From Phycisphaera sp. (GTDB taxonomy: Bacteria; Planctomycetota; Phycisphaerae; Phycisphaerales; Phycisphaeraceae), in the NCBI GenBank assembly GCA_016125215.1, contig WGMF01000026.1, positions 1 to 64,000 of the forward strand: a stretch of 64,000 nt of DNA. The letters run 5' to 3'. How positions within the stretch are numbered: position 1 is the first letter of the stretch; every line of letters starts with the position of its first letter. The translations under genes were made by a program, and so were the position numbers. The notes below the pieces were generated by a model that saw only the letters and a program-made list of their open reading frames with translations, did not search any database and was not told where the DNA came from. Shown in pieces: positions 1-64,000 of this stretch.

Positions 1-871
1 CAATCCTCCAGGTTTTAAGCGTCTCGCTTTTCGAAAAAACCCCGCTTTTACAGGCGTTTTCGAGACAAAACGAAAATACCAAGACCGACCCATTCGCTAA
101 CCAGTTGTCGCTGTTCGAGTAATGTTGGGACAGTAGTGATGCGCCGCCATTTAGTAGTAAAGATGATCCAACTAATAACGTAATGATGCCGGCAGCAACC
201 GCAACACCAAAGGGAATAGCGAACTCTCCACTCGGATCGATCCCCAAGACGGGGTTGCCGTGCGTGTAGAGGTACTTGTGCAGGCTCTGGGGGTCACTGG
301 TGTTGCCGGCGAAGGGGTCGACGCGGTTGAAGCGGCCGGTGGTGGGGTCGTAGAAACGGGCACGGAGGTATTGCACCCCGGAAGCCTGCGTCCACACGCC
401 GGAGTAGAGCAGTCTTGTCAACGCGGTTGCGGCGGTCTTGAGTTGGGTGAGGTTCTGCGTGGTGAGGTGGACGCCGTAGGCGTCGTAGGCGTATTGCTCG
501 ATGACCTCGACGACGTTGTTGACAATCTGTGCGAGGGCGCGGGTGGAGCCGTGGCCGTCGTGGAGGAAGTAGTACACGTTATCCGGGCTGCCCCCGGAAG
601 TGCTCGCTTGGGCGATGACATCGTGACCCAAGGTGTAGGCCACAGAGAGCACGCCGTCGAGGTATTCTTCCAAGACCTGGGCGTAGCCGGTGGGGTTCTG
701 CGGGTCGAAGAGGTATTCTTTCGTCACCGTCGTGGCGCTGCCGCCGACGGGTTCGGTGAGGACGACTTCCTTCACACGCAGACCCGAGTCGTTGTAGGTG
801 TAGGTCGTCACGGCATCTTCACCGGTGGGCATGTCCTTGGTCATCGAGAGGCGGTTGCGGGGTGGTGGGCC
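1..871 (-). CDS. RHS repeat-associated core protein fragment (C-terminal part)
   Basis: This frame encodes the conserved end of an RHS/YD-repeat protein: a DGHGSTRAL block, EQYAYDAYG, then YLRARFYDPTTGRF and the DPSGE boundary that usually separates the shell from a variable toxin tip. After DPSGE comes a hydrophobic run (GVAVAAGIITLLVG) and a tail still open at base 1, so the tip is incomplete here. The frame is closed upstream by TGA at 872-874. The first ATG (844) has no ribosome binding site and falls in mid-domain, so the 5' end is missing. It is either a displaced, start-less RHS tip module or a pseudogene remnant. RHS proteins are polymorphic toxins or adhesins; the tip's activity cannot be named from this piece. 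Confidence 0.75.
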
Positions 872-1121
872 TCAAAGACTCGGCACCGCCCTGCGGCGAA
901 GCCCGACCTACTTGCTTGCTTTTCTTTTGTATTTGGATTCTCTCTACTAAAATAGCGGTTAGATATGACATGTATCCTAATCCACAAATGCACAATACTG
1001 CACACTCTAACAATATGTTGACACGGCAATATGACAATGTCACAAAACATAGACCAAATGATACGCATGCAATAGCACATGAGTATTTTATAGTGCTATA
1101 AATGGAATTATCATGTTTCAT
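819..1121 (-). CDS. Small AT-rich two-helix membrane protein upstream of the RHS fragment
   Basis: The 100-codon frame starts with ATG at 1121. It shows two hydrophobic segments rich in Cys (around residues 10-31 and 35-58), then a basic patch (RIQIQKKSKQ). From about residue 71 the frame runs through the REP-like sequence and into the RHS coding region in another frame, so the natural C-terminus has probably been lost. The DNA is much richer in A+T than its neighbours, as is common for toxin or immunity genes in RHS loci. No clear ribosome binding site is present. It may be an immunity gene remnant or may not be expressed; no family is recognised. Confidence 0.35.
   Translation of the reverse strand: MKHDNSIYSTIKYSCAIACVSFGLCFVTLSYCRVNILLECAVLCICGLGYMSYLTAILVERIQIQKKSKQVGRASPQGGAESLRPTTPQPPLDDQGHAHR
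861..911 (-). repeat. REP-like sequence at the RHS breakpoint
   Basis: Read on the minus strand this stretch begins GTAGGTCGGGC and ends AGTCTTTGAGGCCCACCA. The end resembles the transposase-flanking repeats at 2744-2776 (AGTCTGCGCGGCCCACCA, three differences in 18). It sits exactly where the RHS frame loses its 5' part, so a REP-type sequence probably marks the rearrangement point. Confidence 0.5.
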
Positions 1122-1399
1122 AAACGTGTGATTGTCTATGGCCGACCATCAAATATGTTAACACCTCACCCCCCAAGCCCACGATCCCGGCCCGCCTGGA
1201 ATCAAATTTCCTATCAGTAAACTTCGGTCACATGGTTACCCTTGCCAAATGTCAGAATCCCGCCCTCTCCGTTACAAGATTCCGCAGGTCTGTGGCATGT
1301 CAAGTGTCGTGCGAACCCACCTGCCCGCCGTTATTCGCTCAATATCGCCCATATTCGCCCACGTTCGTGCCATCTACCGTGCGTGAACAGGTTGTCAGT
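1122..1399. other. Intergenic stretch without a recognised gene
   Basis: About 280 bases lie between the small membrane ORF and the stop of the propeller protein. The first part is AT-rich and then composition returns to the local norm. Open frames here are short and show no family signature. I see no terminator or promoter I would defend. Confidence 0.4.
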
Positions 1400-2608
1400 T
1401 CAATCCGCACGCCATTCGTAGACGTTCGCAACGCCATCACGGTCGCTGGTGAAGGTCACGCCCTTCTGGTCGAACGTCATCACCGGGTGAACGTGGCAAT
1501 CCTGCTCCTTCGCGGTTGAGCCGTGCTCGCAGAGAACCTTCGTTTGGCCCGTTTCCATGTTCCAGGTCCAGATGTATTGCGGCGGGTCCATGACGACGGT
1601 GGCGCCGTCGGTCCCCATGACCGCGTGGCCGGTGCGGGTGCCGTCGGTGGTGTATCTGCCGAGCAGCTTGCCTTGGAAATCGCGTTTGTCGAACCAGACT
1701 TGTTCGAACGCAATGTCGGCGATTTGGCCTTCTTTGCGGGATCGCTTTCCGCCGTGGGCGATAATGAACTTACCTGTAGGCTCGAAGTTTTCGTGCGACA
1801 TCCATTCGTCAGCGGGTTGCGGGAACAGTGGCCGACCGCCAAGCTCGCTTCGCGGGACGCCGGTCGCTTCGCGCTGCCAGGCCCATGTGCGCTGACTGAC
1901 GATGCCGCCGCCTTCCTGGCAGAACACAATGCGTGACGGGTCGGCAGCCGAGAACACCACGTGGGTGACCCAGAAGGGCATCGACAGTTCATCGACGACT
2001 TTGCCACTGGCCAGGTCGATCACATGGATCAGACTCTTGAGCCCCAGTTCAACGAACGCCCGGTATGCCGCCCGCATCTGCCCGCCCTGTCCATCGGTCT
2101 TCTCAACAAAAGCCTCTGGCGCGGCTACCGGCACGCACGCCAACGCGCCGCCCTTGCTGACGTGGGTGAAGCCGCTGACCATCTTCACGCCGTCGCGGTT
2201 GGCGGGCAGATTGCACACTTGACGTGCCGGCTGCCAGTCGTCGCCGATGCACGCGGTCCACACGGCGTGGTCCTGCACCCAGACGAGCGTCCCTGAATGT
2301 GCGTCCAGTGAGGGGCTTGCCTTGCTCAACCCCGTGTCCCCGCCGTAGGGATAGACATACGCGTGCAGGAGTCCGGCTTTGTTGTCAGAGATTTGATGTA
2401 ACTCACCCGTCGTCCGGTTGATCGCGAACAGGTTCGGATGACCCGTCCGTTCTGAGATGATCGTCATCCAGCGGTCGTCCACGGTGACGCTGGGCGATGT
2501 AAAATAAAGGTGCTGGTCTTTACGCGGTGAAGCGGTCCATCGGACCATCCGCGCGTGGGTACGGCTATCGCGGTATTCGGTTTTCTCGGGTGCGATGGGT
2601 TTATTCAT
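1400..2608 (-). CDS. Oligogalacturonate lyase-like beta-propeller protein
   Basis: A 402-residue protein built of WD40/TolB-like blades, such as FTSPSVTVDDRWMTIISERT and VTFTSDRDGVANVYEW. The order of blades and the conserved HAYVYPYGGD and HVHPVMTFD stretches recall PL22 oligogalacturonate lyases, which cleave short pectin fragments in the cytoplasm using histidine-bound metal. There is no signal peptide with the chosen start. The ATG at 2608 is preceded by AGGAG at a good distance, which decides it over longer upstream frames. The enzyme role is inferred from family resemblance; a non-catalytic propeller is possible. It is transcribed alone, away from the transposase. Confidence 0.65.
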   Translation of the reverse strand: MNKPIAPEKTEYRDSRTHARMVRWTASPRKDQHLYFTSPSVTVDDRWMTIISERTGHPNLFAINRTTGELHQISDNKAGLLHAYVYPYGGDTGLSKASPSLDAHSGTLVWVQDHAVWTACIGDDWQPARQVCNLPANRDGVKMVSGFTHVSKGGALACVPVAAPEAFVEKTDGQGGQMRAAYRAFVELGLKSLIHVIDLASGKVVDELSMPFWVTHVVFSAADPSRIVFCQEGGGIVSQRTWAWQREATGVPRSELGGRPLFPQPADEWMSHENFEPTGKFIIAHGGKRSRKEGQIADIAFEQVWFDKRDFQGKLLGRYTTDGTRTGHAVMGTDGATVVMDPPQYIWTWNMETGQTKVLCEHGSTAKEQDCHVHPVMTFDQKGVTFTSDRDGVANVYEWRAD

Positions 2609-2743
2609 TGACCTGCTCCTTGAACTGATCGTGGAGGCTTGCTTCTTGAATGCCTGTCGCTCTTGCAACGGCTTTTAGTGAAGCAAGTAGCCCGGGCCCC
2701 GGGTAGGGTGGGCCCAGCAAGTAGCATATGCCGGGCGATTGGG

Positions 2744-2776
2744 GTAGGGTGGGCCAAGTCTGCGCGGCCCACCATT
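2744..2776 (+). repeat. Left REP inverted repeat of the transposase unit
   Basis: This 33-base sequence is the exact reverse complement of 3418-3450, by direct comparison. It contains its own short stem (GTGGGCC pairing with GGCCCAC). A second partial copy (GTAGGGTGGGCCC) begins near 2703. Confidence 0.85.
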
Positions 2777-2862
2777 GATCGTACGGCTGTCCGCTTGGTT
2801 TGCAAAACCTATCATCCTCCGGCCTAACGGTCTCCACACTCAATCATGTGTACGATCAATTC

Positions 2863-3390
2863 ATGCCGGACTATCGTCGTAACCGTGTGGCGGGTGGAAC
2901 CTATTTCTTCACGGTCAACCTGCTTAACCGTCGTGAGGGGCTGCTCGTCGAGAACATCGACGCGCTGCGGGGTGCGATGGACCGGGTGATGTCGGCCCAT
3001 CCGTTTCACATTGATGCCATGGTGGTGCTGCCGGATCACCTGCATTGTGTGTTGACTTTGCCGACGGGGGATGATCGGTATGACACGCGGTGGAACCAGA
3101 TCAAGGGTTTATGCTCACGGTCGCTGCCATCGGATGAGAGCCGATCACGGAGTCGGCGGAAAAAATGTGAGCGGGGCATCTGGCAAAGACGGTATTGGGA
3201 ACACACGATCCGTGACGAGGGCGACTACGCGGCGCACGTGGATTACATCCATTACAACCCGGTGAAACATGGTTACGTGGCGCGGCCTGTGGATGGGCCA
3301 CACTCGTCGATCCATCGTTTCATCAAGCTCGGCATACTCGATGCGCACTGGGGCACATCGGGGATTGATACGACGTTGAACTTGGAATGA
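2863..3390 (+). CDS. REP-associated tyrosine transposase (RAYT, IS200-like Y1 family)
   Basis: A 175-residue single-domain HUH transposase counted from MPDYRRNRV, the usual N-terminus of the family. The metal-binding His pair is HLH at residues 59-61. The catalytic tyrosine lies in YIHYNPVKHG (Tyr128 most likely). The longer upstream frame has no support. RAYTs are single-copy chromosomal relatives of IS200/IS605 transposases that process palindromic REP DNA. Perfect 33-base inverted repeats lie about 90 bases upstream and 30 bases downstream, making a REP-RAYT-REP unit. Lys and Arg are abundant (SRSRSRRKK) in the middle. It appears intact. Confidence 0.9.
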   Translation: MPDYRRNRVAGGTYFFTVNLLNRREGLLVENIDALRGAMDRVMSAHPFHIDAMVVLPDHLHCVLTLPTGDDRYDTRWNQIKGLCSRSLPSDESRSRSRRKKCERGIWQRRYWEHTIRDEGDYAAHVDYIHYNPVKHGYVARPVDGPHSSIHRFIKLGILDAHWGTSGIDTTLNLE

Positions 3391-3417
3391 ACGGGGTTTG
3401 TGTCACGCCCGCGTGTG

Positions 3418-3450
3418 AATGGTGGGCCGCGCAGACTTGGCCCACCCTAC
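3418..3450 (+). repeat. Right REP inverted repeat of the transposase unit
   Basis: This is the exact inverted partner of 2744-2776. The two repeats bracket the transposase and are the likely recognition hairpins. Confidence 0.85.
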
Positions 3451-3474
3451 GGAAGAAAACCCGAGCAACTCGCC

Positions 3475-4470
3475 TCACCCCAACATATCCTTCACCGTTG
3501 CGCGTTCTTCGACTAGTTCTTTGTTCGTCGCGGCGAGTTTGCCTTTGGCGAAGTCGTCCATGGTGTAGGACGTGATGGGTTCGTAGCCGCCGGGGGTGTC
3601 TTTGAGCGATGTCGTCTTCACCGGCATGCCGGCCCAGACGTTGGGGTCGAAGCCGTAGGCGCCGTTGCTCTTGACGGCGATGCTGTGAACACTTCCGGGG
3701 GTGACCAGACTGTGCACGTGATCGACGAGCGCATTGGCGGCGGAGGCGGCGGAGGAGAGGCCGCGGGCGGCGATGATGGCGGCGCCGCGTTTGCCGACGG
3801 TCTCGCAGAACTCGCCTTGGAGCCAGGCGTGGTGGCCGATGACTTCGGGGACGGGCTTGCCGTTGATCTTGGCGTGGGCAAAAGCGGGGAACATGGTGGG
3901 GGAGTGGTTGCCGTAGATGAAGATGTCTTTGACATCCTTGACATCGACGGCGGCTTTCTTGGCCAATTGGGCGGCGGCGCGGTTCTGGTCGAGGCGGACC
4001 ATGGCGGTGAAGCGTTCCTTGGGCAGGCGTTTGGCCTGCGAGGCGGCAATCATGCAGTTGGTATTGGCGGGGTTGCCGACGACGACGACGCGGGCGTCCT
4101 GGGCGGCGACGGTGTCGATAGCTTTGCCCTGACCGACGAAGATCTTGCCGTTGTCTTTGAGCAGGTCGGCTCGCTCCATGCCCGGGCCGCGCGGCTTGGC
4201 ACCGACGAGGCAGCACCACGAGGCGTCCTTGAAGCCCTTGTTGGGGTCGTCGGTGAGGACCATGCCACGCAGGAGCGGGAAGGCGCAGTCTTCGAGTTCC
4301 ATGGCGACGCCTTCGAGGGCTTTCATGGCTTTTTCGTTGGGGATTTCGATCATCTGGAGGATGACCGGCGTGTCGGGGCCGAGCATTTGGCCGGAGGCGA
4401 TGCGGAAGAGCAGGGCGTAACCGATCTGGCCGGCGGCGCCGGTGACTGCGATGCGAACGGGGGCTTGCAT
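3475..4470 (-). CDS. mdh: Malate dehydrogenase
   Basis: A 331-residue cytosolic NAD-dependent dehydrogenase of the TCA cycle, interconverting malate and oxaloacetate. The Rossmann glycine motif is [13 protein letters not shown] near the N-terminus. The NAD-binding middle is [12 protein letters not shown], and the catalytic histidine lies in [12 protein letters not shown]. Length matches the cytosolic MDH type. The ATG at 4470 is preceded by AAAGGA; longer frames upstream run into non-coding DNA. It diverges from the isopropylmalate dehydrogenase-like gene across about 270 bases. Confidence 0.95.
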
Positions 4471-4740
4471 GGTGTGTTCCTTTGTGAGACGGGGGTCTGT
4501 GGGTTTTGCGGTTCGTGCGCGGCGGGTGTGCATCCTGCCGAATGTGGACGAGTATAGGGACTTTTTGGGGTTGTGTGGGGAGGTGGGTGGGGGCGTTTGG
4601 GGATCGCTGTGAAGCATTGCGGGCAGCCGTGCGCTCTGCCGGCGCGAGCGGCGGGGCTGAATCAAGACGTGCGCCGGGCGGTGTGGTGGGGGTTTGGTTA
4701 TGCTGTCGCGGTTCAATCCATCCCAACTGATGAGTGTGTT

Positions 4741-5871
4741 ATGTCATTGAATCTTGCGGTGATCGGCGGAGACGGGACGGGGCCTGAGGTGGTGGCGCAG
4801 GGGCTATTGGCTCTTGAAGCGGTGGCCAAGGCGCACGGGTTTGGCGTCAAGACGACGCAGTTGCCATACTCGGGCGAGCACTACCTCAAGACGGGTTCGG
4901 TCATCACGGACGAGGAGGTCGAGGCGCTTAAGAAGTTCGACGCGATCTATCTCGGCGCGGTGGGACACCCGAAGGTCAAGCCCGGCATCCTCGAGCGCGG
5001 GCTGCTGCTGAAGATGCGGTTTGACCTGGACCAGTACATCAACCTTCGACCGGTGAAGTTGTACCCCGGTGTCGAGACGCCGCTGCGTGACAAGACGCCT
5101 GTTGAAATTGACATGGTCGTCGTGCGTGAGAACACGGAAGACTTGTATTGCGGCAACGGGGGCATCGCGCGTAAGGGCACGCCCCACGAGATCAGCACGC
5201 AGGAGATGATCGCGACGCGCTTCGGTGTCGAGCGCTGCGTGCGTTATGCGTTTGAGATTGCCAGGACCAGGCCAAGGAAGTTGCTGACGCTCGTACACAA
5301 GACCAACGTGCTGACCTACTGTGGCGACACGTGGTACCGAACTTTCAACGAGATCGGGGAAAGCGAGTTTCCGGGGGTGAAGCGGGAGTATCACCACGTC
5401 GATGCGTGCTGCATGTATATGGCGACCAAGCCGGAGATATATGACACGATCGTGGTGCCGAATATGTTTGGCGACATCATCACGGACCTGGGCGCGGCCA
5501 TTGCGGGTGGGATGGGGATCGCGGCGTCGGGGAACTTGAATCCGTCGTTTGAGCCGGGGGAGAGTTCCGGTGGACCCACGCCTGGACGGCGTGGGCTTTG
5601 CGGTGGCGGGCCTTCGATGTTCGAGCCGGTGCACGGTTCGTCGCCCGACATTGCGGGGCAGAACAAGGCCAACCCGTTGGCGGCGATCGATTCGATGGCG
5701 CTGTTGCTGACCGAGACGGGCCGACTCAAGAAAGACACTGCGATGGTCCAAGCCGGCGAGCACCTCAACGCCGCGGTGATGAAAGCCACGCCACGTTTTG
5801 CGGGCAAGAAGCTCGACCGTTCGGGGTATACCACGAGCGAGGTCGGCAAGATGGTGCTCGACCTGTTATAG
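4741..5871 (+). CDS. leuB: 3-isopropylmalate dehydrogenase-like enzyme (isocitrate/isopropylmalate family)
   Basis: A 376-residue beta-decarboxylating dehydrogenase. GGDGTGPEV opens the fold, [10 protein letters not shown] is the substrate loop, KTNVLTYCG carries the catalytic Lys, and [17 protein letters not shown] carries the metal Asp. The C-terminal block [20 protein letters not shown] closes the NAD site. Expected reaction: NAD-dependent oxidation of 3-isopropylmalate in leucine synthesis; a tartrate or isocitrate relative cannot be excluded. Just before the MFEPVHG block is an in-frame insert of about 17 residues rich in Gly, Pro and Arg, encoded around a perfect 8-bp hairpin. The start at 4741 is set by homology. 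Confidence 0.85.
5575..5595 (+). repeat. In-frame hairpin inside the leuB-like gene
   Basis: CCCACGCC and GGCGTGGG form a perfect 8-bp stem with loop TGGAC. It encodes part of a Gly/Pro-rich insert directly before the conserved MFEPVHG block, where family members normally have only a few residues. Confidence 0.6.
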
Positions 5872-5974
5872 TTTGTGTCCGGGCGTCATCCGACGCATTG
5901 CCACGCCCCTTCACCCCGGCGCCCCGGACACTTACGTAGAAACCACCGCAAACCACCCCGAAGATACTCCGTCC

Positions 5975-7909
5975 ATGAGTACGCACAAGGCCCAGCCCGC
6001 GCCTGCTCCGCACAGGCACGGCTCACACAAGTCCCTCGAGGACGTCCACCGCACGGTGGCGCTGCCGATGGACGGCAAGCCGTGGTGGCGGCGGCTGTTC
6101 ATGTTTGCCGGGCCGGCGTACATGGTGAGCGTCGGCTACATGGACCCGGGCAACTGGGCCACCGACATCGAGGGCGGGGCACGCTTTGGCTACACGCTCA
6201 TCTGGGTGCTGCTCATGTCCAACATGATGGCGGTGCTGCTCCAGACGCTCTCCGCGCGGCTGGGCCTGGTCACGGGCAAAGACCTGGCGCAGGCGTGCCG
6301 GGAGGCCTATTCCACGCCGATCCGCTGGATACTCTTTGTCCTCTGCGAGATCGCCATCGCCGCGTGCGACCTGGCGGAGCTGCTGGGCACAGCCATCGGG
6401 CTGAACTTGCTGTTCGGCATCCCGCTTGAAGTCGCGGTGATCGTCACGGCCTTTGACGTGCTCGTGCTGCTGGCGCTGCAACGCTGGGGCATCCGCAAGA
6501 TGGAGGCGTTTATCGTGGTGCTGGTCTTCACGATCGGCCTGTGCTTTATCATCGAACTGTTCCTGAGCAAGCCCTCGTTCACGGGGATCGCCTCGGGCTT
6601 CGTGCCCCGGCCGCTGTCGGGCGAGGCGCTCTACATTGCCATCGGGATGCTCGGCGCGACGGTCATGCCGCACAACCTCTACCTCCACTCGGCCCTGGTT
6701 CAGAGCCGGGACGTCCACAAGAGCAAGGCTGGCATCGCGCAGGCGTGTCGTTACAACCTCATCGACAGCGCGGTGGCGCTCAACGCGGCGTTCTTCGTCA
6801 ACGCGGGGATCCTCGTGGTCTCGGCGGCGACGTTCTGGAGCAGGGGGATTGTCGTCAACGAGATCCAGCAGGCGCACTCGCTGCTCGACAACGTGCTGGG
6901 CACGACCCTGGCCCCCGTCGCCTTCGCCGTCGCCCTGATCTGCGCGGGGCAGAGCTCGACGCTCACCGGCACGCTCGCGGGCCAGATCACGATGGAGGGC
7001 TTTTTACACTTCAAGATGCGCCCGTGGCTGCGCAGGTTGATTACGCGGTCGCTGGCGATCGTGCCGGCGGTGATCGTGATCTACCTGATGGGCGACCGGG
7101 GGACTTACAAGCTGCTCATCCTCAGCCAGGTGATTCTGTCGATGCAGTTGCCCTTTGCGGTGATCCCGCTGGTGCGGTTCACGTCGAGCAAGGTGGCGAT
7201 GGGGCCGTTTGCCAACACGTGGTGGGTCAAGGCGCTTGCGTGGGTGGTGACAGCGATCATCGTGGTGCTGAATATCAAGCTGGTTTACGAGCAGATCGTG
7301 GACTGGTCGCACGAGGCTGGGGACTACCGCGGGCTGGTGCTGGCGACGGTGGTGCCGATCTCGGCGGGGCTGGGGCTTTTGCTTGCGTGGATGACGTTTC
7401 GTCCCGAGCGTGTGGGCCGACCGGTGAAAGAGGCGGACGCCGAGGCGGTGGCCAGGGCCGCGATGAAGACGCCGCCCCACTTCAAGCGCATCGGCGTGGC
7501 GCTCGAGGCCGGCGGGGACGACGCGGTCATGCTCGCCGAGGCGGTGGCGCTGGCACGGGCGCACGGCGCGGAGCTTGTGCTCATGCACGTGGTCGAGGGC
7601 GTCGGCGGGCAGTGGTACGGCCAGCAGGCGGACGACGCTGAGCGCAGGCACGACGAACTGTATATGGAGCAACTCGCCGAGCGTCTGAACGACGAACGCC
7701 AGAGCGGGGGCCTGCGCGCCGTCCGTTCCGTGCTTGGGTACGGCGACGTGCCCAAGGAGGTTGCCCGCATGGCGCGTGAAGAGAAAGTAGACCTGATCGT
7801 GCTCGGCGGCCACGGCCACAGACGGCTGGAGGATTTACTCAAAGGCGAGACGATCACCGGCGTCCGCCACCACGTGGACATCCCGCTGCTTGCGGTGAGG
7901 AAGCGGTGA
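5975..7909 (+). CDS. mntH: Nramp-family divalent metal transporter with C-terminal UspA domain
   Basis: A 644-residue inner-membrane protein. Residues 1-45 are cytoplasmic and His-rich. About eleven membrane helices follow, with the Nramp signatures DPGNWATDIEGG (TM1) and MPHNLYLHS (TM6), which bind Mn(II) or Fe(II). The transporter ends near residue 490. A linker leads to a UspA-like domain of about 140 residues with the nucleotide-binding end VDLIVLGGHGHRR and SGG-like variations. Typical MntH proteins lack this domain, so this is a natural fusion that may sense ATP or stress. The start is the first ATG before the conserved N-terminus. Substrate preference (Mn versus Fe) cannot be told. Confidence 0.9.
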   Translation: MSTHKAQPAPAPHRHGSHKSLEDVHRTVALPMDGKPWWRRLFMFAGPAYMVSVGYMDPGNWATDIEGGARFGYTLIWVLLMSNMMAVLLQTLSARLGLVTGKDLAQACREAYSTPIRWILFVLCEIAIAACDLAELLGTAIGLNLLFGIPLEVAVIVTAFDVLVLLALQRWGIRKMEAFIVVLVFTIGLCFIIELFLSKPSFTGIASGFVPRPLSGEALYIAIGMLGATVMPHNLYLHSALVQSRDVHKSKAGIAQACRYNLIDSAVALNAAFFVNAGILVVSAATFWSRGIVVNEIQQAHSLLDNVLGTTLAPVAFAVALICAGQSSTLTGTLAGQITMEGFLHFKMRPWLRRLITRSLAIVPAVIVIYLMGDRGTYKLLILSQVILSMQLPFAVIPLVRFTSSKVAMGPFANTWWVKALAWVVTAIIVVLNIKLVYEQIVDWSHEAGDYRGLVLATVVPISAGLGLLLAWMTFRPERVGRPVKEADAEAVARAAMKTPPHFKRIGVALEAGGDDAVMLAEAVALARAHGAELVLMHVVEGVGGQWYGQQADDAERRHDELYMEQLAERLNDERQSGGLRAVRSVLGYGDVPKEVARMAREEKVDLIVLGGHGHRRLEDLLKGETITGVRHHVDIPLLAVRKR

Positions 7910-7919
7910 GCACGGCGTG

Positions 7920-9869
7920 TCAGCGCGTGGCCGGCGGCGTCCGTTGTTCTGTGGCACGCGAGAGGTTTTCCCTGTAATTCGGGTTGCCCGGGTCGAGTTG
8001 GACTGCCCGTGTGAAGTGCTCCACAGCTCCCCGGATGTCACCCATCTTCGCAAGCGTGATGCCCAGGAGGTTGTGGGCCTCCGGGTTGACGTTGCCCGTG
8101 GGCAGGTTGGTGCAATGAATAAAGGCGTCGCGCGCGGCGGGCAGGTCGTTTTTCTGCAACAACAACACGCCCAGCTCATACCACCCCTGCGCATCGCCGC
8201 GCCCGGTGTCGAGCGCGATACGCAGTTGTCGGATCGCCTCGTCCGTGTAACCGAGAAGCGCGATCGCACGGGCGTAGTCAGTGCGCGTCTTCACATCCCC
8301 CGGCTTGAATTTCAACGATTCTGCAAACGCATCGGCCGCCTCACGGAAGTTGCCTCCGCGCGCGAGATAGATACCGACCGAGTAGTGCCCACGCCAGTTG
8401 TTGGGCGAGACCGAGACCGCGTCTTGCCACAGCGCTAATGGATCGTGGTAAAGCGCATTTCTCTGAACAGTCGCCCAGGCCAAAGGCACAGAGACACCCA
8501 CCAGCAGCACGCACGACACGCCAACACGCGCGGCGGGCACTTTGATCCTGCCAAGCAGCATCCAGACCCCCATCACCACCAACACGCACACCGGAGCCAA
8601 CGGCAGGTACATCCGGTGCTCGACGCACAGGTCCGCGATGGGCATGACGCTCGAGGTCGGGGCAAGGATAAAAAAGAATGTTGCGGCGCAAAACCCCACG
8701 CGCGGCCAACGCCACTTGGTGATCCCGGTGGCGATCAACATCAACATCATGGCTCCGATCGGCCACGCGACCTCCCGCAGGTTTTTCGCCACCGGCCAGC
8801 CGTAGTCGAAGCACTGCCCGCGCGGCCAGACGCTCAATCGCAGGTAGTGCAGGATCACGCCGGGTTGAGAGATGGCGTAGTGATACGGGTCAAGCCCTTC
8901 CATCCCGAATCCCGCCGATGCGGGTGTTTCCGCTGGGTGCTCTGTCTCAAGAACGCCCACACCTGCCGGGTGTGGGACCGCGCCATCGCCCCTCAACATA
9001 CCCCCCACCCCCGGCAGGTGTGAAAGTACCATCGGCAGCACAATCACCCACACCGCAAGATGCACCGCCCACCGCCGCGCCACCAACTCCCGCCATCCCC
9101 GCGCTACAAACACTCTGTCGTACATCAGCATCACGACCGGCGTCACAACCATCACTTCCTTGCTGCCCGCGCCCAGCAGCGCAGCCATCACCACACACCC
9201 GCCCCACGCCCACGCACGCCACCGTCCGGGCGAACCCCCGCTTGCGTCCCATCCCCCGGCCTGAACGTGGGCCACGCGGTTCAACCCCCACACCGCCGTC
9301 AGCATGAACAGCCCCACCATCGCTTCGCCGCGCTGGATGATGTAGGCCACCGACTCGGTCTGCAGCGGGTGAATCGACCACAGCAGCGCGACCGCAAAAG
9401 CAAACCAACCGGCGCGGGTGCGGGTCATCGCTTCACGGTCCGGCCTCCTGTCGATGAGCAGCGTGTCACGCACGAGCAGCCAGAGCACCAGCGCCGCCAG
9501 CGTGTGGACGGTGATGTTCCAGACGTGATACCCCGCCGTGCGCAGGCCGTCGCCGCCCAGCGCGCGGTCGACATGGAAGTTCAGCCAGATCGACGCCGAG
9601 ACCATCGGGCGATTGCCCGTCATGCTCTCCAGAAAATTCTGGCTTTCAATTGTCTTCCGGGGGTCGACGATGTGGGCTTCGTCATCGAGGTTGAACTCCC
9701 CACCCAGCGAACTCGACCACACACCCAGACACACCACGACCAACAGGCACGCGGGCACCCAGCGTCGCCAACCCCGGCCATGAGTCCCGTGGGTGTGGTT
9801 GGGCGAAGGTTGTTTGGAGCCGTCGGTCCGTGATGGTTGGGTATCCCTCGTGTGCATGGTGTTGTGCAT
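7920..9869 (-). CDS. TMTC-like polytopic membrane protein with C-terminal TPR repeats
   Basis: A 649-residue protein. A first helix (VPACLLVVVCLGVWSSSL) is followed by the FNLDDEAHIVDP motif with acidic residues typical of GT-C fold glycosyltransferase relatives. About nine more helices follow, then three or four TPR units (for example AQGWYELGVLLLQKNDLPAAR). Such proteins are common in planctomycetes and resemble eukaryotic TMTC O-mannosyltransferases; the sugar activity here is only inferred. Residues about 282-320 carry an in-frame insert rich in Gly, Pro and Glu, encoded by palindromic DNA (8911-9022). The start is MHNT at 9869 or the ATG at 9857; the much longer upstream frame is a shadow of the next gene. 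Confidence 0.75.
   Translation of the reverse strand: MHNTMHTRDTQPSRTDGSKQPSPNHTHGTHGRGWRRWVPACLLVVVCLGVWSSSLGGEFNLDDEAHIVDPRKTIESQNFLESMTGNRPMVSASIWLNFHVDRALGGDGLRTAGYHVWNITVHTLAALVLWLLVRDTLLIDRRPDREAMTRTRAGWFAFAVALLWSIHPLQTESVAYIIQRGEAMVGLFMLTAVWGLNRVAHVQAGGWDASGGSPGRWRAWAWGGCVVMAALLGAGSKEVMVVTPVVMLMYDRVFVARGWRELVARRWAVHLAVWVIVLPMVLSHLPGVGGMLRGDGAVPHPAGVGVLETEHPAETPASAGFGMEGLDPYHYAISQPGVILHYLRLSVWPRGQCFDYGWPVAKNLREVAWPIGAMMLMLIATGITKWRWPRVGFCAATFFFILAPTSSVMPIADLCVEHRMYLPLAPVCVLVVMGVWMLLGRIKVPAARVGVSCVLLVGVSVPLAWATVQRNALYHDPLALWQDAVSVSPNNWRGHYSVGIYLARGGNFREAADAFAESLKFKPGDVKTRTDYARAIALLGYTDEAIRQLRIALDTGRGDAQGWYELGVLLLQKNDLPAARDAFIHCTNLPTGNVNPEAHNLLGITLAKMGDIRGAVEHFTRAVQLDPGNPNYRENLSRATEQRTPPATR
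8911..9022 (-). repeat. Palindromic in-frame insert in the TMTC-like gene
   Basis: The stretch contains three structures. CCCGC-cgat-GCGGG lies at 8911-8924. CCCACACC-tgccg-GGTGTGGG lies at 8956-8976 and is a perfect 8-bp stem. CACACCTGCCGG (8958-8969) also pairs perfectly with CCGGCAGGTGTG (9011-9022). It interrupts an otherwise membrane-protein-like coding sequence without breaking the frame. Confidence 0.5.
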
Positions 9870-10034
9870 GGGGTCGTCGTTGCGGGCGATCTGAATCCGG
9901 GCTACAGCGGTCCGACGGACTACAAAATACCCTGAGTGGGAACCCGGTGACGTTTGACGCAAAAACACGCTGTCGCCCCGCTTGGCGTTGATATGATGAT
10001 GATCGCTTCCCACACCTCCCCCGGATGCTTCACC

Positions 10035-13000
10035 ATGAAAAAGTCCAGCCCCTTTTCCCGTTCTGGCTCGCTCTGGCTTCTGGGCATCGCGTGGTTGCTC
10101 CTTGTGGGGTTGCAGCCACAGCCGGCCGCGGCGCAGAGCCGCGACAGTCTTGCGGTCACCTACTCGCCCCACGTGGCCTTTGATTGCAACATGAATATGG
10201 GCCCCACCGGCGCGACCGTCTGGATGCGGGGCTACCAGTTCGTCGTCACCAGCATCCAGGAGCAGTCGCCGGCGTTTGAGCGACTCATGCTCGGCGACGT
10301 GGTCACCGGTGCGGCCGGCCACGTCTTCGGCCCCGACGTGGACCCACGCATGACGCTGGGCAACGCGATCGGTGAAGCCGAAGCGACGGGTCAGCCGATC
10401 GTGCTCTCGGTGCTGCGCAAAGGTTCGCCGATCGAGGTCCGTCTCACGCTTGCCCAACTCGGCGCGGAATCGCCCACCTGGCCCGCGCATTGTGAAAAAT
10501 CCAGCGCCATCCTCGAACAGGCCTGCCAGTCGCTGCTCGAGACGCAGTTCCCCGACGGCAGGCAGGTCACCGACGGGTCGTTCGGCAGCTTTGCGTCGGG
10601 CCTGCTCCTGCTTGCCACGGGCGACAGCCGATTCCTCGACGCAGCCAGACGGGCAGCCCACTACGCGGCCGACGAAGACTACGAGGCGATCGATTACGCC
10701 AACTGGCCCCGGGGCTACGGCGGCATCCTTCTGGCGGAGTATTACCTCTCCACCGGTGACGACTCCGTGCTGCCCAAGCTCAAGCACATCGCCGACGTTT
10801 TGGCCAAGGGCCAGATGCTCTGCGGGTCGTGGGGTCACAAAAGCCCGGCGGGGGGTTACGGTGCGCTCAACCAGGCCGGCCTTGTCGACGCGATGACGCT
10901 TGTCTTGGCCAAGGAGTGCGGGCTTGAGGTCGATGAAGCCGCGATGAATAAATCGCTGGACTTTTTCGAGCGCTTCGCGGGCCTGGGCAGCGTGCCCTAC
11001 GGCGACCATTACCCCGGGCGTTCGCTCGATGACAACGGCAAGTGCGCCATGGCGGCGGTCCTGATGCACCTGGCGGGCCGTGAAGAATCCGCACGGGTTT
11101 TTGCGGACACGGTAGCCGAAAGTTACTGGCTGCGCGAGGAGGGACACACCGGCGGGTACTTCTCCATCGTGTGGGGGCCGATCGGCGCGTCGTTCGCAGG
11201 GCCTGAAAAACTCCAGAAGTTTCTCGACTACCAGAGGTGGTATTACAACCTCGCACGCAAGTGGACCGGCGCCATCACCATCCTGCCTTACAAGGAAGCC
11301 CTCACCCGCTTCGACGATTCGGGCTACATCTACTTCGGCGGCGAGTTCACCACCGGGGGCATCGGCCTGACCTACGCATTGCCCGGGCACAAGCTGCGCA
11401 TCTTCGGCGCGCCCAAGGGGGTCTTTGCCGATGTCCCGATGAGTGGCCAACTCAAAACCGTGCGCGACCTCTACCTCGCGCGAAACTGGTCGGCGTGTGA
11501 CAGAGCTTTGGCGGAGTTTGATCCCTCCACGCTCAAGAGCGACGACGAGAAGCGATACCTGACGCAGCTCATCGACGCCCGCGCGCTCAACAAAGCGTCT
11601 ACCGAGCGGGTGTTGGCCGAGATCGACTGCAACCTTCAGAACGGTTCGCCTTACGTGGCGCTACAGCAGTTCAAGGCCCTCAAGCGTTGCCTGGGCGACC
11701 AAGCCGACCCGCGCTTTGCCCAAATCGAAGAGCGCTTCGCCGAGTCGACCAACGCCTGGTACGTCCGTGAGGGCGAGCAGTTCTACGACCGCTGGCAGGG
11801 GATGGTCGGCTTCGGCGTCAAGAGCTGGGTGCCGCAGGGACTCGTGGCCAAACGCATGGTCGAGGGCGTGCCCTATCCCCGACCGACTTTCTGGGAACCG
11901 CTCTCGCCCGTCTCCGACCTCCAACCGCAAGCCTGGCGGACGAAGGTTTATGCCGAGGACGAACCGCTCGACGAGCAATGGAACCAGCCCGGCTTCGACG
12001 ACGGCAACTGGTCTCAGGGCGAAGGCATCCAGACCACGTTGCAACCCGCGCGCAGCGGGGCAAAAGCCGGCCCGATCGCCGCAAGGCGGACCTTCACCAT
12101 CGACAACACTCAGGGTAAAAAACTACGCGTCCGCCTGCGCACCGTCCGCACAGCCCTGACCCGGGTCTATCTCAACGGCTCGCTCATCGTCGATGTCGAA
12201 CGCGGGCAGCGCGGCGGGTATGCGTCGATCGTCCTGGACGACCGGGCGCTGGACCTGCTCAAAAAGGGCGAGAACCTGCTGGCGGTCACCTCCACCGGCA
12301 GGGCCACAGGCAACAACCAGCTCGACGTGAGCCTCGAGATCGACCGCGCGGGCATCGACCGTCGGCACCTGCCGATCCAGCGCCTCGAAGCCGTCCCCAC
12401 CGCCGACCTGCCCGCCGCCGACACCACGCTTCATGTCGATGACGCCACAAAGAAGTTCCGTGAAGCGCTCACGCAGTCCTTCATGGATAAACCTGTCGAT
12501 GAACTGCTCAAAGACCTGCACACCGACATCGGTTACTACCGCGACCTGGCCGAGGACGCGCTGGTGAATAATGGCGTCAAGGGCGTCGAACCCGCACTCG
12601 CCCTGCACGATGACCCGGACTGGCACGCACGCGCCGCGGCCCTGGGGGTCATGCAGAAAGCCTTCAAGCAGTTCACGGAAGCGGGCGATACGGTCGGCCT
12701 GACCTTGCTTGAAAAACAGATTCCCGCAGTGACCGGGCGCCTTGGCGATGAACACCACTGGGTCCGTGTCGAGGCCTGCCGGGCGCTGGCCAACTTCAAG
12801 GACAAGGCGGTCGATGCGGTGCCTGCGCTCGTGATCGCCACGGGCGACCCGGTGCAGTGGGTGCGTGAGAACGCGGTCGCCGCGCTGCAGGCCATCGGCG
12901 CGGACGACAAGACCATGCTGGCGGCAATGTCCAAGGCGGTGAGCTACCAGAACTCGAGCGCCTCGATCCCCACCAGGGCTCTGGCTGTCGCGGGCAACCC

Positions 13001-13352
13001 CGAGGGCGACACGCACGGTCGCCTGACGATCCTCGTGGACATCCTCAAGCAACCGCCCGAGTGCGTCGGCGGCACGCTCCTGGCGGACATCATCGACCTC
13101 GGATGCCAACTCGACCCCGACGGCAAAATGATGATCCCCGTGCTCATCGACTCGGCAGCGGACAAGACCGACCTGAGCAGGCAGCGCGGCAACCCGCGCA
13201 GCAAGGCCATCGAGGCGCTGGGCGCGTATGGCCCCAAGGCCTCCGCCGCCGTCGAGACGCTCAAGGCCATCCTCGCCGATGACACGGGGCCTGCCAAACA
13301 GCAACACGAACCCGCCCAGAAAGCGCTCGACGCGATCACCGGCGGCGCGTGA
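10035..13352 (+). CDS. Secreted DUF6288-type protein: PDZ, alpha-toroid, lectin-like and HEAT domains
   Basis: A 1105-residue exported protein. A signal peptide (WLLGIAWLLLVGLQPQPAAA) precedes a degenerate PDZ domain (about 60-150). Next is an alpha/alpha-toroid like prenyltransferase or polysaccharide lyase folds (about 160-480), with DGSFGSFASGLLLLATGD and NQAGLVDAMTL. A jelly-roll domain containing the EDEPLDEQWNQPGFDDGNW stretch follows, then HEAT-like repeats at the C-terminus (HWVRVEACRALANFKDKAV). It matches what I remember as DUF6288 proteins of planctomycetes; no catalytic residues are established. A paralogue lies at 18689-21496. ATG 10035 was chosen because it begins a complete signal peptide. 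Confidence 0.7.
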   Translation: MKKSSPFSRSGSLWLLGIAWLLLVGLQPQPAAAQSRDSLAVTYSPHVAFDCNMNMGPTGATVWMRGYQFVVTSIQEQSPAFERLMLGDVVTGAAGHVFGPDVDPRMTLGNAIGEAEATGQPIVLSVLRKGSPIEVRLTLAQLGAESPTWPAHCEKSSAILEQACQSLLETQFPDGRQVTDGSFGSFASGLLLLATGDSRFLDAARRAAHYAADEDYEAIDYANWPRGYGGILLAEYYLSTGDDSVLPKLKHIADVLAKGQMLCGSWGHKSPAGGYGALNQAGLVDAMTLVLAKECGLEVDEAAMNKSLDFFERFAGLGSVPYGDHYPGRSLDDNGKCAMAAVLMHLAGREESARVFADTVAESYWLREEGHTGGYFSIVWGPIGASFAGPEKLQKFLDYQRWYYNLARKWTGAITILPYKEALTRFDDSGYIYFGGEFTTGGIGLTYALPGHKLRIFGAPKGVFADVPMSGQLKTVRDLYLARNWSACDRALAEFDPSTLKSDDEKRYLTQLIDARALNKASTERVLAEIDCNLQNGSPYVALQQFKALKRCLGDQADPRFAQIEERFAESTNAWYVREGEQFYDRWQGMVGFGVKSWVPQGLVAKRMVEGVPYPRPTFWEPLSPVSDLQPQAWRTKVYAEDEPLDEQWNQPGFDDGNWSQGEGIQTTLQPARSGAKAGPIAARRTFTIDNTQGKKLRVRLRTVRTALTRVYLNGSLIVDVERGQRGGYASIVLDDRALDLLKKGENLLAVTSTGRATGNNQLDVSLEIDRAGIDRRHLPIQRLEAVPTADLPAADTTLHVDDATKKFREALTQSFMDKPVDELLKDLHTDIGYYRDLAEDALVNNGVKGVEPALALHDDPDWHARAAALGVMQKAFKQFTEAGDTVGLTLLEKQIPAVTGRLGDEHHWVRVEACRALANFKDKAVDAVPALVIATGDPVQWVRENAVAALQAIGADDKTMLAAMSKAVSYQNSSASIPTRALAVAGNPEGDTHGRLTILVDILKQPPECVGGTLLADIIDLGCQLDPDGKMMIPVLIDSAADKTDLSRQRGNPRSKAIEALGAYGPKASAAVETLKAILADDTGPAKQQHEPAQKALDAITGGA

Positions 13353-13376
13353 TACCGCATCATCATTCACAAGCCC

Positions 13377-15272
13377 ATGATGCATGGGTTTGCCCGAATC
13401 ATGCACGGATTAAGCGATCACCCGAAGCTCCCCGCTGGCCTTCTTGCGCCAGGCGCGGAGTATTCGCTGATGCCCTTCTGGTTCTGGAACGATGCGCTCG
13501 ACGACCGCGAGCTCGTCCGCCAGATCGAGGGTTTCCAGCGCCACGGCGTCGAGGGCTTTGTGATCCACCCGCGTGTGGGCTTGCCTCGGTCAATCGGCTG
13601 GATGTCCGATGCGATGATCGGCTTCATGCACACCGCTATCGAAGAAGCGGCGCAGCGGGGGATGAAGGTGATCCTCTACGACGAGGGCATGTACCCCTCC
13701 GGGTCATCGAGTGGGCAGGTCGTCGCGGCCAACCCGGGCTTTGCCTGTCGCGGGTTGTGCAGGATCGACCTGCAGCCGGGGCAGACGATCTCCCTGCCCA
13801 ACGATCACAACTTTGTCACGCGGGTGAGCAACGAGAGCGGTCAACAGTTTGCCATCATCGATCGCCCGATCCGCTCGACGATCCGCGGCCTGCATTACAT
13901 CGACGGGGGACCGGCTGAAGATGCACCACCCATGGCAGACATCCTCAACCCCGACGCCGTGACGCTGTTTATTCAACTCGTTCACGAGAAGTATGCCCGG
14001 CACTTTGGCCAACACTTCGGCAAGACGGTCATGGGTATCTTCACCGACGAACCCAACACGCTGGGCAAGGTGGGCGAGCGCAACGTCTGGCCCGGCACGC
14101 GGAACATCCTCGATCATGTCAACCGCATCCTCGGCGAAGACTTCACGGCTAATCTGCCGGCCCTTTTCGATGACACCTTGCCCGACGCCAACCACCACCG
14201 TCAGCGTTACCGCTGGGCGATCCGACGACGGCTGGAGGAGACGTGGTACAAGCCGCTGAGTGATTGGTGCAGGTCACGCGGGCTTTGGCTCATGGGCCAC
14301 CCGGACAAGGGCGATTAGATCGGTGTGCAGAAGTTTTTTGATGTGCCGGGTCAGGACTTGGTCTGGCGGTATGTTGAGCCGGATAAGCCCAGTGCGCTGC
14401 AAGGCCCCGAGTCCACGCAGGCCAAGTGTTCGAGCAGCGCGATGCTTCACCTCGGACGCAAGCGCAACAGCAATGAGTTCTGCGGCGCCTACGGGCACGG
14501 GCTGACATTTGATGAGATGAAGTGGTTGGCGGACTGGTGTTTCGTGCGCGGCGTGAACCTGCTGATCCCGCACGCATTTTATTATTCGGTGCGCGGGCTG
14601 CGCCGGGACGAACGCCCGCCCGATGTCGGGCCCCACAGCGCGTGGTGGGATAGCTTTGCTCCGTTTGCGGATCACTGTCGCACGCTCTCGTGGGTCAACA
14701 CCGACAGCCGACACGTGTGTGACGTGGCGGTGCTGACCGATCCAGACGCCTGTCCGTGGGAGGCAGCCAAGGCGCTCTACGAGAGCCAGCACGATTTCAA
14801 TCATGTCGATGCAAGCCTTCTCGAACCGGGGATGGTGAAGGGCGACGGCCTGCACATCGCGGGCATGCACTACCGCGCGGTCGTGGTCGAGCCGGGGTTG
14901 ACGGTCCCGGCGTGTGTTCAAGGATGCGTTGCACAACTCGAGTCCGGTGGGCGTCTCGTGCGGTGGTCGGGCGATCCACGCGAGTTACTTGATCGGGTCG
15001 GGAGAGAAGTGAATGCGAGCCTGCGTGTCGACCCGCCCCAGCCCGCGTTGCGTTGCCGACATGTCGTCAAAGAGGGTTGGCACTTTTTGCTTCTCTTCAA
15101 CGAGGAATCCCGGCCCATTACGTTCAGCCTCGGATGGTCGGGGCATCCGCTGAAACGTCTTGATACTTACAATCGATTAGAGTGTGCGGCGATCGGCTGT
15201 GATACGCTCAATCTGCGGGAGCACGAGATGGCTTTGCTAACCGCGCCGGACGGGATGGGGTGTACCGTTTGA
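13377..15272 (+). pseudogene. Glycoside hydrolase-like TIM-barrel protein interrupted by one amber codon
   Basis: Two frames in the same phase, 13377-14318 and 14319-15272, make one protein of about 630 residues split by a single TAG at 14316-14318. The first half has PFWFWNDALDDRELVRQI, FVIHPRVGLP, LYDEGMYPSGSSSGQ and the likely catalytic acid in FTDEPNTLG. The second half resumes with VQKFFDVPGQDLVWRYVEP and ends in a beta-rich domain. These motifs belong to a bacterial glycosidase family related to GH106-type rhamnosidases; the exact substrate is unknown. The break falls between MGHPDKGD and IGVQKF, a place that is continuous in relatives. It may be a recent nonsense mutation, a sequencing error or a read-through stop. 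Confidence 0.7.
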
Positions 15273-15317
15273 CAACACACCCCCGTCACTGACTTCGATC
15301 CGGACAAATGTTGACGG

Positions 15318-18300
15318 TTATTCCGTGGTCGGTTTGCCGGTGTGTGTGTGGTGGATCGCTGCACCCATGTGTGAGGGATCGGTCTTGAGGATCGATGCAA
15401 ACTGTTCAGCGGCTTTGTCGTCCTGCCCCAGGCCGAGGTAGCCCAGCGCCATCATGTACCGGCAGTGCAGGTGGTTTCGCTGATCGAGGTCCTCCTCGAA
15501 GACCAGAAAATCCGGCAGGGAGACGGCGAAGTAGTCGATCACCACATGGTCATCCAGGTGTGTTTGGCCGAATGAGACCAGACGCTCGAAGCGATTGGTC
15601 GCTTGATCTTCGTGCCCCAGCGCGCGTTGCGCCAGGCCCTGGTAGTAGATCATGTCCGGCGGTTGGTCGTTGTAATACATCGCGGAGGTCGGCTCGGACA
15701 GACCCACCGCGGCTTTCTCAAAGCACACGCGGGCAGCCCGAGTGTCCCCCTTTGCTGAGAGTGCAAGACCCATCAGGTAATGGATGTTGTTCTCCTGGAT
15801 GCCCGCCAGCTTGCCCTCGCCGAGGCTGTGCGGCCAGGTCTTTGCACGATCTAACAACGTGATAGCCCGGTCGTGTTGTCGCTCGTCGATGGCGGCCTTG
15901 GCCAGTTGCGTCAACGCCAGCACGTACTGCGCGGGCACCTTGCCCTCGCCGCCCTCCCACGGGTGGAACGACCGGGCCAGCAGCGTTTGCAACGCCTTGT
16001 CGTGCCGGCGCGTGAGGTTGAGCAGCGTCACATATTCCACGTAAAGGTCGTCGCGCATGTCGATGAGTGCGCGGTGGGCCTCTAGACGATCAAGCCGATC
16101 GTCCGGCAAGTGCCCCAGACGCCTGGCGAGCTGGTCCCATTCGTACAGGACGCGGGCATCGCTCTTGTCGCACACAAACGCCCTCTCGAAAGCCCGCCAG
16201 GCGGCGTGTGTGTCTTGACGCTGGTTGAAGCAGGCCAGGCCCAGGTTGCGCCACGCGGTGGGGAATGACGGGTCGCGTTGCGTGGCCAATTGCCAGCAAT
16301 CGACGGCTTTGTCGTATTGCCGTTTGTCGTACCAGAGATTGCCCAGCAGGTAGGGGGCCTTGGCGTCGGCGGGGTTGAGCCGTGCAGCTTCCTCCAACAC
16401 GCGGATCGACTCGAGACGGTGCGCAAAACACGTCGGCGCATCGATGCCCGCCGCGATGCGGAGTTGATCGTCTGCTAGCCGGGTACGACCCAGTCGACGA
16501 AGCGCCGCGGCGTGATGGTAAAGGACCATCGGCCATGCGTTGCCGCCGCCGACTCGTTGGGCATATCGCTCAAAGACCCCTGTCGCGTGGGTATCGAGTC
16601 CCGCCGCCGTGTAGTCCAGCGCCAGTTCGAGATACGAGTCGGAGTCGGCGCGGACCCTGGCGTCGAAACTGTCGAATGAACTGTTGCCCAGCGCTTCTTC
16701 GTAGAGGACGCCGAGGTTGAACGGGTCGAGAGCGAGTGATTCGTCGATGAGTTTTTCGACCTGCGCCGCGAGGTTAAGCGTCTTGAGCACCACGACCTTG
16801 AGGTGCCGGGCACGGTGGTGCGCGGCGTTGCGGGTCAGGCACCGTTCGAGCAGGTCCAGCGCTTCGTGCCATTGTTGCCGACGGCAGGCGATGCGCGCCA
16901 GAGCGAAGTAGGCGACTTCCTGCTGCGCGGCGGTCCATGTGGCCTTGTAATACGCGTCGAACGCCTCGTCGTAGCGCTCCTGCGCTTCGAGCGTCAGGCC
17001 AAGCGTGTAATACGCTTCGCTGTCGCGCGGGTTGGGGTTGTGACGGGTCAGGCGTGCGATGGCCTTGCGCAGGTGTTGCTCGGCTTGCTTGAAGCACCCC
17101 CTGCGATAGAGCAGCAGGCCCAGCGCGGTGTTGTTACGGATGTCGCCCGCGTCACGGCGCAGCGCCTCGCGGTAAAAGTCCTCCGGCTGACGGGTGGCGT
17201 GGCGGTATTGTTCGAGGTGTGTGCCCGCAAGGTAGAGCGATTCGGTGCTGTCGAGTTCTTCCGGTGGCGCGATCGCCTTGGCGGGCTGGGGGATGTCACG
17301 GGCGTCGGCTTTGCGTGGGCGGTAAGCGACGAGTTCCCTGCCGTCCGGGTCGAGCACCCGCGTGTGGAGGTCGGTCGAAACGACACCGCTTGGCAATTTG
17401 CATGTCGAGCGATGGAACGCACGGGGTGATCCATCAAACTTTTCATCGAGCAGGACGCGGTCGCCCGTGGAGACGACGAGTCTGGCGCCGGGTTGTTCAG
17501 CGGTGGTGTAGGCCTTGACCGTGACCCGGTCTTGATCGATGTCCACCCCGACGGCGGCGTCGATGGTGGCGTTGCACACCCGCCCGACGCCCTTGTAGGG
17601 CATGAAGAATTGCGTGAAGGTTTTTTCCTCGCCGGGCATGGTCCAGCTGAAGTCCGGCTGGTTGTCGGTGTAGACGCCGCACATCAGTTCGATGTAGGGC
17701 CCGTCCTCGTCGGTGAGGTGCCGATCCCAGGCGTAGCCGAAGTCGCCGTGGCCCCAGGTCCACTGCTTTTTGCCGGGGCTGACATGGTGGTTGGCCACGT
17801 GCAGGAGGCCGGCCTGTTTGCCGTGGTCGTATGAGCCGACGAAGTTGTAGTCGGAGTGATAGGCCATATAGCTCGTGGGCACGGGGATGTTCTTGTAGCG
17901 TGAGATGTCGGTGCCGGGCGAGTAGTCGACTTTGTAATACGTGCCGGTGGCAATGGGGAAGCTCGAGACATCGCGCTTGCCGTGGTCCATGACGGCGTGG
18001 ACATCGGGGGGGAAGATGGACTGGTGGTTGTCGTCGACGTGGATGGCGGGGTTGGCCCACCAGAGGAAGGTCTGCGGCGTGTCGGTTCGGTTGTGAAGGC
18101 GGACCTGGATTTCGAGGTAGGCCTTGCCCGGTCGGAGCGTCAAGCCGTGCGTGCCTCGGGTGCGTGACATGCGGTCGATCTCGCTGCACCAGACGATCGC
18201 CGAGCCGTCGGGTCTGTGCTCGATGAAGTGATCGAGGGGCCCGTAGGTGTTGGGCCTGTGGTGCTGGGGCCAGTTGAACTCGATGCCGCCGCTGATCCAC

Positions 18301-18632
18301 GGGCCGGCCAGCCCGACGAGAGCCGGCTTGATAACGCGGTTGTAGTAGACAAAGTGGTAGTCGTTGGTCTTGTCGAGCGCCATCTGCACGCGCCCGCCCA
18401 GCGCGGGGATGACCATGATCTTGAGGTATTCGTTTTCGAGGAAGACCACGTCCCACTCGGTGTCGATCTTTTCATCGTCGATGTGGTCGATGACCGGCAG
18501 GGGATAGACCTTGCCACTCGAGCCCTGGTAGACGCGCTTGTCGAGGAACATCGGGTTGCGGTCGGGCTTTCCGATGCGGTAGGTCGGGATCGTGAGTTTT
18601 TGCTGCCAGGCCTTGACGGGTACACAAGCCAT
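15318..18632 (-). CDS. DUF5107 domain protein with long TPR array
   Basis: A 1104-residue cytoplasmic protein. The N-terminal 370 residues form a galactose-mutarotase-like beta-sandwich of the DUF5107 type, with VIPALGGRVQMALDKTN, GGIEFNWPQHH and QTFLWWANPAIHVDDNHQ. The rest is alpha-solenoid: TPR pairs such as SEAYYTLGLTLEAQERYDEA and FPTAWRNLGLACFNQRQDTH. DUF5107 proteins often sit with glycosidases and are thought to act on, or bind, plant-type oligosaccharides; that role is an inference here. The ATG at 18632 has GGAG upstream. It runs convergent with the broken glycosidase and is codirectional with the DUF6288-type gene upstream, 56 bases apart, so the two probably form an operon. Confidence 0.75.
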   Translation of the reverse strand: MACVPVKAWQQKLTIPTYRIGKPDRNPMFLDKRVYQGSSGKVYPLPVIDHIDDEKIDTEWDVVFLENEYLKIMVIPALGGRVQMALDKTNDYHFVYYNRVIKPALVGLAGPWISGGIEFNWPQHHRPNTYGPLDHFIEHRPDGSAIVWCSEIDRMSRTRGTHGLTLRPGKAYLEIQVRLHNRTDTPQTFLWWANPAIHVDDNHQSIFPPDVHAVMDHGKRDVSSFPIATGTYYKVDYSPGTDISRYKNIPVPTSYMAYHSDYNFVGSYDHGKQAGLLHVANHHVSPGKKQWTWGHGDFGYAWDRHLTDEDGPYIELMCGVYTDNQPDFSWTMPGEEKTFTQFFMPYKGVGRVCNATIDAAVGVDIDQDRVTVKAYTTAEQPGARLVVSTGDRVLLDEKFDGSPRAFHRSTCKLPSGVVSTDLHTRVLDPDGRELVAYRPRKADARDIPQPAKAIAPPEELDSTESLYLAGTHLEQYRHATRQPEDFYREALRRDAGDIRNNTALGLLLYRRGCFKQAEQHLRKAIARLTRHNPNPRDSEAYYTLGLTLEAQERYDEAFDAYYKATWTAAQQEVAYFALARIACRRQQWHEALDLLERCLTRNAAHHRARHLKVVVLKTLNLAAQVEKLIDESLALDPFNLGVLYEEALGNSSFDSFDARVRADSDSYLELALDYTAAGLDTHATGVFERYAQRVGGGNAWPMVLYHHAAALRRLGRTRLADDQLRIAAGIDAPTCFAHRLESIRVLEEAARLNPADAKAPYLLGNLWYDKRQYDKAVDCWQLATQRDPSFPTAWRNLGLACFNQRQDTHAAWRAFERAFVCDKSDARVLYEWDQLARRLGHLPDDRLDRLEAHRALIDMRDDLYVEYVTLLNLTRRHDKALQTLLARSFHPWEGGEGKVPAQYVLALTQLAKAAIDERQHDRAITLLDRAKTWPHSLGEGKLAGIQENNIHYLMGLALSAKGDTRAARVCFEKAAVGLSEPTSAMYYNDQPPDMIYYQGLAQRALGHEDQATNRFERLVSFGQTHLDDHVVIDYFAVSLPDFLVFEEDLDQRNHLHCRYMMALGYLGLGQDDKAAEQFASILKTDPSHMGAAIHHTHTGKPTTE

Positions 18633-18688
18633 CCATCGATCTCCGTGTGCATGTATCTTGCATCGGCCCCGCCCGGCCGACGTTCTGG

Positions 18689-21496
18689 TTACTTGAGATA
18701 CTCCGCGATGCTGGTCAGTTCCCACTCGGGGGTCGGGGCGGTCTTGATTTTTTCCATCGCTTCGCGGATGAGTGTGGCCTGCGCGTTTGTGCGACCGGGT
18801 GAGGGCCCGGCGATGCCGCCCGGCTCGTAGTATTCGGCGGCTTTTTCGAGCTGCGGCAGGACGGCTTTGGCGTAGCCCCCGTAGGTGTTCACAAGCGTAT
18901 CGAGCACATTCTTCGTGCTGTCGGGCCCGCCGTGGAACTTCTGGTTGGTCAGGTACCACACCGCGGTCTCCATGCCCTCGCGCGTGTGGTGCTGGGCCAT
19001 CAGTTCGATGCCGCGCTCCCTGACCCCGTTGGCAAACATGATGCCGCTGGGGGCGAGGTTGCGGACGGCCTTGTAGATGTCTTTCCAGAGCAGTTTGAGT
19101 TGTTCGTCGCTGAGCTTGTTGTAGACAATCGATGTTGCGCTGCGTGCGCCGCCGTTGGTGTTTTGCAAAAGCTCGCGTACCGTCTTGACCAGCACGTCGC
19201 TGTCGATCTTGTCGATGCCCTCGGCGTTGCGTGCGATGGCGCGGAAGGGCTGTGCGTTGCCGGAGTAGAACATGGCCTGGGCGAATTCGGCCTGCAGCTT
19301 GCCGGTCGGGTCGTCGAAGTGGCCGGTGTAGGCCAGCTCCATCATGGCCGGTGCCACGCCGGCCGCGACGGCGCCCAGGCCCATCTCCGTGTTGTACGAG
19401 CTGAACGCCCGCATCGCAAAGAACTTGAACGTGTCGTCGTCGCTGGCTTTGAGCTTGGCCACCAGGGCGTCCGCCGCGGGCTGTGATGCGCGGCCGGCGT
19501 AGCGCAGAGCCTGGCACGCGCCGTAGCGTGCGTAGCGGTTGTCGCTGTCGAGCATGGCGATGAGCTGCGGCACGACGTTGTCCGGGTTGACTTCGAGCAC
19601 CTTGCCCGCGCGGTCGCGCTCAGCCGGCGACCAGCTCGACAGCCTCGCCAGCAACTCGCTTGTCGGCAGGTCGATGTATTGCCTGGCGGTCAGTTCGCCC
19701 GCTGCGACGCTCTGGGCCAGTTCACTGCCCGTGATGTCGGGGATCGATCGGCCCTTGCCGGTGATGTAGAGTTTCTTCAACGGCAGGCAATAAGCCAGCA
19801 GGCGTGCGCCGGTGGTGTCCCAGCCTTTGTAGACGTTCTCGGAGTTGCGCGAGTCCGTCATGCCCGGCTTGCCCTGGTACTCGAAGTTGCCTTGCGCCCT
19901 GCGTTCGAGGTCGAAGAACCACTCGAGCTTGCGCATGAACACCGCCGCGGCTTCGTCACCGCCGCGCGCCGCGCCCAGCGGGCCCCACAGGAAGTTGAAA
20001 TAGTTCCCCGTGTGACCGCCCTCGCGTTCGTTGAAAGACGCGACCGTCATCCGTGTGAAGAACGCGGCCGCCTCCTTGTCGTCGAGGATGTCGAACATCA
20101 CCGCGGCGAGCGAGTTTTTGCCGTTGTCCTCGTGGCCGTCGATCCCCGGGCCGTGGTCGCCGTAGGGGATCGATCCCTTGTCGATGAAGAAGCGGAAGAA
20201 CCGGTCGCCACGGAACACAGCCTGACGGATGTCGGCGTCGTCCACGCCACACTTCTGGGTCAGCGCCAGGCCCAACATGCAGATCAGGCCCGCCTGGTTG
20301 AGCGCGCCGTAGCCCGGCGCCACGCCGTACAACGTGCCGTCGGAGAACTGGTAAGGGATGCAGATGCGGTGGCCCCACGTGCCGACCTGCGATTGGCCGC
20401 GTGCGATGTGTATCGCGTAAGCCTCGATGGCCGGCTTCACGGAGTTGTCCTTCGTCGCCAGGTAATACTCGCACATCAACACGAGCGAGTAGCCGGCGGT
20501 CCACGCGTGGTCGGGCGGAAAACTCGATGCGACCTCGTGGACTTTTTCGCTCACGATCGGCATGACGTCTTCGCGCCCGGTGGAGAGCAGGCCCAACGTG
20601 TTGACCAGCCCGCCGATCCCGCCACCGACGCCTTTGGCCTTGAGGTACGCCACCGCTTCATCGACGATCTTTTGCGTCTTGGCGCTGTCGAAAGGCGCGG
20701 ACTCGCTGTAGTCGCCCATCACTCGGATCGGGACCGTGACCTCGCGGGATTTGCCGTTGTTCCAGACTTCAAGGACGAGCTTGCCGCCTTGTTCGGTGGT
20801 CTCGGCCTTGGTCAGCGCCCAGCCGAACTCTTTGCGGGCGTCGGTGGCAAAGTTTTTACCGAACACACCGACGACCACGTCGCCCACGTTCAGGATGCCC
20901 TCGGCCGGTGTGCCCGGCGCGATCCGCGTGATGTAGATTTGTTTTGCGCCCTCGGTGGTTTGGTGCGGGATCGACCAGGTCCAGCCCGCGGCCCCGGTGG
21001 TGCCCAGGTTCCAACTGATCTGTTCGAGGTTCGGCTCACCGCCGTTCGTCAGGTCCGGGGGCTGGGGGCCTTTGAACTCGATGGTGATGCGCTGCGATTG
21101 ACCCGCACGCCAGAGGTCCAGTACCACAGGTTTACGGTATTGGTCCGCGGCTGAGAGCGTCGTCTTGATGCGGGTGACCGAGTCGCCGCTGAGCGGTTGG
21201 CCGTTGAGGGCGGTGATGGCGTCGCCTTCACGGAAATACTCCGCGGCGGGCTTGTCTTTCTGCACGGCGATGACGTACAGCGCGTTGATGCCGTCGATGG
21301 GTTTGAGGGGCCGACCACGCAGGCCCGCCATGCCCAGGAACTGCCCGCGTGCGCCGGAGTCGGCAAAGTCGGTCTCCTTGGGCTGAAAGTCGGCGGGCAG
21401 GTTGATCGACGCCGCATCCAGCATCCTGACAAACGCGGGGGATGCGAGCGAAAGGAAAACACACACCACAAGCATGGGGCAATAAGTGTGACGCAT
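18689..21496 (-). CDS. Secreted DUF6288-type protein with two PDZ-like domains, alpha-toroid and HEAT repeats
   Basis: A 935-residue exported protein. The signal peptide is MLVVCVFLSLASPAFVRM. Two PDZ-like domains follow (around GDAITALNGQPLSGDSV and ITRIAPGTPAEGILNVGDVV). The alpha-toroid holds GYGALNQAGLICMLGLAL, YGDHGPGIDGHEDNGKNS and EGGHTGNYFNFLWGPLGA, all closely paralleled in the protein at 10035-13352. The C-terminal third is HEAT-like (RYARYGACQALRYAGR). It lacks the jelly-roll domain of its paralogue. Function is unknown; conserved Asp, His and Asn residues in the toroid could form a lyase-type active site. The start was chosen for the signal peptide and the upstream GGAG. Confidence 0.7.
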   Translation of the reverse strand: MRHTYCPMLVVCVFLSLASPAFVRMLDAASINLPADFQPKETDFADSGARGQFLGMAGLRGRPLKPIDGINALYVIAVQKDKPAAEYFREGDAITALNGQPLSGDSVTRIKTTLSAADQYRKPVVLDLWRAGQSQRITIEFKGPQPPDLTNGGEPNLEQISWNLGTTGAAGWTWSIPHQTTEGAKQIYITRIAPGTPAEGILNVGDVVVGVFGKNFATDARKEFGWALTKAETTEQGGKLVLEVWNNGKSREVTVPIRVMGDYSESAPFDSAKTQKIVDEAVAYLKAKGVGGGIGGLVNTLGLLSTGREDVMPIVSEKVHEVASSFPPDHAWTAGYSLVLMCEYYLATKDNSVKPAIEAYAIHIARGQSQVGTWGHRICIPYQFSDGTLYGVAPGYGALNQAGLICMLGLALTQKCGVDDADIRQAVFRGDRFFRFFIDKGSIPYGDHGPGIDGHEDNGKNSLAAVMFDILDDKEAAAFFTRMTVASFNEREGGHTGNYFNFLWGPLGAARGGDEAAAVFMRKLEWFFDLERRAQGNFEYQGKPGMTDSRNSENVYKGWDTTGARLLAYCLPLKKLYITGKGRSIPDITGSELAQSVAAGELTARQYIDLPTSELLARLSSWSPAERDRAGKVLEVNPDNVVPQLIAMLDSDNRYARYGACQALRYAGRASQPAADALVAKLKASDDDTFKFFAMRAFSSYNTEMGLGAVAAGVAPAMMELAYTGHFDDPTGKLQAEFAQAMFYSGNAQPFRAIARNAEGIDKIDSDVLVKTVRELLQNTNGGARSATSIVYNKLSDEQLKLLWKDIYKAVRNLAPSGIMFANGVRERGIELMAQHHTREGMETAVWYLTNQKFHGGPDSTKNVLDTLVNTYGGYAKAVLPQLEKAAEYYEPGGIAGPSPGRTNAQATLIREAMEKIKTAPTPEWELTSIAEYLK

Positions 21497-21817
21497 GGCG
21501 GGGGCACTCCATATCCCGGGAAAGTGGGCCGTTGGGTTTACAGAAACACCATGATAAGCCTGAGGGGTCGAACAACAAATGAGGTCCACGTTTTTAAGTT
21601 GTTTTCATCGGGGGGACGCCGATCCGTGGGTGGGGAGGCTTGCGTGGTATAAAATAGGTGTCGGGGTGGGCAGGCTCGGCCCTCCCCGTATCGATTCACG
21701 TCACACGGCCCGCGCTAGCGCGGCTGACTCAAGAGAACCTGGATGCACCGGCAGACACCCGATCCTCAAACACGAGTCACGCCCGCGCACAGGCGAGCGA
21801 TTCGGGCACGGGGATCG
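21497..21817. other. Divergent intergenic region between the DUF6288-type and pilin genes
   Basis: About 320 bases separate two divergent genes. It holds an AT-rich TATAAAAT near 21647 that could be a -10 element for the pilin, but no matching -35 is evident. No gene is recognised. Confidence 0.3.
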
Positions 21818-21982
21818 ATGCCCAGACTCCTCGACGACACGGGCGGCCTGTCGGTGGAGAAGATTCTTCTGCTGGCGGTGATCGCGCTGCCGATCATCAT
21901 CGCGCTGATCGCCTTCCGCGACAAGATCATCGGTTGGTTCAACAGCAAGGCATACAAACAGGACGGCGGGTCGTCGCGTTGA
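21818..21982 (+). CDS. Flp-type pilin-like small protein (copy 1)
   Basis: A 54-residue prepilin. A short polar leader (MPRLLDDTG) ends at Gly, followed by GLSVE with Glu at +5, the class IV prepilin peptidase pattern. A single hydrophobic helix follows (ILLLAVIALPIIIALIAF), then the polar tail RDKIIGWFNSKAYKQDGG. The helix core and RDKI are nearly identical to the pilin at 25796-26002. It lies on the opposite strand from the other pilins and directly before a dispersed palindromic element. A longer frame begins at 21743, but its extra residues look non-coding. Confidence 0.7.
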   Translation: MPRLLDDTGGLSVEKILLLAVIALPIIIALIAFRDKIIGWFNSKAYKQDGGSSR

Positions 21983-22032
21983 CCGCGGGCGGCTGTGTAT
22001 AACACTTGCATAGAGTGGCCGGCGTCTTTTTT

Positions 22033-22136
22033 CTCCCCTCCCTTTTCAGATGGAGGGGCCGGGGGAGGGTGTTCTCTCTTGTATTTGCAAAAAGACATCC
22101 CCTCCCCCAGCCCCGCCCCTTGAAAGGGGAGTGGGG
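22033..22136 (-). repeat. Dispersed palindromic element, copy A (intergenic, inverted)
   Basis: A copy of about 104 bp with CCCCTCCC-type arms enclosing a variable core. It is inverted relative to copies B, C and D. It fills the gap between a pilin gene and a convergent pseudopilin gene and could fold as a hairpin at both 3' ends. Confidence 0.8.
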
Positions 22137-22155
22137 TTCATTGAAGCCGGTTGCT

Positions 22156-22758
22156 CTAGTCGTCTTTCATTTTGAGCCCCGAGCGTTCCTTGCTCTTGAC
22201 CGCGAAGTCGCGCAGGTTTTTGTACCAGTTGCGGATCGGTTGTCGGTCGAGTGGCTGGTACGCGCCGCTCCAGGTCCAGGCCGGCCCGACGAGGCCCGCG
22301 TGCGTCCCGACCGTCACGGGGGGCATCCAGCCGCCGCGTGCCTGTTCGACGCCCGACCCCACGTAGACGCGCACCGTTTCCGAGGGTTCGGAGGTGTAGG
22401 CCCTGTTGGGGAACGACCGGGTCGAGGGGATCGACGCCGGGGCGCCGGCGTACCCGTTGGGCACGATCAGACTGCCCCCCGAGAGCGAGGGCAGCGACCA
22501 GGAACCCGACAAACCGGTGGCCTTTTGTCGTGATTCGAGCTGGGCCTTGCTCTGCACGCGCTGCCGGGCGGTGTTGACGCGCATCGACCCCCACACGATG
22601 AAAAAAAGCGTGAGCATCACGCCCAGACAGAAGAGCAGTTCGATCTCCGCCACCCCCCGGAAGCGAGAGCGGGGCCACACCGCGTTGGGCTGATCCCGCC
22701 AACGGTCCGCGCGCCCCCGGATGAGTAATACTTGATTAGTGCAGGTTGACAATCTCAA
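22156..22758 (-). CDS. TadE-like pseudopilin
   Basis: A protein of up to 200 residues. Its TadE-like N-terminus, FRGVAEIELLFCLGVMLTL, carries a Glu before the membrane helix as in pseudopilins. The exported part is rich in Gly, Ser and Pro and has no recognised fold. The frame opens with TTG at 22758 inside the end of the TadG-like gene; no ATG precedes the helix, so the true start is uncertain. It is the last gene of the minus-strand Tad block and probably a minor pilin subunit or anchor. Confidence 0.6.
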   Translation of the reverse strand: MRLSTCTNQVLLIRGRADRWRDQPNAVWPRSRFRGVAEIELLFCLGVMLTLFFIVWGSMRVNTARQRVQSKAQLESRQKATGLSGSWSLPSLSGGSLIVPNGYAGAPASIPSTRSFPNRAYTSEPSETVRVYVGSGVEQARGGWMPPVTVGTHAGLVGPAWTWSGAYQPLDRQPIRNWYKNLRDFAVKSKERSGLKMKDD

Positions 22759-23992
22759 GCTCCTGGGCGGGCGACACGCGCAGCCGGCCGCGTGAGAACG
22801 GGGTGCGCAGCGTGGCGTCGGCGCGCAGCGCGTCGTTGAGGCCGTCGGCTGAACTCAAACGGGGCTGCCACTCCCAGCCCTCGCGTGACCAGACGCGCCA
22901 GGGCGTGACCGGTGACCTGCCCATCATCATCGATTCGTTGGGGTTGAAGGTCTGGGCCTGTGCGTAGGCGACCATCGCGGGGTTGCCGCGCGCGGCTCTG
23001 CGGTCGGTGCGTGCGTCGCCGGCGGTCGGTCGCATGTAGATCGGGCCATAGAAGGGCGGTTGTTTCCCCACCGGGCTGGAGGCCACGGCGACGACGCTGA
23101 AGTGGTCTAGCCGTTGTCGGTCGGTCGGGCCGATCCTGGGGGCGCCCAACTCGTGGGCAAGGGTTGCGGTGGACAGCGCGTAGTGCTTGGACCCCGCGTT
23201 GAGGGCGGCAATGCCCAAGCCCGTAGCGCTCCCTCGTTTCCACGCCTCTGCCGCCTTGGCCAGCTTCATTTTGGAGAGTTCGGGAATCCAGCCCTGGCGG
23301 TCGCTCATCACGCGGTCGCGCAGCACGACGTAGATCGTCTGAAAGCTCCCTTTCTTGAGCGGCGGCGTCACGCCCTTGTGCCCGTCTCTGGTCGGCTGCG
23401 CGAGGCGGATGTCAAAGCCGTGGTACCGTTCGATTTTCCTGCGTTGTTGATCGATGATCTTGGGTGTCGCTTCGACGGCGGCGCGCTCGAAGGCAAACAA
23501 GTTGTTAATACGTCCCGGGTAGCTACCCAGGCTGGTGATCGCGGGCAGGGTTTCCTTAACAAACTTGGCCAAAATGACGGCTTCCCTTCCGACCTGGATG
23601 ACAATGGCCAGGCCCGCCGCAAAGGTGAACGGGTTGTCCATCATGGCGGTGCCTTTTTCGAACCAGTCCATAAGGTTTCGGGTTGATTCCTCAATCGTGT
23701 AGATCGCCGCGATCGACAGGGCCTCGGCCGAGGCGGTGCGCAGGATCGCCATGTTCGCGCCGGTGACGACGTTGGTCGTGCGCGAAACGACCGTCTGGCT
23801 GGCGTGGGCCGCCGAGTCGGCCGCGGCCTGGGCACGCATCCGGTGCACCGAGACGTGCCCTGTGTTCCAGACCATGAAGATGAGCATCACCAGCACCATC
23901 AGCACGAAGAGAAACAGGATGCCGATGTTGCCGGTGTCGTCACGCATCGCGCGTGTGCCTAGCGTCCTGAATGGCTCTGTGAACTTTGGCAT
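22736..23992 (-). CDS. TadG-like pilus assembly protein
   Basis: A 418-residue protein. The N-terminus has the TadG motif DDTGNIGILFLFVLMVLVML, a single membrane anchor. It is followed by AQAAADSAAHASQTVVSRT, the conserved A-rich helix of Flp-pilus TadG proteins. The periplasmic remainder is helical, then Ser/Thr-rich, with no vWA metal site visible. The ATG at 23992 overlaps the upstream TGA (TGATG), so translation is coupled to the TadE-like gene before it. Likely role: an envelope component linking the pilus to the cell surface. Confidence 0.8.
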   Translation of the reverse strand: MPKFTEPFRTLGTRAMRDDTGNIGILFLFVLMVLVMLIFMVWNTGHVSVHRMRAQAAADSAAHASQTVVSRTTNVVTGANMAILRTASAEALSIAAIYTIEESTRNLMDWFEKGTAMMDNPFTFAAGLAIVIQVGREAVILAKFVKETLPAITSLGSYPGRINNLFAFERAAVEATPKIIDQQRRKIERYHGFDIRLAQPTRDGHKGVTPPLKKGSFQTIYVVLRDRVMSDRQGWIPELSKMKLAKAAEAWKRGSATGLGIAALNAGSKHYALSTATLAHELGAPRIGPTDRQRLDHFSVVAVASSPVGKQPPFYGPIYMRPTAGDARTDRRAARGNPAMVAYAQAQTFNPNESMMMGRSPVTPWRVWSREGWEWQPRLSSADGLNDALRADATLRTPFSRGRLRVSPAQELEIVNLH

Positions 23993-24837
23993 CACCACAG
24001 CCCCTGTAATTGCCCGATCATCCCGCGTCCGGGGGGCGAGCGCAGCGTACACGAGGCCCGCAGTCTTATGAACTTGCCACTGACGCCGGCCACGTTTTCC
24101 TGTCTTGCCCCCAGCACACTTGCCGCGTAGGGCACCGTCAGGAGGAAGCGGTATTCGAGTTGAACCGTCACGTCCGTCGGGCCCCGTTGATAGAGCGACG
24201 TGGGGCTTTGCGTGATCTTTGTCGCGGCGGGGTCGAGGGCGTAGTTGAAACGGCGGGGGAAGCCCGCTTCGATCTCGGCGCCGATGCGAGAGAGATAGCG
24301 CTGGGCTTTTTGTCCCTCGCCACCGCTGCGACCGCGTGGTGAGAGGCCCGACAGCGCCATGGCCGCGGCCCGTCGGGTGCGTTGCTGAGCGTCTTTCAGG
24401 CCGTCGGCGGACGAGGTGATCGCGCTGCGTACAGCGGTGTAGGCCGCGTGGTTGACCACGATCCGCGCCTGGCACATGAGCGCCAGTTGCACCAGCAGCG
24501 AGACGGCCATGAGAAACAACGGGAACGAGAGCATGAACGAGACCGACGCCGCGGCCGCGTCGCACCGGGTACGCCTCCACAACCGGCGCACGTCAAGGGT
24601 CATCCGGTTGGCCAGGCGGAACAAAAGCGTCACCAGCGCCGCGGCGAGCACGGCTATTGTGGCGTCCCCGCCCGAACCCTCCCCGACCACGCCACTCTTG
24701 CGCAGCACGAGCACCGCGCCGCACGCCACGCCGATCAGCGCCGCGTCGATCAACACCCTCCCCCGGAAGTTTATTCCGGAGCGTGTGGGTCTCGCGGGGG
24801 CGTCCCTGTCGGGTGACGTGTTGGTTGTGCCTTTCAT
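23992..24837 (-). CDS. TadE-like membrane protein with extra N-terminal helices
   Basis: A 281-residue protein. It has two N-terminal hydrophobic segments (VLIDAALIGVACGAVLVL and an Ala-rich one near 60-80), unusual for TadE. A TadE-like segment follows (VSFMLSFPLFLMAVSLLVQ), then NHAAYTAVRSA, the conserved post-helix motif of TadE/TadG pseudopilins. The exported part includes a Tyr/Arg-rich beta region. The start overlaps the peptidase stop as ATGA. Likely a minor pseudopilin of the Tad system. Confidence 0.7.
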   Translation of the reverse strand: MKGTTNTSPDRDAPARPTRSGINFRGRVLIDAALIGVACGAVLVLRKSGVVGEGSGGDATIAVLAAALVTLLFRLANRMTLDVRRLWRRTRCDAAAASVSFMLSFPLFLMAVSLLVQLALMCQARIVVNHAAYTAVRSAITSSADGLKDAQQRTRRAAAMALSGLSPRGRSGGEGQKAQRYLSRIGAEIEAGFPRRFNYALDPAATKITQSPTSLYQRGPTDVTVQLEYRFLLTVPYAASVLGARQENVAGVSGKFIRLRASCTLRSPPGRGMIGQLQGLW

Positions 24838-25649
24838 CGCAGCCATGCGACAAGTTGCTCCACCGACCAGAAGGGGACGATGACCAGGCCGATGAGCAGC
24901 GGGACCGCCAGGGGCACGTGCGTCGGCGCGACCCCCGGGAGGGGCAGGCGTTTTTGCGTGAGGTAGAGGCTCATCAGACTGGTGGCCATGAAGCGCAGTG
25001 TGTTGTTCAGGCGCCCGGTCCAGACGATGTTGACGAGTGCAAAGAGCGTGGCGGCGATCAGCCCGTTGCACAGCACGCGCAGCGCGGTCTCCATGCCCAG
25101 CAGCGCCCCGACGCCTGCTAAAAGTTTCACGTCGCCGCCGCCCATGCCCGCGGCCAACATGCACAACAGGCCGACCGCCCCGCAGGCCGCGAACCCCTTG
25201 AGCGATCCGAGTGGCCCGACCCCCCCGAGCCAGTCGCCCGCCACGTGCCACCCCAAACCGTGCAACACCGGCAAGAGCAGGTTGAGAGCAAACCCGATCA
25301 GCACCGCCCAGAGCGTGAGCGTGTTGGGCACGCGCCCGGAAGCGGCGTCGAACGTGGCTGCGATCAGGCAGACGCCCGCCGTGACGAAGCCCAGGAAAAG
25401 CCCCTGCGACGGCAAGAGTATCCCCCGCCGAACGAGCACGACCTGCGCCAGCGAAGCAACGATCGCGCCGAGCGTGAGCACCCACACGATGAGCACCGAC
25501 GCGCCGCGAAAGGTCAGCAGCACCGGTTTACGTGCGTCGTTTGCTTGATTGGCGTCGTCGGCCAGATCGCTGACGATGGGGTTGTCACGCCCCGGCGCGG
25601 TGATGTTTGCGGATCGCTCGCTCATCCGGACTGATCCCTCGGTCATCAC
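24834..25649 (-). CDS. A24-family prepilin peptidase (TadV/CpaA-like)
   Basis: A 271-residue polytopic membrane protease that cleaves prepilin leaders at Gly. The two catalytic aspartates are visible: Asp101 in TFDAASGRVPN and Asp173 in GMGGGDVKLL. A polar N-terminal extension of about 45 residues precedes the first helix. There is no N-methylase domain, as in TadV. GTG at 25649 is followed at once by ATG; GAGG lies upstream. It is the likely processor of the three nearby Flp-like pilins. Confidence 0.9.
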   Translation of the reverse strand: MMTEGSVRMSERSANITAPGRDNPIVSDLADDANQANDARKPVLLTFRGASVLIVWVLTLGAIVASLAQVVLVRRGILLPSQGLFLGFVTAGVCLIAATFDAASGRVPNTLTLWAVLIGFALNLLLPVLHGLGWHVAGDWLGGVGPLGSLKGFAACGAVGLLCMLAAGMGGGDVKLLAGVGALLGMETALRVLCNGLIAATLFALVNIVWTGRLNNTLRFMATSLMSLYLTQKRLPLPGVAPTHVPLAVPLLIGLVIVPFWSVEQLVAWLR

Positions 25650-25697
25650 GCTACAGCCTCAAAACCGGTCTCTGTCGGTGCAGGACAAGCCACGTAG

Positions 25698-25745
25698 ACC
25701 CCAACAGACACCCCAACAGACACCCCAACAGACACAACAACAGAC
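25698..25745 (+). repeat. Four-copy 12-bp tandem repeat in the Tad intergenic gap
   Basis: Three perfect copies of ACCCCAACAGAC are followed by a degenerate fourth (ACAACAACAGAC). They lie in the 146-base gap between a pilin and the prepilin peptidase. In transcript sense the repeat is GU-rich. It could affect transcript stability or be simple slippage. Confidence 0.8.
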
Positions 25746-25795
25746 ACCCGGTGTAGTCGGGCCTGCACGGGAACGGATGCTTGCGTGTGCGGGGA

Positions 25796-26002
25796 TTACC
25801 GGTTGCCGACCGGGGTTTCCGCGCCGCCCTCGATTTCCTTGTCACGCGCGCCGAACCACTTGCCGATCTTGTCGCGGAAGGCGATGAGCGCGATGATGAT
25901 CGGCAGGGCGATGACCGCCAGGAGGAGGATCATCTCGACCGACATCTTGCCGTGGTCGTTTTCGATGAAGGCGTTGACGGCTTTTCGTGAGCGTCGCAAC
26001 AT
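25796..26002 (-). CDS. Flp-type pilin-like small protein (copy 2)
   Basis: A 68-residue prepilin. The leader ENDHG ends at Gly and is followed by KMSVE (Glu +5) and the helix MILLLAVIALPIIIALIAF. A polar tail FRDKIGKWFGARDKEIEGG follows, which resembles copy 1 for its first part. AAGGAG stands seven bases before ATG 26002. It lies between pilin 3 and the prepilin peptidase, as major pilins often do, so it is a good candidate for the major subunit. Confidence 0.8.
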   Translation of the reverse strand: MLRRSRKAVNAFIENDHGKMSVEMILLLAVIALPIIIALIAFRDKIGKWFGARDKEIEGGAETPVGNR

Positions 26003-26064
26003 GGGAGGCTCCTTGTGTGGGGAGAGTGGGAAATGGGATTGCTCGAAAGGCCCGGGAAAACCGG

Positions 26065-26424
26065 TCACGGGAAAGGCAGGCCCATGATCCGTACGATGCG
26101 TAGGTTATAGGTTACCACCATTTTCATGAAAAGGGGTTCGAGCAGCGCAAGAGGCATCACGATCACCGCCAGGATAAGCATGTATTCCACGCTCAGCGCG
26201 CCGCGGTCGTCACGCAGGATTTGCACGGCTTTTTGCCACAGAGGGGACAAGCACGTATGGCCGGGTATGGAAAGCCCCGCCCCTTTGAAGGGGAGGGGTT
26301 GGGGAGGGGATGTACCGCGTGATATTCCCATAGATTCCCCATTGCGGTGCCTCGGAACACCCTCCCCCAGCCCCTCCCTCTGAAGAGGGAGGGGGGTTCT
26401 CATGCGGGCGGTAAGGGTTTTCAC
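26065..26424 (-). CDS. Flp-type pilin with a palindromic element inserted in its leader (copy 3)
   Basis: The mature part begins at DDRG followed by ALSVEYMLILAVIVMPLALL, a classic Flp motif with Glu +5 and Tyr +6. A short tail (MVVTYNLRIVRIMGLPFP) follows. The frame starts with GTG at 26424 overlapping the TGA of the CpaF gene (GTGA), so it is coupled to it. Residues about 10-50 are encoded by a 123-bp dispersed element, giving a leader near 75 residues instead of the usual 10-25. Peptidase cleavage after DDRG would discard the insert. Alternatively translation starts at a weak internal GTG near the mature part. Confidence 0.65.
   Translation of the reverse strand: MKTLTARMRTPLPLQREGLGEGVPRHRNGESMGISRGTSPPQPLPFKGAGLSIPGHTCLSPLWQKAVQILRDDRGALSVEYMLILAVIVMPLALLEPLFMKMVVTYNLRIVRIMGLPFP
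26275..26397 (-). repeat. Dispersed palindromic element, copy B (in frame, pilin leader)
   Basis: Its arms read CCCCTTTGAAGGGGAGGGG on one side and CCTCCCTCTGAAGAGGGAGG on the other, around a variable core. By hand count it is 123 bp, that is 41 codons. It is open in the pilin frame on the minus strand and encodes a peptide with PLPLQREGLGEG and PQPLPFKGAG. Confidence 0.85.
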
Positions 26425-27596
26425 TTGGCCCCCTTTCCCGTGGGAGGGGCCTGTGGCGCGAAAAGTTCAGCGGTGAGTTTCACGCGGTCGGTCAGGCCCA
26501 TCCACGCCAGGTCGTCGGCAAAGTGTGGCCGGCGACCGGTCCACGTCAGTAGCTGCGCATCGGTCGTGAGGTTGAACAGGTCGTGCGTGAAATAGGTGTT
26601 GCGCACGTCGTCGTAACCGACCTCGCTGACGTGGGTGATGAGCCTGCGGCCGGTGTGCATGCGGTTGGTCTGGATGACTAGGTCGATGGCGGAGGCAACC
26701 TGGCTTCGCAGGGCGTTGAGCGGCAAGCCGACGTCGGCGAGCAGCGCCATGGTTTCGAGCCTTCGGCAGGCGTCGGCGGGGGTCGAGGCGTGCAGCGTTG
26801 CCAGCGAGCCTCGGTGTCCGCTGGTCATGGCCTGGATCATGTCGAGCGCTTCGCCCCGCCGAACTTCGCCGACCACGATGCGGTCGGGCCTCATGCGCAG
26901 CGACGTGACGAACAGGTCGCGCACGGTGATCTGACCCTTGCCATACGGGTCGGCCGGCCGGGCCTCCATCTGCACGACGTGTTCCTTCTGGACCTGCAGC
27001 TCGCGGGTGTCTTCGATCACAACGACGCGCTCGTCGTCGTGGAAGGCGGACGAGAGGACGTTGAGGAGCGTGGTCTTGCCCGAACCCGTGCCGCCGCTGA
27101 CGACGATGTTCTGGTGCGCCGCGACAGCCAGGAGCAAAAACTCCATTGCCTGCGGGGTGATGGCGCTGTTCTTGATGAGAAAGTCGGGGCTTGCGGTGGA
27201 CCGGCTGAACCTTCGGATGTTGATCGACGTGCCGCAGTCGGCAATGGGCGAGAGGACGATGCAGACGCGCGAGCCGTCGGGCAGCCGACCGTCGAGCAGG
27301 GGTCGGTCCTGACCGATGGTGTTGCCCACGAACTGCGCGACGTTGTTGGCCGCGGCGAGCAGGTCGCGCTCGGAGGCAAAGCGGACGTTGGTCTTTTCGA
27401 TCTTGCCCTTTCGCTCGACGAAGACCGCGTCGGGCCCGTTGACCATGACCTCGGAGACCGAGGGATCGTTCATGAGCGGCACGAGAGGCGCGAGGAAATA
27501 CTCGAGGCTGACCCGGTAGGCCCGACCCCCGTCGTCCCCGCTCGCCGCGTCCGGTTGCGCGTCGCCCGGCTCGATGGTGGCGGTGCTTTCAGCCAT
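26421..27596 (-). CDS. CpaF/TadA-type pilus assembly ATPase
   Basis: A 391-residue secretion ATPase. Walker A is GGTGSGKTT at about residue 166. The Asp box is VVVIEDTRELQ, and the His box region is MIQAMTSGHRGSLATLHA. The N-terminal domain has SEVMVNGPDAVFVERKGK, typical of CpaF. No FHA domain is present, in contrast to the second ATPase at 37367. It energises pilin export and assembly at the inner membrane. Its TGA overlaps the GTG of the downstream pilin. Confidence 0.93.
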   Translation of the reverse strand: MAESTATIEPGDAQPDAASGDDGGRAYRVSLEYFLAPLVPLMNDPSVSEVMVNGPDAVFVERKGKIEKTNVRFASERDLLAAANNVAQFVGNTIGQDRPLLDGRLPDGSRVCIVLSPIADCGTSINIRRFSRSTASPDFLIKNSAITPQAMEFLLLAVAAHQNIVVSGGTGSGKTTLLNVLSSAFHDDERVVVIEDTRELQVQKEHVVQMEARPADPYGKGQITVRDLFVTSLRMRPDRIVVGEVRRGEALDMIQAMTSGHRGSLATLHASTPADACRRLETMALLADVGLPLNALRSQVASAIDLVIQTNRMHTGRRLITHVSEVGYDDVRNTYFTHDLFNLTTDAQLLTWTGRRPHFADDLAWMGLTDRVKLTAELFAPQAPPTGKGAK

Positions 27597-27629
27597 AGGT
27601 TCGTGACGGTGAGTGGGAATGCGCTGGGA

Positions 27630-29813
27630 TTAGTTGCTGTCTCGGATGCGCAGGTTGATGTCGGCCCGGGTGATGCCGCGGGGGTCGAGGTCGAAGGGGA
27701 CCTTGTCGCCCAGGGCCGAGATTTTGCGTAAGAAATCGTCGTAATCGCCCTCGTATCGGAGGTTGAAGACGCCCATGCCGCCCTCGACGCCGGCCTCGTG
27801 TTTCATGAAGTCCATCTGCTGGATGCCGGGGACGTTCTGCTTGAGCCCGTCCATGACAGCCAGCACGTCCTTGGGCGTTCTGGCGTTGAAGACGGTCACG
27901 GTCATCACGCGCGGCGGGACCCACACGTCCCACATCTGCGAGCAGATGTGACCGGCGATGTAGTCGGCTGCGTCGTCAACGAGTTTCTGGAGCTGCTGGT
28001 CGTCGTAGACCTGCGCCGAGGCGTAGGAGATGCTGCCGAGGATCACGCCGTTGGCCAAGCTGATCGCGCGGACGGTGAACCCGAGCGTCGGTTTTTCATT
28101 GACCCCGACCGAGCCACGACCGCCCTGCGCGCCGGCCACGGCCAGGGTGCTGCCCGCGCGTGTGATATAGCTGTACCCGATGATGACGACATCGAGGCCG
28201 GCTTCCTTGGCTTCCTGCTGGAGCAGTTGTTCAAGCTCTTGTTCGTTGAACATCCCGCCGGCGTTGGCGGCCTTTTTGAGGATGCGGTTCTTCACAAACG
28301 TCGGGTCCACCGTGGTCAAACCCATCTTGAGGAAGCGCTGTGAGATCCCGTCTTCGACCAGGCGTGTGGTGAACTGCTGCTTCTTGCGTTCCTTGAGACG
28401 CTCGTCCTGTTCCTGTCGCCACTCCTTGTCCGCGTCGAGCAGGACCTTGGCCATGTTGGCCGGGTCGTTGCCGCCGCCGTTGGGTGAGCCGACGACGACG
28501 TTGACGGACGTGCCGGTGTTGGGGCCGGCGGCCGCGGGTTGACCGGGTGCGGCGTTCTGGGTCGCGGCCTGGGCCTGCGCCTGCGCGGCGCTCGAGGGGC
28601 TGGTGTGGCCACCCAGCGGGCGGTTGTCGTCGAGGTCCTTGGATTCATCCTCATCGATCCGGCGGTTGAGCACGACGCCGATCTTGGGCGAACCCTCCTT
28701 GCGGTAGACATCGAGGAACTTGCCCTGCAGGCACTTGGCCAGCGGGTCGTCACCGGAGAAGTCGACAAGATAATCCGTGAGCACGTCACGCAGTTCGTCC
28801 TTGTCGCAGTCTCCGTCAGCGGTAACGGAGGCCCCGCCCGCGCGACCGAAGCGCACCATGACCTGGCCGGCCTCGGAATCGGTGAGCGTCACCTCGCGGT
28901 CCAGGGCTTTCTTGGCCGCGTCCAGCACCGCCTCGCTCAATTCGAGCTGGCTGCCGGCGTATTTGACACGGAACTCGGCGATGGTCTCGACCCGGCCGCG
29001 GTTGTTGCTGGCGGTGGTGCCGCGCTTCACGCCACGGTCACGGACGGAGTCGACGCCACGCACGTCTTCGAGTGCGCGACGGAACGCGATGAGGTCGCGT
29101 GCCTCGGGCAGGTTCATGGCCAGGAGCGTGTAGGTCGTCACGTCGGTCGACTTGGCGGCGCCGTATTGCTCGATGAACTTTCTTGCGACCTGCTGGGCGT
29201 AGAGCTTGACGGTGGCCGCGTCGTTGCCCCGCATCCAGTCGAAGGCAAAGGTCGTGACCTTGCGCCCGCGGACCAGGTCCATGCCGTCAACCGTGACGCG
29301 GTAAAGCCCGCCGCGCGCCTTGACATCCGCCGAATCAACGAGCTGGATCGAGAGGATAAAGTCGCACCGCATCTTGTTGCGGACCAGTTCGAGGATGCGG
29401 GCCTCGTTCTGGCCCTCGAGCACTTTATCGTTGCGCAGCTCGGCGATGGCGGCGGCGCTGGGGTCGACCAGGTCGAGGTCAGCGTTCTGGAGGAGCACCT
29501 CCTGCACCGAGCGTTCCATGGCCATGGCGTCGGGGGAGTTGCCGATGTCGGTCAGAAGCGCCTTGCCCACGAAATCGCCGAACGAGAGCAGGTCGCTGTT
29601 GCGCCCGGTGACGATCATGATCGGCGGTTCCCCCGCGTTCTCGTAGGCCTTTTTGAAGGCCTCCACGTCGGGTGCGACGAAGTTGTTTTGGTTGTTGTTG
29701 GGGACCGGGTCGCTCTTGTATTGCGCCGCCACGGGGCAGGCGGTCACAGCCCAGGTCAGAGCGATCGCCAGCACGCCAGCGACACGATTGCACACCATGC
29801 GGTTGTCAGTCAC
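27630..29813 (-). CDS. Large exported protein of unknown function next to LpoB-like lipoproteins
   Basis: A 727-residue exported protein. The N-terminal segment (VLAIALTWAVTACPVAAQ) can be read as a lipobox (VTAC) or an ordinary signal peptide. Two similar regions, about 60-230 and 480-650, look like the LpoB/CsgG-type alpha/beta fold: each has a predicted nucleotide-fold-like strand pattern, a conserved FIEQYG or YIAGHI helix and a D-rich loop. This is my inference only. The middle is low-complexity (AQAQAQAATQNAAPG). GTG at 29813 has GAGGTGA upstream. The context of four envelope lipoproteins suggests a periplasmic or outer-membrane complex. Confidence 0.6.
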   Translation of the reverse strand: MTDNRMVCNRVAGVLAIALTWAVTACPVAAQYKSDPVPNNNQNNFVAPDVEAFKKAYENAGEPPIMIVTGRNSDLLSFGDFVGKALLTDIGNSPDAMAMERSVQEVLLQNADLDLVDPSAAAIAELRNDKVLEGQNEARILELVRNKMRCDFILSIQLVDSADVKARGGLYRVTVDGMDLVRGRKVTTFAFDWMRGNDAATVKLYAQQVARKFIEQYGAAKSTDVTTYTLLAMNLPEARDLIAFRRALEDVRGVDSVRDRGVKRGTTASNNRGRVETIAEFRVKYAGSQLELSEAVLDAAKKALDREVTLTDSEAGQVMVRFGRAGGASVTADGDCDKDELRDVLTDYLVDFSGDDPLAKCLQGKFLDVYRKEGSPKIGVVLNRRIDEDESKDLDDNRPLGGHTSPSSAAQAQAQAATQNAAPGQPAAAGPNTGTSVNVVVGSPNGGGNDPANMAKVLLDADKEWRQEQDERLKERKKQQFTTRLVEDGISQRFLKMGLTTVDPTFVKNRILKKAANAGGMFNEQELEQLLQQEAKEAGLDVVIIGYSYITRAGSTLAVAGAQGGRGSVGVNEKPTLGFTVRAISLANGVILGSISYASAQVYDDQQLQKLVDDAADYIAGHICSQMWDVWVPPRVMTVTVFNARTPKDVLAVMDGLKQNVPGIQQMDFMKHEAGVEGGMGVFNLRYEGDYDDFLRKISALGDKVPFDLDPRGITRADINLRIRDSN

Positions 29814-29954
29814 GACTCACCTCGCGGGATAGGGGTATCGATCCATCTCGTCCCGGACACACCGGTACACACGTCGCCTCGGCCCACAACCGGGCCCGAC
29901 CAATCACAAGCCACGCCGTCGGCCTGCGGCCGTCTGTCGCACCAACCCGCCGTG

Positions 29955-30371
29955 TCACTTGGCGGAACGCACTTCCAGCCGCCAGCGGGTGGACTGCGTA
30001 TCGATGGCGGTGGCTTCGATGTATCGTTCGACCTTGGGCGGCAACTGGATGTAACGCCAGCCGCCGATCGCGTCGCGCGGGCTCATCGAGTCATCGAAGA
30101 ACATGAATTGGTACTGGAGGTTGATCGCGTAACTCTCGACGTTGCGGACCGCCTGGACCACACGCATGGGGCGGACGCCGTCGGTCGGGGTGACCCGCGC
30201 GGTGCCGAACACCAGGCCGTGCTTGAGCGAGGAGTCCACAACGTTGATGGGGTACTCCTCAGTGGTGAGCTTGTCGGTCCTTCCCGCGGTGGGCGGCGAC
30301 TTGCAACCGGTCATCGCAAACAAGCCCAAGGCCAGAGCCAGAAGGGAGAGTGTTTTGAGTCGGGTCATCAT
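29955..30371 (-). CDS. YcfL-like lipoprotein (DUF1425)
   Basis: A 138-residue lipoprotein. The signal peptide ends in a lipobox (AMTGCKSPP). The single domain, with VRPMRVVQAVRNVESYAI and YQFMFFDDSMSPRDAIGGW, matches the DUF1425/YcfL fold. In enterobacteria ycfL lies beside lpoB; here two LpoB-like genes lie nearby. ATG 30371 is supported by GGAG upstream; the frame's earlier TTG is not. Confidence 0.75.
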   Translation of the reverse strand: MMTRLKTLSLLALALGLFAMTGCKSPPTAGRTDKLTTEEYPINVVDSSLKHGLVFGTARVTPTDGVRPMRVVQAVRNVESYAINLQYQFMFFDDSMSPRDAIGGWRYIQLPPKVERYIEATAIDTQSTRWRLEVRSAK

Positions 30372-30473
30372 GAGCAAATACTCCGCAAAATAGGCTGCTT
30401 AATCCACCTTAAGACCGTCAGGATACCGCAATCAGACTGCCATGATACCGCGCCGGGCGGATGTCCCCAACGG

Positions 30474-32216
30474 TTATTGAGCGGTTGCGCTCTTGGCGGT
30501 GGGGACCGGGTGCAGGATGGCGTTGTATTGGGCCTGCAGCTCACGGACCTGCCTGCTGCTGGCTTTGTAGGGGGCGTGTTTCTGCCCGAACAGTCGGGCA
30601 TAGCCGATCGTCCCGGGCAGGGGGGCAACAAGCGAGGAGCCGCCCTCGAGCACGTGCAGGGCGGGCGTGCCGTTGTCGTCGCCGACGGTCAGGCCGATCT
30701 TTTCGAGGGTGTAGAGTTCCTGGAGTTGTTCGACGGTCAAGTCCTTGAGGAAGCCCGCGCGCTGGTAACGGTCGAGGGCCTCCTGTGTGGGCGAGCAGAC
30801 ACAGTCCCCGCCGAGGATGTAGGGCAGGGCGACCGAGCCGGCCTTGGGGTCGTAGTCGTTGCAGTAAAGGACCCGGCCGCTCATCGCCCATTGCGGGGGC
30901 TGGGGGGTGGCCTGCTTCGGGCTGTTTGAGGTTGAGACGAGTTGGATGAACCGCAACTGCGCGGTGGGGCCTTGGGGCGGGGAGAGGTCGGTCAGGATGA
31001 TCGAGGATTGCGGCGCGTCAGCCACCTGGAGCTGGAGCGTCGAGCCGGGCGCGGAAATCATGGCCGGGACGATGTAGAAGCGCTGCGGCATGAGTTCGCA
31101 GTAGCGCGTGTCGGCGTGGGCGGAGGCCTTCATCAACGCGCCGGCGAGCATCATGCCCGCGCCGATCATCGCGGCGTTGCCGCTGTTGGAGTAAGCGCCG
31201 TAGCCTGCCACGCCCGCCCCCGCCGCCATCAGCGCGGTGCCGACGTAGGACTTGGCCTTACGCATGTCCTGCAGGTTGTTCCACATGTGGTCCTGCGCCA
31301 TGGCGTTGACATCGCAGATTTCGGGGTAGCTGTAGGCGTTTGAGCCGATGCTCACGACCAGCGGTGAGCCGGTGCTGGGGGTCATGGGCTGGAAGCTGGC
31401 AATGGCCTTGTCCATGCCGGTGCCGATCTTCTGTGGGCCCTGGCCGAAGCCCACGACGAGTACCGTGTTGTAGCTGCCGGTGCGGAGTTCTTCGATCAGC
31501 CCGCCGAGGTCGGGCCTCAGCGCCATGGCGTGCTGGAAGTTTTCATTGGCTTCGGTGTGGTCGCTCTCGCCGACGGCAATGTCCTGCTGCCGCGCAGCCA
31601 GGCCGGTCATGATGTAACCCAGTGCAAAGTTCGTCTCGACGTCGATCGGTTTTTCAAACGTGGCCTCGGCGATGTTTTTGTCCTGAACAACGTCCTGGGT
31701 GGAGAGGCTCTTGCCGTCGTCGGTGGTTTTGACCGCCTTGAGGTGGAAGAGCGACTGGCTGGCCACGACGCGGGCGTTGTCCCATTCGCCCTTGGTGGCC
31801 AGGTTCATGGCGACGAAGTTGATGGCCAGGGCCTGCTCGAAGGGTTCGCCTTTCCAGATCTTGGTGTCTTCGTTGAGGAGCACCGCGCCCCACTGCCTGC
31901 CCTTGTTTACGTCCTGCTGGGTGAGCAGGTCGTAGAGGTTGTTCCACGCGGCGTTGGGGTGGTCGGGTGCGTAGCCGTCGCCGAGGGTGACCATGCCCAG
32001 CCGCATCCAGTTGAGCGCGTAGTTGCGGTCGGGGTTCTGGGCTGTGGACTTGGGGTTGACCTTGAGGTCGACGTGCTTGCGCTGGTAATCCCGTCCGAGG
32101 CCCATTTCGCCTGAGTAATAGGTCCTGATGAGGTTCACGTCGGGCTTGGCGACGCAGCCCCAGGACATCAGCGACACGAGCGCGACAACACCCAACAGGC
32201 GAAGCTTTGCGGACAT
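30474..32216 (-). CDS. COG3014-like exported lipoprotein with helical repeats
   Basis: A 580-residue protein. A signal peptide with a likely lipobox (MSWGC) is followed by a TPR-like helical region (WNNLYDLLTQQDVNKGRQW, NFVAMNLATKGEWDNARV). A short hydrophobic stretch (AAGAGVAGYGAYSNSGNAAM) and a beta-rich C-terminal part complete it. This resembles COG3014, a partner of LpoB and YcfL in many genomes, as I recall. AAGGAAA precedes ATG 32216. The role is likely structural or regulatory in envelope assembly; unproven. Confidence 0.6.
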   Translation of the reverse strand: MSAKLRLLGVVALVSLMSWGCVAKPDVNLIRTYYSGEMGLGRDYQRKHVDLKVNPKSTAQNPDRNYALNWMRLGMVTLGDGYAPDHPNAAWNNLYDLLTQQDVNKGRQWGAVLLNEDTKIWKGEPFEQALAINFVAMNLATKGEWDNARVVASQSLFHLKAVKTTDDGKSLSTQDVVQDKNIAEATFEKPIDVETNFALGYIMTGLAARQQDIAVGESDHTEANENFQHAMALRPDLGGLIEELRTGSYNTVLVVGFGQGPQKIGTGMDKAIASFQPMTPSTGSPLVVSIGSNAYSYPEICDVNAMAQDHMWNNLQDMRKAKSYVGTALMAAGAGVAGYGAYSNSGNAAMIGAGMMLAGALMKASAHADTRYCELMPQRFYIVPAMISAPGSTLQLQVADAPQSSIILTDLSPPQGPTAQLRFIQLVSTSNSPKQATPQPPQWAMSGRVLYCNDYDPKAGSVALPYILGGDCVCSPTQEALDRYQRAGFLKDLTVEQLQELYTLEKIGLTVGDDNGTPALHVLEGGSSLVAPLPGTIGYARLFGQKHAPYKASSRQVRELQAQYNAILHPVPTAKSATAQ

Positions 32217-32286
32217 GGATTTTCCTTTTTTAGAAATGGTTTTGATCCCGAAAATGCCCGTAAAAATGGGCCGAAAATGTGTTGGC

Positions 32287-32862
32287 TCAATCGATCAACA
32301 TGCCCTTGGCCTGACGCTTGAGGTCGACCGAATCGTCCCAGACCTCCTCGCGCGTCCGCAGGTCGACGATCTTGCAGCGGATGTAGTAGAGGTCCGCGCG
32401 GTCGTTGACGTAGCCCTCTTTATTGCGTGCGACACGGGTGCTGGAGAAGAACGTCGCGCTCATCGTGTGCGTCGGCATCACGGAGGCCGGCTCGTCGGGG
32501 ATGTTGCCCGCCTTGCGCAGCTCCGCCTGGCGTTCGGGCGGCAGTTGGAAGCTGATGTTCCGCGTCCGCTTGAGGTCCATCACCGGGATCGAACTCTTGA
32601 TGCGATACATAATCATCCACTGCTCCGCGGTGGGGATCACGTCGGAGCTGCGGTTCTCCGCCTTGTTGATGGAGATGATGATCGGGGGCGAATTGGCGTC
32701 GCGCGAGGTGAGAAAATCACTGGCCGCCAGCTTGGCGGCGAACTGGTTGATGGTGATGTCCATGTCGTCCTGCGTCAGGGCCGTGGTCTTAGGCCCGGAG
32801 GACGAACACCCCGCGGTGAGCAGTGCCAGTGCCAGCAGAACAAACGTGGATCGCCTGACCAT
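32287..32862 (-). CDS. LpoB-like lipoprotein (first)
   Basis: A 191-residue lipoprotein. The lipobox is LLTAGCSSS. The LpoB/PF13036-type domain shows PIIISINKAENRSSDVIPT, MIMYRIKSSIPVM and a C-terminal TREEVWDDSVDLKRQ. In E. coli LpoB activates PBP1b from the outer membrane; a similar activator or assembly role is inferred. It lies in a same-strand block with the second LpoB-like gene. Confidence 0.75.
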   Translation of the reverse strand: MVRRSTFVLLALALLTAGCSSSGPKTTALTQDDMDITINQFAAKLAASDFLTSRDANSPPIIISINKAENRSSDVIPTAEQWMIMYRIKSSIPVMDLKRTRNISFQLPPERQAELRKAGNIPDEPASVMPTHTMSATFFSSTRVARNKEGYVNDRADLYYIRCKIVDLRTREEVWDDSVDLKRQAKGMLID

Positions 32863-32907
32863 AGTGTTCCCCGATGGTGTTGCGGACCCGATTGAGGTGG
32901 ATACGGT

Positions 32908-33570
32908 TTATTTGAGGGACAGGTCGTAGGACTTGGCCCAGATCTCTTCGCGTGTCGTGGGGTTGACGAGCTTGAACTCGTAGAAATACGTGCGTCGGCT
33001 GCCGCGGCTGGCTTCCATGAACTCGCCGTAGAGGATCACCATGTCCTGCGGGTTGTACGTGGCCGACCCGCTGCCCGTGTTCGGGCCGGTTTCCTGAAGG
33101 ATGTCCCCGTTGTCGCCGCCGCCGCCGTTGAGCCTCTGAAGGTCGTTGTCCACCCGGCTGCGACTCTCGACGAACATGAGGTTGTTCCGGATGACCGGGC
33201 TGCTGCGGAGCTTGGCCTTGAGCCGTGTCACGATCATGCGAAAGTCGTTGGACGGCGTGGAGGTCATGTTGTTGATGGTGCCCACTTCAAGCACCTTGCG
33301 TGAGTTGGCCCCCGCCAGGACATCGACGATGTCGCCGGCCAGTTGCTCGGCGGCGGTGTCGGTGGCTTCGAGCAGCGCGGGCAGGCTGATGTAGCCGGAG
33401 TTGCGGTCGGCCTGGGTCGTCTCGTAGGGGTCGATACGACCGCCGCTGTCGCCCCGGGGGGCCGAGGTGCAACCGGCGGCCAGCGCGATGGCGGACAGCG
33501 CCAAAGCCCAAGCCGTCATGCCGCCGCCGAGTCTGCGAAAGTTCCGCGTCTGTGGGGTGGGTGTTTTCAT
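32908..33570 (-). CDS. LpoB-like lipoprotein (second)
   Basis: A 220-residue lipoprotein. A signal peptide (WALALSAIALAAGC) is followed by a Gly/Asp-rich spacer and the LpoB-like domain with VLEVGTINNMTSTPSNDF, a YGEFMEASRG strand and the end TREEIWAKSYDLSLK. That end closely parallels the first LpoB-like protein (TREEVWDDSVDLK), so the two are paralogues. GAGG lies upstream of ATG 33570. It is the first gene of the five-gene envelope block. Confidence 0.75.
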   Translation of the reverse strand: MKTPTPQTRNFRRLGGGMTAWALALSAIALAAGCTSAPRGDSGGRIDPYETTQADRNSGYISLPALLEATDTAAEQLAGDIVDVLAGANSRKVLEVGTINNMTSTPSNDFRMIVTRLKAKLRSSPVIRNNLMFVESRSRVDNDLQRLNGGGGDNGDILQETGPNTGSGSATYNPQDMVILYGEFMEASRGSRRTYFYEFKLVNPTTREEIWAKSYDLSLK

Positions 33571-33925
33571 GGTGATGACCTCGTGGAAGGTTCTGTGTCT
33601 GGAAATGACCGGCTTTTCACGCCCTCGTTTTCAAAAGATTAAGTCTAATCCGTCGTGACTTTATTTGTCAACAGCTTCACGGGGAATGTGAACAATAAAA
33701 GATATTGACGCCCCCGCGCAGCGGGTTTAGACTCTGGACTTACGACGCCCGTGAGTCGTCTGTGTGACGTAGTGTGTCGTTGTGAGTCGTTTTTCAGAGT
33801 GTCGAGACGACGCGGAGCGGGGTCTTTCGTAGGCCATTCTCAGACAGGCCGGACACCTGTGAAACTTGTCGTGGCATATCCGTAGTCCGATGGCGTTTGA
33901 ATATCCCAAGAGACGCAGCCGACCA
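33571..33925. other. Divergent promoter region of the LpoB-like and ankyrin genes
   Basis: A stretch of 355 bases, AT-rich between 33620 and 33710, with no gene. GTGAGTCGT occurs twice, at 33751 and 33782. A plus-strand promoter candidate lies at 33705-33733. Start sites for both directions probably lie here. Confidence 0.4.
33705..33733 (+). promoter_or_regulatory. Candidate sigma-70-type promoter of the ankyrin gene
   Basis: TTGACG (-35, five of six matches) and TAGACT (-10, four of six) are separated by exactly 17 bases and lie about 190 bases before ATG 33926. The spacer contains a small CCGC-gca-GCGG palindrome. Confidence 0.35.
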
Positions 33926-35260
33926 ATGACACGCCGGCTTTACAGAACAGCCCCGGCAGCGCGCAACCCCGTGCGTTCGGTGGCGGTTTGTCTGTGGCTT
34001 TGCATCGCTTTGTTCTTGAGCCTCACCGTGGCGGCGGCGTCGGCGGATCAGACAAGCCAGCCCGCCGCAGCCGATTCGGTCTTCTCGCTTGCCACCGCGC
34101 AGCTCATCAATGCCGCTTCGGCCGGGGATGACAAAGCGATCCAGTCCGCGCTCAAGGCCGGCGGAAACGCCAACGAGAAAGGCCGGAACGACGCCACACC
34201 CTTGATGTGGATGATCTATCAGAATGACACGAAGGGCTTCGACCGTTTGCTTGCGCTCGGGGCTGACCCGTCACTTGAAAACAACCTGGGCGATTCGGCG
34301 AGTGTGCTGGCGGCCGCGTCGAAAAACGCCGACTTCGTGCAATCGCTCATCCAACACAAAGCCGACCTCACCGCTCAGGCCACCGACGGCACAACCCCCT
34401 TGATGCGGGCCGCGGCTTTGGGTTCGATCCTGTCCGTGCGTCGGCTGATCGACGCCGGCGTGCCCGTCAACACACAGGACAAGAAAGGCCGCACAGCTCT
34501 GATGTACGCGGTGCTCCGTGGCGACCGCGCGATCACCCGTACGCTGCTCAACGAGGGGGCCGACCCTTTGATCGAGGACACGCAGGGCCTTTCTGCCATA
34601 CGCTACGCCTCGATGTCTGAAGATGCCGAGCTTGTGAAGATGCTCAAGGAGCGTCAGTCGAACCCGACGCCCAAGGATGTCTTTGACGACCCGCTTGCGG
34701 CCGGCCTGGCTACGGCGGCAGCCAAGAACGACATCGCAGGCGTCGAAGCGCTACTCGAAAAAGGTGCCAAGCCCAACACGCTCGGCCGCGCCGGGCTGAC
34801 GCCTTTGATCTGGGCCGGCATCGAGAAGGCGGACAAAGGTTTCTTGAGACTCCTCGACGCCGGCGGCGACCCGAACATCATCAGCAGCAACGGCACCTCG
34901 GGCACGTTCGTCGCGGCGGGGTTCATTGACACGCAGGTGCTCGCACGAGTGCTCAAAGCCGGCGGCAAACCCGACATCCAAGGCCCCGGCGGGATGACGC
35001 CGATCATGTACGCCGCGCAGCAGGGGCTGGCGTCGAACATCACGCTCCTGGTCGAAGCCGGTCACGCCAATGTCAACGCACAGGACGCCCTGGGCCTGAC
35101 CGCGCTGCACTACGCCGTGCTCCACCGACACAAAGAGGCCGTGGCTGCGCTCGTGGCTCACCACGCGGACAAGACGATCAAAGACCAGCGCGGGCTGACG
35201 CCGGTGGACGTGGCCACGCTGTTGAAACTCGATGAGATGTTGAAAATCCTCAACCCCTAA
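33926..35260 (+). CDS. Exported ankyrin-repeat protein
   Basis: A 444-residue protein. A signal peptide (SVAVCLWLCIALFLSLTVAAA) precedes about ten ankyrin repeats, for example GRNDATPLMWMIYQND, DGTTPLMRAAALGS and GRTALMYAVLRG. A spacer near residue 250 (PTPKDVFDDPLA) divides two repeat blocks. Ankyrin stacks bind proteins; the partner is unknown. It precedes a lipase-like gene by about 20 bases, so the two are probably cotranscribed. Confidence 0.85.
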   Translation: MTRRLYRTAPAARNPVRSVAVCLWLCIALFLSLTVAAASADQTSQPAAADSVFSLATAQLINAASAGDDKAIQSALKAGGNANEKGRNDATPLMWMIYQNDTKGFDRLLALGADPSLENNLGDSASVLAAASKNADFVQSLIQHKADLTAQATDGTTPLMRAAALGSILSVRRLIDAGVPVNTQDKKGRTALMYAVLRGDRAITRTLLNEGADPLIEDTQGLSAIRYASMSEDAELVKMLKERQSNPTPKDVFDDPLAAGLATAAAKNDIAGVEALLEKGAKPNTLGRAGLTPLIWAGIEKADKGFLRLLDAGGDPNIISSNGTSGTFVAAGFIDTQVLARVLKAGGKPDIQGPGGMTPIMYAAQQGLASNITLLVEAGHANVNAQDALGLTALHYAVLHRHKEAVAALVAHHADKTIKDQRGLTPVDVATLLKLDEMLKILNP

Positions 35261-35282
35261 CCGATGACGAGGCCTGTCGGGG

Positions 35283-36488
35283 ATGGTTCACGGGACAGCG
35301 ACATTACGGGGATTTCTTGCAAGACTTGGCCGGCGTTTGACGCGGTCGGCGGCGAGTGTCCTGTTGCTGGCGGGCCTGCTCGTCGGGGTCGTGTTGGCCG
35401 CGGGGATCGTCGGCAAGGCGATGCTCGACCGGGCACGCCTGAGCGAAGCGGTCTACGAAGTCGGCAAAGCGCCGGACGGCTGGCAATTCCTCGAAGGCGG
35501 TGAGAAAGACAGCGGCTTCAAGTGGGGCGTTTACGAACGCACGCTCGACGACGGCACCAAGGAGCGCGTGCTGGCCATCGCCGGGACGGACGTGGGCTTC
35601 GGCAGCGTCGGTCAGGTGCAGGACACGCTCCGTGACGGCTGGACCGATGCCACTCAAGCTCTCAAAGGGCCCGACGGTCTTCCTCCCACGCAATACACCG
35701 AAGCGCTCATGGAGACGCTCCGACAGATTCAATACGCCAACCGCGACGGCGTGCCCCTCACGCTCACCGGCCACTCGCTCGGCGGCGGCCTTTCACAATA
35801 CGCCAGCCTGATGACCGGCGTCCCTGCCACCGTCTTCAACTCCGCGCCGCTCGGGCCCTCCACACGCGCCCAGCTCCCGCGCGACGCCGATGTCAGCAAG
35901 ATCACCAACGTCCGCATCGACGGCGACCCCGTCTCCGAATGGGCACAGCACGTCCGCGGTGGCACGCAATACGGCCAAGAAGTCGTGATCCACCCCGCGC
36001 CCGGAGCGCCGGGCATCCTCCCCGACGACGAGCGCTCGCTCAACGGTTACGTCCGCTCACGCTACGGCGATGACCTGGCGGACTTCAACAAGCTCCGCAA
36101 TGAAACGCCATCCGCCCTCGACTTCGGCAACTGGCTCAAGAACCAGCGTGATAAAATCGACAAGGCCGGCGACATCATCAACCCCCGCCGCGCCGCGGAG
36201 GTCCTCGCGCAATACGCCAAGGATAAAGCGACCGATCTCTACAACCGGCACGTCATGACTACCGTCATCCCCGCGCTCGAAAACCAACTGGGCGTCACCC
36301 CCCAGCCCCCGGCAATCGCAGGCCCAACCGCGTCGGCCACGAACCCCAACACGCCGCCGTCCCACAACACGGGCCAGCCCCAACAGGCTGACACGCCGGG
36401 CGGTGACAAGCCCGCAACGGGTAGCCGATACAACGGGCCGAGCATCGAGGAACTGATCGAGAAAGACCTGCTCGTGCCCACGCCTTGA
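35283..36488 (+). CDS. Membrane-anchored class 3-like lipase/hydrolase
   Basis: A 401-residue protein. An N-terminal helix (VLLLAGLLVGVVLAAGIVG) anchors it, with the catalytic part outside the cytoplasm. The nucleophile elbow is GHSLGGG with Ser165, and VLAIAGTD forms the oxyanion strand, as in DUF2974/class 3 lipase relatives. An Asp (IDGDPVSEW) and a His (HPAPGAPG) are placed to complete a triad. The C-terminal tail is Pro/Gly/Asn-rich. The substrate is not known; phospholipid or ester hydrolysis is inferred. Confidence 0.75.
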   Translation: MVHGTATLRGFLARLGRRLTRSAASVLLLAGLLVGVVLAAGIVGKAMLDRARLSEAVYEVGKAPDGWQFLEGGEKDSGFKWGVYERTLDDGTKERVLAIAGTDVGFGSVGQVQDTLRDGWTDATQALKGPDGLPPTQYTEALMETLRQIQYANRDGVPLTLTGHSLGGGLSQYASLMTGVPATVFNSAPLGPSTRAQLPRDADVSKITNVRIDGDPVSEWAQHVRGGTQYGQEVVIHPAPGAPGILPDDERSLNGYVRSRYGDDLADFNKLRNETPSALDFGNWLKNQRDKIDKAGDIINPRRAAEVLAQYAKDKATDLYNRHVMTTVIPALENQLGVTPQPPAIAGPTASATNPNTPPSHNTGQPQQADTPGGDKPATGSRYNGPSIEELIEKDLLVPTP

Positions 36489-36559
36489 GCGGTGAAACCG
36501 CGGACGCGGTCACTTTGCACTTTGATTGACGTGATGTTTTCTCTAACGGAAGCGTATCC

Positions 36560-37354
36560 ATGGCTGAAAAAAGCTCCGCAGGCAACCGAACCCTTCTCCT
36601 TGCGTCGGTCGTGTGTGCCCTGGCCACCATGGGCCTGACGTTCTATTACCTCCAGTCCCAGCAGCCCGAAGACCCACAGGCGCGCGTCCGCAAGGTGCTC
36701 GTGGCCCGGCAGGACATCCCCGCTTCCAAAAAGCTCGATCCCCATGAAGACCTGACCACGATGGAAGTGCCGGACACCATGACCGACCTTCTGGCCCAGG
36801 CCATCCGACCCGAACACATCGACGCGCTGCGCGACATCGAAGTCAACCGCGCAATCCTCGCCGGCACACCGATCACTTACGCCGACATCAGGCAACAGGT
36901 CGACCTCAAACTCACCGGCGACCACCGGGCACTGGCGGTGCCCATCGACCCGACCGCGGCGGTGGGCGGGCTGGTCGTGCCGGGGGACTGGGTCAAGCTC
37001 GCCGTCACGCGCACGATCCGCAACCAGGCCAAAGCCCCCGCCGCCACGACGCCCGAGAGCGCGATCGTCGCCGCGCTGAGCGATGCGGCGCAGGGCGATG
37101 AAAAATACGAGACGACGCTCATCCTCGCCGAGCCATTGCGCATCATCGCTGTGGGCAGGCAGCTCATGCGCGAGCGATCGTTCATCAGCGCCGAGGTGGC
37201 CGGCCCGCGCGAGTCGTTCGACACCGTGACGCTCGACGTGACGGAGGTGCAGGCGTTGACGATCCTTGAAAAATCGGGCGCGGGCCAATTGCCCCTGACG
37301 CTCATCCTCTGCCCCGCGCCGGTGGGATTGATATCCAGCCCCGCCGGCCCCTGA
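36560..37354 (+). CDS. CpaB/RcpC-like Flp pilus assembly protein
   Basis: A 264-residue protein with one N-terminal membrane helix (LLLASVVCALATMGLTFYY). A SAF domain (VLVARQDIPASKKLDPHEDL) and a second beta domain (ALAVPIDPTAAVGGLVVPGD) follow, both diagnostic of CpaB. It helps organise the secretin channel in the periplasm. It is the first gene of the second Tad block; 12 bases separate it from the FHA-CpaF gene. Confidence 0.88.
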   Translation: MAEKSSAGNRTLLLASVVCALATMGLTFYYLQSQQPEDPQARVRKVLVARQDIPASKKLDPHEDLTTMEVPDTMTDLLAQAIRPEHIDALRDIEVNRAILAGTPITYADIRQQVDLKLTGDHRALAVPIDPTAAVGGLVVPGDWVKLAVTRTIRNQAKAPAATTPESAIVAALSDAAQGDEKYETTLILAEPLRIIAVGRQLMRERSFISAEVAGPRESFDTVTLDVTEVQALTILEKSGAGQLPLTLILCPAPVGLISSPAGP

Positions 37355-37366
37355 ACCGAGCCAACC

Positions 37367-39271
37367 ATGCGCGTCAAGACGTTCGACACCATCAAGGGTT
37401 CGACCACGCCCTACGAGGCGGGCCAGTCCGGGTTCACCATCGGGCGTGGTGAGACGTGCCAGGTGCAGCTCAACTCGCGCTTTGTCTCCCGTGTCCACGC
37501 CCGGGTCGAGCGCGCGGGCGACGGCTGGGAGATCGAGGTCCCCGACGGCGCGGAACAGATCGAGATCGACGGCCAACCTTTAGCCGGCGGTCAGCGCCGC
37601 GCCCTCTCGCCGATGAGCCGGCTGCGCATTGCGACGTTCGAGATCACGCTCGACGCCGCCCCCGTCGAGGTGCAGGCACCCGAAGAGGTGCGCATCAACG
37701 AGCTGGTCGGCCTCGTCCACAGCCGACTGCTGCGGAGGATGGACCTGCGGGCCGGCAGCATGGCGTCCACCGAGGTCTCGGCCCAGCGCGTCGAACAGGT
37801 CAACGGATTTCTCGACGAACTGCTCCTGGGCGACCTGGCGGACGACGTGTTCGAGTCCGACCTCACGCCCTTGATCGTCGGACGATTCGTGCGATGGAAA
37901 CTCGAAACGCAGTCCACCGAGACAAGGGGCAGCCACGCCACCGACCTCTTCCAATCGATGGGCTACAACCACACGATGGAGCAGTCCGCCGGCGACCAGC
38001 TCGTCGCACCCATCACGCAGCAGATCGGCTTTGTCCCCGAAGACCTCGACCCCGACCGCCTCGTCCAGACACAGCGCCGCATCGACGAACAGGTCCGCAA
38101 TCTCCTGCCCAGCCTCCTGAACAACGCCAAGACCTACGCCGTGCTGCAGTTCCTCAAGAAGCAGCTCTACGACATCATCTTCGGCTTAGGCCCGCTGCAG
38201 GACCTGATCGAAGACACGCGCGTGAGCGAGATCATGGTCGTGCATCCCGAGCTGATCTATGTCGAGATGAAGGGCCGGGTCGTGCGGACGGGTCGGCGGT
38301 TCCTCTCGCCCGCCGCGGCGGTGTCGGCGATCGAGCGGATCGTCGCGCCCCTGGGTCGGCGGATCGACCGGGCCTCGCCCCTTGTGGACGCACGCCTGCG
38401 CGACGGCTCGCGCGTCAACGCCGTCATCGAGCCGCTGGCCATCAAGGGGCCTTGCATCACCATCCGCAAGTTCCCGATCAAGAGCGTCGGCGTCGAGGAC
38501 ATGGTCCGCTGGGGCGCGGTGACCAGGCAGCTTGTCGAACTGCTCCGCGCGTCGGTCGAGTACCGCGCCAACATGATCGTGGCCGGCGGCACCGGGTCGG
38601 GCAAGACCACACTGCTCAACGTGCTCAGCGGCATGATCCCCCCGCACGAGCGCGTGGTGACGATTGAAGACGCGGCTGAACTGCGCATGCAACAGGAACA
38701 CGTCGTGAGCCTCGAGACGCGGCCGGCCAGCGCCGAGGGCACCGGCGCCAAGACCATCCGTGACCTTGTGAAAAACGCGCTGCGTATGCGGCCGGACCGC
38801 ATCATCGTCGGCGAGTGCCGCGGCGAAGAGACGATCGACATGCTCCAGGCCATGAACACCGGGCACAGCGGGTCGATGACCACCCTCCACGCCAACAGCG
38901 GCTACGACGTGATCTCCCGCCTCGAGACGCTCGTGCTCATGGGTGCGAACCTGCCCCTGCCGGCCGTGCGCCGCCAGATCGCCGAGGCGGTGAACCTGAT
39001 TGTTTACGTGCAACGGCTCACCTCGGGCAGACGGCTCGTGAGCCAGGTGGCCGAGGTCACACGCATCCACCCGCACACCGGAGAGGTCGAGGTCCGCGAC
39101 ATCATGAACCTCGACACGACCACCGGCCAGCCCGTGCTCAAGCCCACGGGCTACATGCCCACGTTCCTGGGCGAGATGGTCGAGCGCGGCTTCCTAAAAC
39201 TCGAAACATGGTTCGGGCAGGAACCGCTTGAAACGAAAACCACCGGGCAAACAGGGGACAAGTCCGCATGA
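37367..39271 (+). CDS. FHA domain fused to CpaF-type pilus ATPase
   Basis: A 634-residue protein. Residues 1-95 form an FHA phosphothreonine-binding domain with intact key residues (TIGRGETCQVQL and VSRVHARVE). A CpaF N-domain follows (SEIMVVHPELIYVEMKGR). The ATPase has Walker A GGTGSGKTT near residue 406, an Asp box VVTIEDAAELR, and MLQAMNTGHSGSMTTLHA. Domain linkage suggests that phosphorylation by the kinase encoded downstream regulates pilus ATPase docking. This ATPase differs from the FHA-less one at 26421. It overlaps tadB by ATGA. Confidence 0.93.
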   Translation: MRVKTFDTIKGSTTPYEAGQSGFTIGRGETCQVQLNSRFVSRVHARVERAGDGWEIEVPDGAEQIEIDGQPLAGGQRRALSPMSRLRIATFEITLDAAPVEVQAPEEVRINELVGLVHSRLLRRMDLRAGSMASTEVSAQRVEQVNGFLDELLLGDLADDVFESDLTPLIVGRFVRWKLETQSTETRGSHATDLFQSMGYNHTMEQSAGDQLVAPITQQIGFVPEDLDPDRLVQTQRRIDEQVRNLLPSLLNNAKTYAVLQFLKKQLYDIIFGLGPLQDLIEDTRVSEIMVVHPELIYVEMKGRVVRTGRRFLSPAAAVSAIERIVAPLGRRIDRASPLVDARLRDGSRVNAVIEPLAIKGPCITIRKFPIKSVGVEDMVRWGAVTRQLVELLRASVEYRANMIVAGGTGSGKTTLLNVLSGMIPPHERVVTIEDAAELRMQQEHVVSLETRPASAEGTGAKTIRDLVKNALRMRPDRIIVGECRGEETIDMLQAMNTGHSGSMTTLHANSGYDVISRLETLVLMGANLPLPAVRRQIAEAVNLIVYVQRLTSGRRLVSQVAEVTRIHPHTGEVEVRDIMNLDTTTGQPVLKPTGYMPTFLGEMVERGFLKLETWFGQEPLETKTTGQTGDKSA

Positions 39272-40119
39272 CGGTCGAGCCTATGGTTCTGGTGATCGCG
39301 GGGGTTTCGGCGCTGACGGTGGCGCTGGGCGTCGTGCCGGCGTGGCGTTACCTCGAACGCCGATGGCACACCGATGCGCAGTGGATCGCGCTGACGGCCC
39401 ACCGTTTCAGCCCCGACCCGGTCAACGTGCGGTTGTGGGTCTGGCTGCTCAACCTCGGTCGCGCCGCGACGCTCGTCGCGCTGGTGGTGGCGCTGCCGTC
39501 GTCGGTGCTGGCGGTGGGGTTGTGGTTGCTGTTGCTGCTGGTGCCGCGTCACGTGGTGGATTTTTTGTGGGCCAGGCGCAAGGCGCGGATCGACGAACAG
39601 CTGCCCATCACGATCACGTTTTTGGCCAACAGCGTCGGCGCGGGGCTTTCACTCGTGCAGGCCATCGAACGCCTGGCCGACCAGGCCCCGTTCCCCGTAC
39701 GGCACGAGTTCCGCATCATGGCCAACCGTTACGCGCTGGGCATGGACCTGGCCTCGGTGATCGAGGACGCCAAGCGCCGGTTGGAGCTGGCCAACTTCAA
39801 CCTCTTTGCCTCGGCGCTGCTGGTCAACCGCGAGATGGGCGGCGACATCGCGGCGACGCTGCGGCGCATCGCCCGTTCGCTCGAACGGCTGCAGGAGTTG
39901 AAGATGAACATGATGGCACAGACCTCCGAGGGCCGAACCAACATCATGATTTTGGCTGTCGCGCCGCTGGGGTTGTTGCTGTTGCTGCGGTTCATCGACG
40001 CCAAGGGTGTGAGCCTGCTCTTCTCGACGCTGCCCGGCGCGTTGATCCTGCTCGCCGCGGCGGGGCTGACGGCCACGGGCGTCTTCTGGGCGCACAAGCT
40101 GATCTCAAGTGATATGTGA
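39268..40119 (+). CDS. tadB: TadB-like inner-membrane platform protein
   Basis: A 283-residue protein of the T2SSF fold. An N-terminal helix is followed by paired helices around PITITFLANSVGAGLSLVQA and the conserved FRIMANRYALGMDLASVI cytoplasmic loop, then two C-terminal helices. TadB and TadC together form the platform that the ATPase works on. The start overlaps the ATPase stop (ATGA). Confidence 0.9.
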   Translation: MTVEPMVLVIAGVSALTVALGVVPAWRYLERRWHTDAQWIALTAHRFSPDPVNVRLWVWLLNLGRAATLVALVVALPSSVLAVGLWLLLLLVPRHVVDFLWARRKARIDEQLPITITFLANSVGAGLSLVQAIERLADQAPFPVRHEFRIMANRYALGMDLASVIEDAKRRLELANFNLFASALLVNREMGGDIAATLRRIARSLERLQELKMNMMAQTSEGRTNIMILAVAPLGLLLLLRFIDAKGVSLLFSTLPGALILLAAAGLTATGVFWAHKLISSDM

Positions 40120-40135
40120 CAGGTAAGGTTCATTG

Positions 40136-41071
40136 ATGGACAGTGGTCTTGAACAATGGGTCCCCCTCGCGGCGTCGGCCACGGCCGGCGGGGCGGTGTT
40201 GCTGCTGGGGGTTTCCATTGCGCGGTCCACCAAGGCGATCCGGCGATCGGTGGCGTACTCGATGACCGCGGCGCAACGGGCCGCCGCCAGACGCGCCGCG
40301 ATGGAAAGTTCGCCGTTGTTTCGTTTGGCCCTGCCGATGGTCGAGGCGGTCGGGTCACAACTGGCGCTCCTGCCGATCAAGGGCGTCCGGGAATACATGG
40401 ACGCGCCCTACGAGCGGGCCGGCCGACCCGGCGGACTCTCCACAGATGAATTGCTTGCGATGTCGCTGCTCATAGGCCTGACGCTGTCGGCCATGTTCTT
40501 CGTGAGCATCTCGCTCACCGGTTCGCCGGCGCTGATCCCCCTGAGCGTGATCGGCCTGCCCGCGGGGTTGTTGCTGGTGAACGCTTCGCTCCAGAACCGC
40601 ATCGAACTGCGGGAGAAACAGGCGCTGCGCGCCATGCCTTACGCGCTGGATTTGCTTGTGCTGTGTCTGCGGTCGGGCATCTCGCTGACGCTGGCGCTGC
40701 GCAAACTTGTTGAGGATTACGAGAACCACCCGCTGGGGCAGGAGCTGGGAAGGGTGCTCACGGAGATGGACATGGGGCGGCCGCGCAGGCCGGCGTTCGA
40801 GGGGCTGGCTGAGCGGTTGCCGCTCGACGACATCCGGAGTTTGTGCGACACCGTGATCCAGTCGGAGGAACTGGGCTGGCCGCTGTCAACCGCGCTGGAG
40901 CAGTTGGCGGACCGTTTGGTGACCGAGCGTTCGCTCAAGGGCGAGGCGACCGCCGGCGCTGCGGGGGTGCTCATCATGATGCCCTCGACGCTGGTGCTGG
41001 CGTCGGCGGTTTTGATCCTGTTTGGGCCTGTGATCGTGCGATGGTTGACCGGGGGTTTTAGCGGGTCTTGA
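40136..41071 (+). CDS. tadC: TadC-like inner-membrane platform protein
   Basis: A 311-residue T2SSF protein. An N-terminal helix precedes a cytoplasmic helical domain with YALDLLVLCLRSGISLTLAL and GQELGRVLTEMDMGRPR. The C-terminal pair of helices includes GVLIMMPSTLVLASAVLILF. AAGG precedes ATG 40136; the TTG one codon earlier is less likely. It follows tadB by 16 bases. Confidence 0.9.
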   Translation: MDSGLEQWVPLAASATAGGAVLLLGVSIARSTKAIRRSVAYSMTAAQRAAARRAAMESSPLFRLALPMVEAVGSQLALLPIKGVREYMDAPYERAGRPGGLSTDELLAMSLLIGLTLSAMFFVSISLTGSPALIPLSVIGLPAGLLLVNASLQNRIELREKQALRAMPYALDLLVLCLRSGISLTLALRKLVEDYENHPLGQELGRVLTEMDMGRPRRPAFEGLAERLPLDDIRSLCDTVIQSEELGWPLSTALEQLADRLVTERSLKGEATAGAAGVLIMMPSTLVLASAVLILFGPVIVRWLTGGFSGS

Positions 41072-41087
41072 TCGAGAAGAGGCAACG

Positions 41088-41864
41088 ATGGGTTATGTCG
41101 TTCGGGTCATTTCCGGTCCTTCATCGGGTGCCAGCGTGCCGCTGGGCGACGGGCCTTTGCTGATCGGCGCGGGGGAGCGTGCGCAGCTCCGATTGCCCAT
41201 CGAGGGCGTCTCGAATGAGCACGCGGTCATCCACCGCGAGGGCGAGCACTGGTCGCTGGAAAACCTCTCAGCCAGGGGGACGAGCGTGAACCAGCACGCG
41301 GTGACGGGCAAGACGCGCATCCGCCTGCGCGACCGCATCCAGCCCTGCGAGGGCACGGTCCTGGTGATCGACCAGGGCGACAAGCCCGCGCGCAAAAGCC
41401 CGCTGCCGATGGTGATTTTGCTGCTGCTGCTCCTGGGCGGCGCGGGCGCGGCGGTGGTGTGGATGAACCAGGAGCCGACGGCGACACGGCCCCCGGGCGA
41501 CTACCGCCAGGCCTATCACGCGCTGAGCCGATGGATGGGCGAGCAGGCCGCGGCGGGGAAGCTGCCGGTCGAGACCGCGATATTGTTTGAAGAATGCTGG
41601 CGTCTTGAGCGGGCGGGGCGACACCCAAGCGCCGCGGACGCGTACGCACGCCTCGACCTGACGCTCAGCCCGATGCAGACCAGCGACGCCTCGGGGCAGA
41701 CGCGGTCGTTTGTCTGGCTCAAGCAGCACTACCCGCAGGCGCTGTCCGACCTGATGCAATCTTCATCCACGCTGGCCCCGACCGACGCCCCGCGCACCGC
41801 CGCCGCGGTGATGCAGTTCGTCCAGAGCGGGATCGAATACAACCAGAGCAAGGCCAAACCATGA
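41088..41864 (+). CDS. FHA-domain membrane protein of the Tad block
   Basis: A 258-residue protein. The N-terminal FHA domain (residues 1-95) keeps the fold (VSNEHAVIHREGEHWSLENL, RGTSVNQ) but lacks the usual GR and SR residues (GAGE and SNEH). It may therefore not bind phosphothreonine. A membrane helix follows (LPMVILLLLLLGGAGAAVVW), then a periplasmic helical domain of about 120 residues. GAAGAGG precedes the ATG. It overlaps the kinase gene by ATGA, so the two are coupled. Confidence 0.8.
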   Translation: MGYVVRVISGPSSGASVPLGDGPLLIGAGERAQLRLPIEGVSNEHAVIHREGEHWSLENLSARGTSVNQHAVTGKTRIRLRDRIQPCEGTVLVIDQGDKPARKSPLPMVILLLLLLGGAGAAVVWMNQEPTATRPPGDYRQAYHALSRWMGEQAAAGKLPVETAILFEECWRLERAGRHPSAADAYARLDLTLSPMQTSDASGQTRSFVWLKQHYPQALSDLMQSSSTLAPTDAPRTAAAVMQFVQSGIEYNQSKAKP

Positions 41865-44161
41865 GCATACGCACCATCGACCGTTACCGACTGGACAAGC
41901 AGATCGGCGCGAACGGGTCGTCGCCCGTCTACACCGCGACCGAGACAGGCGAGGGCGGCCTCGAACGCACCGTGGCGGTCAAGCTGCTCCCGCCCCTGCC
42001 CGAGAACGACAAGGACCGCAAGGAACGCTTCTTCAACGAGGTCCGCGCGCTCAACGCCCTCAGCGGCAAGCCCTACATCGTCTCGGTTTACCGGTGGGGC
42101 ATCACCACCGACGACAACCGACCGTGGATCGCGATGGAGCACCTCGACCGCACGCTCGACGACCTCATCAAGCCCCAGCCGCAGAGCGTGGACGTTGTGC
42201 TGCGCGTGATGGGGCAGGTCCTGCAGGGCTTGAGCGTCATGCACGGCGCCAAGTCGCCCATGCTCCACAACGACCTCAAGCCCGCCAACATCCTTCTCGA
42301 CGAGGCGGGCAACTGCAAGATCACCGACTTCGGCCTCGCGTCGGCGCTCGAGGGTCAGCACACCTACGGCCTGGCGACCGTCCACTACACCGCGCCCGAA
42401 GCGCTCGACCCGGAGAAGGGCAAGGTCGGCCCGCACACCGACCTCTACTCCGTCGGCCACATCCTCTACCAGCTCGCGCTGGGTCACGAAAAATACCGGG
42501 CGCAGTTCCCGCAGGTCTTCGGCGGCGGCGCGTCCGAGGGGCCACAGGTCGTCACACGATGGATGAACTGGCACTGCTCGGAAAACGTGGCCGCACGACC
42601 GTTGCACGAAATCATCCCCGGCTTCCCCGTCGGCGTGTCCAACCTCGTATCCAAGATGATGGCCAAGAAAATCACGGACCGCCCACGCAATGCGCAGGCG
42701 GCGCTGGCGGAGCTGGGCACCGCGGCGCAGCAGTCCCCCAGCGGCTCCACGTCCGTGCCGCCACCGCCACAGCAGCCGACCGAACAGCCCGGGCCCATAG
42801 CCAAGCTCTGGCGCGACAGCCCGGCCCTGGTCATCGCCGCCGTCGTGTCGCTTGTGCTCTGTGTCGGGCTGGTCGCCTTCATGGCGTCGGCCAAGAGCAC
42901 GCTCATCACGCTCACCGGTGCGCAGGATAGCGACGGCACATTTTCCGCACGCAACCGCCGCGTGAGTTTTGCGGGCCTCGTCGAGCACCTGCCCGCCGGC
43001 GGAAAGCTCAAGCTCACCCTGCCCAGCGGCAGCGAGGCTGTGGCCGGCGATATCCACATGCTCTCCGATGGGCGTTTCGAGGGCGTGTGCGAGTTGGCCC
43101 ATGTCGACAGCGTGATCGAGGGCGAGGTCCATGCGGTGCGTGACGGCAAGACCCTCGCGTCGATCCCGATCAAACTCGTGCGTCGCCCGCCCAGTCAGGT
43201 CCACCTGATCGTGATGACCGAGCCTCGCGTCCAGGGCGCCACCGTCACGCTCCAGCCCGAGGGCGGCCAGGCGGTCCGTGTCACCTCCGACTCCAGCGGC
43301 GCGGTCGAGGCCACGCTCCCCTACGGACCTTACACATTGAAAGTCGAGTCCGACGACTACCAGCCCGTCGGCCCCTCGCCCATGCACACCGGCATCGAAG
43401 CCGAGGCCCGCAAGCAGGTCCCCCTGGTGCTGCGGCACGGCTACGTGAACCTCGAGGTCGATCCCAAGGACGCCAAGGTCGAGTTCAAGGCCACCGATGA
43501 GGGACTTGGGGCCCAGCAGGTCGCTGCGCAACCCGGTGTGGTCGGCAAGCGATACAAGCTGGTCGCCGGGACGTACACGCTCAACCTCAGCGCGGAGGGT
43601 TACGAGGCCCAGAGCAAAGAAATCGTCGTCACGCCCGGTGAGAACAGGCCGCTGGACCTGACGCTGCAAAAGACCCAGGTCGCGGTCGCGGTTCCGGTCC
43701 AGCCCGTCACACCGCCGCCGCCCGCCGATCCCGACCTGGCTGCGCTGATGGCCATGACCGAGGAGCAGTTGCTTGCGTTTCTTAAAAACGAAGCGGCCCC
43801 GTTGGCGACACTCTCGTTCAGCAAGCTCGACCCCAAGCTTTCCAAGATCAACGTGCGCGGGCCTGTGCTCAACGAGGTCGAGTACCAGAACCTGATGAAC
43901 CGCATGGAGAAAGCGATGCCGCGGCTGGACGTGCGCGAGGTCCGTGTGGACGGCGACACCGTGGCCACGATGTTGCAGGACGACCTGCGCAGCCGGGGGC
44001 TGGCTTCGGCGCGGGTCCGGGCCTACCCCCGCAAGAACCGCGGGCCGGCGTTTCTGCGCGTCGAGTTCGACGCCACCCCGGGCTTCGACAAGGCCTCGGT
44101 CCAGAAGCTGGCCGACCGGTATGTCATGACCCCCGACAACGTGGTCGTCGTGGCGTATTGA
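41861..44161 (+). CDS. Membrane Ser/Thr protein kinase with PEGA-like periplasmic domains
   Basis: A 766-residue protein. The cytoplasmic Hanks-type kinase (residues 1-290) has Lys41 in TVAVKLLPP, catalytic loop LHNDLKPANIL (Asp138, Lys140) and DFG at 156-158. The HRD Arg is Asn, so it is a non-RD kinase. The glycine loop is also weak (GANGSS). A single helix (about 320-342, VIAAVVSLVLCVGLVAFM) precedes PEGA-like beta domains rich in Lys and Asp. Coupled translation with the FHA protein suggests the pair senses and signals pilus or envelope state. Confidence 0.88.
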   Translation: MSIRTIDRYRLDKQIGANGSSPVYTATETGEGGLERTVAVKLLPPLPENDKDRKERFFNEVRALNALSGKPYIVSVYRWGITTDDNRPWIAMEHLDRTLDDLIKPQPQSVDVVLRVMGQVLQGLSVMHGAKSPMLHNDLKPANILLDEAGNCKITDFGLASALEGQHTYGLATVHYTAPEALDPEKGKVGPHTDLYSVGHILYQLALGHEKYRAQFPQVFGGGASEGPQVVTRWMNWHCSENVAARPLHEIIPGFPVGVSNLVSKMMAKKITDRPRNAQAALAELGTAAQQSPSGSTSVPPPPQQPTEQPGPIAKLWRDSPALVIAAVVSLVLCVGLVAFMASAKSTLITLTGAQDSDGTFSARNRRVSFAGLVEHLPAGGKLKLTLPSGSEAVAGDIHMLSDGRFEGVCELAHVDSVIEGEVHAVRDGKTLASIPIKLVRRPPSQVHLIVMTEPRVQGATVTLQPEGGQAVRVTSDSSGAVEATLPYGPYTLKVESDDYQPVGPSPMHTGIEAEARKQVPLVLRHGYVNLEVDPKDAKVEFKATDEGLGAQQVAAQPGVVGKRYKLVAGTYTLNLSAEGYEAQSKEIVVTPGENRPLDLTLQKTQVAVAVPVQPVTPPPPADPDLAALMAMTEEQLLAFLKNEAAPLATLSFSKLDPKLSKINVRGPVLNEVEYQNLMNRMEKAMPRLDVREVRVDGDTVATMLQDDLRSRGLASARVRAYPRKNRGPAFLRVEFDATPGFDKASVQKLADRYVMTPDNVVVVAY

Positions 44162-44200
44162 ATCCACGCACACCGCCCGAATCGCGCGTGAACCGTGGTC

Positions 44201-45682
44201 TTAATGGCTCAGGTCGTATTCGGGGTTCAGCGTGATCGGGATCGGCGCGTGGGTTTCTTTCTGCCAGGCTTCGAGTTCATCGCGCATCGTCCTGGCGATG
44301 GCGGGCGAGGATTCTGCCAGGTTGTTCTGTTCGCTTGGGTCGTCCTTGAGGTTGTATAGCTCGACACTGTGGTCCTCCAGAAACTCGATGAGCTTGTAAT
44401 CCGCCCGGCGCATGGCGGTGGCGGGCACGCCGCGCCAGTTGTAGGTCCGACCGTTGTTGAGCTGGGTGGTCACCATCCCGCCCCACGTTGTGGCAAGGTA
44501 GAGCGGGTAGTGCCAGAAGATCGCACGCGCCGGGATCGGTTGGCCCAGCATGAGGGGCACGATGTCCACGCCGTCCACGGGCTGGGTCGTCGGCAGCGGG
44601 GCACGGGCCAGGCGAGCAAAGGTAGGCAGGAAGTCGACACTTGTGATCGGCGTGTCGCACGTCGAGCCCGGCTCGATGGTTCCCGTCCACCGCATCGCCG
44701 CGGGCACGCGGATGCCCCCCTCATACAGCGACCCTTTGCCCCCACGCAGCGGATCGAGCTGTGAGACGACTTGCAGCCCGCCGTTGTCGCTGATGAACAC
44801 GATCAGCGTCTTTTCACCGATCCCAAGTTCATCGACCTTGGCCACCACACGTCCGACGGAAGTATCCACTGCCTCGATCATCGCGGCGTAGGTGGGGTTG
44901 AAGTTCCGGCGTTGATCCATGGGAATCTTGTCGAGTTTGGACCGGTACTTTTTAATGATCGCCTGCCTGGCGTGGTGCGGCACATGCACATCCCAATGAC
45001 AAAGGTACAAAAAGAACGGTCTGGCGCGATTGGCTTCGATGAATTTCAGCGAGCGATCTGTGAGTCTCTCCGCCACGTCGATGTTGCCGTAGAAAGAGCC
45101 GTTGGGTCCGCCCTGACCGTCTGCCGAACTTTCATCGAAGCCCTGCACATCATTGCCCAGGTGCCACTTGCCGAACCGCGCGGTGGTGTAGCCCGAGGCC
45201 TTGAGCACTTCCGGGATGCAGACGAATTTCGGGTCAAGATCGTTGGTGACCTCGAACTGTTCGTCGGCTTTCATCGCAAGCGTCTTGTCCTTTCGATCCA
45301 CCGCGGGGACGAGCAGCTTCATATATCTCGGGTTGCCCTTGGATCTGCCGCCGGGCGTGTAGATGTGGTGGCGCGGCGTGTAGGTGCCGCTCATCAGCGA
45401 TGCGCGGGTCGGCGAGCAGTTGGGGCCGCAGGTGTAGGCGCTCTCAAAAACCATGCCCTCTCCAGCGAGCCTGTCGATGTTCGGCGTCTCAAAGAAGTCG
45501 GCACCGGCGTAGCCCACGTCCTTCCACCCCAGGTCGTCGGCCATGATGAAGATGATGTTCGGCCTGGTGGCTTCCACGGGCTGTGCCGTTGCCCAGGGGG
45601 TCGGCAAAACCGACAGCGTCGCCGCGCCGCACGCCAGGGCCAGGCCCTCGGTCATTCGCCTCCCAGAGAGATTGCCAATCAT
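44201..45682 (-). CDS. Secreted formylglycine sulfatase (S1 family)
   Basis: A 493-residue arylsulfatase-like enzyme. A signal peptide precedes RPNIIFIMADDLGWKD (metal aspartates). The maturation motif CSPTR at residues 89-93 becomes formylglycine. GKWHLGN and DNGGLQ lie further on. Substrate: probably a sulfated polysaccharide fragment. AAGGAG precedes ATG 45682. It diverges from the GH127 gene across 109 bases. Confidence 0.9.
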   Translation of the reverse strand: MIGNLSGRRMTEGLALACGAATLSVLPTPWATAQPVEATRPNIIFIMADDLGWKDVGYAGADFFETPNIDRLAGEGMVFESAYTCGPNCSPTRASLMSGTYTPRHHIYTPGGRSKGNPRYMKLLVPAVDRKDKTLAMKADEQFEVTNDLDPKFVCIPEVLKASGYTTARFGKWHLGNDVQGFDESSADGQGGPNGSFYGNIDVAERLTDRSLKFIEANRARPFFLYLCHWDVHVPHHARQAIIKKYRSKLDKIPMDQRRNFNPTYAAMIEAVDTSVGRVVAKVDELGIGEKTLIVFISDNGGLQVVSQLDPLRGGKGSLYEGGIRVPAAMRWTGTIEPGSTCDTPITSVDFLPTFARLARAPLPTTQPVDGVDIVPLMLGQPIPARAIFWHYPLYLATTWGGMVTTQLNNGRTYNWRGVPATAMRRADYKLIEFLEDHSVELYNLKDDPSEQNNLAESSPAIARTMRDELEAWQKETHAPIPITLNPEYDLSH

Positions 45683-45791
45683 GCGTCGGCTCCTTCGTGT
45701 TAAGCTTTGTGTGTCACCCGATTTTACACCACACCTGAATACGCGGCTTGATGCCATGAAGCCTGTTTTTTACGGCTATCGCTGATAGACC

Positions 45792-47663
45792 ATGCAAAAC
45801 AAATCCCCCCTTCACGACGCGATCCGAAACGTCACCTTCCACGGCGGGTTCTGGGGCGGCCTCGTTGAACGCAACCGCGCCGCGACGCTCCCGCACGTGA
45901 TGCACAAGTGCGTCGACGAGGGGCACGTGCTCAACCTCGACATCGCCGCGGGCAAGAGCGACGCGCCCTACCGGGGCGGGGCCGACCTCGACTCGAACCT
46001 GCACAAGGTCATTGAGGGCGCCGCGCTCGTCCTTGCGTCCAACCCTGACAAAGTGTTAGATGCGACGATAGACCAGTGGATCACGAAGCTCGCCGCGGTG
46101 CAGGAACCCGACGGGTATCTCCAGTCCTACATCTCCTCGCAGACCCCCGATGAACGCTACAAGGACCTGCACCGCTCGCACGAGCTTTACTGCATGGGCC
46201 ACATGATCGAGGCGGCCGTCGAGCATTTTTACGCCACCGGCAAGCGCGCGTTCCTCGATGTCGCTGTCCGGGCCGCCGACCACATGGACGCGACCTTCGG
46301 CTACGGCAAGAGCGAAAAAACATCGGGACACCAGGAGGTCGAACTGGCGATCGTCAAACTCTTCGAGGCCACCGGTCAGAAAAAATACCTGGACCTGTCC
46401 CGTTATTTCGTGGACATCCGCGGCGACAGGGGCCTCGTCCACCGCGATTACAGCGGCAAACCGATCATCGACGGCGACCGCACGCCCGGCCGAAACAGGC
46501 CACCCGAATACCGCCAGGACCACAAGCCCGCCGTTGAGCAACGCCAAGCCGTGGGCCACGCCGTCCGCGCCGGATATTTCTACGCCGCCATGACCGACCT
46601 GGCGATGCACTGCGATTCCCAGCCCCACGCACAGGCGGTCGCAGCCATCTGGGACGACATCGTCAACAGAAAGCTCTACATCACAGGCGGCGTCGGCACG
46701 CACCAGTACCGCGACGAGGGCTTCGGCGACCCCTACCTCCTGCCCAACGATTCAGCCTATTGCGAGACCTGCGGCGGCATCGCGCTGCTCCTGTTCAGCC
46801 ACCGCATGGGCCTGCTCACAGGCGAGGCACGCTACGCGGACCTCATCGAGATCATCCTCAACAACAACATGCTGGCCTGCACCGACCTCGCCGGCGTGAA
46901 CTTCTTCTACCGCAACCCGCTCGCAAGCGACGGCTCACGCAAACGCAACGACTGGTGCCACCCCGCGTGCTGCCCGACCAACATCATCCGTATCGTCCCG
47001 CAACTCGCCCGGCTTGCCTACGCCCAGCGCGGTGACTCGATCTTTGTTGATCAATTCGTCAACAGCACCGCATCCGTGAAACTTGACGCGGGCACTGTGC
47101 GAATAACACAGCAATCCAATTACCCCTGGGACGGCAAGATCACGCTCACGCTCGACACCGATTCGCCGATGGAGTTTTCACTCCACATCCGCATCCCCTC
47201 GTGGACGCGCGGCCGACCGGTGACGAGCGACCTCTATGTCACCCATCATGATGAACGTGACCAGCCCACCGTCACGGTCAACGGCCGGGCTGTCGATCCG
47301 GTGCCGCTTGAGAAGGGTTATTGCGTCATCCGCCGCGTGTGGCAAAAAGGCGACCGCGTGGTCGTGGACCTGCCGATGCCCGTCAAGCGTGTGCGGGCAC
47401 ATGAGAATGTCGAATCCTGCCGCGGCCAAATAGCGCTGATGCGTGGGCCGATGGTTTATTGTTTCGAGGAAGCGGACAACCCCGAACCCGCCGGCGTGGT
47501 CCTGACCCCAGACACAACACTCAACGCGGTACACCGGGCCGACCTCCTCGGCGGTGTGACGGTGATCCGTGATGCTGCCCAATCGACCACCGCCATCCCG
47601 TACTTTGCGTGGAACAACCGCAGGCAGGGCAAGATGACGGTGTGGGTCCCGGACAACCTTTGA
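45792..47663 (+). CDS. GH127-family beta-L-arabinofuranosidase-like enzyme
   Basis: A 623-residue cytoplasmic enzyme with no signal peptide. An alpha/alpha barrel contains RSHELYCMGHMIEAAV and GVGTHQYRDEGFGDPYL. The family's metal and nucleophile cluster is visible: YCETCGG and CHPACC at residues 389-394. In GH127 a zinc-bound Cys is the nucleophile, here most likely Cys393. It releases arabinofuranose or related sugars. Confidence 0.9.
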   Translation: MQNKSPLHDAIRNVTFHGGFWGGLVERNRAATLPHVMHKCVDEGHVLNLDIAAGKSDAPYRGGADLDSNLHKVIEGAALVLASNPDKVLDATIDQWITKLAAVQEPDGYLQSYISSQTPDERYKDLHRSHELYCMGHMIEAAVEHFYATGKRAFLDVAVRAADHMDATFGYGKSEKTSGHQEVELAIVKLFEATGQKKYLDLSRYFVDIRGDRGLVHRDYSGKPIIDGDRTPGRNRPPEYRQDHKPAVEQRQAVGHAVRAGYFYAAMTDLAMHCDSQPHAQAVAAIWDDIVNRKLYITGGVGTHQYRDEGFGDPYLLPNDSAYCETCGGIALLLFSHRMGLLTGEARYADLIEIILNNNMLACTDLAGVNFFYRNPLASDGSRKRNDWCHPACCPTNIIRIVPQLARLAYAQRGDSIFVDQFVNSTASVKLDAGTVRITQQSNYPWDGKITLTLDTDSPMEFSLHIRIPSWTRGRPVTSDLYVTHHDERDQPTVTVNGRAVDPVPLEKGYCVIRRVWQKGDRVVVDLPMPVKRVRAHENVESCRGQIALMRGPMVYCFEEADNPEPAGVVLTPDTTLNAVHRADLLGGVTVIRDAAQSTTAIPYFAWNNRRQGKMTVWVPDNL

Positions 47664-47697
47664 AACTCGACGCCGGGGATGGCCGAAGGTTTTTGCC

Positions 47698-51283
<3,586 letters not shown>

Positions 51284-51343
51284 TCAATCTAACCTGTATG
51301 CTGTGTGAGCCAGCATGTTATCCTTTCACGGGAGCAACGCGCA

Positions 51344-52216
51344 ATGAATGCTTGCCTGACCGCTTTTTTTCTCCTGACCATTGGGGTATGTGTGATGGAT
51401 GCCTCAGCCGATTACCCGCCGAAGATCGAAGCCAGCCGCGTCGTAACCTATAAAACGGTCGGTGATGTCGAGCTCAAGCTCTGGTTTTTTGAGCCCAAGG
51501 AACACAAGGCGCACGACAAGACGCCGGCGATCGTGTTTTTCTTCGGTGGCGGTTGGAAGGGCGGCACGCCGACGCAATTCGAGCCCCACGCGCGCTACCT
51601 AGCTTCGCGTGGGATGGTGACCATCGTTGCGGACTACCGCGTGGAAAGCCGGAACAAGACGACGCCGATCGAGTGCGTGAAAGACGGCTGCAGCGCGGTG
51701 CGTTACCTCCGGTCGCACGCCGATGAACTGGGCATCGACCCGGACCGCATCGCCGCCGGCGGGGGGTCGGCGGGGGGGCACGTCGCCGCGGCCACCGCGA
51801 CCGTCACCGCGTTCAACGAAGAGACCGACGACACCACGGTGTCCTGTGTGCCTGATGCGCTGGTGCTCTTCAACCCCGTCTTCGACAACGGCCCGGGCGG
51901 CTACGGGCACGAGCGTGTGAAAGATTACTGGCAGAAGTTCAGCCCCATCGACAACATCCGCGAGGGCCTCCCGCCGAGCATCACGTTCCTGGGGACCAAG
52001 GATGGATTGATCCCCGTGGCCACTGTGGAGCGTTGGAAGACCGAGGCAGAGAAGGTCGGCTCCCGCGCGGAGGTCCATTTTTACGAGGGCGGGGTCCACG
52101 GATTCTTTAACAAGTCGCGGTCGGAAGCGTTTTACAAGGACACGCTCGACAAGACCGATCGGTTTCTGACTTCATTGGGCTACCTTGAGGGTGAGCCGAC
52201 CGTGAGCGAGCCATGA
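51344..52216 (+). CDS. Secreted alpha/beta-hydrolase esterase
   Basis: A 290-residue protein with a signal peptide (CLTAFFLLTIGVCVMDASA). The oxyanion strand is VFFFGGGW, the nucleophile Ser142 is in GGGSAGGH, and the His is in YEGGVHGFF. This BD-FAE/HSL-like type cleaves acetyl or feruloyl esters from polysaccharides. The start at 51344 is chosen for the signal peptide and the GGGAG upstream. Confidence 0.85.
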   Translation: MNACLTAFFLLTIGVCVMDASADYPPKIEASRVVTYKTVGDVELKLWFFEPKEHKAHDKTPAIVFFFGGGWKGGTPTQFEPHARYLASRGMVTIVADYRVESRNKTTPIECVKDGCSAVRYLRSHADELGIDPDRIAAGGGSAGGHVAAATATVTAFNEETDDTTVSCVPDALVLFNPVFDNGPGGYGHERVKDYWQKFSPIDNIREGLPPSITFLGTKDGLIPVATVERWKTEAEKVGSRAEVHFYEGGVHGFFNKSRSEAFYKDTLDKTDRFLTSLGYLEGEPTVSEP

Positions 52217-52331
52217 AGTGGAACTGGGTGATGGAAGGTTGTGTAACCAAGCGGCCGCGTGTGTGTCTGTGGGGGTATGCGGCGTGCGTTTGAAAAAGAA
52301 CGTTCCCGTGCGGGCCCTGCTGGGCTGACCC

Positions 52332-52976
52332 ATGTCGCAAGCGATGACCGACGAGCAACTGTTGACCCGCGCCAAGGCCGGCGATTTCTCGGCGTTTGCC
52401 GGCCTTGTGGACCGCCACGCGGCGGGTGTTTACACGCTGGCGCGTCGGGTCCTGCGCAACGCCCACGACGCGGAGGATGTCGTGCAGACCACCTGGCTCA
52501 AGGCCCTCGAACACCTCGGCACGTTCCGTGAAGAATCGAGCTTCCAGACCTGGCTCCGGCGGATTGCCATGAACACGTCGCTCAATATTCTCCGGAAACA
52601 TAGGGGCCTGCCGATGTCCGCCCCGCTCGGCGGCAACGATCACGACGAGTACCCCGCGCACGGCCCCGAGGACATCCGTGAATGGCGAGAAGACGCGGTC
52701 GAACAGGCGCAGCGCAGGGAGGTGCGTGAGCAACTCGACCACGCCGTCGCTGAACTCGACGAGAAGCACCGCCTCGTCTTCGTGCTGCGTGACATCGAGG
52801 GCATGAGCGTCGAGGAGACGGCCGGTGCGCTGGGCATCTCGACATCGAACGTGAAGGTCCGCCTGATGCGCGCGCGTCTGAAACTGCGTGAGCGACTGAC
52901 CGGGGTGTTCGGTCAAGGCCCGGGGCTCAAGCCCGCGGGTCACGACCACAGCGGCCTGTCCACCCACCGGGGTTGA
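52332..52976 (+). CDS. ECF-type RNA polymerase sigma factor
   Basis: A 214-residue sigma factor. Region 2 has AEDVVQTTWLKALEHL, and region 4 has VEETAGALGISTSNVKVRLMRAR. The extension after region 4 is polar (GHDHSGLSTHRG). The anti-sigma gene follows 11 bases later, so this is probably an autoregulated stress regulon. It may control the RND cluster. Confidence 0.92.
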   Translation: MSQAMTDEQLLTRAKAGDFSAFAGLVDRHAAGVYTLARRVLRNAHDAEDVVQTTWLKALEHLGTFREESSFQTWLRRIAMNTSLNILRKHRGLPMSAPLGGNDHDEYPAHGPEDIREWREDAVEQAQRREVREQLDHAVAELDEKHRLVFVLRDIEGMSVEETAGALGISTSNVKVRLMRARLKLRERLTGVFGQGPGLKPAGHDHSGLSTHRG

Positions 52977-52987
52977 AGGGGATTCCC

Positions 52988-53230
52988 ATGGAATGCAAAG
53001 ACCTGCTCGAGCTCATCAACCAATACATCGACGAAGAGGTCGATGCGTCGGTCTGCGAGAAGTTCGAGAAGCACCTGGCCGAGTGCAAACCCTGCCGTGT
53101 GGTCATTGATTCCATCCGTGGGACGATCCAGCTTTACCGGGGCGACCAGCCGTATGAACTGCCCGACGATGTCCGCAACCGCCTGCACGAAACACTTCAA
53201 AAACACTGGTCCAGGCCGCAAGAGGGTTGA
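52988..53230 (+). CDS. Soluble zinc-binding anti-sigma factor (ZAS type)
   Basis: An 80-residue protein with the ZAS zinc ligands Cys3, His29, Cys33 and Cys36 (HLAECKPC). There is no membrane helix, unlike many zf-HC2 anti-sigma factors. It resembles RsrA-type redox-sensitive anti-sigma factors. GAAGGGG precedes the ATG. It presumably holds the ECF factor and releases it on thiol oxidation. Confidence 0.85.
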   Translation: MECKDLLELINQYIDEEVDASVCEKFEKHLAECKPCRVVIDSIRGTIQLYRGDQPYELPDDVRNRLHETLQKHWSRPQEG

Positions 53231-53300
53231 CCGGTTGATCTTCCGACGTGCCGTATCGGCGCTCGAGCGGACGAATCAATCAAAATTTTATACACGGCTT

Positions 53301-53316
53301 GTCCGTACGTCCGTAC
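53301..53316 (+). repeat. Tandem GTCCGTAC octamer upstream of the DUF2892 gene
   Basis: GTCCGTAC is repeated twice with no gap, giving an embedded CGTAC palindrome. It lies about 75 bases before ATG 53391 in an AT-rich spacer. It could be an operator for the downstream RND cluster. Confidence 0.45.
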
Positions 53317-53390
53317 ACTCGTTTGTAACCGCAGTAGGTTTCGCGTGTCTGTACCGGTGACACCGCACTTGCCTTAACAGGAGCACCCCC

Positions 53391-53603
53391 ATGACCGTTG
53401 AAAAAGCGCTGCGTCTGACCGCGGGTTTCTTTGTGCTGCTCTCCGTCACGCTGGCCGTGACCGTCAATATCTGGTGGCTGGCTTTCACCGCCTTCGTCGG
53501 GCTGAACCTCTTCCAATCGGGCTTGACCAACTGGTGCCCGGCCATGTGGCTCTACCAGAAGATGGGCCTCAAGTCTTCATGCGCGCAAGCGACGCAGGCA
53601 TAA
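53391..53603 (+). CDS. DUF2892-family small membrane protein
   Basis: A 70-residue protein with two membrane helices (TAGFFVLLSVTLAVTV and LAFTAFVGLNLFQSGL). The conserved end LTNWCPAMWLYQKMG is diagnostic of DUF2892, often joined to rhodanese domains. CAGGAG stands eight bases before the ATG. It is 18 bases from the RND gene, so the two are probably cotranscribed. Confidence 0.88.
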   Translation: MTVEKALRLTAGFFVLLSVTLAVTVNIWWLAFTAFVGLNLFQSGLTNWCPAMWLYQKMGLKSSCAQATQA

Positions 53604-53621
53604 CCCCGGGACAGACCCACC

Positions 53622-56489
53622 ATGAATTTCCACCCCGCGCGATCGGTCATCCGATTCTCACTCGACCACCCGAATGTCATCACCGCACTGATGCTCGGTT
53701 CGACGCTCGTGCTCCTTGCGCTCGCGGCGATCCCCACGGTGTTGCAACACCCCGTCGGTCCGCTGCCGCCGGCCCGCATCGACACCGACCCGGAGAACAT
53801 GCTCCCCCACGACGAGCCGCACCGCGTCTACCACGACCGGATGAAACGCAACTTCTCGATGTGGGACATGGTCGTCGTCGGTGTCGTCAACGACAAAAAT
53901 CCGCAGGGCGTCTTCAACCCCGATTCGCTCTTGCGCATCAGGCAACTGACCGACTACGCCAAGACCCTCACCTGGCCCGACCCCGGCTTCCCCGACGACC
54001 CGACCAAACGCCGCGGCGTGATCGAACCGGACATCATCGCGCCGTCGGTCGTGGACAACATCCAACAGGGCCGGCAGGGGGAAGTGGTCTTCAGTTGGCT
54101 CATGCCGCGCGTGCCGGTGAGCAACACACAAGCCGGCGAGGTCCGTGACGCCGCGCTGAAAATCCCATTCCTCAAGGGCACGCTCGTCAGCGAAGACGGC
54201 AAGGCCATTGCGATCTACCTGCCGATCACCAGCAAGGACATGTCGTACGAAATTCGGCAGAAACTGCTGGAGAAGATTGCCACGTTCGGGAGCGTCGATG
54301 ACGAGTTCCACATCACCGGCCTGCCCGTCGCCGAGGACACGTTCGGCGTCGAGATGTTCTACCAGATGGCGATCTCCGCGCCGCTGGCGATGGGCGTGAT
54401 CTTCCTGCTCATGTGGTTTTTCTTCAAGAAGCTCTCGCTCATTGTTCCGCCGATGGTCATTGCGATGGTCTGCGCCGTGGGCACGATGGCGCTGCTCGTC
54501 ATCACGGGCAACACCATCCACATCATGAGCTCGATGATCCCGATCTTCATCATGCCCATCGCGGTGCTCGACGCGATCCACATCCTCAGCGACTTCTTCG
54601 ACCGTTACCGCCAATTGCGAGAGAGGCGCAAGACCATCGAGCACGTCATGGACACGCTGTTTATGCCGATGCTTTTCACGTCGCTCACCACCGTGGCAGG
54701 CTTTGCATCGCTGGCCTTGACACCCATCCCGCCGGTGCAGGTCTTTGGCATCTTCGTCGGCATCGGCGTGTCGCTGGCTTGGATATGGACCATCACCTTC
54801 ATCCCCGCGGCGGTCATGCTCATCCCCGAGCGCTGGCTTGCGTCGCTGGCCACCGGTGCCCAGGCACACACGCACGACGAAGCGCACGGCTGGCTCGGAC
54901 GCGTGCTCCCCGTCGTCGGGCAGATGACTCACCGCTACGCCAAAGCGATCCTCGTGCTCACGGTCCTGGTCTCGCTCGTCTCGGAGTACGGCATGAGCCG
55001 AATCACCATCAACGACAACCCGACCAAGTGGTTCACCGACAGCCACCCGATCCGTGTCGCGGACCGTGTGCTCAACGAACACTTCGGCGGGACGTACATG
55101 GCGTTTCTCACGCTCGCGCCCAAGGCTGAAGCAGAAACTCCCACGCCTCACACCAAGGCGGACCTACCCCCGGTCATCGACCCACCCTCGGCATCAGGCG
55201 ATGCATTGCCGGACTTACCCGCGGGGCTGGGCGGCGATGGCCCGGCGCTGCCCGAGGGTCTGGGCGGTGACGCTGTGATGCAAATGCCCACGCCCACGCC
55301 AAACACTTTCACGGTCGCTGACGAACCCTTCAAACAGCCCGAGGTCCTGCGGTACATCGCTGACCTGCAGCAATACCTGCTCACCGTGACCGACGGGCGG
55401 GGCGACAAACTCGTCGGCAAGAGCAACTCCGTAACCGACCTGGTCAAGACCGTCCACCGTGAACTACTCAGCGGCACACAGGCTGATTTTCGTGTGCCCG
55501 ACTCGGCAAACGGTGTGGCAGACACGCTGCTCCAGTTCCAGAACAGCCACCGACCGCAGGACCTTTGGCACTTCATCACGCCCGACCACCGCGAGGCCAG
55601 CCTCTGGCTTCAACTGCGCAGCGGCGACAACCGTGACATGTCGCGCGTCGTCCACGCCGTCGACCGATACATCCAGGGCCACCCGCTCCCGGCGGGACTC
55701 GAGCACAAGTGGTTCGGCTTGACCTACATCAACGTCATCTGGCAGGAGCGCATGGTCAGCGGCATGTTGCAGGCGTTCCTCGGCAGCTTCCTCGTGGTGC
55801 TGCTCATGATGATTTTCCTCTTCCGTTCCGGGTTGTGGGGTTTGCTCTCAATGATCCCGCTCACGGTGACGGTGGGGCTGATCTATGGCTTGATCGGCTT
55901 GGTCGGCAAGGACTACGACATGCCCATCGCGGTGCTCAGTTCGCTGTCGCTGGGGCTTGCGGTGGACTATGCGATCCACTTCCTGGCACGCAGCCGGGAG
56001 GCTTACAGGGAGCACGGCTCGTGGGCCGGGGCCGTCGGTCCGATGTTCGGCGAGCCGGCCCGTGCCATCACGCGCAACGCCATCGTCGTGGGTGTGGGCT
56101 TTCTGCCGTTGCTCGCTGCGCCGCTCGTGCCCTACAAGACCGTCGGCCTGTTCATCGCGCTGATCCTCCTGACCGCGGGTTTTGCGTCGCTGTTGATCCT
56201 GCCGGCCCTGCTCACGGTGCTGGAGAAGTGGCTCTTCCCCTCGACCGCAGCCAAGTCGATGACCTGCCGGTGCGGGACCTGCGTGCTCAGCGCTCTGGCC
56301 GCCGTGGCATTGGTCGCCATCAACGTGCATCAGTTTCTGGACATCGGCTGGACACACATGACCTGGGCTAGTTTAGGCGCGGTGGTCGTGCTGCTGGGGC
56401 TGTGCTGGGCCTCGTCACGCAGGGCGTCGTGCAAGACCCCGGACACCGCGGAACAAACCGATCAACACACGCAAGGAGCGTCATCATGA
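53622..56489 (+). CDS. RND/MMPL-family exporter
   Basis: A 955-residue inner-membrane transporter. Helix 1 (about 20-41) precedes a first periplasmic loop with NMLPHDEPHRVYHD. Helices around 240-430 follow, with the sterol-sensing-like IPIFIMPIAVLDAIHIL. A second periplasmic loop (about 465-690) and a last helix group (about 705-870) follow. Residues 531-549 hold two copies of an LPxGLGG motif. An extra C-terminal pair of helices with Cys residues (CRCGTC) is unusual. Its cargo is probably a lipid or hydrophobic compound; see the LolA-like gene that overlaps it. Confidence 0.88.
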   Translation: MNFHPARSVIRFSLDHPNVITALMLGSTLVLLALAAIPTVLQHPVGPLPPARIDTDPENMLPHDEPHRVYHDRMKRNFSMWDMVVVGVVNDKNPQGVFNPDSLLRIRQLTDYAKTLTWPDPGFPDDPTKRRGVIEPDIIAPSVVDNIQQGRQGEVVFSWLMPRVPVSNTQAGEVRDAALKIPFLKGTLVSEDGKAIAIYLPITSKDMSYEIRQKLLEKIATFGSVDDEFHITGLPVAEDTFGVEMFYQMAISAPLAMGVIFLLMWFFFKKLSLIVPPMVIAMVCAVGTMALLVITGNTIHIMSSMIPIFIMPIAVLDAIHILSDFFDRYRQLRERRKTIEHVMDTLFMPMLFTSLTTVAGFASLALTPIPPVQVFGIFVGIGVSLAWIWTITFIPAAVMLIPERWLASLATGAQAHTHDEAHGWLGRVLPVVGQMTHRYAKAILVLTVLVSLVSEYGMSRITINDNPTKWFTDSHPIRVADRVLNEHFGGTYMAFLTLAPKAEAETPTPHTKADLPPVIDPPSASGDALPDLPAGLGGDGPALPEGLGGDAVMQMPTPTPNTFTVADEPFKQPEVLRYIADLQQYLLTVTDGRGDKLVGKSNSVTDLVKTVHRELLSGTQADFRVPDSANGVADTLLQFQNSHRPQDLWHFITPDHREASLWLQLRSGDNRDMSRVVHAVDRYIQGHPLPAGLEHKWFGLTYINVIWQERMVSGMLQAFLGSFLVVLLMMIFLFRSGLWGLLSMIPLTVTVGLIYGLIGLVGKDYDMPIAVLSSLSLGLAVDYAIHFLARSREAYREHGSWAGAVGPMFGEPARAITRNAIVVGVGFLPLLAAPLVPYKTVGLFIALILLTAGFASLLILPALLTVLEKWLFPSTAAKSMTCRCGTCVLSALAAVALVAINVHQFLDIGWTHMTWASLGAVVVLLGLCWASSRRASCKTPDTAEQTDQHTQGASS

Positions 56490-57505
56490 AACGCAGGGTT
56501 GTGAATGAAAAGCCCCTCCCCTTTGAAGGGGAGGGGTTGGGGAGGGGATGTGCAGCAGGGTATTTCAGATTGTTACCCATAGTGGTGACTCGAAACACCC
56601 TCCCCCAACCCCTCCCTCTGAAGAGGGAGGGGAGTTTTCAAGCACGATCTAAGCATTGGGCAATGCTTGCGGGACTGCTGATTGTGCACGTGAGCGTGTT
56701 GTTCACGCAGCCCACGCGCGCCCAAGGCGCGGACGACAAGCCCGTTGCCACACCGGGCGTGGAGGAGATCGTCCATCACGCCAATTACATGGCCTACTAC
56801 CAGGGCCGGGACGGACGCGCCAAGGTCACGATGACGATCACCGACAGCCAGGGCAGGCAACGCAACAGGCAGTTCACAATCCCGCGCCGCGACGACACGG
56901 AGTCCGAGGACCTGGCCGACGCCGCCTATCGAAGTCGGCAGAAGTTCTATGTTTATTTCCACCAGCCCCCCGACGTCGCGGGCACGGTCTTCATGGTCCA
57001 CAAGCACCTGACGGGCGACGACGACCGCTGGCTCTACCTCCCCGGCTTGGACCTGGTCAAGCGCATCGCCGCCACGGACAAACGCACGAGCTTCGTCGGG
57101 TCGGACTTCTTCTACGAAGACGTGTCGGGACGCAGCATCGACCTCGACGAGCACGAACTGACGCAGACCACCGATAATTATTTTGTATTGAAAAACACGC
57201 CCAAAGACCCGGACTCGGTCGAGTTTTCCCACTACGTGATGTATCTCCACCGGGCCAGCTTCATCCCGGTCCAGACCATTTACTACGACAAGAACGGCGA
57301 AAAATACCGCGTGTACAAGGCCCTGAAGGTCGAAACGATCGGCGGCCACCCGACCGTCACACGCTCAACGATGCAGAACCTCAAGACCGGCAGCACCACC
57401 GACATGACCTACACCGATGTGAAATACGACACCGGCATCCCCGACGAGGTCTTCACCGAGCGTTACCTGCGCAAGCCGCCCGCGGAGTATCTTGGCAGCG
57501 AGTGA
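56486..57505 (+). CDS. LolA-like outer-membrane lipoprotein-sorting protein with an inserted element in its signal peptide
   Basis: A 339-residue periplasmic protein of the PF17131 type, with RQFTIPRRDDTES, WLYLPGLDLVKRIA and FVGSDFFYEDVSGR. ATG 56486 overlaps the RND stop (ATGA) and has AAGGAG upstream. The N-terminus is MKRRVVNE, then 41 codons of a dispersed palindromic element (56512-56634). The signal-peptide core (MLAGLLIVHVSVLFTQ, cut near TRAQG) comes only after it. If the start is as coded, signal peptidase would remove the insert. An internal ATG at AMLAGLL could also serve. It probably carries lipid between the RND pump and the barrel protein. Confidence 0.82.
   Translation: MKRRVVNEKPLPFEGEGLGRGCAAGYFRLLPIVVTRNTLPQPLPLKREGSFQARSKHWAMLAGLLIVHVSVLFTQPTRAQGADDKPVATPGVEEIVHHANYMAYYQGRDGRAKVTMTITDSQGRQRNRQFTIPRRDDTESEDLADAAYRSRQKFYVYFHQPPDVAGTVFMVHKHLTGDDDRWLYLPGLDLVKRIAATDKRTSFVGSDFFYEDVSGRSIDLDEHELTQTTDNYFVLKNTPKDPDSVEFSHYVMYLHRASFIPVQTIYYDKNGEKYRVYKALKVETIGGHPTVTRSTMQNLKTGSTTDMTYTDVKYDTGIPDEVFTERYLRKPPAEYLGSE
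56512..56634 (+). repeat. Dispersed palindromic element, copy C (in frame, signal peptide)
   Basis: It has the same arms as copy B (CCCTTTGAAGGGGAGGGG and CCTCTGAAGAGGGAGGGG) and, by hand count, is 123 bp long. It is open in the LolA-like frame and encodes KPLPFEGEGLGRG and PQPLPLKREGS. It is read from the strand opposite to that used by the gene at copy B. Confidence 0.85.
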
Positions 57506-57538
57506 TCGGTTGGCCAGTCTTCGTATTGGGAGTTGCGA

Positions 57539-58954
57539 ATGTTTGTGCGAGCGTCCATCGGTGCGGTGTTGGGTGTGGGTGTTGTTCTGACCACACACAG
57601 CGTGTGCGCGGAGGAACCCACGCTGCCCGAGGGGTTGGATATCCCGGCGGTCACGACACCGCCCGACGCGCCCGACCTTCCCGAAGGCCTCGGCGGTGGA
57701 ACGGAACCGACCCAGCCAGCCGCGCCACCCGCGATGGCCAAAGACAAACTCCCCTTCGACCTGTCCGGCTTCTTCGAGGTGCGCATCGGGCCTTACACGC
57801 AAAGTGCGCCGGGCCAGCGCAACGTGGCTGTGGCCGAGTCACGCCTGCAGTTACAGGTAGACAAGACCTGGCACAAGGTGGCGTTCCGACTGACGGGGGA
57901 TTTTCTACTCGACGCGGTGCCTTACTCGAACGCGATCGACCCCGAACTCGGCCAGGGCTGGATCGACCTGCGCGAGGCGTATGTCAGTTTCTCGCCGATC
58001 GATTTTGTGGACATCAAAGCGGGCAGGCAGGTTCTCACGTGGGGCACCGGCGATTTGCTCTTCCTCAACGACCTGTTCCCCAAGGACTGGAACTCGTTTC
58101 TCATCGGACGCGACACCGAGTACCTCAAAGCCCCGTCGGACGCGGTCAAAGTTTCGCTGTTCAGTGACATCGTCAACATCGACATGGTCTACACCCCGGC
58201 CTTCGACGCGGACCGTTTCGTCGATGGTCGTCGGGTGAGCTACTTCAACCCGATGGTCGGTTCGACGGTCGGTCGCAGCACGGTGCGTTTTGTGGATCGC
58301 CCTCAGCACACCTTCAGCGATGACGAATTCGCGGCCCGTCTCTACCGCAGGCTCGGCGCGTGGGAGCTGGCGGGCTACCTCTACCTCGGTTATTGGAAAA
58401 GCCCGACGGGCACGGACCCGATGACCGGGCGCGGCACGTTCCCCGGCCTGAATGTTTACGGCGCGTCGATCCGTGGCCCCCTGGCCGAGGGCATCTTCAA
58501 CGCCGAGTTGGCTTTCTACGACTCACGTGACGACCGGGGTGGGAGCAACCCCTTTGTCAACAACGACGAGCTGCGTTTCCTCGTCGGCTTTGAACGCGAG
58601 GTGGCGCCGGACTTCACCGTGGGTTTGCAGTATTACCTCGAACAGATGCTTGATCACAACGACTACCGCGCGACGCTCCCGGTCGGCGTCCCGAGGCGCG
58701 ACGAGCTGCGCCACGTCGTCACCGCGCGGTTCACACTCATGACGATGATGCAGAACCTCGAGTGGTCGCTCTTTGTCTTCTACAGCCCGTCCGACAACGA
58801 CGCCTACCTGCGCCCGCGCGTCCATTACAAGGTCAGCGACCACTGGTCAGCGGAAATCGGCGCAAACGTGCTGATCGGCGCTAACGAGACAACCTTCTTC
58901 GGTCAGTTCCGGGACATGAGCAACGTCTATGTCGCCGCGCGGTATTCGTTCTAA
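57539..58954 (+). CDS. Outer-membrane beta-barrel protein (DUF1302-like)
   Basis: A 471-residue protein. A signal peptide (GAVLGVGVVLTTHSVCA) is followed by a Pro-rich periplasmic stretch with LPEGL at 29-33 and LPEGLGG at 47-53. The barrel follows: alternating amphipathic strands such as DLSGFFEVRIG and DFTVGLQYYLEQML, ending in YVAARYSF with a terminal Phe. It is the third gene of the RND cluster. GGGAG precedes ATG 57539; the TTG two codons earlier is less likely. It may be the exit pore of the export route. Confidence 0.82.
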   Translation: MFVRASIGAVLGVGVVLTTHSVCAEEPTLPEGLDIPAVTTPPDAPDLPEGLGGGTEPTQPAAPPAMAKDKLPFDLSGFFEVRIGPYTQSAPGQRNVAVAESRLQLQVDKTWHKVAFRLTGDFLLDAVPYSNAIDPELGQGWIDLREAYVSFSPIDFVDIKAGRQVLTWGTGDLLFLNDLFPKDWNSFLIGRDTEYLKAPSDAVKVSLFSDIVNIDMVYTPAFDADRFVDGRRVSYFNPMVGSTVGRSTVRFVDRPQHTFSDDEFAARLYRRLGAWELAGYLYLGYWKSPTGTDPMTGRGTFPGLNVYGASIRGPLAEGIFNAELAFYDSRDDRGGSNPFVNNDELRFLVGFEREVAPDFTVGLQYYLEQMLDHNDYRATLPVGVPRRDELRHVVTARFTLMTMMQNLEWSLFVFYSPSDNDAYLRPRVHYKVSDHWSAEIGANVLIGANETTFFGQFRDMSNVYVAARYSF

Positions 58955-58974
58955 GGACAACCGGAAACTATAAT

Positions 58975-59074
58975 CTCCCCTCACCTTTCAAGGGGAGGAG
59001 CGGGGGGGATGTCCGCTGTAGATTGCAGGAACGCACACCCTCCCCCGGCCCCTCCCTCTGAAGAGGGAGGGGAG
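58975..59074 (+). repeat. Dispersed palindromic element, copy D (intergenic)
   Basis: About 100 bp with CCTCCCTCTGAAGAGGGAGGGG at the right arm and a shortened core. It lies between the convergent barrel gene and sulfatase. Its length by hand count is not a multiple of three, unlike the two coding copies. Confidence 0.8.
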
Positions 59075-59092
59075 TAAGAGGACGCAGATGGA

Positions 59093-60472
59093 TTAATCTT
59101 CCTTGAATTTCCAGCTTGAAATCCCGCCGGACAGTGGGCCGACCATCGGCTTCTTCCATTCGTCGATCAGGCTGCGCAGCGCGGTGATCTCGTCGGCGTG
59201 ATCCTGGTAGAGGTTGCTTTTTTCGCCGATGTCCTTGCCCAGGTCGTAGAGCTGGTCGGTTTCGCCGTCTTTGTAGATGAGTTTTGTATCACCCTCGCGG
59301 ACGACGTAGAGTTCTTTGTTGTAGAACCGCCAGTAGAGCTGGGGGTGGGGCGTGGTTTTGTCGGACCCGTCGAGGAAGGGGACGAGGTCGACGCCATCGA
59401 GGGGTTTATCTTGTGCGGGTTTTGCCCCGCTGTGGTGGGCAATCGTTGCGGCGATGTCGAGCGAGCTGACAGGCTTGTCGTACACGGTCCCCGCGGGGAT
59501 TTTGCCGGTCCATCGCACGGCAAAAGGCACGCGGATGCCGCCCTCGAAAGGTGTACCCTTGTGCCTGCGCAGGGGCCAATTGTTTGAGCCGTTGCTGTCC
59601 GGCCCGCCGTTGTCGGATAGGAAGAAGACGATCGTGTTATCGTCGAGTTTGAGTTCGTGGAGTTTGTCGAGAACGCGACCGACGCCGTCGTCGACCGCCG
59701 AGACCATCGCGGCGTAGGTCTTGCGCTTGGGGTTGGTGATGTTGGGGAACCGGTTGAGGTATTGCGGCGGGGCCTGGAGCGGCGCGTGCGGGGCGTTGTA
59801 GGCCAGGTAGAGGAAGAAGGGTTTGTTCTTGGCAAGTTCGATGAAATCGACCGCGGCGTCGCTGAATTCATCGGTGAGGTACTTGTGTGTGACGATGGGC
59901 TTGTCGTTGCGGAGGATTTTTGTCTTATACCAGTCCCATTGTGTTTTGCTGTCTTCTTCGCGATCGAGCGTGAGTTCTTCGGGGAAGTAGCGGTGCCCTC
60001 CGGAGAGGAAGCCGAAAAAGTGGTCGAAGCCGCGGACGGTTGGCCGGAGGTCGGGGTGTGTGCCGAGGTGCCACTTGCCGATGGCCATGGTGGTGTACCC
60101 GACGGGCTTGAGCAGTTCCGCGATGTTCTTCTCGGAAGTGGGCACGCCGTTGTTGGGGACGCTGGGGTCGACGGTCGGGTTGCGCAGGGCGCCGAAGCGG
60201 TCCTGGTATCGGCCGGTGATGAGGCCCGCGCGGCTGGGGCCACAGACGGCAAAGGTGACGTAGCCGTTCGTGCAACGCGCGCCTTGCTGGGCGATGCGGT
60301 CGATGTTGGGCGTGGGGATGTCCTTGCACCCGTTGAAGCCCACGTCGGCGTAGCCCTGGTCGTCGGTGAGGATGACGATCAGGTTGGGCGGAGGGTCGGC
60401 CAGCGCCTTGAGCGTGCAGAGCGTGATGACGAGGCAGGCCACGGAGAGGCGCAGGGTGGACAATCTAATCAT
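59093..60472 (-). CDS. Secreted formylglycine sulfatase (second copy)
   Basis: A 459-residue sulfatase with a signal peptide (VACLVITLCTLKALA). LIVILTDDQGYADVGFNG provides metal ligands. The maturation motif CGPSR stands at residues 77-81, and GKWHLGTH follows. It differs from the sulfatase at 44201 (CSPTR) and may act on another sulfate ester. It lies next to the GH50-like gene on the same strand. Confidence 0.9.
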   Translation of the reverse strand: MIRLSTLRLSVACLVITLCTLKALADPPPNLIVILTDDQGYADVGFNGCKDIPTPNIDRIAQQGARCTNGYVTFAVCGPSRAGLITGRYQDRFGALRNPTVDPSVPNNGVPTSEKNIAELLKPVGYTTMAIGKWHLGTHPDLRPTVRGFDHFFGFLSGGHRYFPEELTLDREEDSKTQWDWYKTKILRNDKPIVTHKYLTDEFSDAAVDFIELAKNKPFFLYLAYNAPHAPLQAPPQYLNRFPNITNPKRKTYAAMVSAVDDGVGRVLDKLHELKLDDNTIVFFLSDNGGPDSNGSNNWPLRRHKGTPFEGGIRVPFAVRWTGKIPAGTVYDKPVSSLDIAATIAHHSGAKPAQDKPLDGVDLVPFLDGSDKTTPHPQLYWRFYNKELYVVREGDTKLIYKDGETDQLYDLGKDIGEKSNLYQDHADEITALRSLIDEWKKPMVGPLSGGISSWKFKED

Positions 60473-60522
60473 GTGTCATCGTTCCGGGTGTACGGGGCTG
60501 GGGCAACTGTTGGGCGCGAGGC

Positions 60523-61149
60523 TCACCGTTCACCGGGGGGGACGGCTTGGACATACACGTTATCCACCCGCGCGTATTCTTTCTCATTGGCGTGGCACTG
60601 GATGCGGAGGAAGAGGGTCTTGCCCACGCCCGTGTCGTTCTCGAACGCGGCCCCCTTGCCCGCGACGGCCTCCCATGTCTCGGTGGCTTTCCGTTTGCCG
60701 CTGTTGAGCACCACGGCCCCGACCGTCTGTCCGTCGATCTTGTCGTTGTCGGTGTAATAGAGCACGAGCTCGATTGTGCTCTCGTCTCGCCACCCGGAGG
60801 CGTCGCGCCAGTGGAAGGCGAGGTTGTAGGTCTCGCCTTGGGCAATGGTGTGCCCGGTGTCGAGGCCCATGATGCGCGAGGTGGCCTCGACGAGGTTTTC
60901 GGGCGACCCGATCTCACAGGGGAGCGTCGGCTTGATCTCGACGCCGCCTGTCTTGGAGAGCAGGTACCACGGCGCGTAGGCGTACTTGTTCAGACCGGTG
61001 AAGCCGCCGGCGAGCAGTTCCTTGTCGTGGACGCCGTTGTCCTGCCCGTCGTCGTAATCGACGAGGACCTGCGCGTGTGCGGGGCGGGCCAGGCCCAGCG
61101 TCAGGCCGGCCAGGATAATAACAATGTGTTTAATTACGTTGTGCGCCAT
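60523..61149 (-). CDS. Secreted protein of unknown function, probably carbohydrate-binding
   Basis: A 208-residue protein with a signal peptide (VIIILAGLTLGL-type core, cut at AHAQ). The remainder is beta-rich (YNLAFHWRDASGWRD, IELVLYYTDNDKIDG) and looks like a jelly-roll lectin domain. No family is certain. It sits between sulfatase and agarase-like genes on the same strand, which suggests an accessory polysaccharide-binding role. Confidence 0.6.
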   Translation of the reverse strand: MAHNVIKHIVIILAGLTLGLARPAHAQVLVDYDDGQDNGVHDKELLAGGFTGLNKYAYAPWYLLSKTGGVEIKPTLPCEIGSPENLVEATSRIMGLDTGHTIAQGETYNLAFHWRDASGWRDESTIELVLYYTDNDKIDGQTVGAVVLNSGKRKATETWEAVAGKGAAFENDTGVGKTLFLRIQCHANEKEYARVDNVYVQAVPPGER

Positions 61150-61185
61150 GGGGGTTCCTCTATCACGGTGTGACTGGATTGCGTA

Positions 61186-63378
61186 TTACCGGGCATCCGG
61201 GGTGTCTTGGCGGTAAAGATACATTTTCTGGCCGACCTCTCTGAGGGCTTCGCGCAGCTCGGGCCACGGACGCCCGCCGATGTCGGTCAGGCCGACCTGG
61301 TTGTTCTCGCCGTCGCCGCGGCCGGTGAAGGCCTGGCTGTTGTATTGGAACCAGTGCGTGCCGACGCAGTCGGGGTTCTCCAAAGCCCCAAGCACGTAAT
61401 CACGGTAGAGCCGGGCGCGCTCCTGCTGACTCGACGCCCAGCGCAGGCCCAGGCCCCACATCCCGCGGTCCTGTGCCGCGAAGTGGAACTCGCTCGAGAT
61501 GAACGGCTTGTCCACGCCCGCCCAGTGTTTGACGCGGACCTCCCACTCATACAGGTTGTAGCTGATCACGTCGCAGTATTGGTTGGCCACGGACATCAGG
61601 ATATCGTCCGACTTGTTGAATCGGCAGCCGAGGTAGAGCTGGTTGGGTGCCAGGCGGTTGACCTCCTCCCGGCAGGTCTTGAAGTAGGCTTCGCACAACT
61701 GACGGTAGAACCTTTCGCAATCGCTGTTGATCGGCCCGAGGTCGAGCGGGTCTCTGTTTTGCGACAGGGCGTCCCAGTCGGCAAAAGACGACCCTAACAA
61801 CTTGTTAAGGTCTCCGATGTCCGCGTAGGTGTTTTTGAGTTGCCTGATAAAGCGTTGTTTGGCGGCCATGTCGGGCGGACCGCTCGCCGCGGCCTCGGAG
61901 GCCTTGACCGGGCCGGCCCATTTCAGTTCGTTGTTGACGAAGTACCCGATGCACCACGGGTCGCCGGCGGTGTCGGCGTGTCTTTCGAGCGATTTGCGGA
62001 CATTCTCCCGGAAACTGGGCTCGAAGGGGTCGGGCAGTTTTTCAGAGAGCGACTTGTAACCGTAATGGATCGCCACCGTGTAGGGCGTGCGGCCCATCTT
62101 CATCATCTCGCGCTGGCTCCACATGCCCAGCGTGTTCATGCCCCAACTGGCCAGGCGCCGGTGCGAGAGGTCGAGGTATTGCTCCTGCCATTTCGGGCCG
62201 AGGGCGCGGAAGAGGTTGGCAGCGGTGAAGTCGTATTCCTTGCCGTCCCCGAACTGCGCCAGCGGGTCGGTCGGATCAATAGGTGTGAAATAGTTTTCGC
62301 GTCCCACAAGTCCGGTGCGTGCGCCGCCCACGCCGACGCCCGTCACGCCGTGGCTCCAGAAGAGGTTCCCGTCGGGGTCCACCAGCCACCACTTGCCGTT
62401 GACTTTCTCCGTTCGGAAAAAGCCGGTCGCCTCCCGACGGGGTCCGTCTTTCCATCCGCCCCACTTGTCGCGGTCGCTCGGCACGGGGTGGCTCTCCAGG
62501 TCGTGCTCTTCCTCCGCGAAACTTTTACGCAGGTCTTCGTCACCCGTGATCTTGCCCGGCCAGGTCTCGTGGAGGTACTGGCCGTAGGTGTCGATGAAAG
62601 GGAAAAACCGCGTGCCCATCTCGCCCAGGATCGCGGGGACGACCGGGTCGGCGGGGCGAATGGTATAGAGTCGTAGCGTCTGCGGGTAGGGGCGCGGGGT
62701 GATGTTGATCGTGATCTCGATGATGTGGGTCGGGTCCACGCTGAGCCAGTGCGTGTAGTACCCGCCGGGCAGCCCGGTCATGTTCTTGAACACCGATAGT
62801 TGCGGGTGTTGATTGCGGTCGGCGTATTTGCGGAGCAGGTAGATCGCGCGCGTTGCGCGCTGGTGCTCGTCGAGGTACATCCAACTGATGGCGGTATCGC
62901 TCCAGTCCTTGGCACCGGGGTTCTTGGCCATGACCTTGAGCTTGAGTTCCCGTCCCTGCGCCGCTTCCATGTCGATCAACAGGTGATTAAACGCACTCAG
63001 GTCCCATCGATTTTCCGCGCCGGAGGGGCGAAAGACCAGGGCACCGCCTTTGTCGGCCGGCACGCTCAACACCAGGCACTCTTTCTCCCAGGCCAGTTCG
63101 CCGTTGTGACGCACAAGCATGTCACGGTCAGCGGCGCGGGCCAAGTCGATGATCGGAGGCTCTGAATGTTCAGCCGGTGTAGGGGTTGTAGCCGTGATCG
63201 GTGGGGCGGTTGGCCGAGGTGCCCCAGCGTGTTCGATCGGCGCGGCGGGTGCTGTGATCGAGGTCGGCGTGTGGGCGGTATCCCGGTGATCCGGGGCCTG
63301 TTCTTTTGTGCAGGCGGTCAGGACACTCCCGATCACGGCCGCGGCCATGACGGTAGATAACAAGGTGTAAGTTGTCAT
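61186..63378 (-). CDS. GH50-like beta-agarase lipoprotein
   Basis: A 730-residue lipoprotein. The lipobox is VLTAC near residue 23. A Pro/Thr-rich linker and a beta-sandwich domain precede a TIM barrel. The likely acid/base Glu is in YFVNNELKW, and the nucleophile Glu is in KPFISSEFHF. HWFQYNSQAFTGRGDGEN is characteristic of GH50 agarases. It probably attacks agar or a related galactan. Start 63378 is chosen for the lipobox; a longer frame to 63558 lacks a signal. Confidence 0.8.
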   Translation of the reverse strand: MTTYTLLSTVMAAAVIGSVLTACTKEQAPDHRDTAHTPTSITAPAAPIEHAGAPRPTAPPITATTPTPAEHSEPPIIDLARAADRDMLVRHNGELAWEKECLVLSVPADKGGALVFRPSGAENRWDLSAFNHLLIDMEAAQGRELKLKVMAKNPGAKDWSDTAISWMYLDEHQRATRAIYLLRKYADRNQHPQLSVFKNMTGLPGGYYTHWLSVDPTHIIEITINITPRPYPQTLRLYTIRPADPVVPAILGEMGTRFFPFIDTYGQYLHETWPGKITGDEDLRKSFAEEEHDLESHPVPSDRDKWGGWKDGPRREATGFFRTEKVNGKWWLVDPDGNLFWSHGVTGVGVGGARTGLVGRENYFTPIDPTDPLAQFGDGKEYDFTAANLFRALGPKWQEQYLDLSHRRLASWGMNTLGMWSQREMMKMGRTPYTVAIHYGYKSLSEKLPDPFEPSFRENVRKSLERHADTAGDPWCIGYFVNNELKWAGPVKASEAAASGPPDMAAKQRFIRQLKNTYADIGDLNKLLGSSFADWDALSQNRDPLDLGPINSDCERFYRQLCEAYFKTCREEVNRLAPNQLYLGCRFNKSDDILMSVANQYCDVISYNLYEWEVRVKHWAGVDKPFISSEFHFAAQDRGMWGLGLRWASSQQERARLYRDYVLGALENPDCVGTHWFQYNSQAFTGRGDGENNQVGLTDIGGRPWPELREALREVGQKMYLYRQDTPDAR

Positions 63379-63478
63379 CGGTTTTCTCGGGCGTCGGCTG
63401 ATCGTCGATGGGGCACGGCGGGGCGTTTGGTTGCTGAGCGCATCAAGCCAACCGTGGACCCTTTGAGCGCGAGGGGTC

Positions 63479-64000
63479 TTACGGGTCGGTGGGCCAGAGG
63501 GCGGTTTTATCCTCTCTGACGACCTGCTGCGCATCGTAGCCGCCGGTGCCGCCGGCAAAGAGATTGTCCGCCGAGGTCACGGTGCCATCGTAGTTGAACG
63601 GCCCCGTCACGTAGCTACCCACCTGCCACTCGACGCGACCGTCGTTGTAGCAGATGGACCCCGACCATGTCCCCGGCTTGTCGGGGGACGACCAGATGCT
63701 GCGGTGGGTGGCGGTGTTGCCAGCCAACGTCACACTGTCGCTGAACTTGACGAGGCGGTCGCTGGCAAAGACCGACTGCCCGTTGGTGTTGGCCTGCCAT
63801 TCGTTGGCTGCGCCTTTCATCAACGTGTTGTTCAGAGCCACGTCGTTGGCAATGCGAGGCAGCGCATAAGAATAAAACATGGTGTTCTGGTCGTAGATGC
63901 GGCCGTTGTTGATGTCCCAGGTCAAGATGCTCTGATTAATCTCGCCGGGGCTGATGAGCAATTTGGGGGAGATGTAGCCCTGCTCCAGTGCGAGGATCAA
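63479..64000 (-). CDS. Prepilin-type protein, C-terminal part (runs off the window)
   Basis: The last 173 codons of a larger gene, open at base 64000. The end of the domain, SGSICYNDGRVEWQVGSY, resembles the DG-containing tail of planctomycete DUF1559-type prepilin proteins with an N-terminal methylation signal, which would lie beyond the window. The gene ends about 100 bases before the GH50-like start. Confidence 0.7.
   Translation of the reverse strand: MILALEQGYISPKLLISPGEINQSILTWDINNGRIYDQNTMFYSYALPRIANDVALNNTLMKGAANEWQANTNGQSVFASDRLVKFSDSVTLAGNTATHRSIWSSPDKPGTWSGSICYNDGRVEWQVGSYVTGPFNYDGTVTSADNLFAGGTGGYDAQQVVREDKTALWPTDP

Follow-up and report, generated by a model that had tools for sequence, protein, structure and literature searches.

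What a run of putative envelope genes is doing between the two halves of a Tad pilus cluster is the question raised by the window studied here, by which we mean the whole 64,000-nucleotide stretch of Phycisphaera sp. contig WGMF01000026.1 that was analysed. Five ORFs follow one another on the minus strand at 27630-33570, and an earlier note had described them as a five-gene block with two LpoB-like lipoproteins and a 727-residue partner. ORFs, family profiles and conservation all agree with this description, and each of the five is backed as a gene both by a codon-usage caller and by conservation in other genomes. In order, the genes code for LpoB1 (32908-33570, 220 aa), LpoB2 (32287-32862, 191 aa), C3014 (30474-32216, 580 aa), YcfL (29955-30377, 140 aa, called with a TTG start and with ATG codons at positions 3 and 4) and P727 (27630-29813, 727 aa, GTG start), and are separated by gaps of 45, 70, 96 and 141 nt. 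In the family alignments the lipobox cysteine is invariant in the first four proteins (Cys34, Cys19, Cys21 and Cys25, respectively); P727 is exported and apparently non-lipidated. These signal sequences suggest that the four lipoproteins reside in the outer membrane and P727 in the periplasm. A consensus scan placed a promoter-like site, TTGACA-18-TAGACT, upstream of LpoB1 (33642..33671, minus strand); between 26300 and 34000 it returned four sites on both strands compared with 0.9 expected, and both minus-strand sites lie upstream of the block, which, as judged from its recurrence in other genomes, is conserved as an operon.

Taken alone, LpoB1 matched the LpoB family (PF13036) weakly, with an E-value of 0.0034 that is under the Pfam cut-off, and a profile search with LpoB2 alone gave no convincing family match. 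Among their relatives, PF13036 was matched at E<=0.01 by 18 of the 23 LpoB1 family members and 12 of the 22 LpoB2 family members, and the two profiles aligned with each other with hhalign at Prob 99.1 and E 6e-19. LpoB1 and LpoB2 are thus, on profile evidence, paralogues, and LpoB appears to be duplicated in the order of this genome. YcfL matched DUF1425 (PF07233) with an E-value of 4.8e-8 and 33.2 bits, above the cut-off of 28.3, as did all 21 members of its family at E<=0.01. With LpoB of E. coli, the outer-membrane activator of PBP1B, the two proteins share the sequence family, lipidation and an operon with a YcfL gene, the LpoB and YcfL genes of E. coli being neighbours too. In the window, however, there are two paralogues rather than one, they are joined to C3014 and P727, and YcfL forms part of a larger block in which C3014 is a fusion.

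The third lipoprotein was named COG3014-like after the earlier note, and relatives of about 420 aa in other classes have the length and motifs of COG3014. The C3014 protein of the window matched no Pfam or NCBIfam model. Its N-terminus is helical and TPR-like, with TPR_2 matched in 7 of 30 members, and residues ~315-367 form a conserved hairpin rich in Gly and Ala that is moderately hydrophobic, with a best Kyte-Doolittle mean over 19 residues of 1.05-1.97 in the 30 members. Some other planctomycetes encode the C-terminal part of about 120 aa (~440-560) separately, in a nearby gene; C3014 as found in the order of this genome is a fusion and differs from the COG3014 family in carrying this extra part. 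Its structure model is of low confidence (pLDDT 45), was relied on for secondary structure only and gave no fold match at E<=0.001; a plasmid search gave no match for C3014 either.

The earlier note had also seen two LpoB/CsgG-type modules in P727, a claim that stands at the level of the fold. According to an AlphaFold2 model (mean pLDDT 53, built from an alignment of three sequences), the protein would consist of a TolB-N/CsgG/LpoB-type domain followed by a ferredoxin-like domain, and this twice over (~60-220 and ~226-322; ~365-633 and ~635-725). A profile comparison of the two halves gave Prob 98.4 and E 7e-15, whereas none of six controls, five column-shuffled and one reversed, exceeded Prob 1.7. 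In P727, a unit of two domains has been duplicated in tandem, and the two modules are therefore real as folds. The best PDB matches of the model are FlgT, TolB, PelC, CsgG, GNA1162 and LpoB, with other families possible, and FlgT comes first in both Foldseek and VIA. The VIA comparison covered mainly residues 351-633, so that for the N-terminal module the assignment of the fold follows from the internal repeat; the comparison gave Z-scores of 11.1 for TolB, 10.5 for PelC, 10.0 for CsgG and 7.8 for LpoB, and of 11.6 across 149 residues for FlgT (3w1e), the model being of modest confidence. Module 365-632 aligned with FlgT of the Vibrio flagellar H ring, the TolB N-domain, PelC, CsgG, GNA1162 and LptE at Z 7.7-11.6; unlike these proteins, P727 has two such modules, a ferredoxin-like domain after each, no sequence-level family match and no evident lipid anchor.

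At the level of sequence, the resemblance of P727 to LpoB did not hold up. Profile-profile comparison of P727 and its halves with the LpoB1, LpoB2, YcfL and C3014 families found no similarity, a profile search with P727 alone gave no convincing family match, and its profile produced only chance matches to PDB sequences (best E 0.1). CsgG (PF03783) was matched by none of the seven members at E<=0.1, and at this threshold none of the models in the profile library gave them a FlgT family match either. Weak, single-member Pfam matches to TTI1 and LysX were taken as chance.

P727 is rare. It was found in seven genomes, in six of which it adjoins the core block, and is a clade-specific accessory; marginal phylum matches in two further genomes (G181 and G109) cover the first ferredoxin-like part only and were not counted. 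The core, in contrast, reaches much further. Of the order's 31 loci, 28 have an LpoB-type gene adjoining C3014. The two also lie near each other in all of 20 additional planctomycete loci, 17 of which belong to genomes outside the order; these 20 were picked from the 60 genomes with matches among 392. Genes in the relatives' loci were called by a home-made codon caller, so start positions are approximate, and C3014 in two loci (L090 and L098) was missed by the caller and located by genome search. A core of an LpoB-type lipoprotein, a COG3014-like lipoprotein and often YcfL/DUF1425 is thus widespread in planctomycetes. Among the matches listed, no neighbouring gene from outside the block, whether for peptidoglycan or anything else, was shared by more than six loci, and the link to peptidoglycan therefore comes from the LpoB homology.

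In the textbook account, LpoB is an activator whose evolution went hand in hand with that of the UB2H domain of PBP1B (PMC3060616). A Pfam search found no GT51 domain (PF00912) in 27 of 29 genomes tested, among them the genome of the window (98.25% complete), in which neither a UB2H-bearing nor any other GT51 synthase was found. The two exceptions among the 28 relatives are PbpC-like with no UB2H match, so that a PBP1B partner with UB2H was found neither in this genome nor among the PF00912-positive ones. Class B PBPs and SEDS proteins are present in all 29, the genome of the window having two class B PBPs and a SEDS protein. With no class A PBP glycosyltransferase found, canonical activation of PBP1B by LpoB looks impossible here, and the LpoB-type proteins can hardly be PBP1B activators.

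The reading we prefer, to which we give about an even chance, is that the five genes make up an operon whose products form a lipoprotein complex of the outer membrane at its interface with peptidoglycan, separate from Tad, with P727 as a periplasmic adaptor. LpoB1, LpoB2, C3014 and YcfL would together form the complex where the outer membrane meets the peptidoglycan, and P727 would most likely oligomerise, dock on the outer-membrane lipoproteins as an adaptor and carry the complex on across the periplasm, much as FlgT, PelC and TolB do in the machines to which they belong. The LpoB-type proteins would then most likely serve either in attachment of the outer membrane to peptidoglycan or in control of SEDS-class B PBP synthases. 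A more specific version, which we regard as rather unlikely, holds that in wall-making bacteria without class A PBPs the duplicated LpoB pair, in an outer-membrane complex with C3014, YcfL and P727, reaches through the peptidoglycan and regulates SEDS-class B PBP synthases, so that control by LpoB-type proteins would be older and broader than has been taught.

That the block is instead an export assembly of the CsgG/PelC kind, a periplasmic or outer-membrane ring passing protein or polysaccharide, is unlikely in our judgement. P727 counts CsgG and PelC among its best structural matches, C3014 has its conserved Gly/Ala-rich hairpin, and in one genome of another class (G327) the block also contains a CsgG-family (PF03783) gene. 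However, no substrate or barrel gene recurs near the block among the matches listed, no lipid anchor is evident in P727, and the hairpin is only moderately hydrophobic. It is also improbable that the complex belongs to the flagellar basal body as an accessory, in the form of an H/T-ring or basal-disk-like structure with P727 in the place of FlgT. The top structural match of P727 is FlgT (8z5n, LPHT ring, in Foldseek, besides 3w1e), yet TolB, PelC and CsgG lie within about 1.6 Z of it. FlgI, found in 62 of 62 genomes tested, is universal and so carries no information on this point; in 31 of 61 relatives it occurs without a C3014 match, and no flagellar neighbour recurs at the block loci among the matches listed.

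The proposal of the earlier note, that the block provides what the Tad pilus lacks at the outer membrane or the peptidoglycan, is very improbable. The block does lie between two Tad halves, which are divergent, and a gap of 33 nt separates the end of P727 from the TadA/CpaF ATPase gene (26421-27596) that follows, so that the two may be co-transcribed in this genome; among 61 relatives, RcpC is somewhat commoner where C3014 is present (13/30 vs 6/31). Yet genomes without Tad have kept the block as well. A Tad-context CpaF-class ATPase was not found in 12 of 31 carriers, and two of these 12, which carry both block and P727 (G012, 96% complete, and G015, 94% complete), have no RcpC match either, which contradicts the proposal. 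No clear Tad gene stands beside the block in the 30 other loci of the order among the matches listed, with flanks incomplete at contig ends and one weak ATPase match (L021), and across the phylum the LpoB–C3014–YcfL core is found away from Tad genes. The block is missing from two further Tad clusters, one of them the second, colinear cluster of this genome, and five secretins are encoded elsewhere in this genome. Taken together, RcpC, the CpaF-class ATPase, synteny and the other Tad clusters led us to reject a role as Tad partner; what the block shares with the Tad/Flp pilus is neighbouring genes in this window, its distribution and synteny being independent, and at most there may have been a lineage-specific recruitment in this genome. 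Barely credible, finally, is that LpoB1 and LpoB2 are ordinary LpoB proteins activating a PBP1B-type synthase modulated by P727, a reading in line with the PF13036 matches, the lipoboxes and YcfL next door and opposed by the GT51 searches, which found none in 17 of 19 block carriers, this genome among the 17, and PbpC-like proteins in the exceptions.

No description of the block was found in the titles and abstract openings of the literature searched, most subscription journals being outside its scope. The negative outcome on the Tad question spares effort in that direction, and the fused and duplicated parts of the block point to likely interaction partners. The operon is an odd one, since the cell-wall enzyme normally activated by LpoB-like proteins is apparently missing here: LpoB-type lipoproteins have been kept in a conserved operon in organisms whose wall is apparently made by SEDS and class B PBPs only. 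If they do control these synthases, the LpoB-PBP1B pair of E. coli would be a late specialisation.

The open reading frames of the window bear out the layout given by the earlier note, with five consecutive minus-strand ORFs at 27630-33570 that encode the lipoproteins LpoB1, LpoB2, C3014 (COG3014-like) and YcfL and the exported 727-aa protein P727. The genes are separated by 45, 70, 96 and 141 nt, and a consensus scan places a promoter-like site immediately ahead of the first gene. YcfL belongs to DUF1425, as do 21/21 members of its family. PF13036 is matched weakly by LpoB1 of the window and, at E<=0.01, by 18 of 23 LpoB1 and 12 of 22 LpoB2 family members; because the two profiles also match each other (Prob 99.1, E 6e-19), LpoB1 and LpoB2 are paralogues. 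The 580-aa C3014 has no family match of its own, and TPR_2 is matched by 7/30 of its family members. In the family alignments the lipobox cysteine is invariant across all four lipoproteins. The stretch that separates the block from the plus-strand Tad half has genes for an ankyrin-repeat protein (33866-35260) and a weak class-3 lipase-like protein (35283-36488).

C3014 is present in 30 of 61 near relatives, counting the own genome, and a profile search found it in 60 of 392 genomes of the phylum. Among 31 C3014 loci of the order Phycisphaerales (window included, duplicates L056 and L057 excluded), 28 have an LpoB-type gene called beside C3014, 20 have the LpoB1-LpoB2 pair and 22 have YcfL; C3014 lies at a contig end in two of the three loci without a called LpoB. 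In 20 further loci, selected among the 60 phylum matches and including three from the same order, an LpoB-type gene is nearby in all 20 and YcfL in eight. C3014 of the present lineage is a gene fusion: outside the order its ORFs are mostly about 380-450 aa long and align mostly to the first 410-440 positions of the profile, and in G312, G169 and G327, from other planctomycete groups, the C-terminal part is encoded by a small gene of its own close to the core (L080 2658-3542, L082 4045-4527, L083 8179-8763). The fusion links the C-terminal part functionally to C3014. In G327 this separate gene adjoins a CsgG-family (PF03783, 7.9e-6, above the Pfam cut-off) lipoprotein-like gene within the YcfL-LpoB-C3014 block (L083 7616-8182). 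In two genomes from outside the order, YcfL is followed by a lipoprotein-like gene with a weak Gly-zipper match (L086 5313-6086, L087 5505-6044).

P727 is present in six of the 61 near relatives, own genome again counted, and also in G364, which belongs to a different family of the order. Among the 392 phylum genomes its profile gave three clear matches, one of them new, and a further two that were marginal and partial; two relatives in named records come from Phycisphaeraceae bacterium OFTM12 and a Planctomycetota MAG from LacPavin. In 6/7 genomes the P727 gene comes immediately after YcfL or C3014; the exception is G029, where it is separate from them. In two genomes P727 is followed by a small lipoprotein-like gene (L023 6477-6860, with a weak DUF3568 match of 5.9e-4, and L039 9170-9571).

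By eye, the P727 alignment has a signal-like N-terminus and no conserved lipobox cysteine. No sequence family explained P727 or its members in family searches, and profile comparison found no similarity to LpoB1 or LpoB2. The halves of the seven-member alignment align in register over 218 columns (Prob 98.4, E 7e-15), while controls with one reversed and five column-shuffled halves gave Prob 0.0-1.7. An AlphaFold2 model from a three-sequence alignment (mean pLDDT 53, pTM 0.35) has the same kind of element order twice, namely an alpha/beta domain with three strands in succession and a helix that closes it, followed by a ferredoxin-like beta-alpha-beta-beta-alpha-beta domain. The top Foldseek matches, intermixed with unrelated chains, were an LPHT-ring chain (E 7.2e-4), which we take to be FlgT, GNA1162, PelC, LpoB, FlgT, TolB and CsgG. 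For residues 365-632, VIA-align placed FlgT on top (Z 11.6, 3.9 A, 149 residues), followed by TolB (11.1), PelC (10.5) and CsgG (10.0), with LpoB lower (7.8). On these matches the second module is predicted to belong to the TolB-N/CsgG/LpoB class, and the first is assigned to it through the internal repeat, so that the two LpoB/CsgG-type modules noticed earlier are retained.

The best reading is that the block lipoproteins would form a complex at the interface of outer membrane and peptidoglycan, which P727 may serve as a clade-specific periplasmic adaptor; homology to LpoB is what suggests the peptidoglycan link. The gene layout, the homologies, the duplication, the fusion and the independence from Tad are shown by the data, and complex formation and function are inferred. 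Two rivals are less likely candidates, since FlgT, PelC and CsgG share their fold with P727 and FlgI was found in 62/62 genomes tested: the block may be a flagellar-ring accessory, in line with FlgT and FlgI, or an export assembly, in line with PelC and CsgG.

The window does carry genuine Tad genes, but the block occurs independently of them, and the suggestion that it supplies an outer-membrane or peptidoglycan part of the pilus is contradicted by carriers without Tad and by Tad clusters without the block. A CpaF-class ATPase (E below 1e-30) was found in 20 of 31 C3014-positive genomes; because that of G012 sits among type IV secretion-like genes, one of which resembles VirB4, 12/31 lack Tad, nine of these being at least 90% complete. 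RcpC shows a weak trend (13/30 C3014-positive vs 6/31 C3014-negative relatives), and no RcpC match was found in G012 and G015, which carry both block and P727. Tad clusters of these genomes often have a pair of CpaF-type ATPases, a plain one of ~370-390 aa and a longer one of ~620-634 aa that includes an FHA domain, usually encoded on the same strand and about 7-12 kb apart; those of the window (26421-27596, minus; 37367-39271, plus) are transcribed divergently and enclose the block. Neither the colinear cluster of G017 nor the second, likewise colinear one of the own genome (contig C14, 51970-64483) has the block inside. Five secretins are encoded elsewhere in the own genome, so that no missing outer-membrane part is needed. 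At L021 a weak ATPase match near the block (E 8e-10) is PilB-type in appearance.

E. coli LpoB is reported to act on PBP1B by docking to its UB2H domain (PMC3060616). PF00912 (GT51), the domain found in class A PBPs and in MtgA, was unmatched in 27 of 29 genomes tested (19 C3014-positive, 10 C3014-negative), among them the own genome (4.04 Mb, 98.25% complete, window contig included), and was matched in 10/14 control genomes. The two genomes with a match, G029 and G047, encode PbpC-like enzymes (best match TIGR02073, below its cut-off) in which no UB2H match was found. Class B PBPs and SEDS proteins are present in all 29, with two class B PBPs and one SEDS protein in the own genome. This sole SEDS protein lies beside a class B PBP (C12:40217-42411); most relatives show two, and an assembly gap is a possible cause. 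Class A PBP loss in planctomycetes has been reported earlier (PMC8406291), in an article whose main text does not contain the word LpoB. With that loss already known, the point here is that LpoB-type lipoproteins are kept in a conserved operon without a class A PBP partner.

Follow-up and report, generated by a model that had tools for sequence, protein, structure and literature searches.

The stretch of DNA analyzed here (the window: 64,000 nucleotides of contig WGMF01000026.1 from the Phycisphaera sp. assembly GCA_016125215.1) carries a cassette of three genes for an RND transporter, a LolA-like carrier and an outer-membrane barrel protein. The genes are contiguous and lie head to tail on the plus strand with no gene between them, while genes for a sigma factor and a zinc finger protein are located upstream. 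The first gene (53622..56489, +) encodes an RND (HAE3/MMPL) inner-membrane transporter of 955 amino acids with two MMPL-type membrane halves, matched by PF03176 in two stretches (108 bits against a cut-off of 20.5, E 5e-31). Since its best NCBIfam match, TIGR00921 HAE3, scores 160.8 bits and thus stays below the cut-off of 351.9, the transporter is HAE3-like by best match only. The second open reading frame (56486..57505, +) encodes the putative LolA-like periplasmic carrier, which matches PF17131 LolA_like (193.9 bits against a cut-off of 30, E 2.7e-57); this is the better family, as the Pfam match to DUF1329 is weak. The first 58 codons of this frame largely correspond to a dispersed genomic repeat, and the true start is likely ATG 56660 (MLAGLLIVHV..., a signal peptide). 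The third gene (57533..58954, +) encodes the barrel protein of 471-473 amino acids, starting at TTG 57533 or ATG 57539, a remote DUF1302 protein with a marginal match to PF06980 (24.3 bits against a cut-off of 23.2, E 2e-5). A search of NCBIfam gave no family name for the LolA-like or the barrel protein.

The transporter and the barrel protein carry the same short motif. In the RND it occurs twice in the second periplasmic loop, between the two transporter halves, as LPAGLGG at residues 532-538 (55215..55235, +) and LPEGLGG at residues 543-549 (55248..55268, +). In the barrel protein both copies follow the signal peptide and precede the first barrel strand: EPTLPEGL comes directly after the signal peptide (57614..57637, +) and APDLPEGLGG lies about 23 residues ahead of the first strand (57668..57697, +). 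Counted from ATG 57539, LPEGL and LPEGLGG are residues 29-33 and 47-53 (nucleotides 57623 and 57677-57697); counted from TTG 57533 they start at residues 31 and 49. Our re-reading of the sequence agrees in every residue number and coordinate with a preliminary description of the locus, which first pointed out the shared motif. A third LPAGL of the RND, at residue 689 (nucleotide 55686), is located in the folded second half and is a different thing from the loop motif; PLPxGL also occurs in the corresponding part of the RNDs of L102, L275, L282, L288 and L290.

The loop contains two LP.GL matches where 0.013 are expected, and none of 20,000 composition-matched shuffles reached two. When the 4.04 Mb genome was searched with a DNA pattern for LPxGLGG (CTN leucines), six matches were found, and the only two in long reading frames belong to the RND and the barrel protein. 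The copies differ in their codons, at third codon positions, indicating that they are not a recent DNA copy of each other. Recent gene conversion between the two genes is therefore not supported.

Distribution of the motif in barrel proteins and transporters

Alignment of barrel-protein N-termini gave the consensus [E/A/G/S]-P-x-L-P-x-G-L-[G], present in one to six copies right behind the signal peptide. Among 80 orthologous N-termini we counted 223 copies, where composition predicts 1.4; the motif is thus far above chance in both the RND loop and the barrel tail. Proline occupies position -2 in 217 of the 223 copies, the median spacing is 15 residues, and the last copy lies about 20-25 residues ahead of the first barrel strand. 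The L-P-x-G-L core recurs, while the stretches that separate the copies differ in both length and sequence.

Motif-bearing barrel proteins occur in many phyla. The genomes were sampled rather than exhaustively collected and many are metagenome assemblies; within this sample the cassette was detected in 49 of 297 genomes of the window's class and was not found in those of its family and order. A second set of barrel proteins, chiefly from the planctomycete families f12, f19 and f22, has no motif. Sites of an EPxLPxGL DNA pattern in 22 genomes fall nearly all within the barrel-protein gene, and this genome-wide search found no tandem copies in any other protein, ruling out a motif common to exported proteins generally. 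One unrelated match, EPALPVGLTLDPVTGVISG in L220, presumably resembles a cadherin-like/He_PIG repeat. Neighboring genes in the other clusters had no common theme that would name a cargo.

The motif is much rarer in the transporter, where it was detected in 10 of 139 clusters. In most RND orthologs the second periplasmic loop contains no motif but a helical insert some 75 residues long. The window's RND, which has no such insert, and eight RNDs from Hydrogenedentota carry two to four motif copies in its place, and the RND of L046 has one copy next to the insert; in every case the copies are within the same loop. In an RND tree built without this loop, motif-bearing transporters fall in separate places, and the AU test rejects a single-clade origin (p 1.2e-7). 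At least three changes are required by branches with good support, and parsimony cannot divide them into gains and losses. By this phylogeny the RND motif has more than one origin.

All ten genomes with an RND motif also have the barrel-protein motif, although in three of them the barrel gene was located by genome search and does not adjoin LolA. The likeliest direction is that the RND acquires the tag of the barrel protein, not the reverse. It would be attractive to regard the helical insert as a LolA dock that the motif replaces, but four RNDs (L051, L093, L129 and L142) have neither, which indicates that a LolA dock in the RND loop is dispensable. The preliminary description had treated the motif as a paired feature of RND and barrel protein and proposed to check its co-occurrence over orthologous clusters. 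Most clusters turned out to carry it in one protein only, and we consider it a feature of the barrel protein. These one-protein clusters weaken the argument from co-occurrence; they do not weaken docking, because every genome with the RND motif has the barrel motif and the RND copies arose separately.

Co-variation with a LolA residue and structure prediction

If the LolA-like protein reads the motif, it can be expected to differ where the motif is absent. One residue, His255 in the numbering of the window's open reading frame (57248..57250, +), tracks the motif. In a first set, histidine was found at this column in all motif-positive LolAs and never in motif-negative ones, which mostly have Asp (Asp/Asn); over 135 clusters it is present in 77 of 79 motif-positive and in none of 56 motif-negative clusters. 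These counts take L150 as motif-negative, since its KLPFGLH lies at the barrel start, and L086, which has a split frame, as motif-positive; both fit the rule. The two exceptions are the sisters L261 and L262, which have the motif in both RND and barrel protein and Asp in LolA. Pseudomonadales cassettes that had not been used to find the rule follow it as well: 15 without the motif lack the histidine (mostly Asp/Asn), and three of three clusters with the motif have it.

Nested losses of the motif are accompanied by Asp at LolA 255. In L134, a Nitrospira cluster with such a loss in its barrel protein, only this column, with a change from His to Asp, differs among the 43 whose conservation in LolA is at least 95%, while the same test found no change in 208 conserved RND columns. 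No barrel column separates motif-positive from motif-negative clusters. Quick trees underlie the count of four motif changes and three independent pairs; all three pairs are concordant (sign test p 0.25), and with only three the count cannot reach significance alone.

Structure prediction was performed on an ortholog from Hahella (L131), in which the LolA and barrel genes are in frame with each other and separated by only one stop, so that read-through of the natural DNA gives a single LolA-barrel chain. AlphaFold2, in one run with 82 alignment rows on this one ortholog joined by its read-through linker, modeled the chain at a mean pLDDT of 86.8. The last motif copy (residues 300-309) reached a pLDDT of about 83 and forms a beta bridge at residue 305, and the earlier copies stayed at about 50 or less. 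When the barrel protein was modeled alone with the same barrel rows, the motif copies were disordered (37-49 over the block, about 41 for the last copy). The prediction with the LolA-like protein suggested by the preliminary description thus orders the last copy only if the chain includes LolA. The simplest reading of the model is that this copy docks on LolA, a contact deduced from the barrel-alone control rather than from coordinates or PAE; the covalent join may help the ordering. The best PDB match of the modeled LolA is 9tp6 (LolA3 of Porphyromonas gingivalis, TM 0.85 by target), and its LolA half-barrel fold is further matched by 4z48 (a DUF1329 protein, ranked third) and 3bk5; the modeled barrel has weak matches to porins.

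The motif is probably a short linear tag on which the cassette's own soluble LolA-like carrier docks. This was the suggestion of the preliminary description, and it now draws on the co-variation of one LolA residue, for which RND and barrel columns served as controls, and on the AlphaFold2 result; the pairing of motifs from which it was originally argued is not general. Binding of LolA to the motif would be the physical basis, as the sequences and the model suggest.

Among the alternatives, it is unlikely that the motif docks on the periplasmic domains of the RND itself, so that the barrel tail spans the periplasm and ties both membranes together while LolA His255 changes for another reason. 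Some RND columns do separate the groups well (Arg613 is present in 100% of motif-positive and 12% of motif-negative clusters, Thr610 in 97% and 10%), and a disordered tail 50-100 residues long could reach across much of the periplasm. However, few of the conserved RND columns, none of which changes in L134, change in two further clusters, L149 and L152, whereas LolA His255 has changed in all three. In addition, the RND itself carries the motif in several lineages, and the model orders the motif with no RND present.

An exported barrel protein with the motif close to its N-terminus would also suit recognition of the motif by a general factor acting on that protein, such as SurA, BAM or a peptidoglycan or lipoprotein partner. 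We regard this as quite improbable, given that other exported proteins of the 22 genomes have no tandem copies, that the motif tracks the cassette's own LolA, and that it is carried by RNDs, which are not BAM clients. Short, disordered repeats of variable copy number and spacing could be a flexible proline-glycine linker with no partner, the RND copies being convergent low-complexity sequence; the recurring core, its numerical excess, its reappearance in separate RND lineages and the co-variation with LolA make such a linker very improbable. That the last copy, close as it is to the first strand, folds back into its own barrel as a plug or gate is hardly credible, since the copies are disordered when the barrel protein is modeled alone, no column of the barrel protein follows the motif, and the motif arises in an inner-membrane protein too.

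Under LolA docking, the barrel protein would display one to six tags on a flexible periplasmic tail behind the signal peptide, and these could catch the loaded carrier beside the barrel and concentrate it where a hydrophobic cargo would be handed over. Where the RND loop has copies as well, as in the window and some other lineages, usually replacing the helical insert, they might park the carrier at the loading end too. Relatives linked to alkanes and terpenes suggest, by analogy, that the cargo may be very hydrophobic.

Other cassettes may use a different tag. A Pseudomonadales sister clade without LPxGL has no LolA histidine at 255, and most of its barrel tails carry an acidic tryptophan segment, DDWGDxWxEE, at the place of the motif; examples are ADDWGDPWAEEE, DDWGDDSWGDEPE and EDSWDDEWGESE. 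In natural RND-LolA fusions the barrel proteins have no LPxGL tail and the fused LolA has no histidine at the 255 column. The missing barrel motif fits a tag that is needed for a free carrier, although L129, a fusion of the close family, retains it. A broader reading, to which we give a little less than even weight, is that RND-LolA-barrel cassettes across bacterial phyla follow an addressing code, in which short tags on membrane proteins recruit the LolA-like carrier through lineage-specific pairs of tag and reader (LPxGL and LolA His; DDWGDxWxEE and LolA Asp/Asn) and tags may sit on the inner- as well as the outer-membrane partner.

Relation to known systems and biological meaning

Known periplasmic linear motifs are few, and the TonB box is the classic one. 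It works in a comparable way: situated close to the N-terminus of a barrel in the outer membrane, this short sequence recruits a partner from the periplasm. The partner of the TonB box is TonB, whereas the tag described here has up to six copies and a soluble carrier as its proposed partner. The window's barrel protein has no match to a plug or TonB-receptor family, only to DUF1302; it may work like a TonB box protein, yet judged by these family matches it is not a member of the TonB receptors. The carrier has its fold in common with the LolA/LolB pathway, as represented by LolA3 of Porphyromonas gingivalis (9tp6, PMC13103446). That pathway uses LolCDE and LolB, while in the window an RND and a barrel protein take their place as partners of the carrier, and a linear motif would serve for hand-over. 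DUF1329 proteins (4z48) are a more distant comparison, being third in rank by fold, with PF17131 the better family for the carrier.

In outline, this type of cassette is known from AmeABCD (PMC6394551) and TOL_3187/TOL_3188 (PMC6304351). In the portion of the AmeABCD report from Castellaniella defragrans considered here, an HAE3-type RND is co-expressed with a DUF1302 outer-membrane protein and a DUF1329/LolA-related periplasmic protein, a make-up common with the window, and deletion lowers monoterpene tolerance (PMC6394551). As described there, AmeABCD has two periplasmic proteins, of which the window's cassette lacks the second, and a DUF1302 protein of 605 amino acids compared with 471-473; this description, our only basis of comparison, does not include a tail motif (PMC6394551). 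In Thalassolituus oleivorans, an MMPL transporter with a LolA-like part adjoins a predicted porin; TOL_3187 was up 42-fold on n-C28 alkane and TOL_3188 was seen only on n-C28 (PMC6304351). RND and LolA form one protein in that system and are separate in the window (PMC6304351); comparable fused systems of Pseudomonadales have no motif.

Our searches of open-licence papers turned up no mention of the motif, of how widely it occurs, of its presence in RNDs or of its tie to LolA. For most RND-LolA systems it is, to our knowledge, an open question how a soluble carrier in the periplasm locates its proper outer-membrane acceptor. With a conserved tag some eight residues long and a single carrier residue that tracks it, this question becomes testable by means of a peptide and a point mutant, and the tag provides a sequence handle for pairing orphan LolA-like proteins with barrels. 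If LolA docking is true, carrier docking would join the few periplasmic linear motifs. Such cassettes seem tied to very hydrophobic compounds, as judged from relatives linked to alkanes and terpenes, and the tag may thus bear on how these bacteria handle hydrocarbons.

Upstream genes and the LolA start

Two genes lie directly upstream of the RND transporter gene (window 52332-53230): one encodes an ECF sigma factor, the other a zf-HC2 zinc-finger protein that is a possible anti-sigma. This pair may regulate the RND-LolA-barrel cassette. The N-terminus of the annotated LolA ORF (window 56500-56660) is a dispersed repeat, PLPFEGEGLGRG...LPQPLPLKREG, with about 50 matches in the genome; in the window it also occurs at 26267-26405, 22033-22134 and 59035-59075. 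The true LolA start is therefore probably the ATG at 56660, which would place the repeat between the RND and LolA genes.

Variation in RND transporters and barrel-protein tails

RND and LolA share a single reading frame in one close-family case, a Rhodospirillales MAG (L129:4558-7893), and are also fused in a distant group from Pseudomonadales (L291-L300). The second periplasmic loop lacks both the helical insert and the LPxGL motif in the RNDs of four cassette loci (L051, L093, L129 and L142), leaving a remnant of 10-23 aa.

In Pseudomonadales loci L275 and L301-L314, an acidic Trp motif, DDWGDxWxEE, replaces LPxGL in the barrel-protein tails, and the LolA His site is Asp/Asn. Motif-negative planctomycete barrel proteins (L047-L079) often have in common a short aromatic segment (QSFWSQWAPPEVHGF, DSFLSNIPIETHGF) immediately N-terminal of the barrel, which could perhaps represent a third tag.

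Distribution and origin of the cassette

This Gram-negative outer-membrane cassette is present on a contig filed under a Halobacteria archaeon MAG (L125); the contig is probably misbinned. Sampling of the family and the order to which the window belongs turned up no genome with the cassette, apart from a single remote barrel match (27%) in genome G039; the cassette may therefore have been acquired horizontally.
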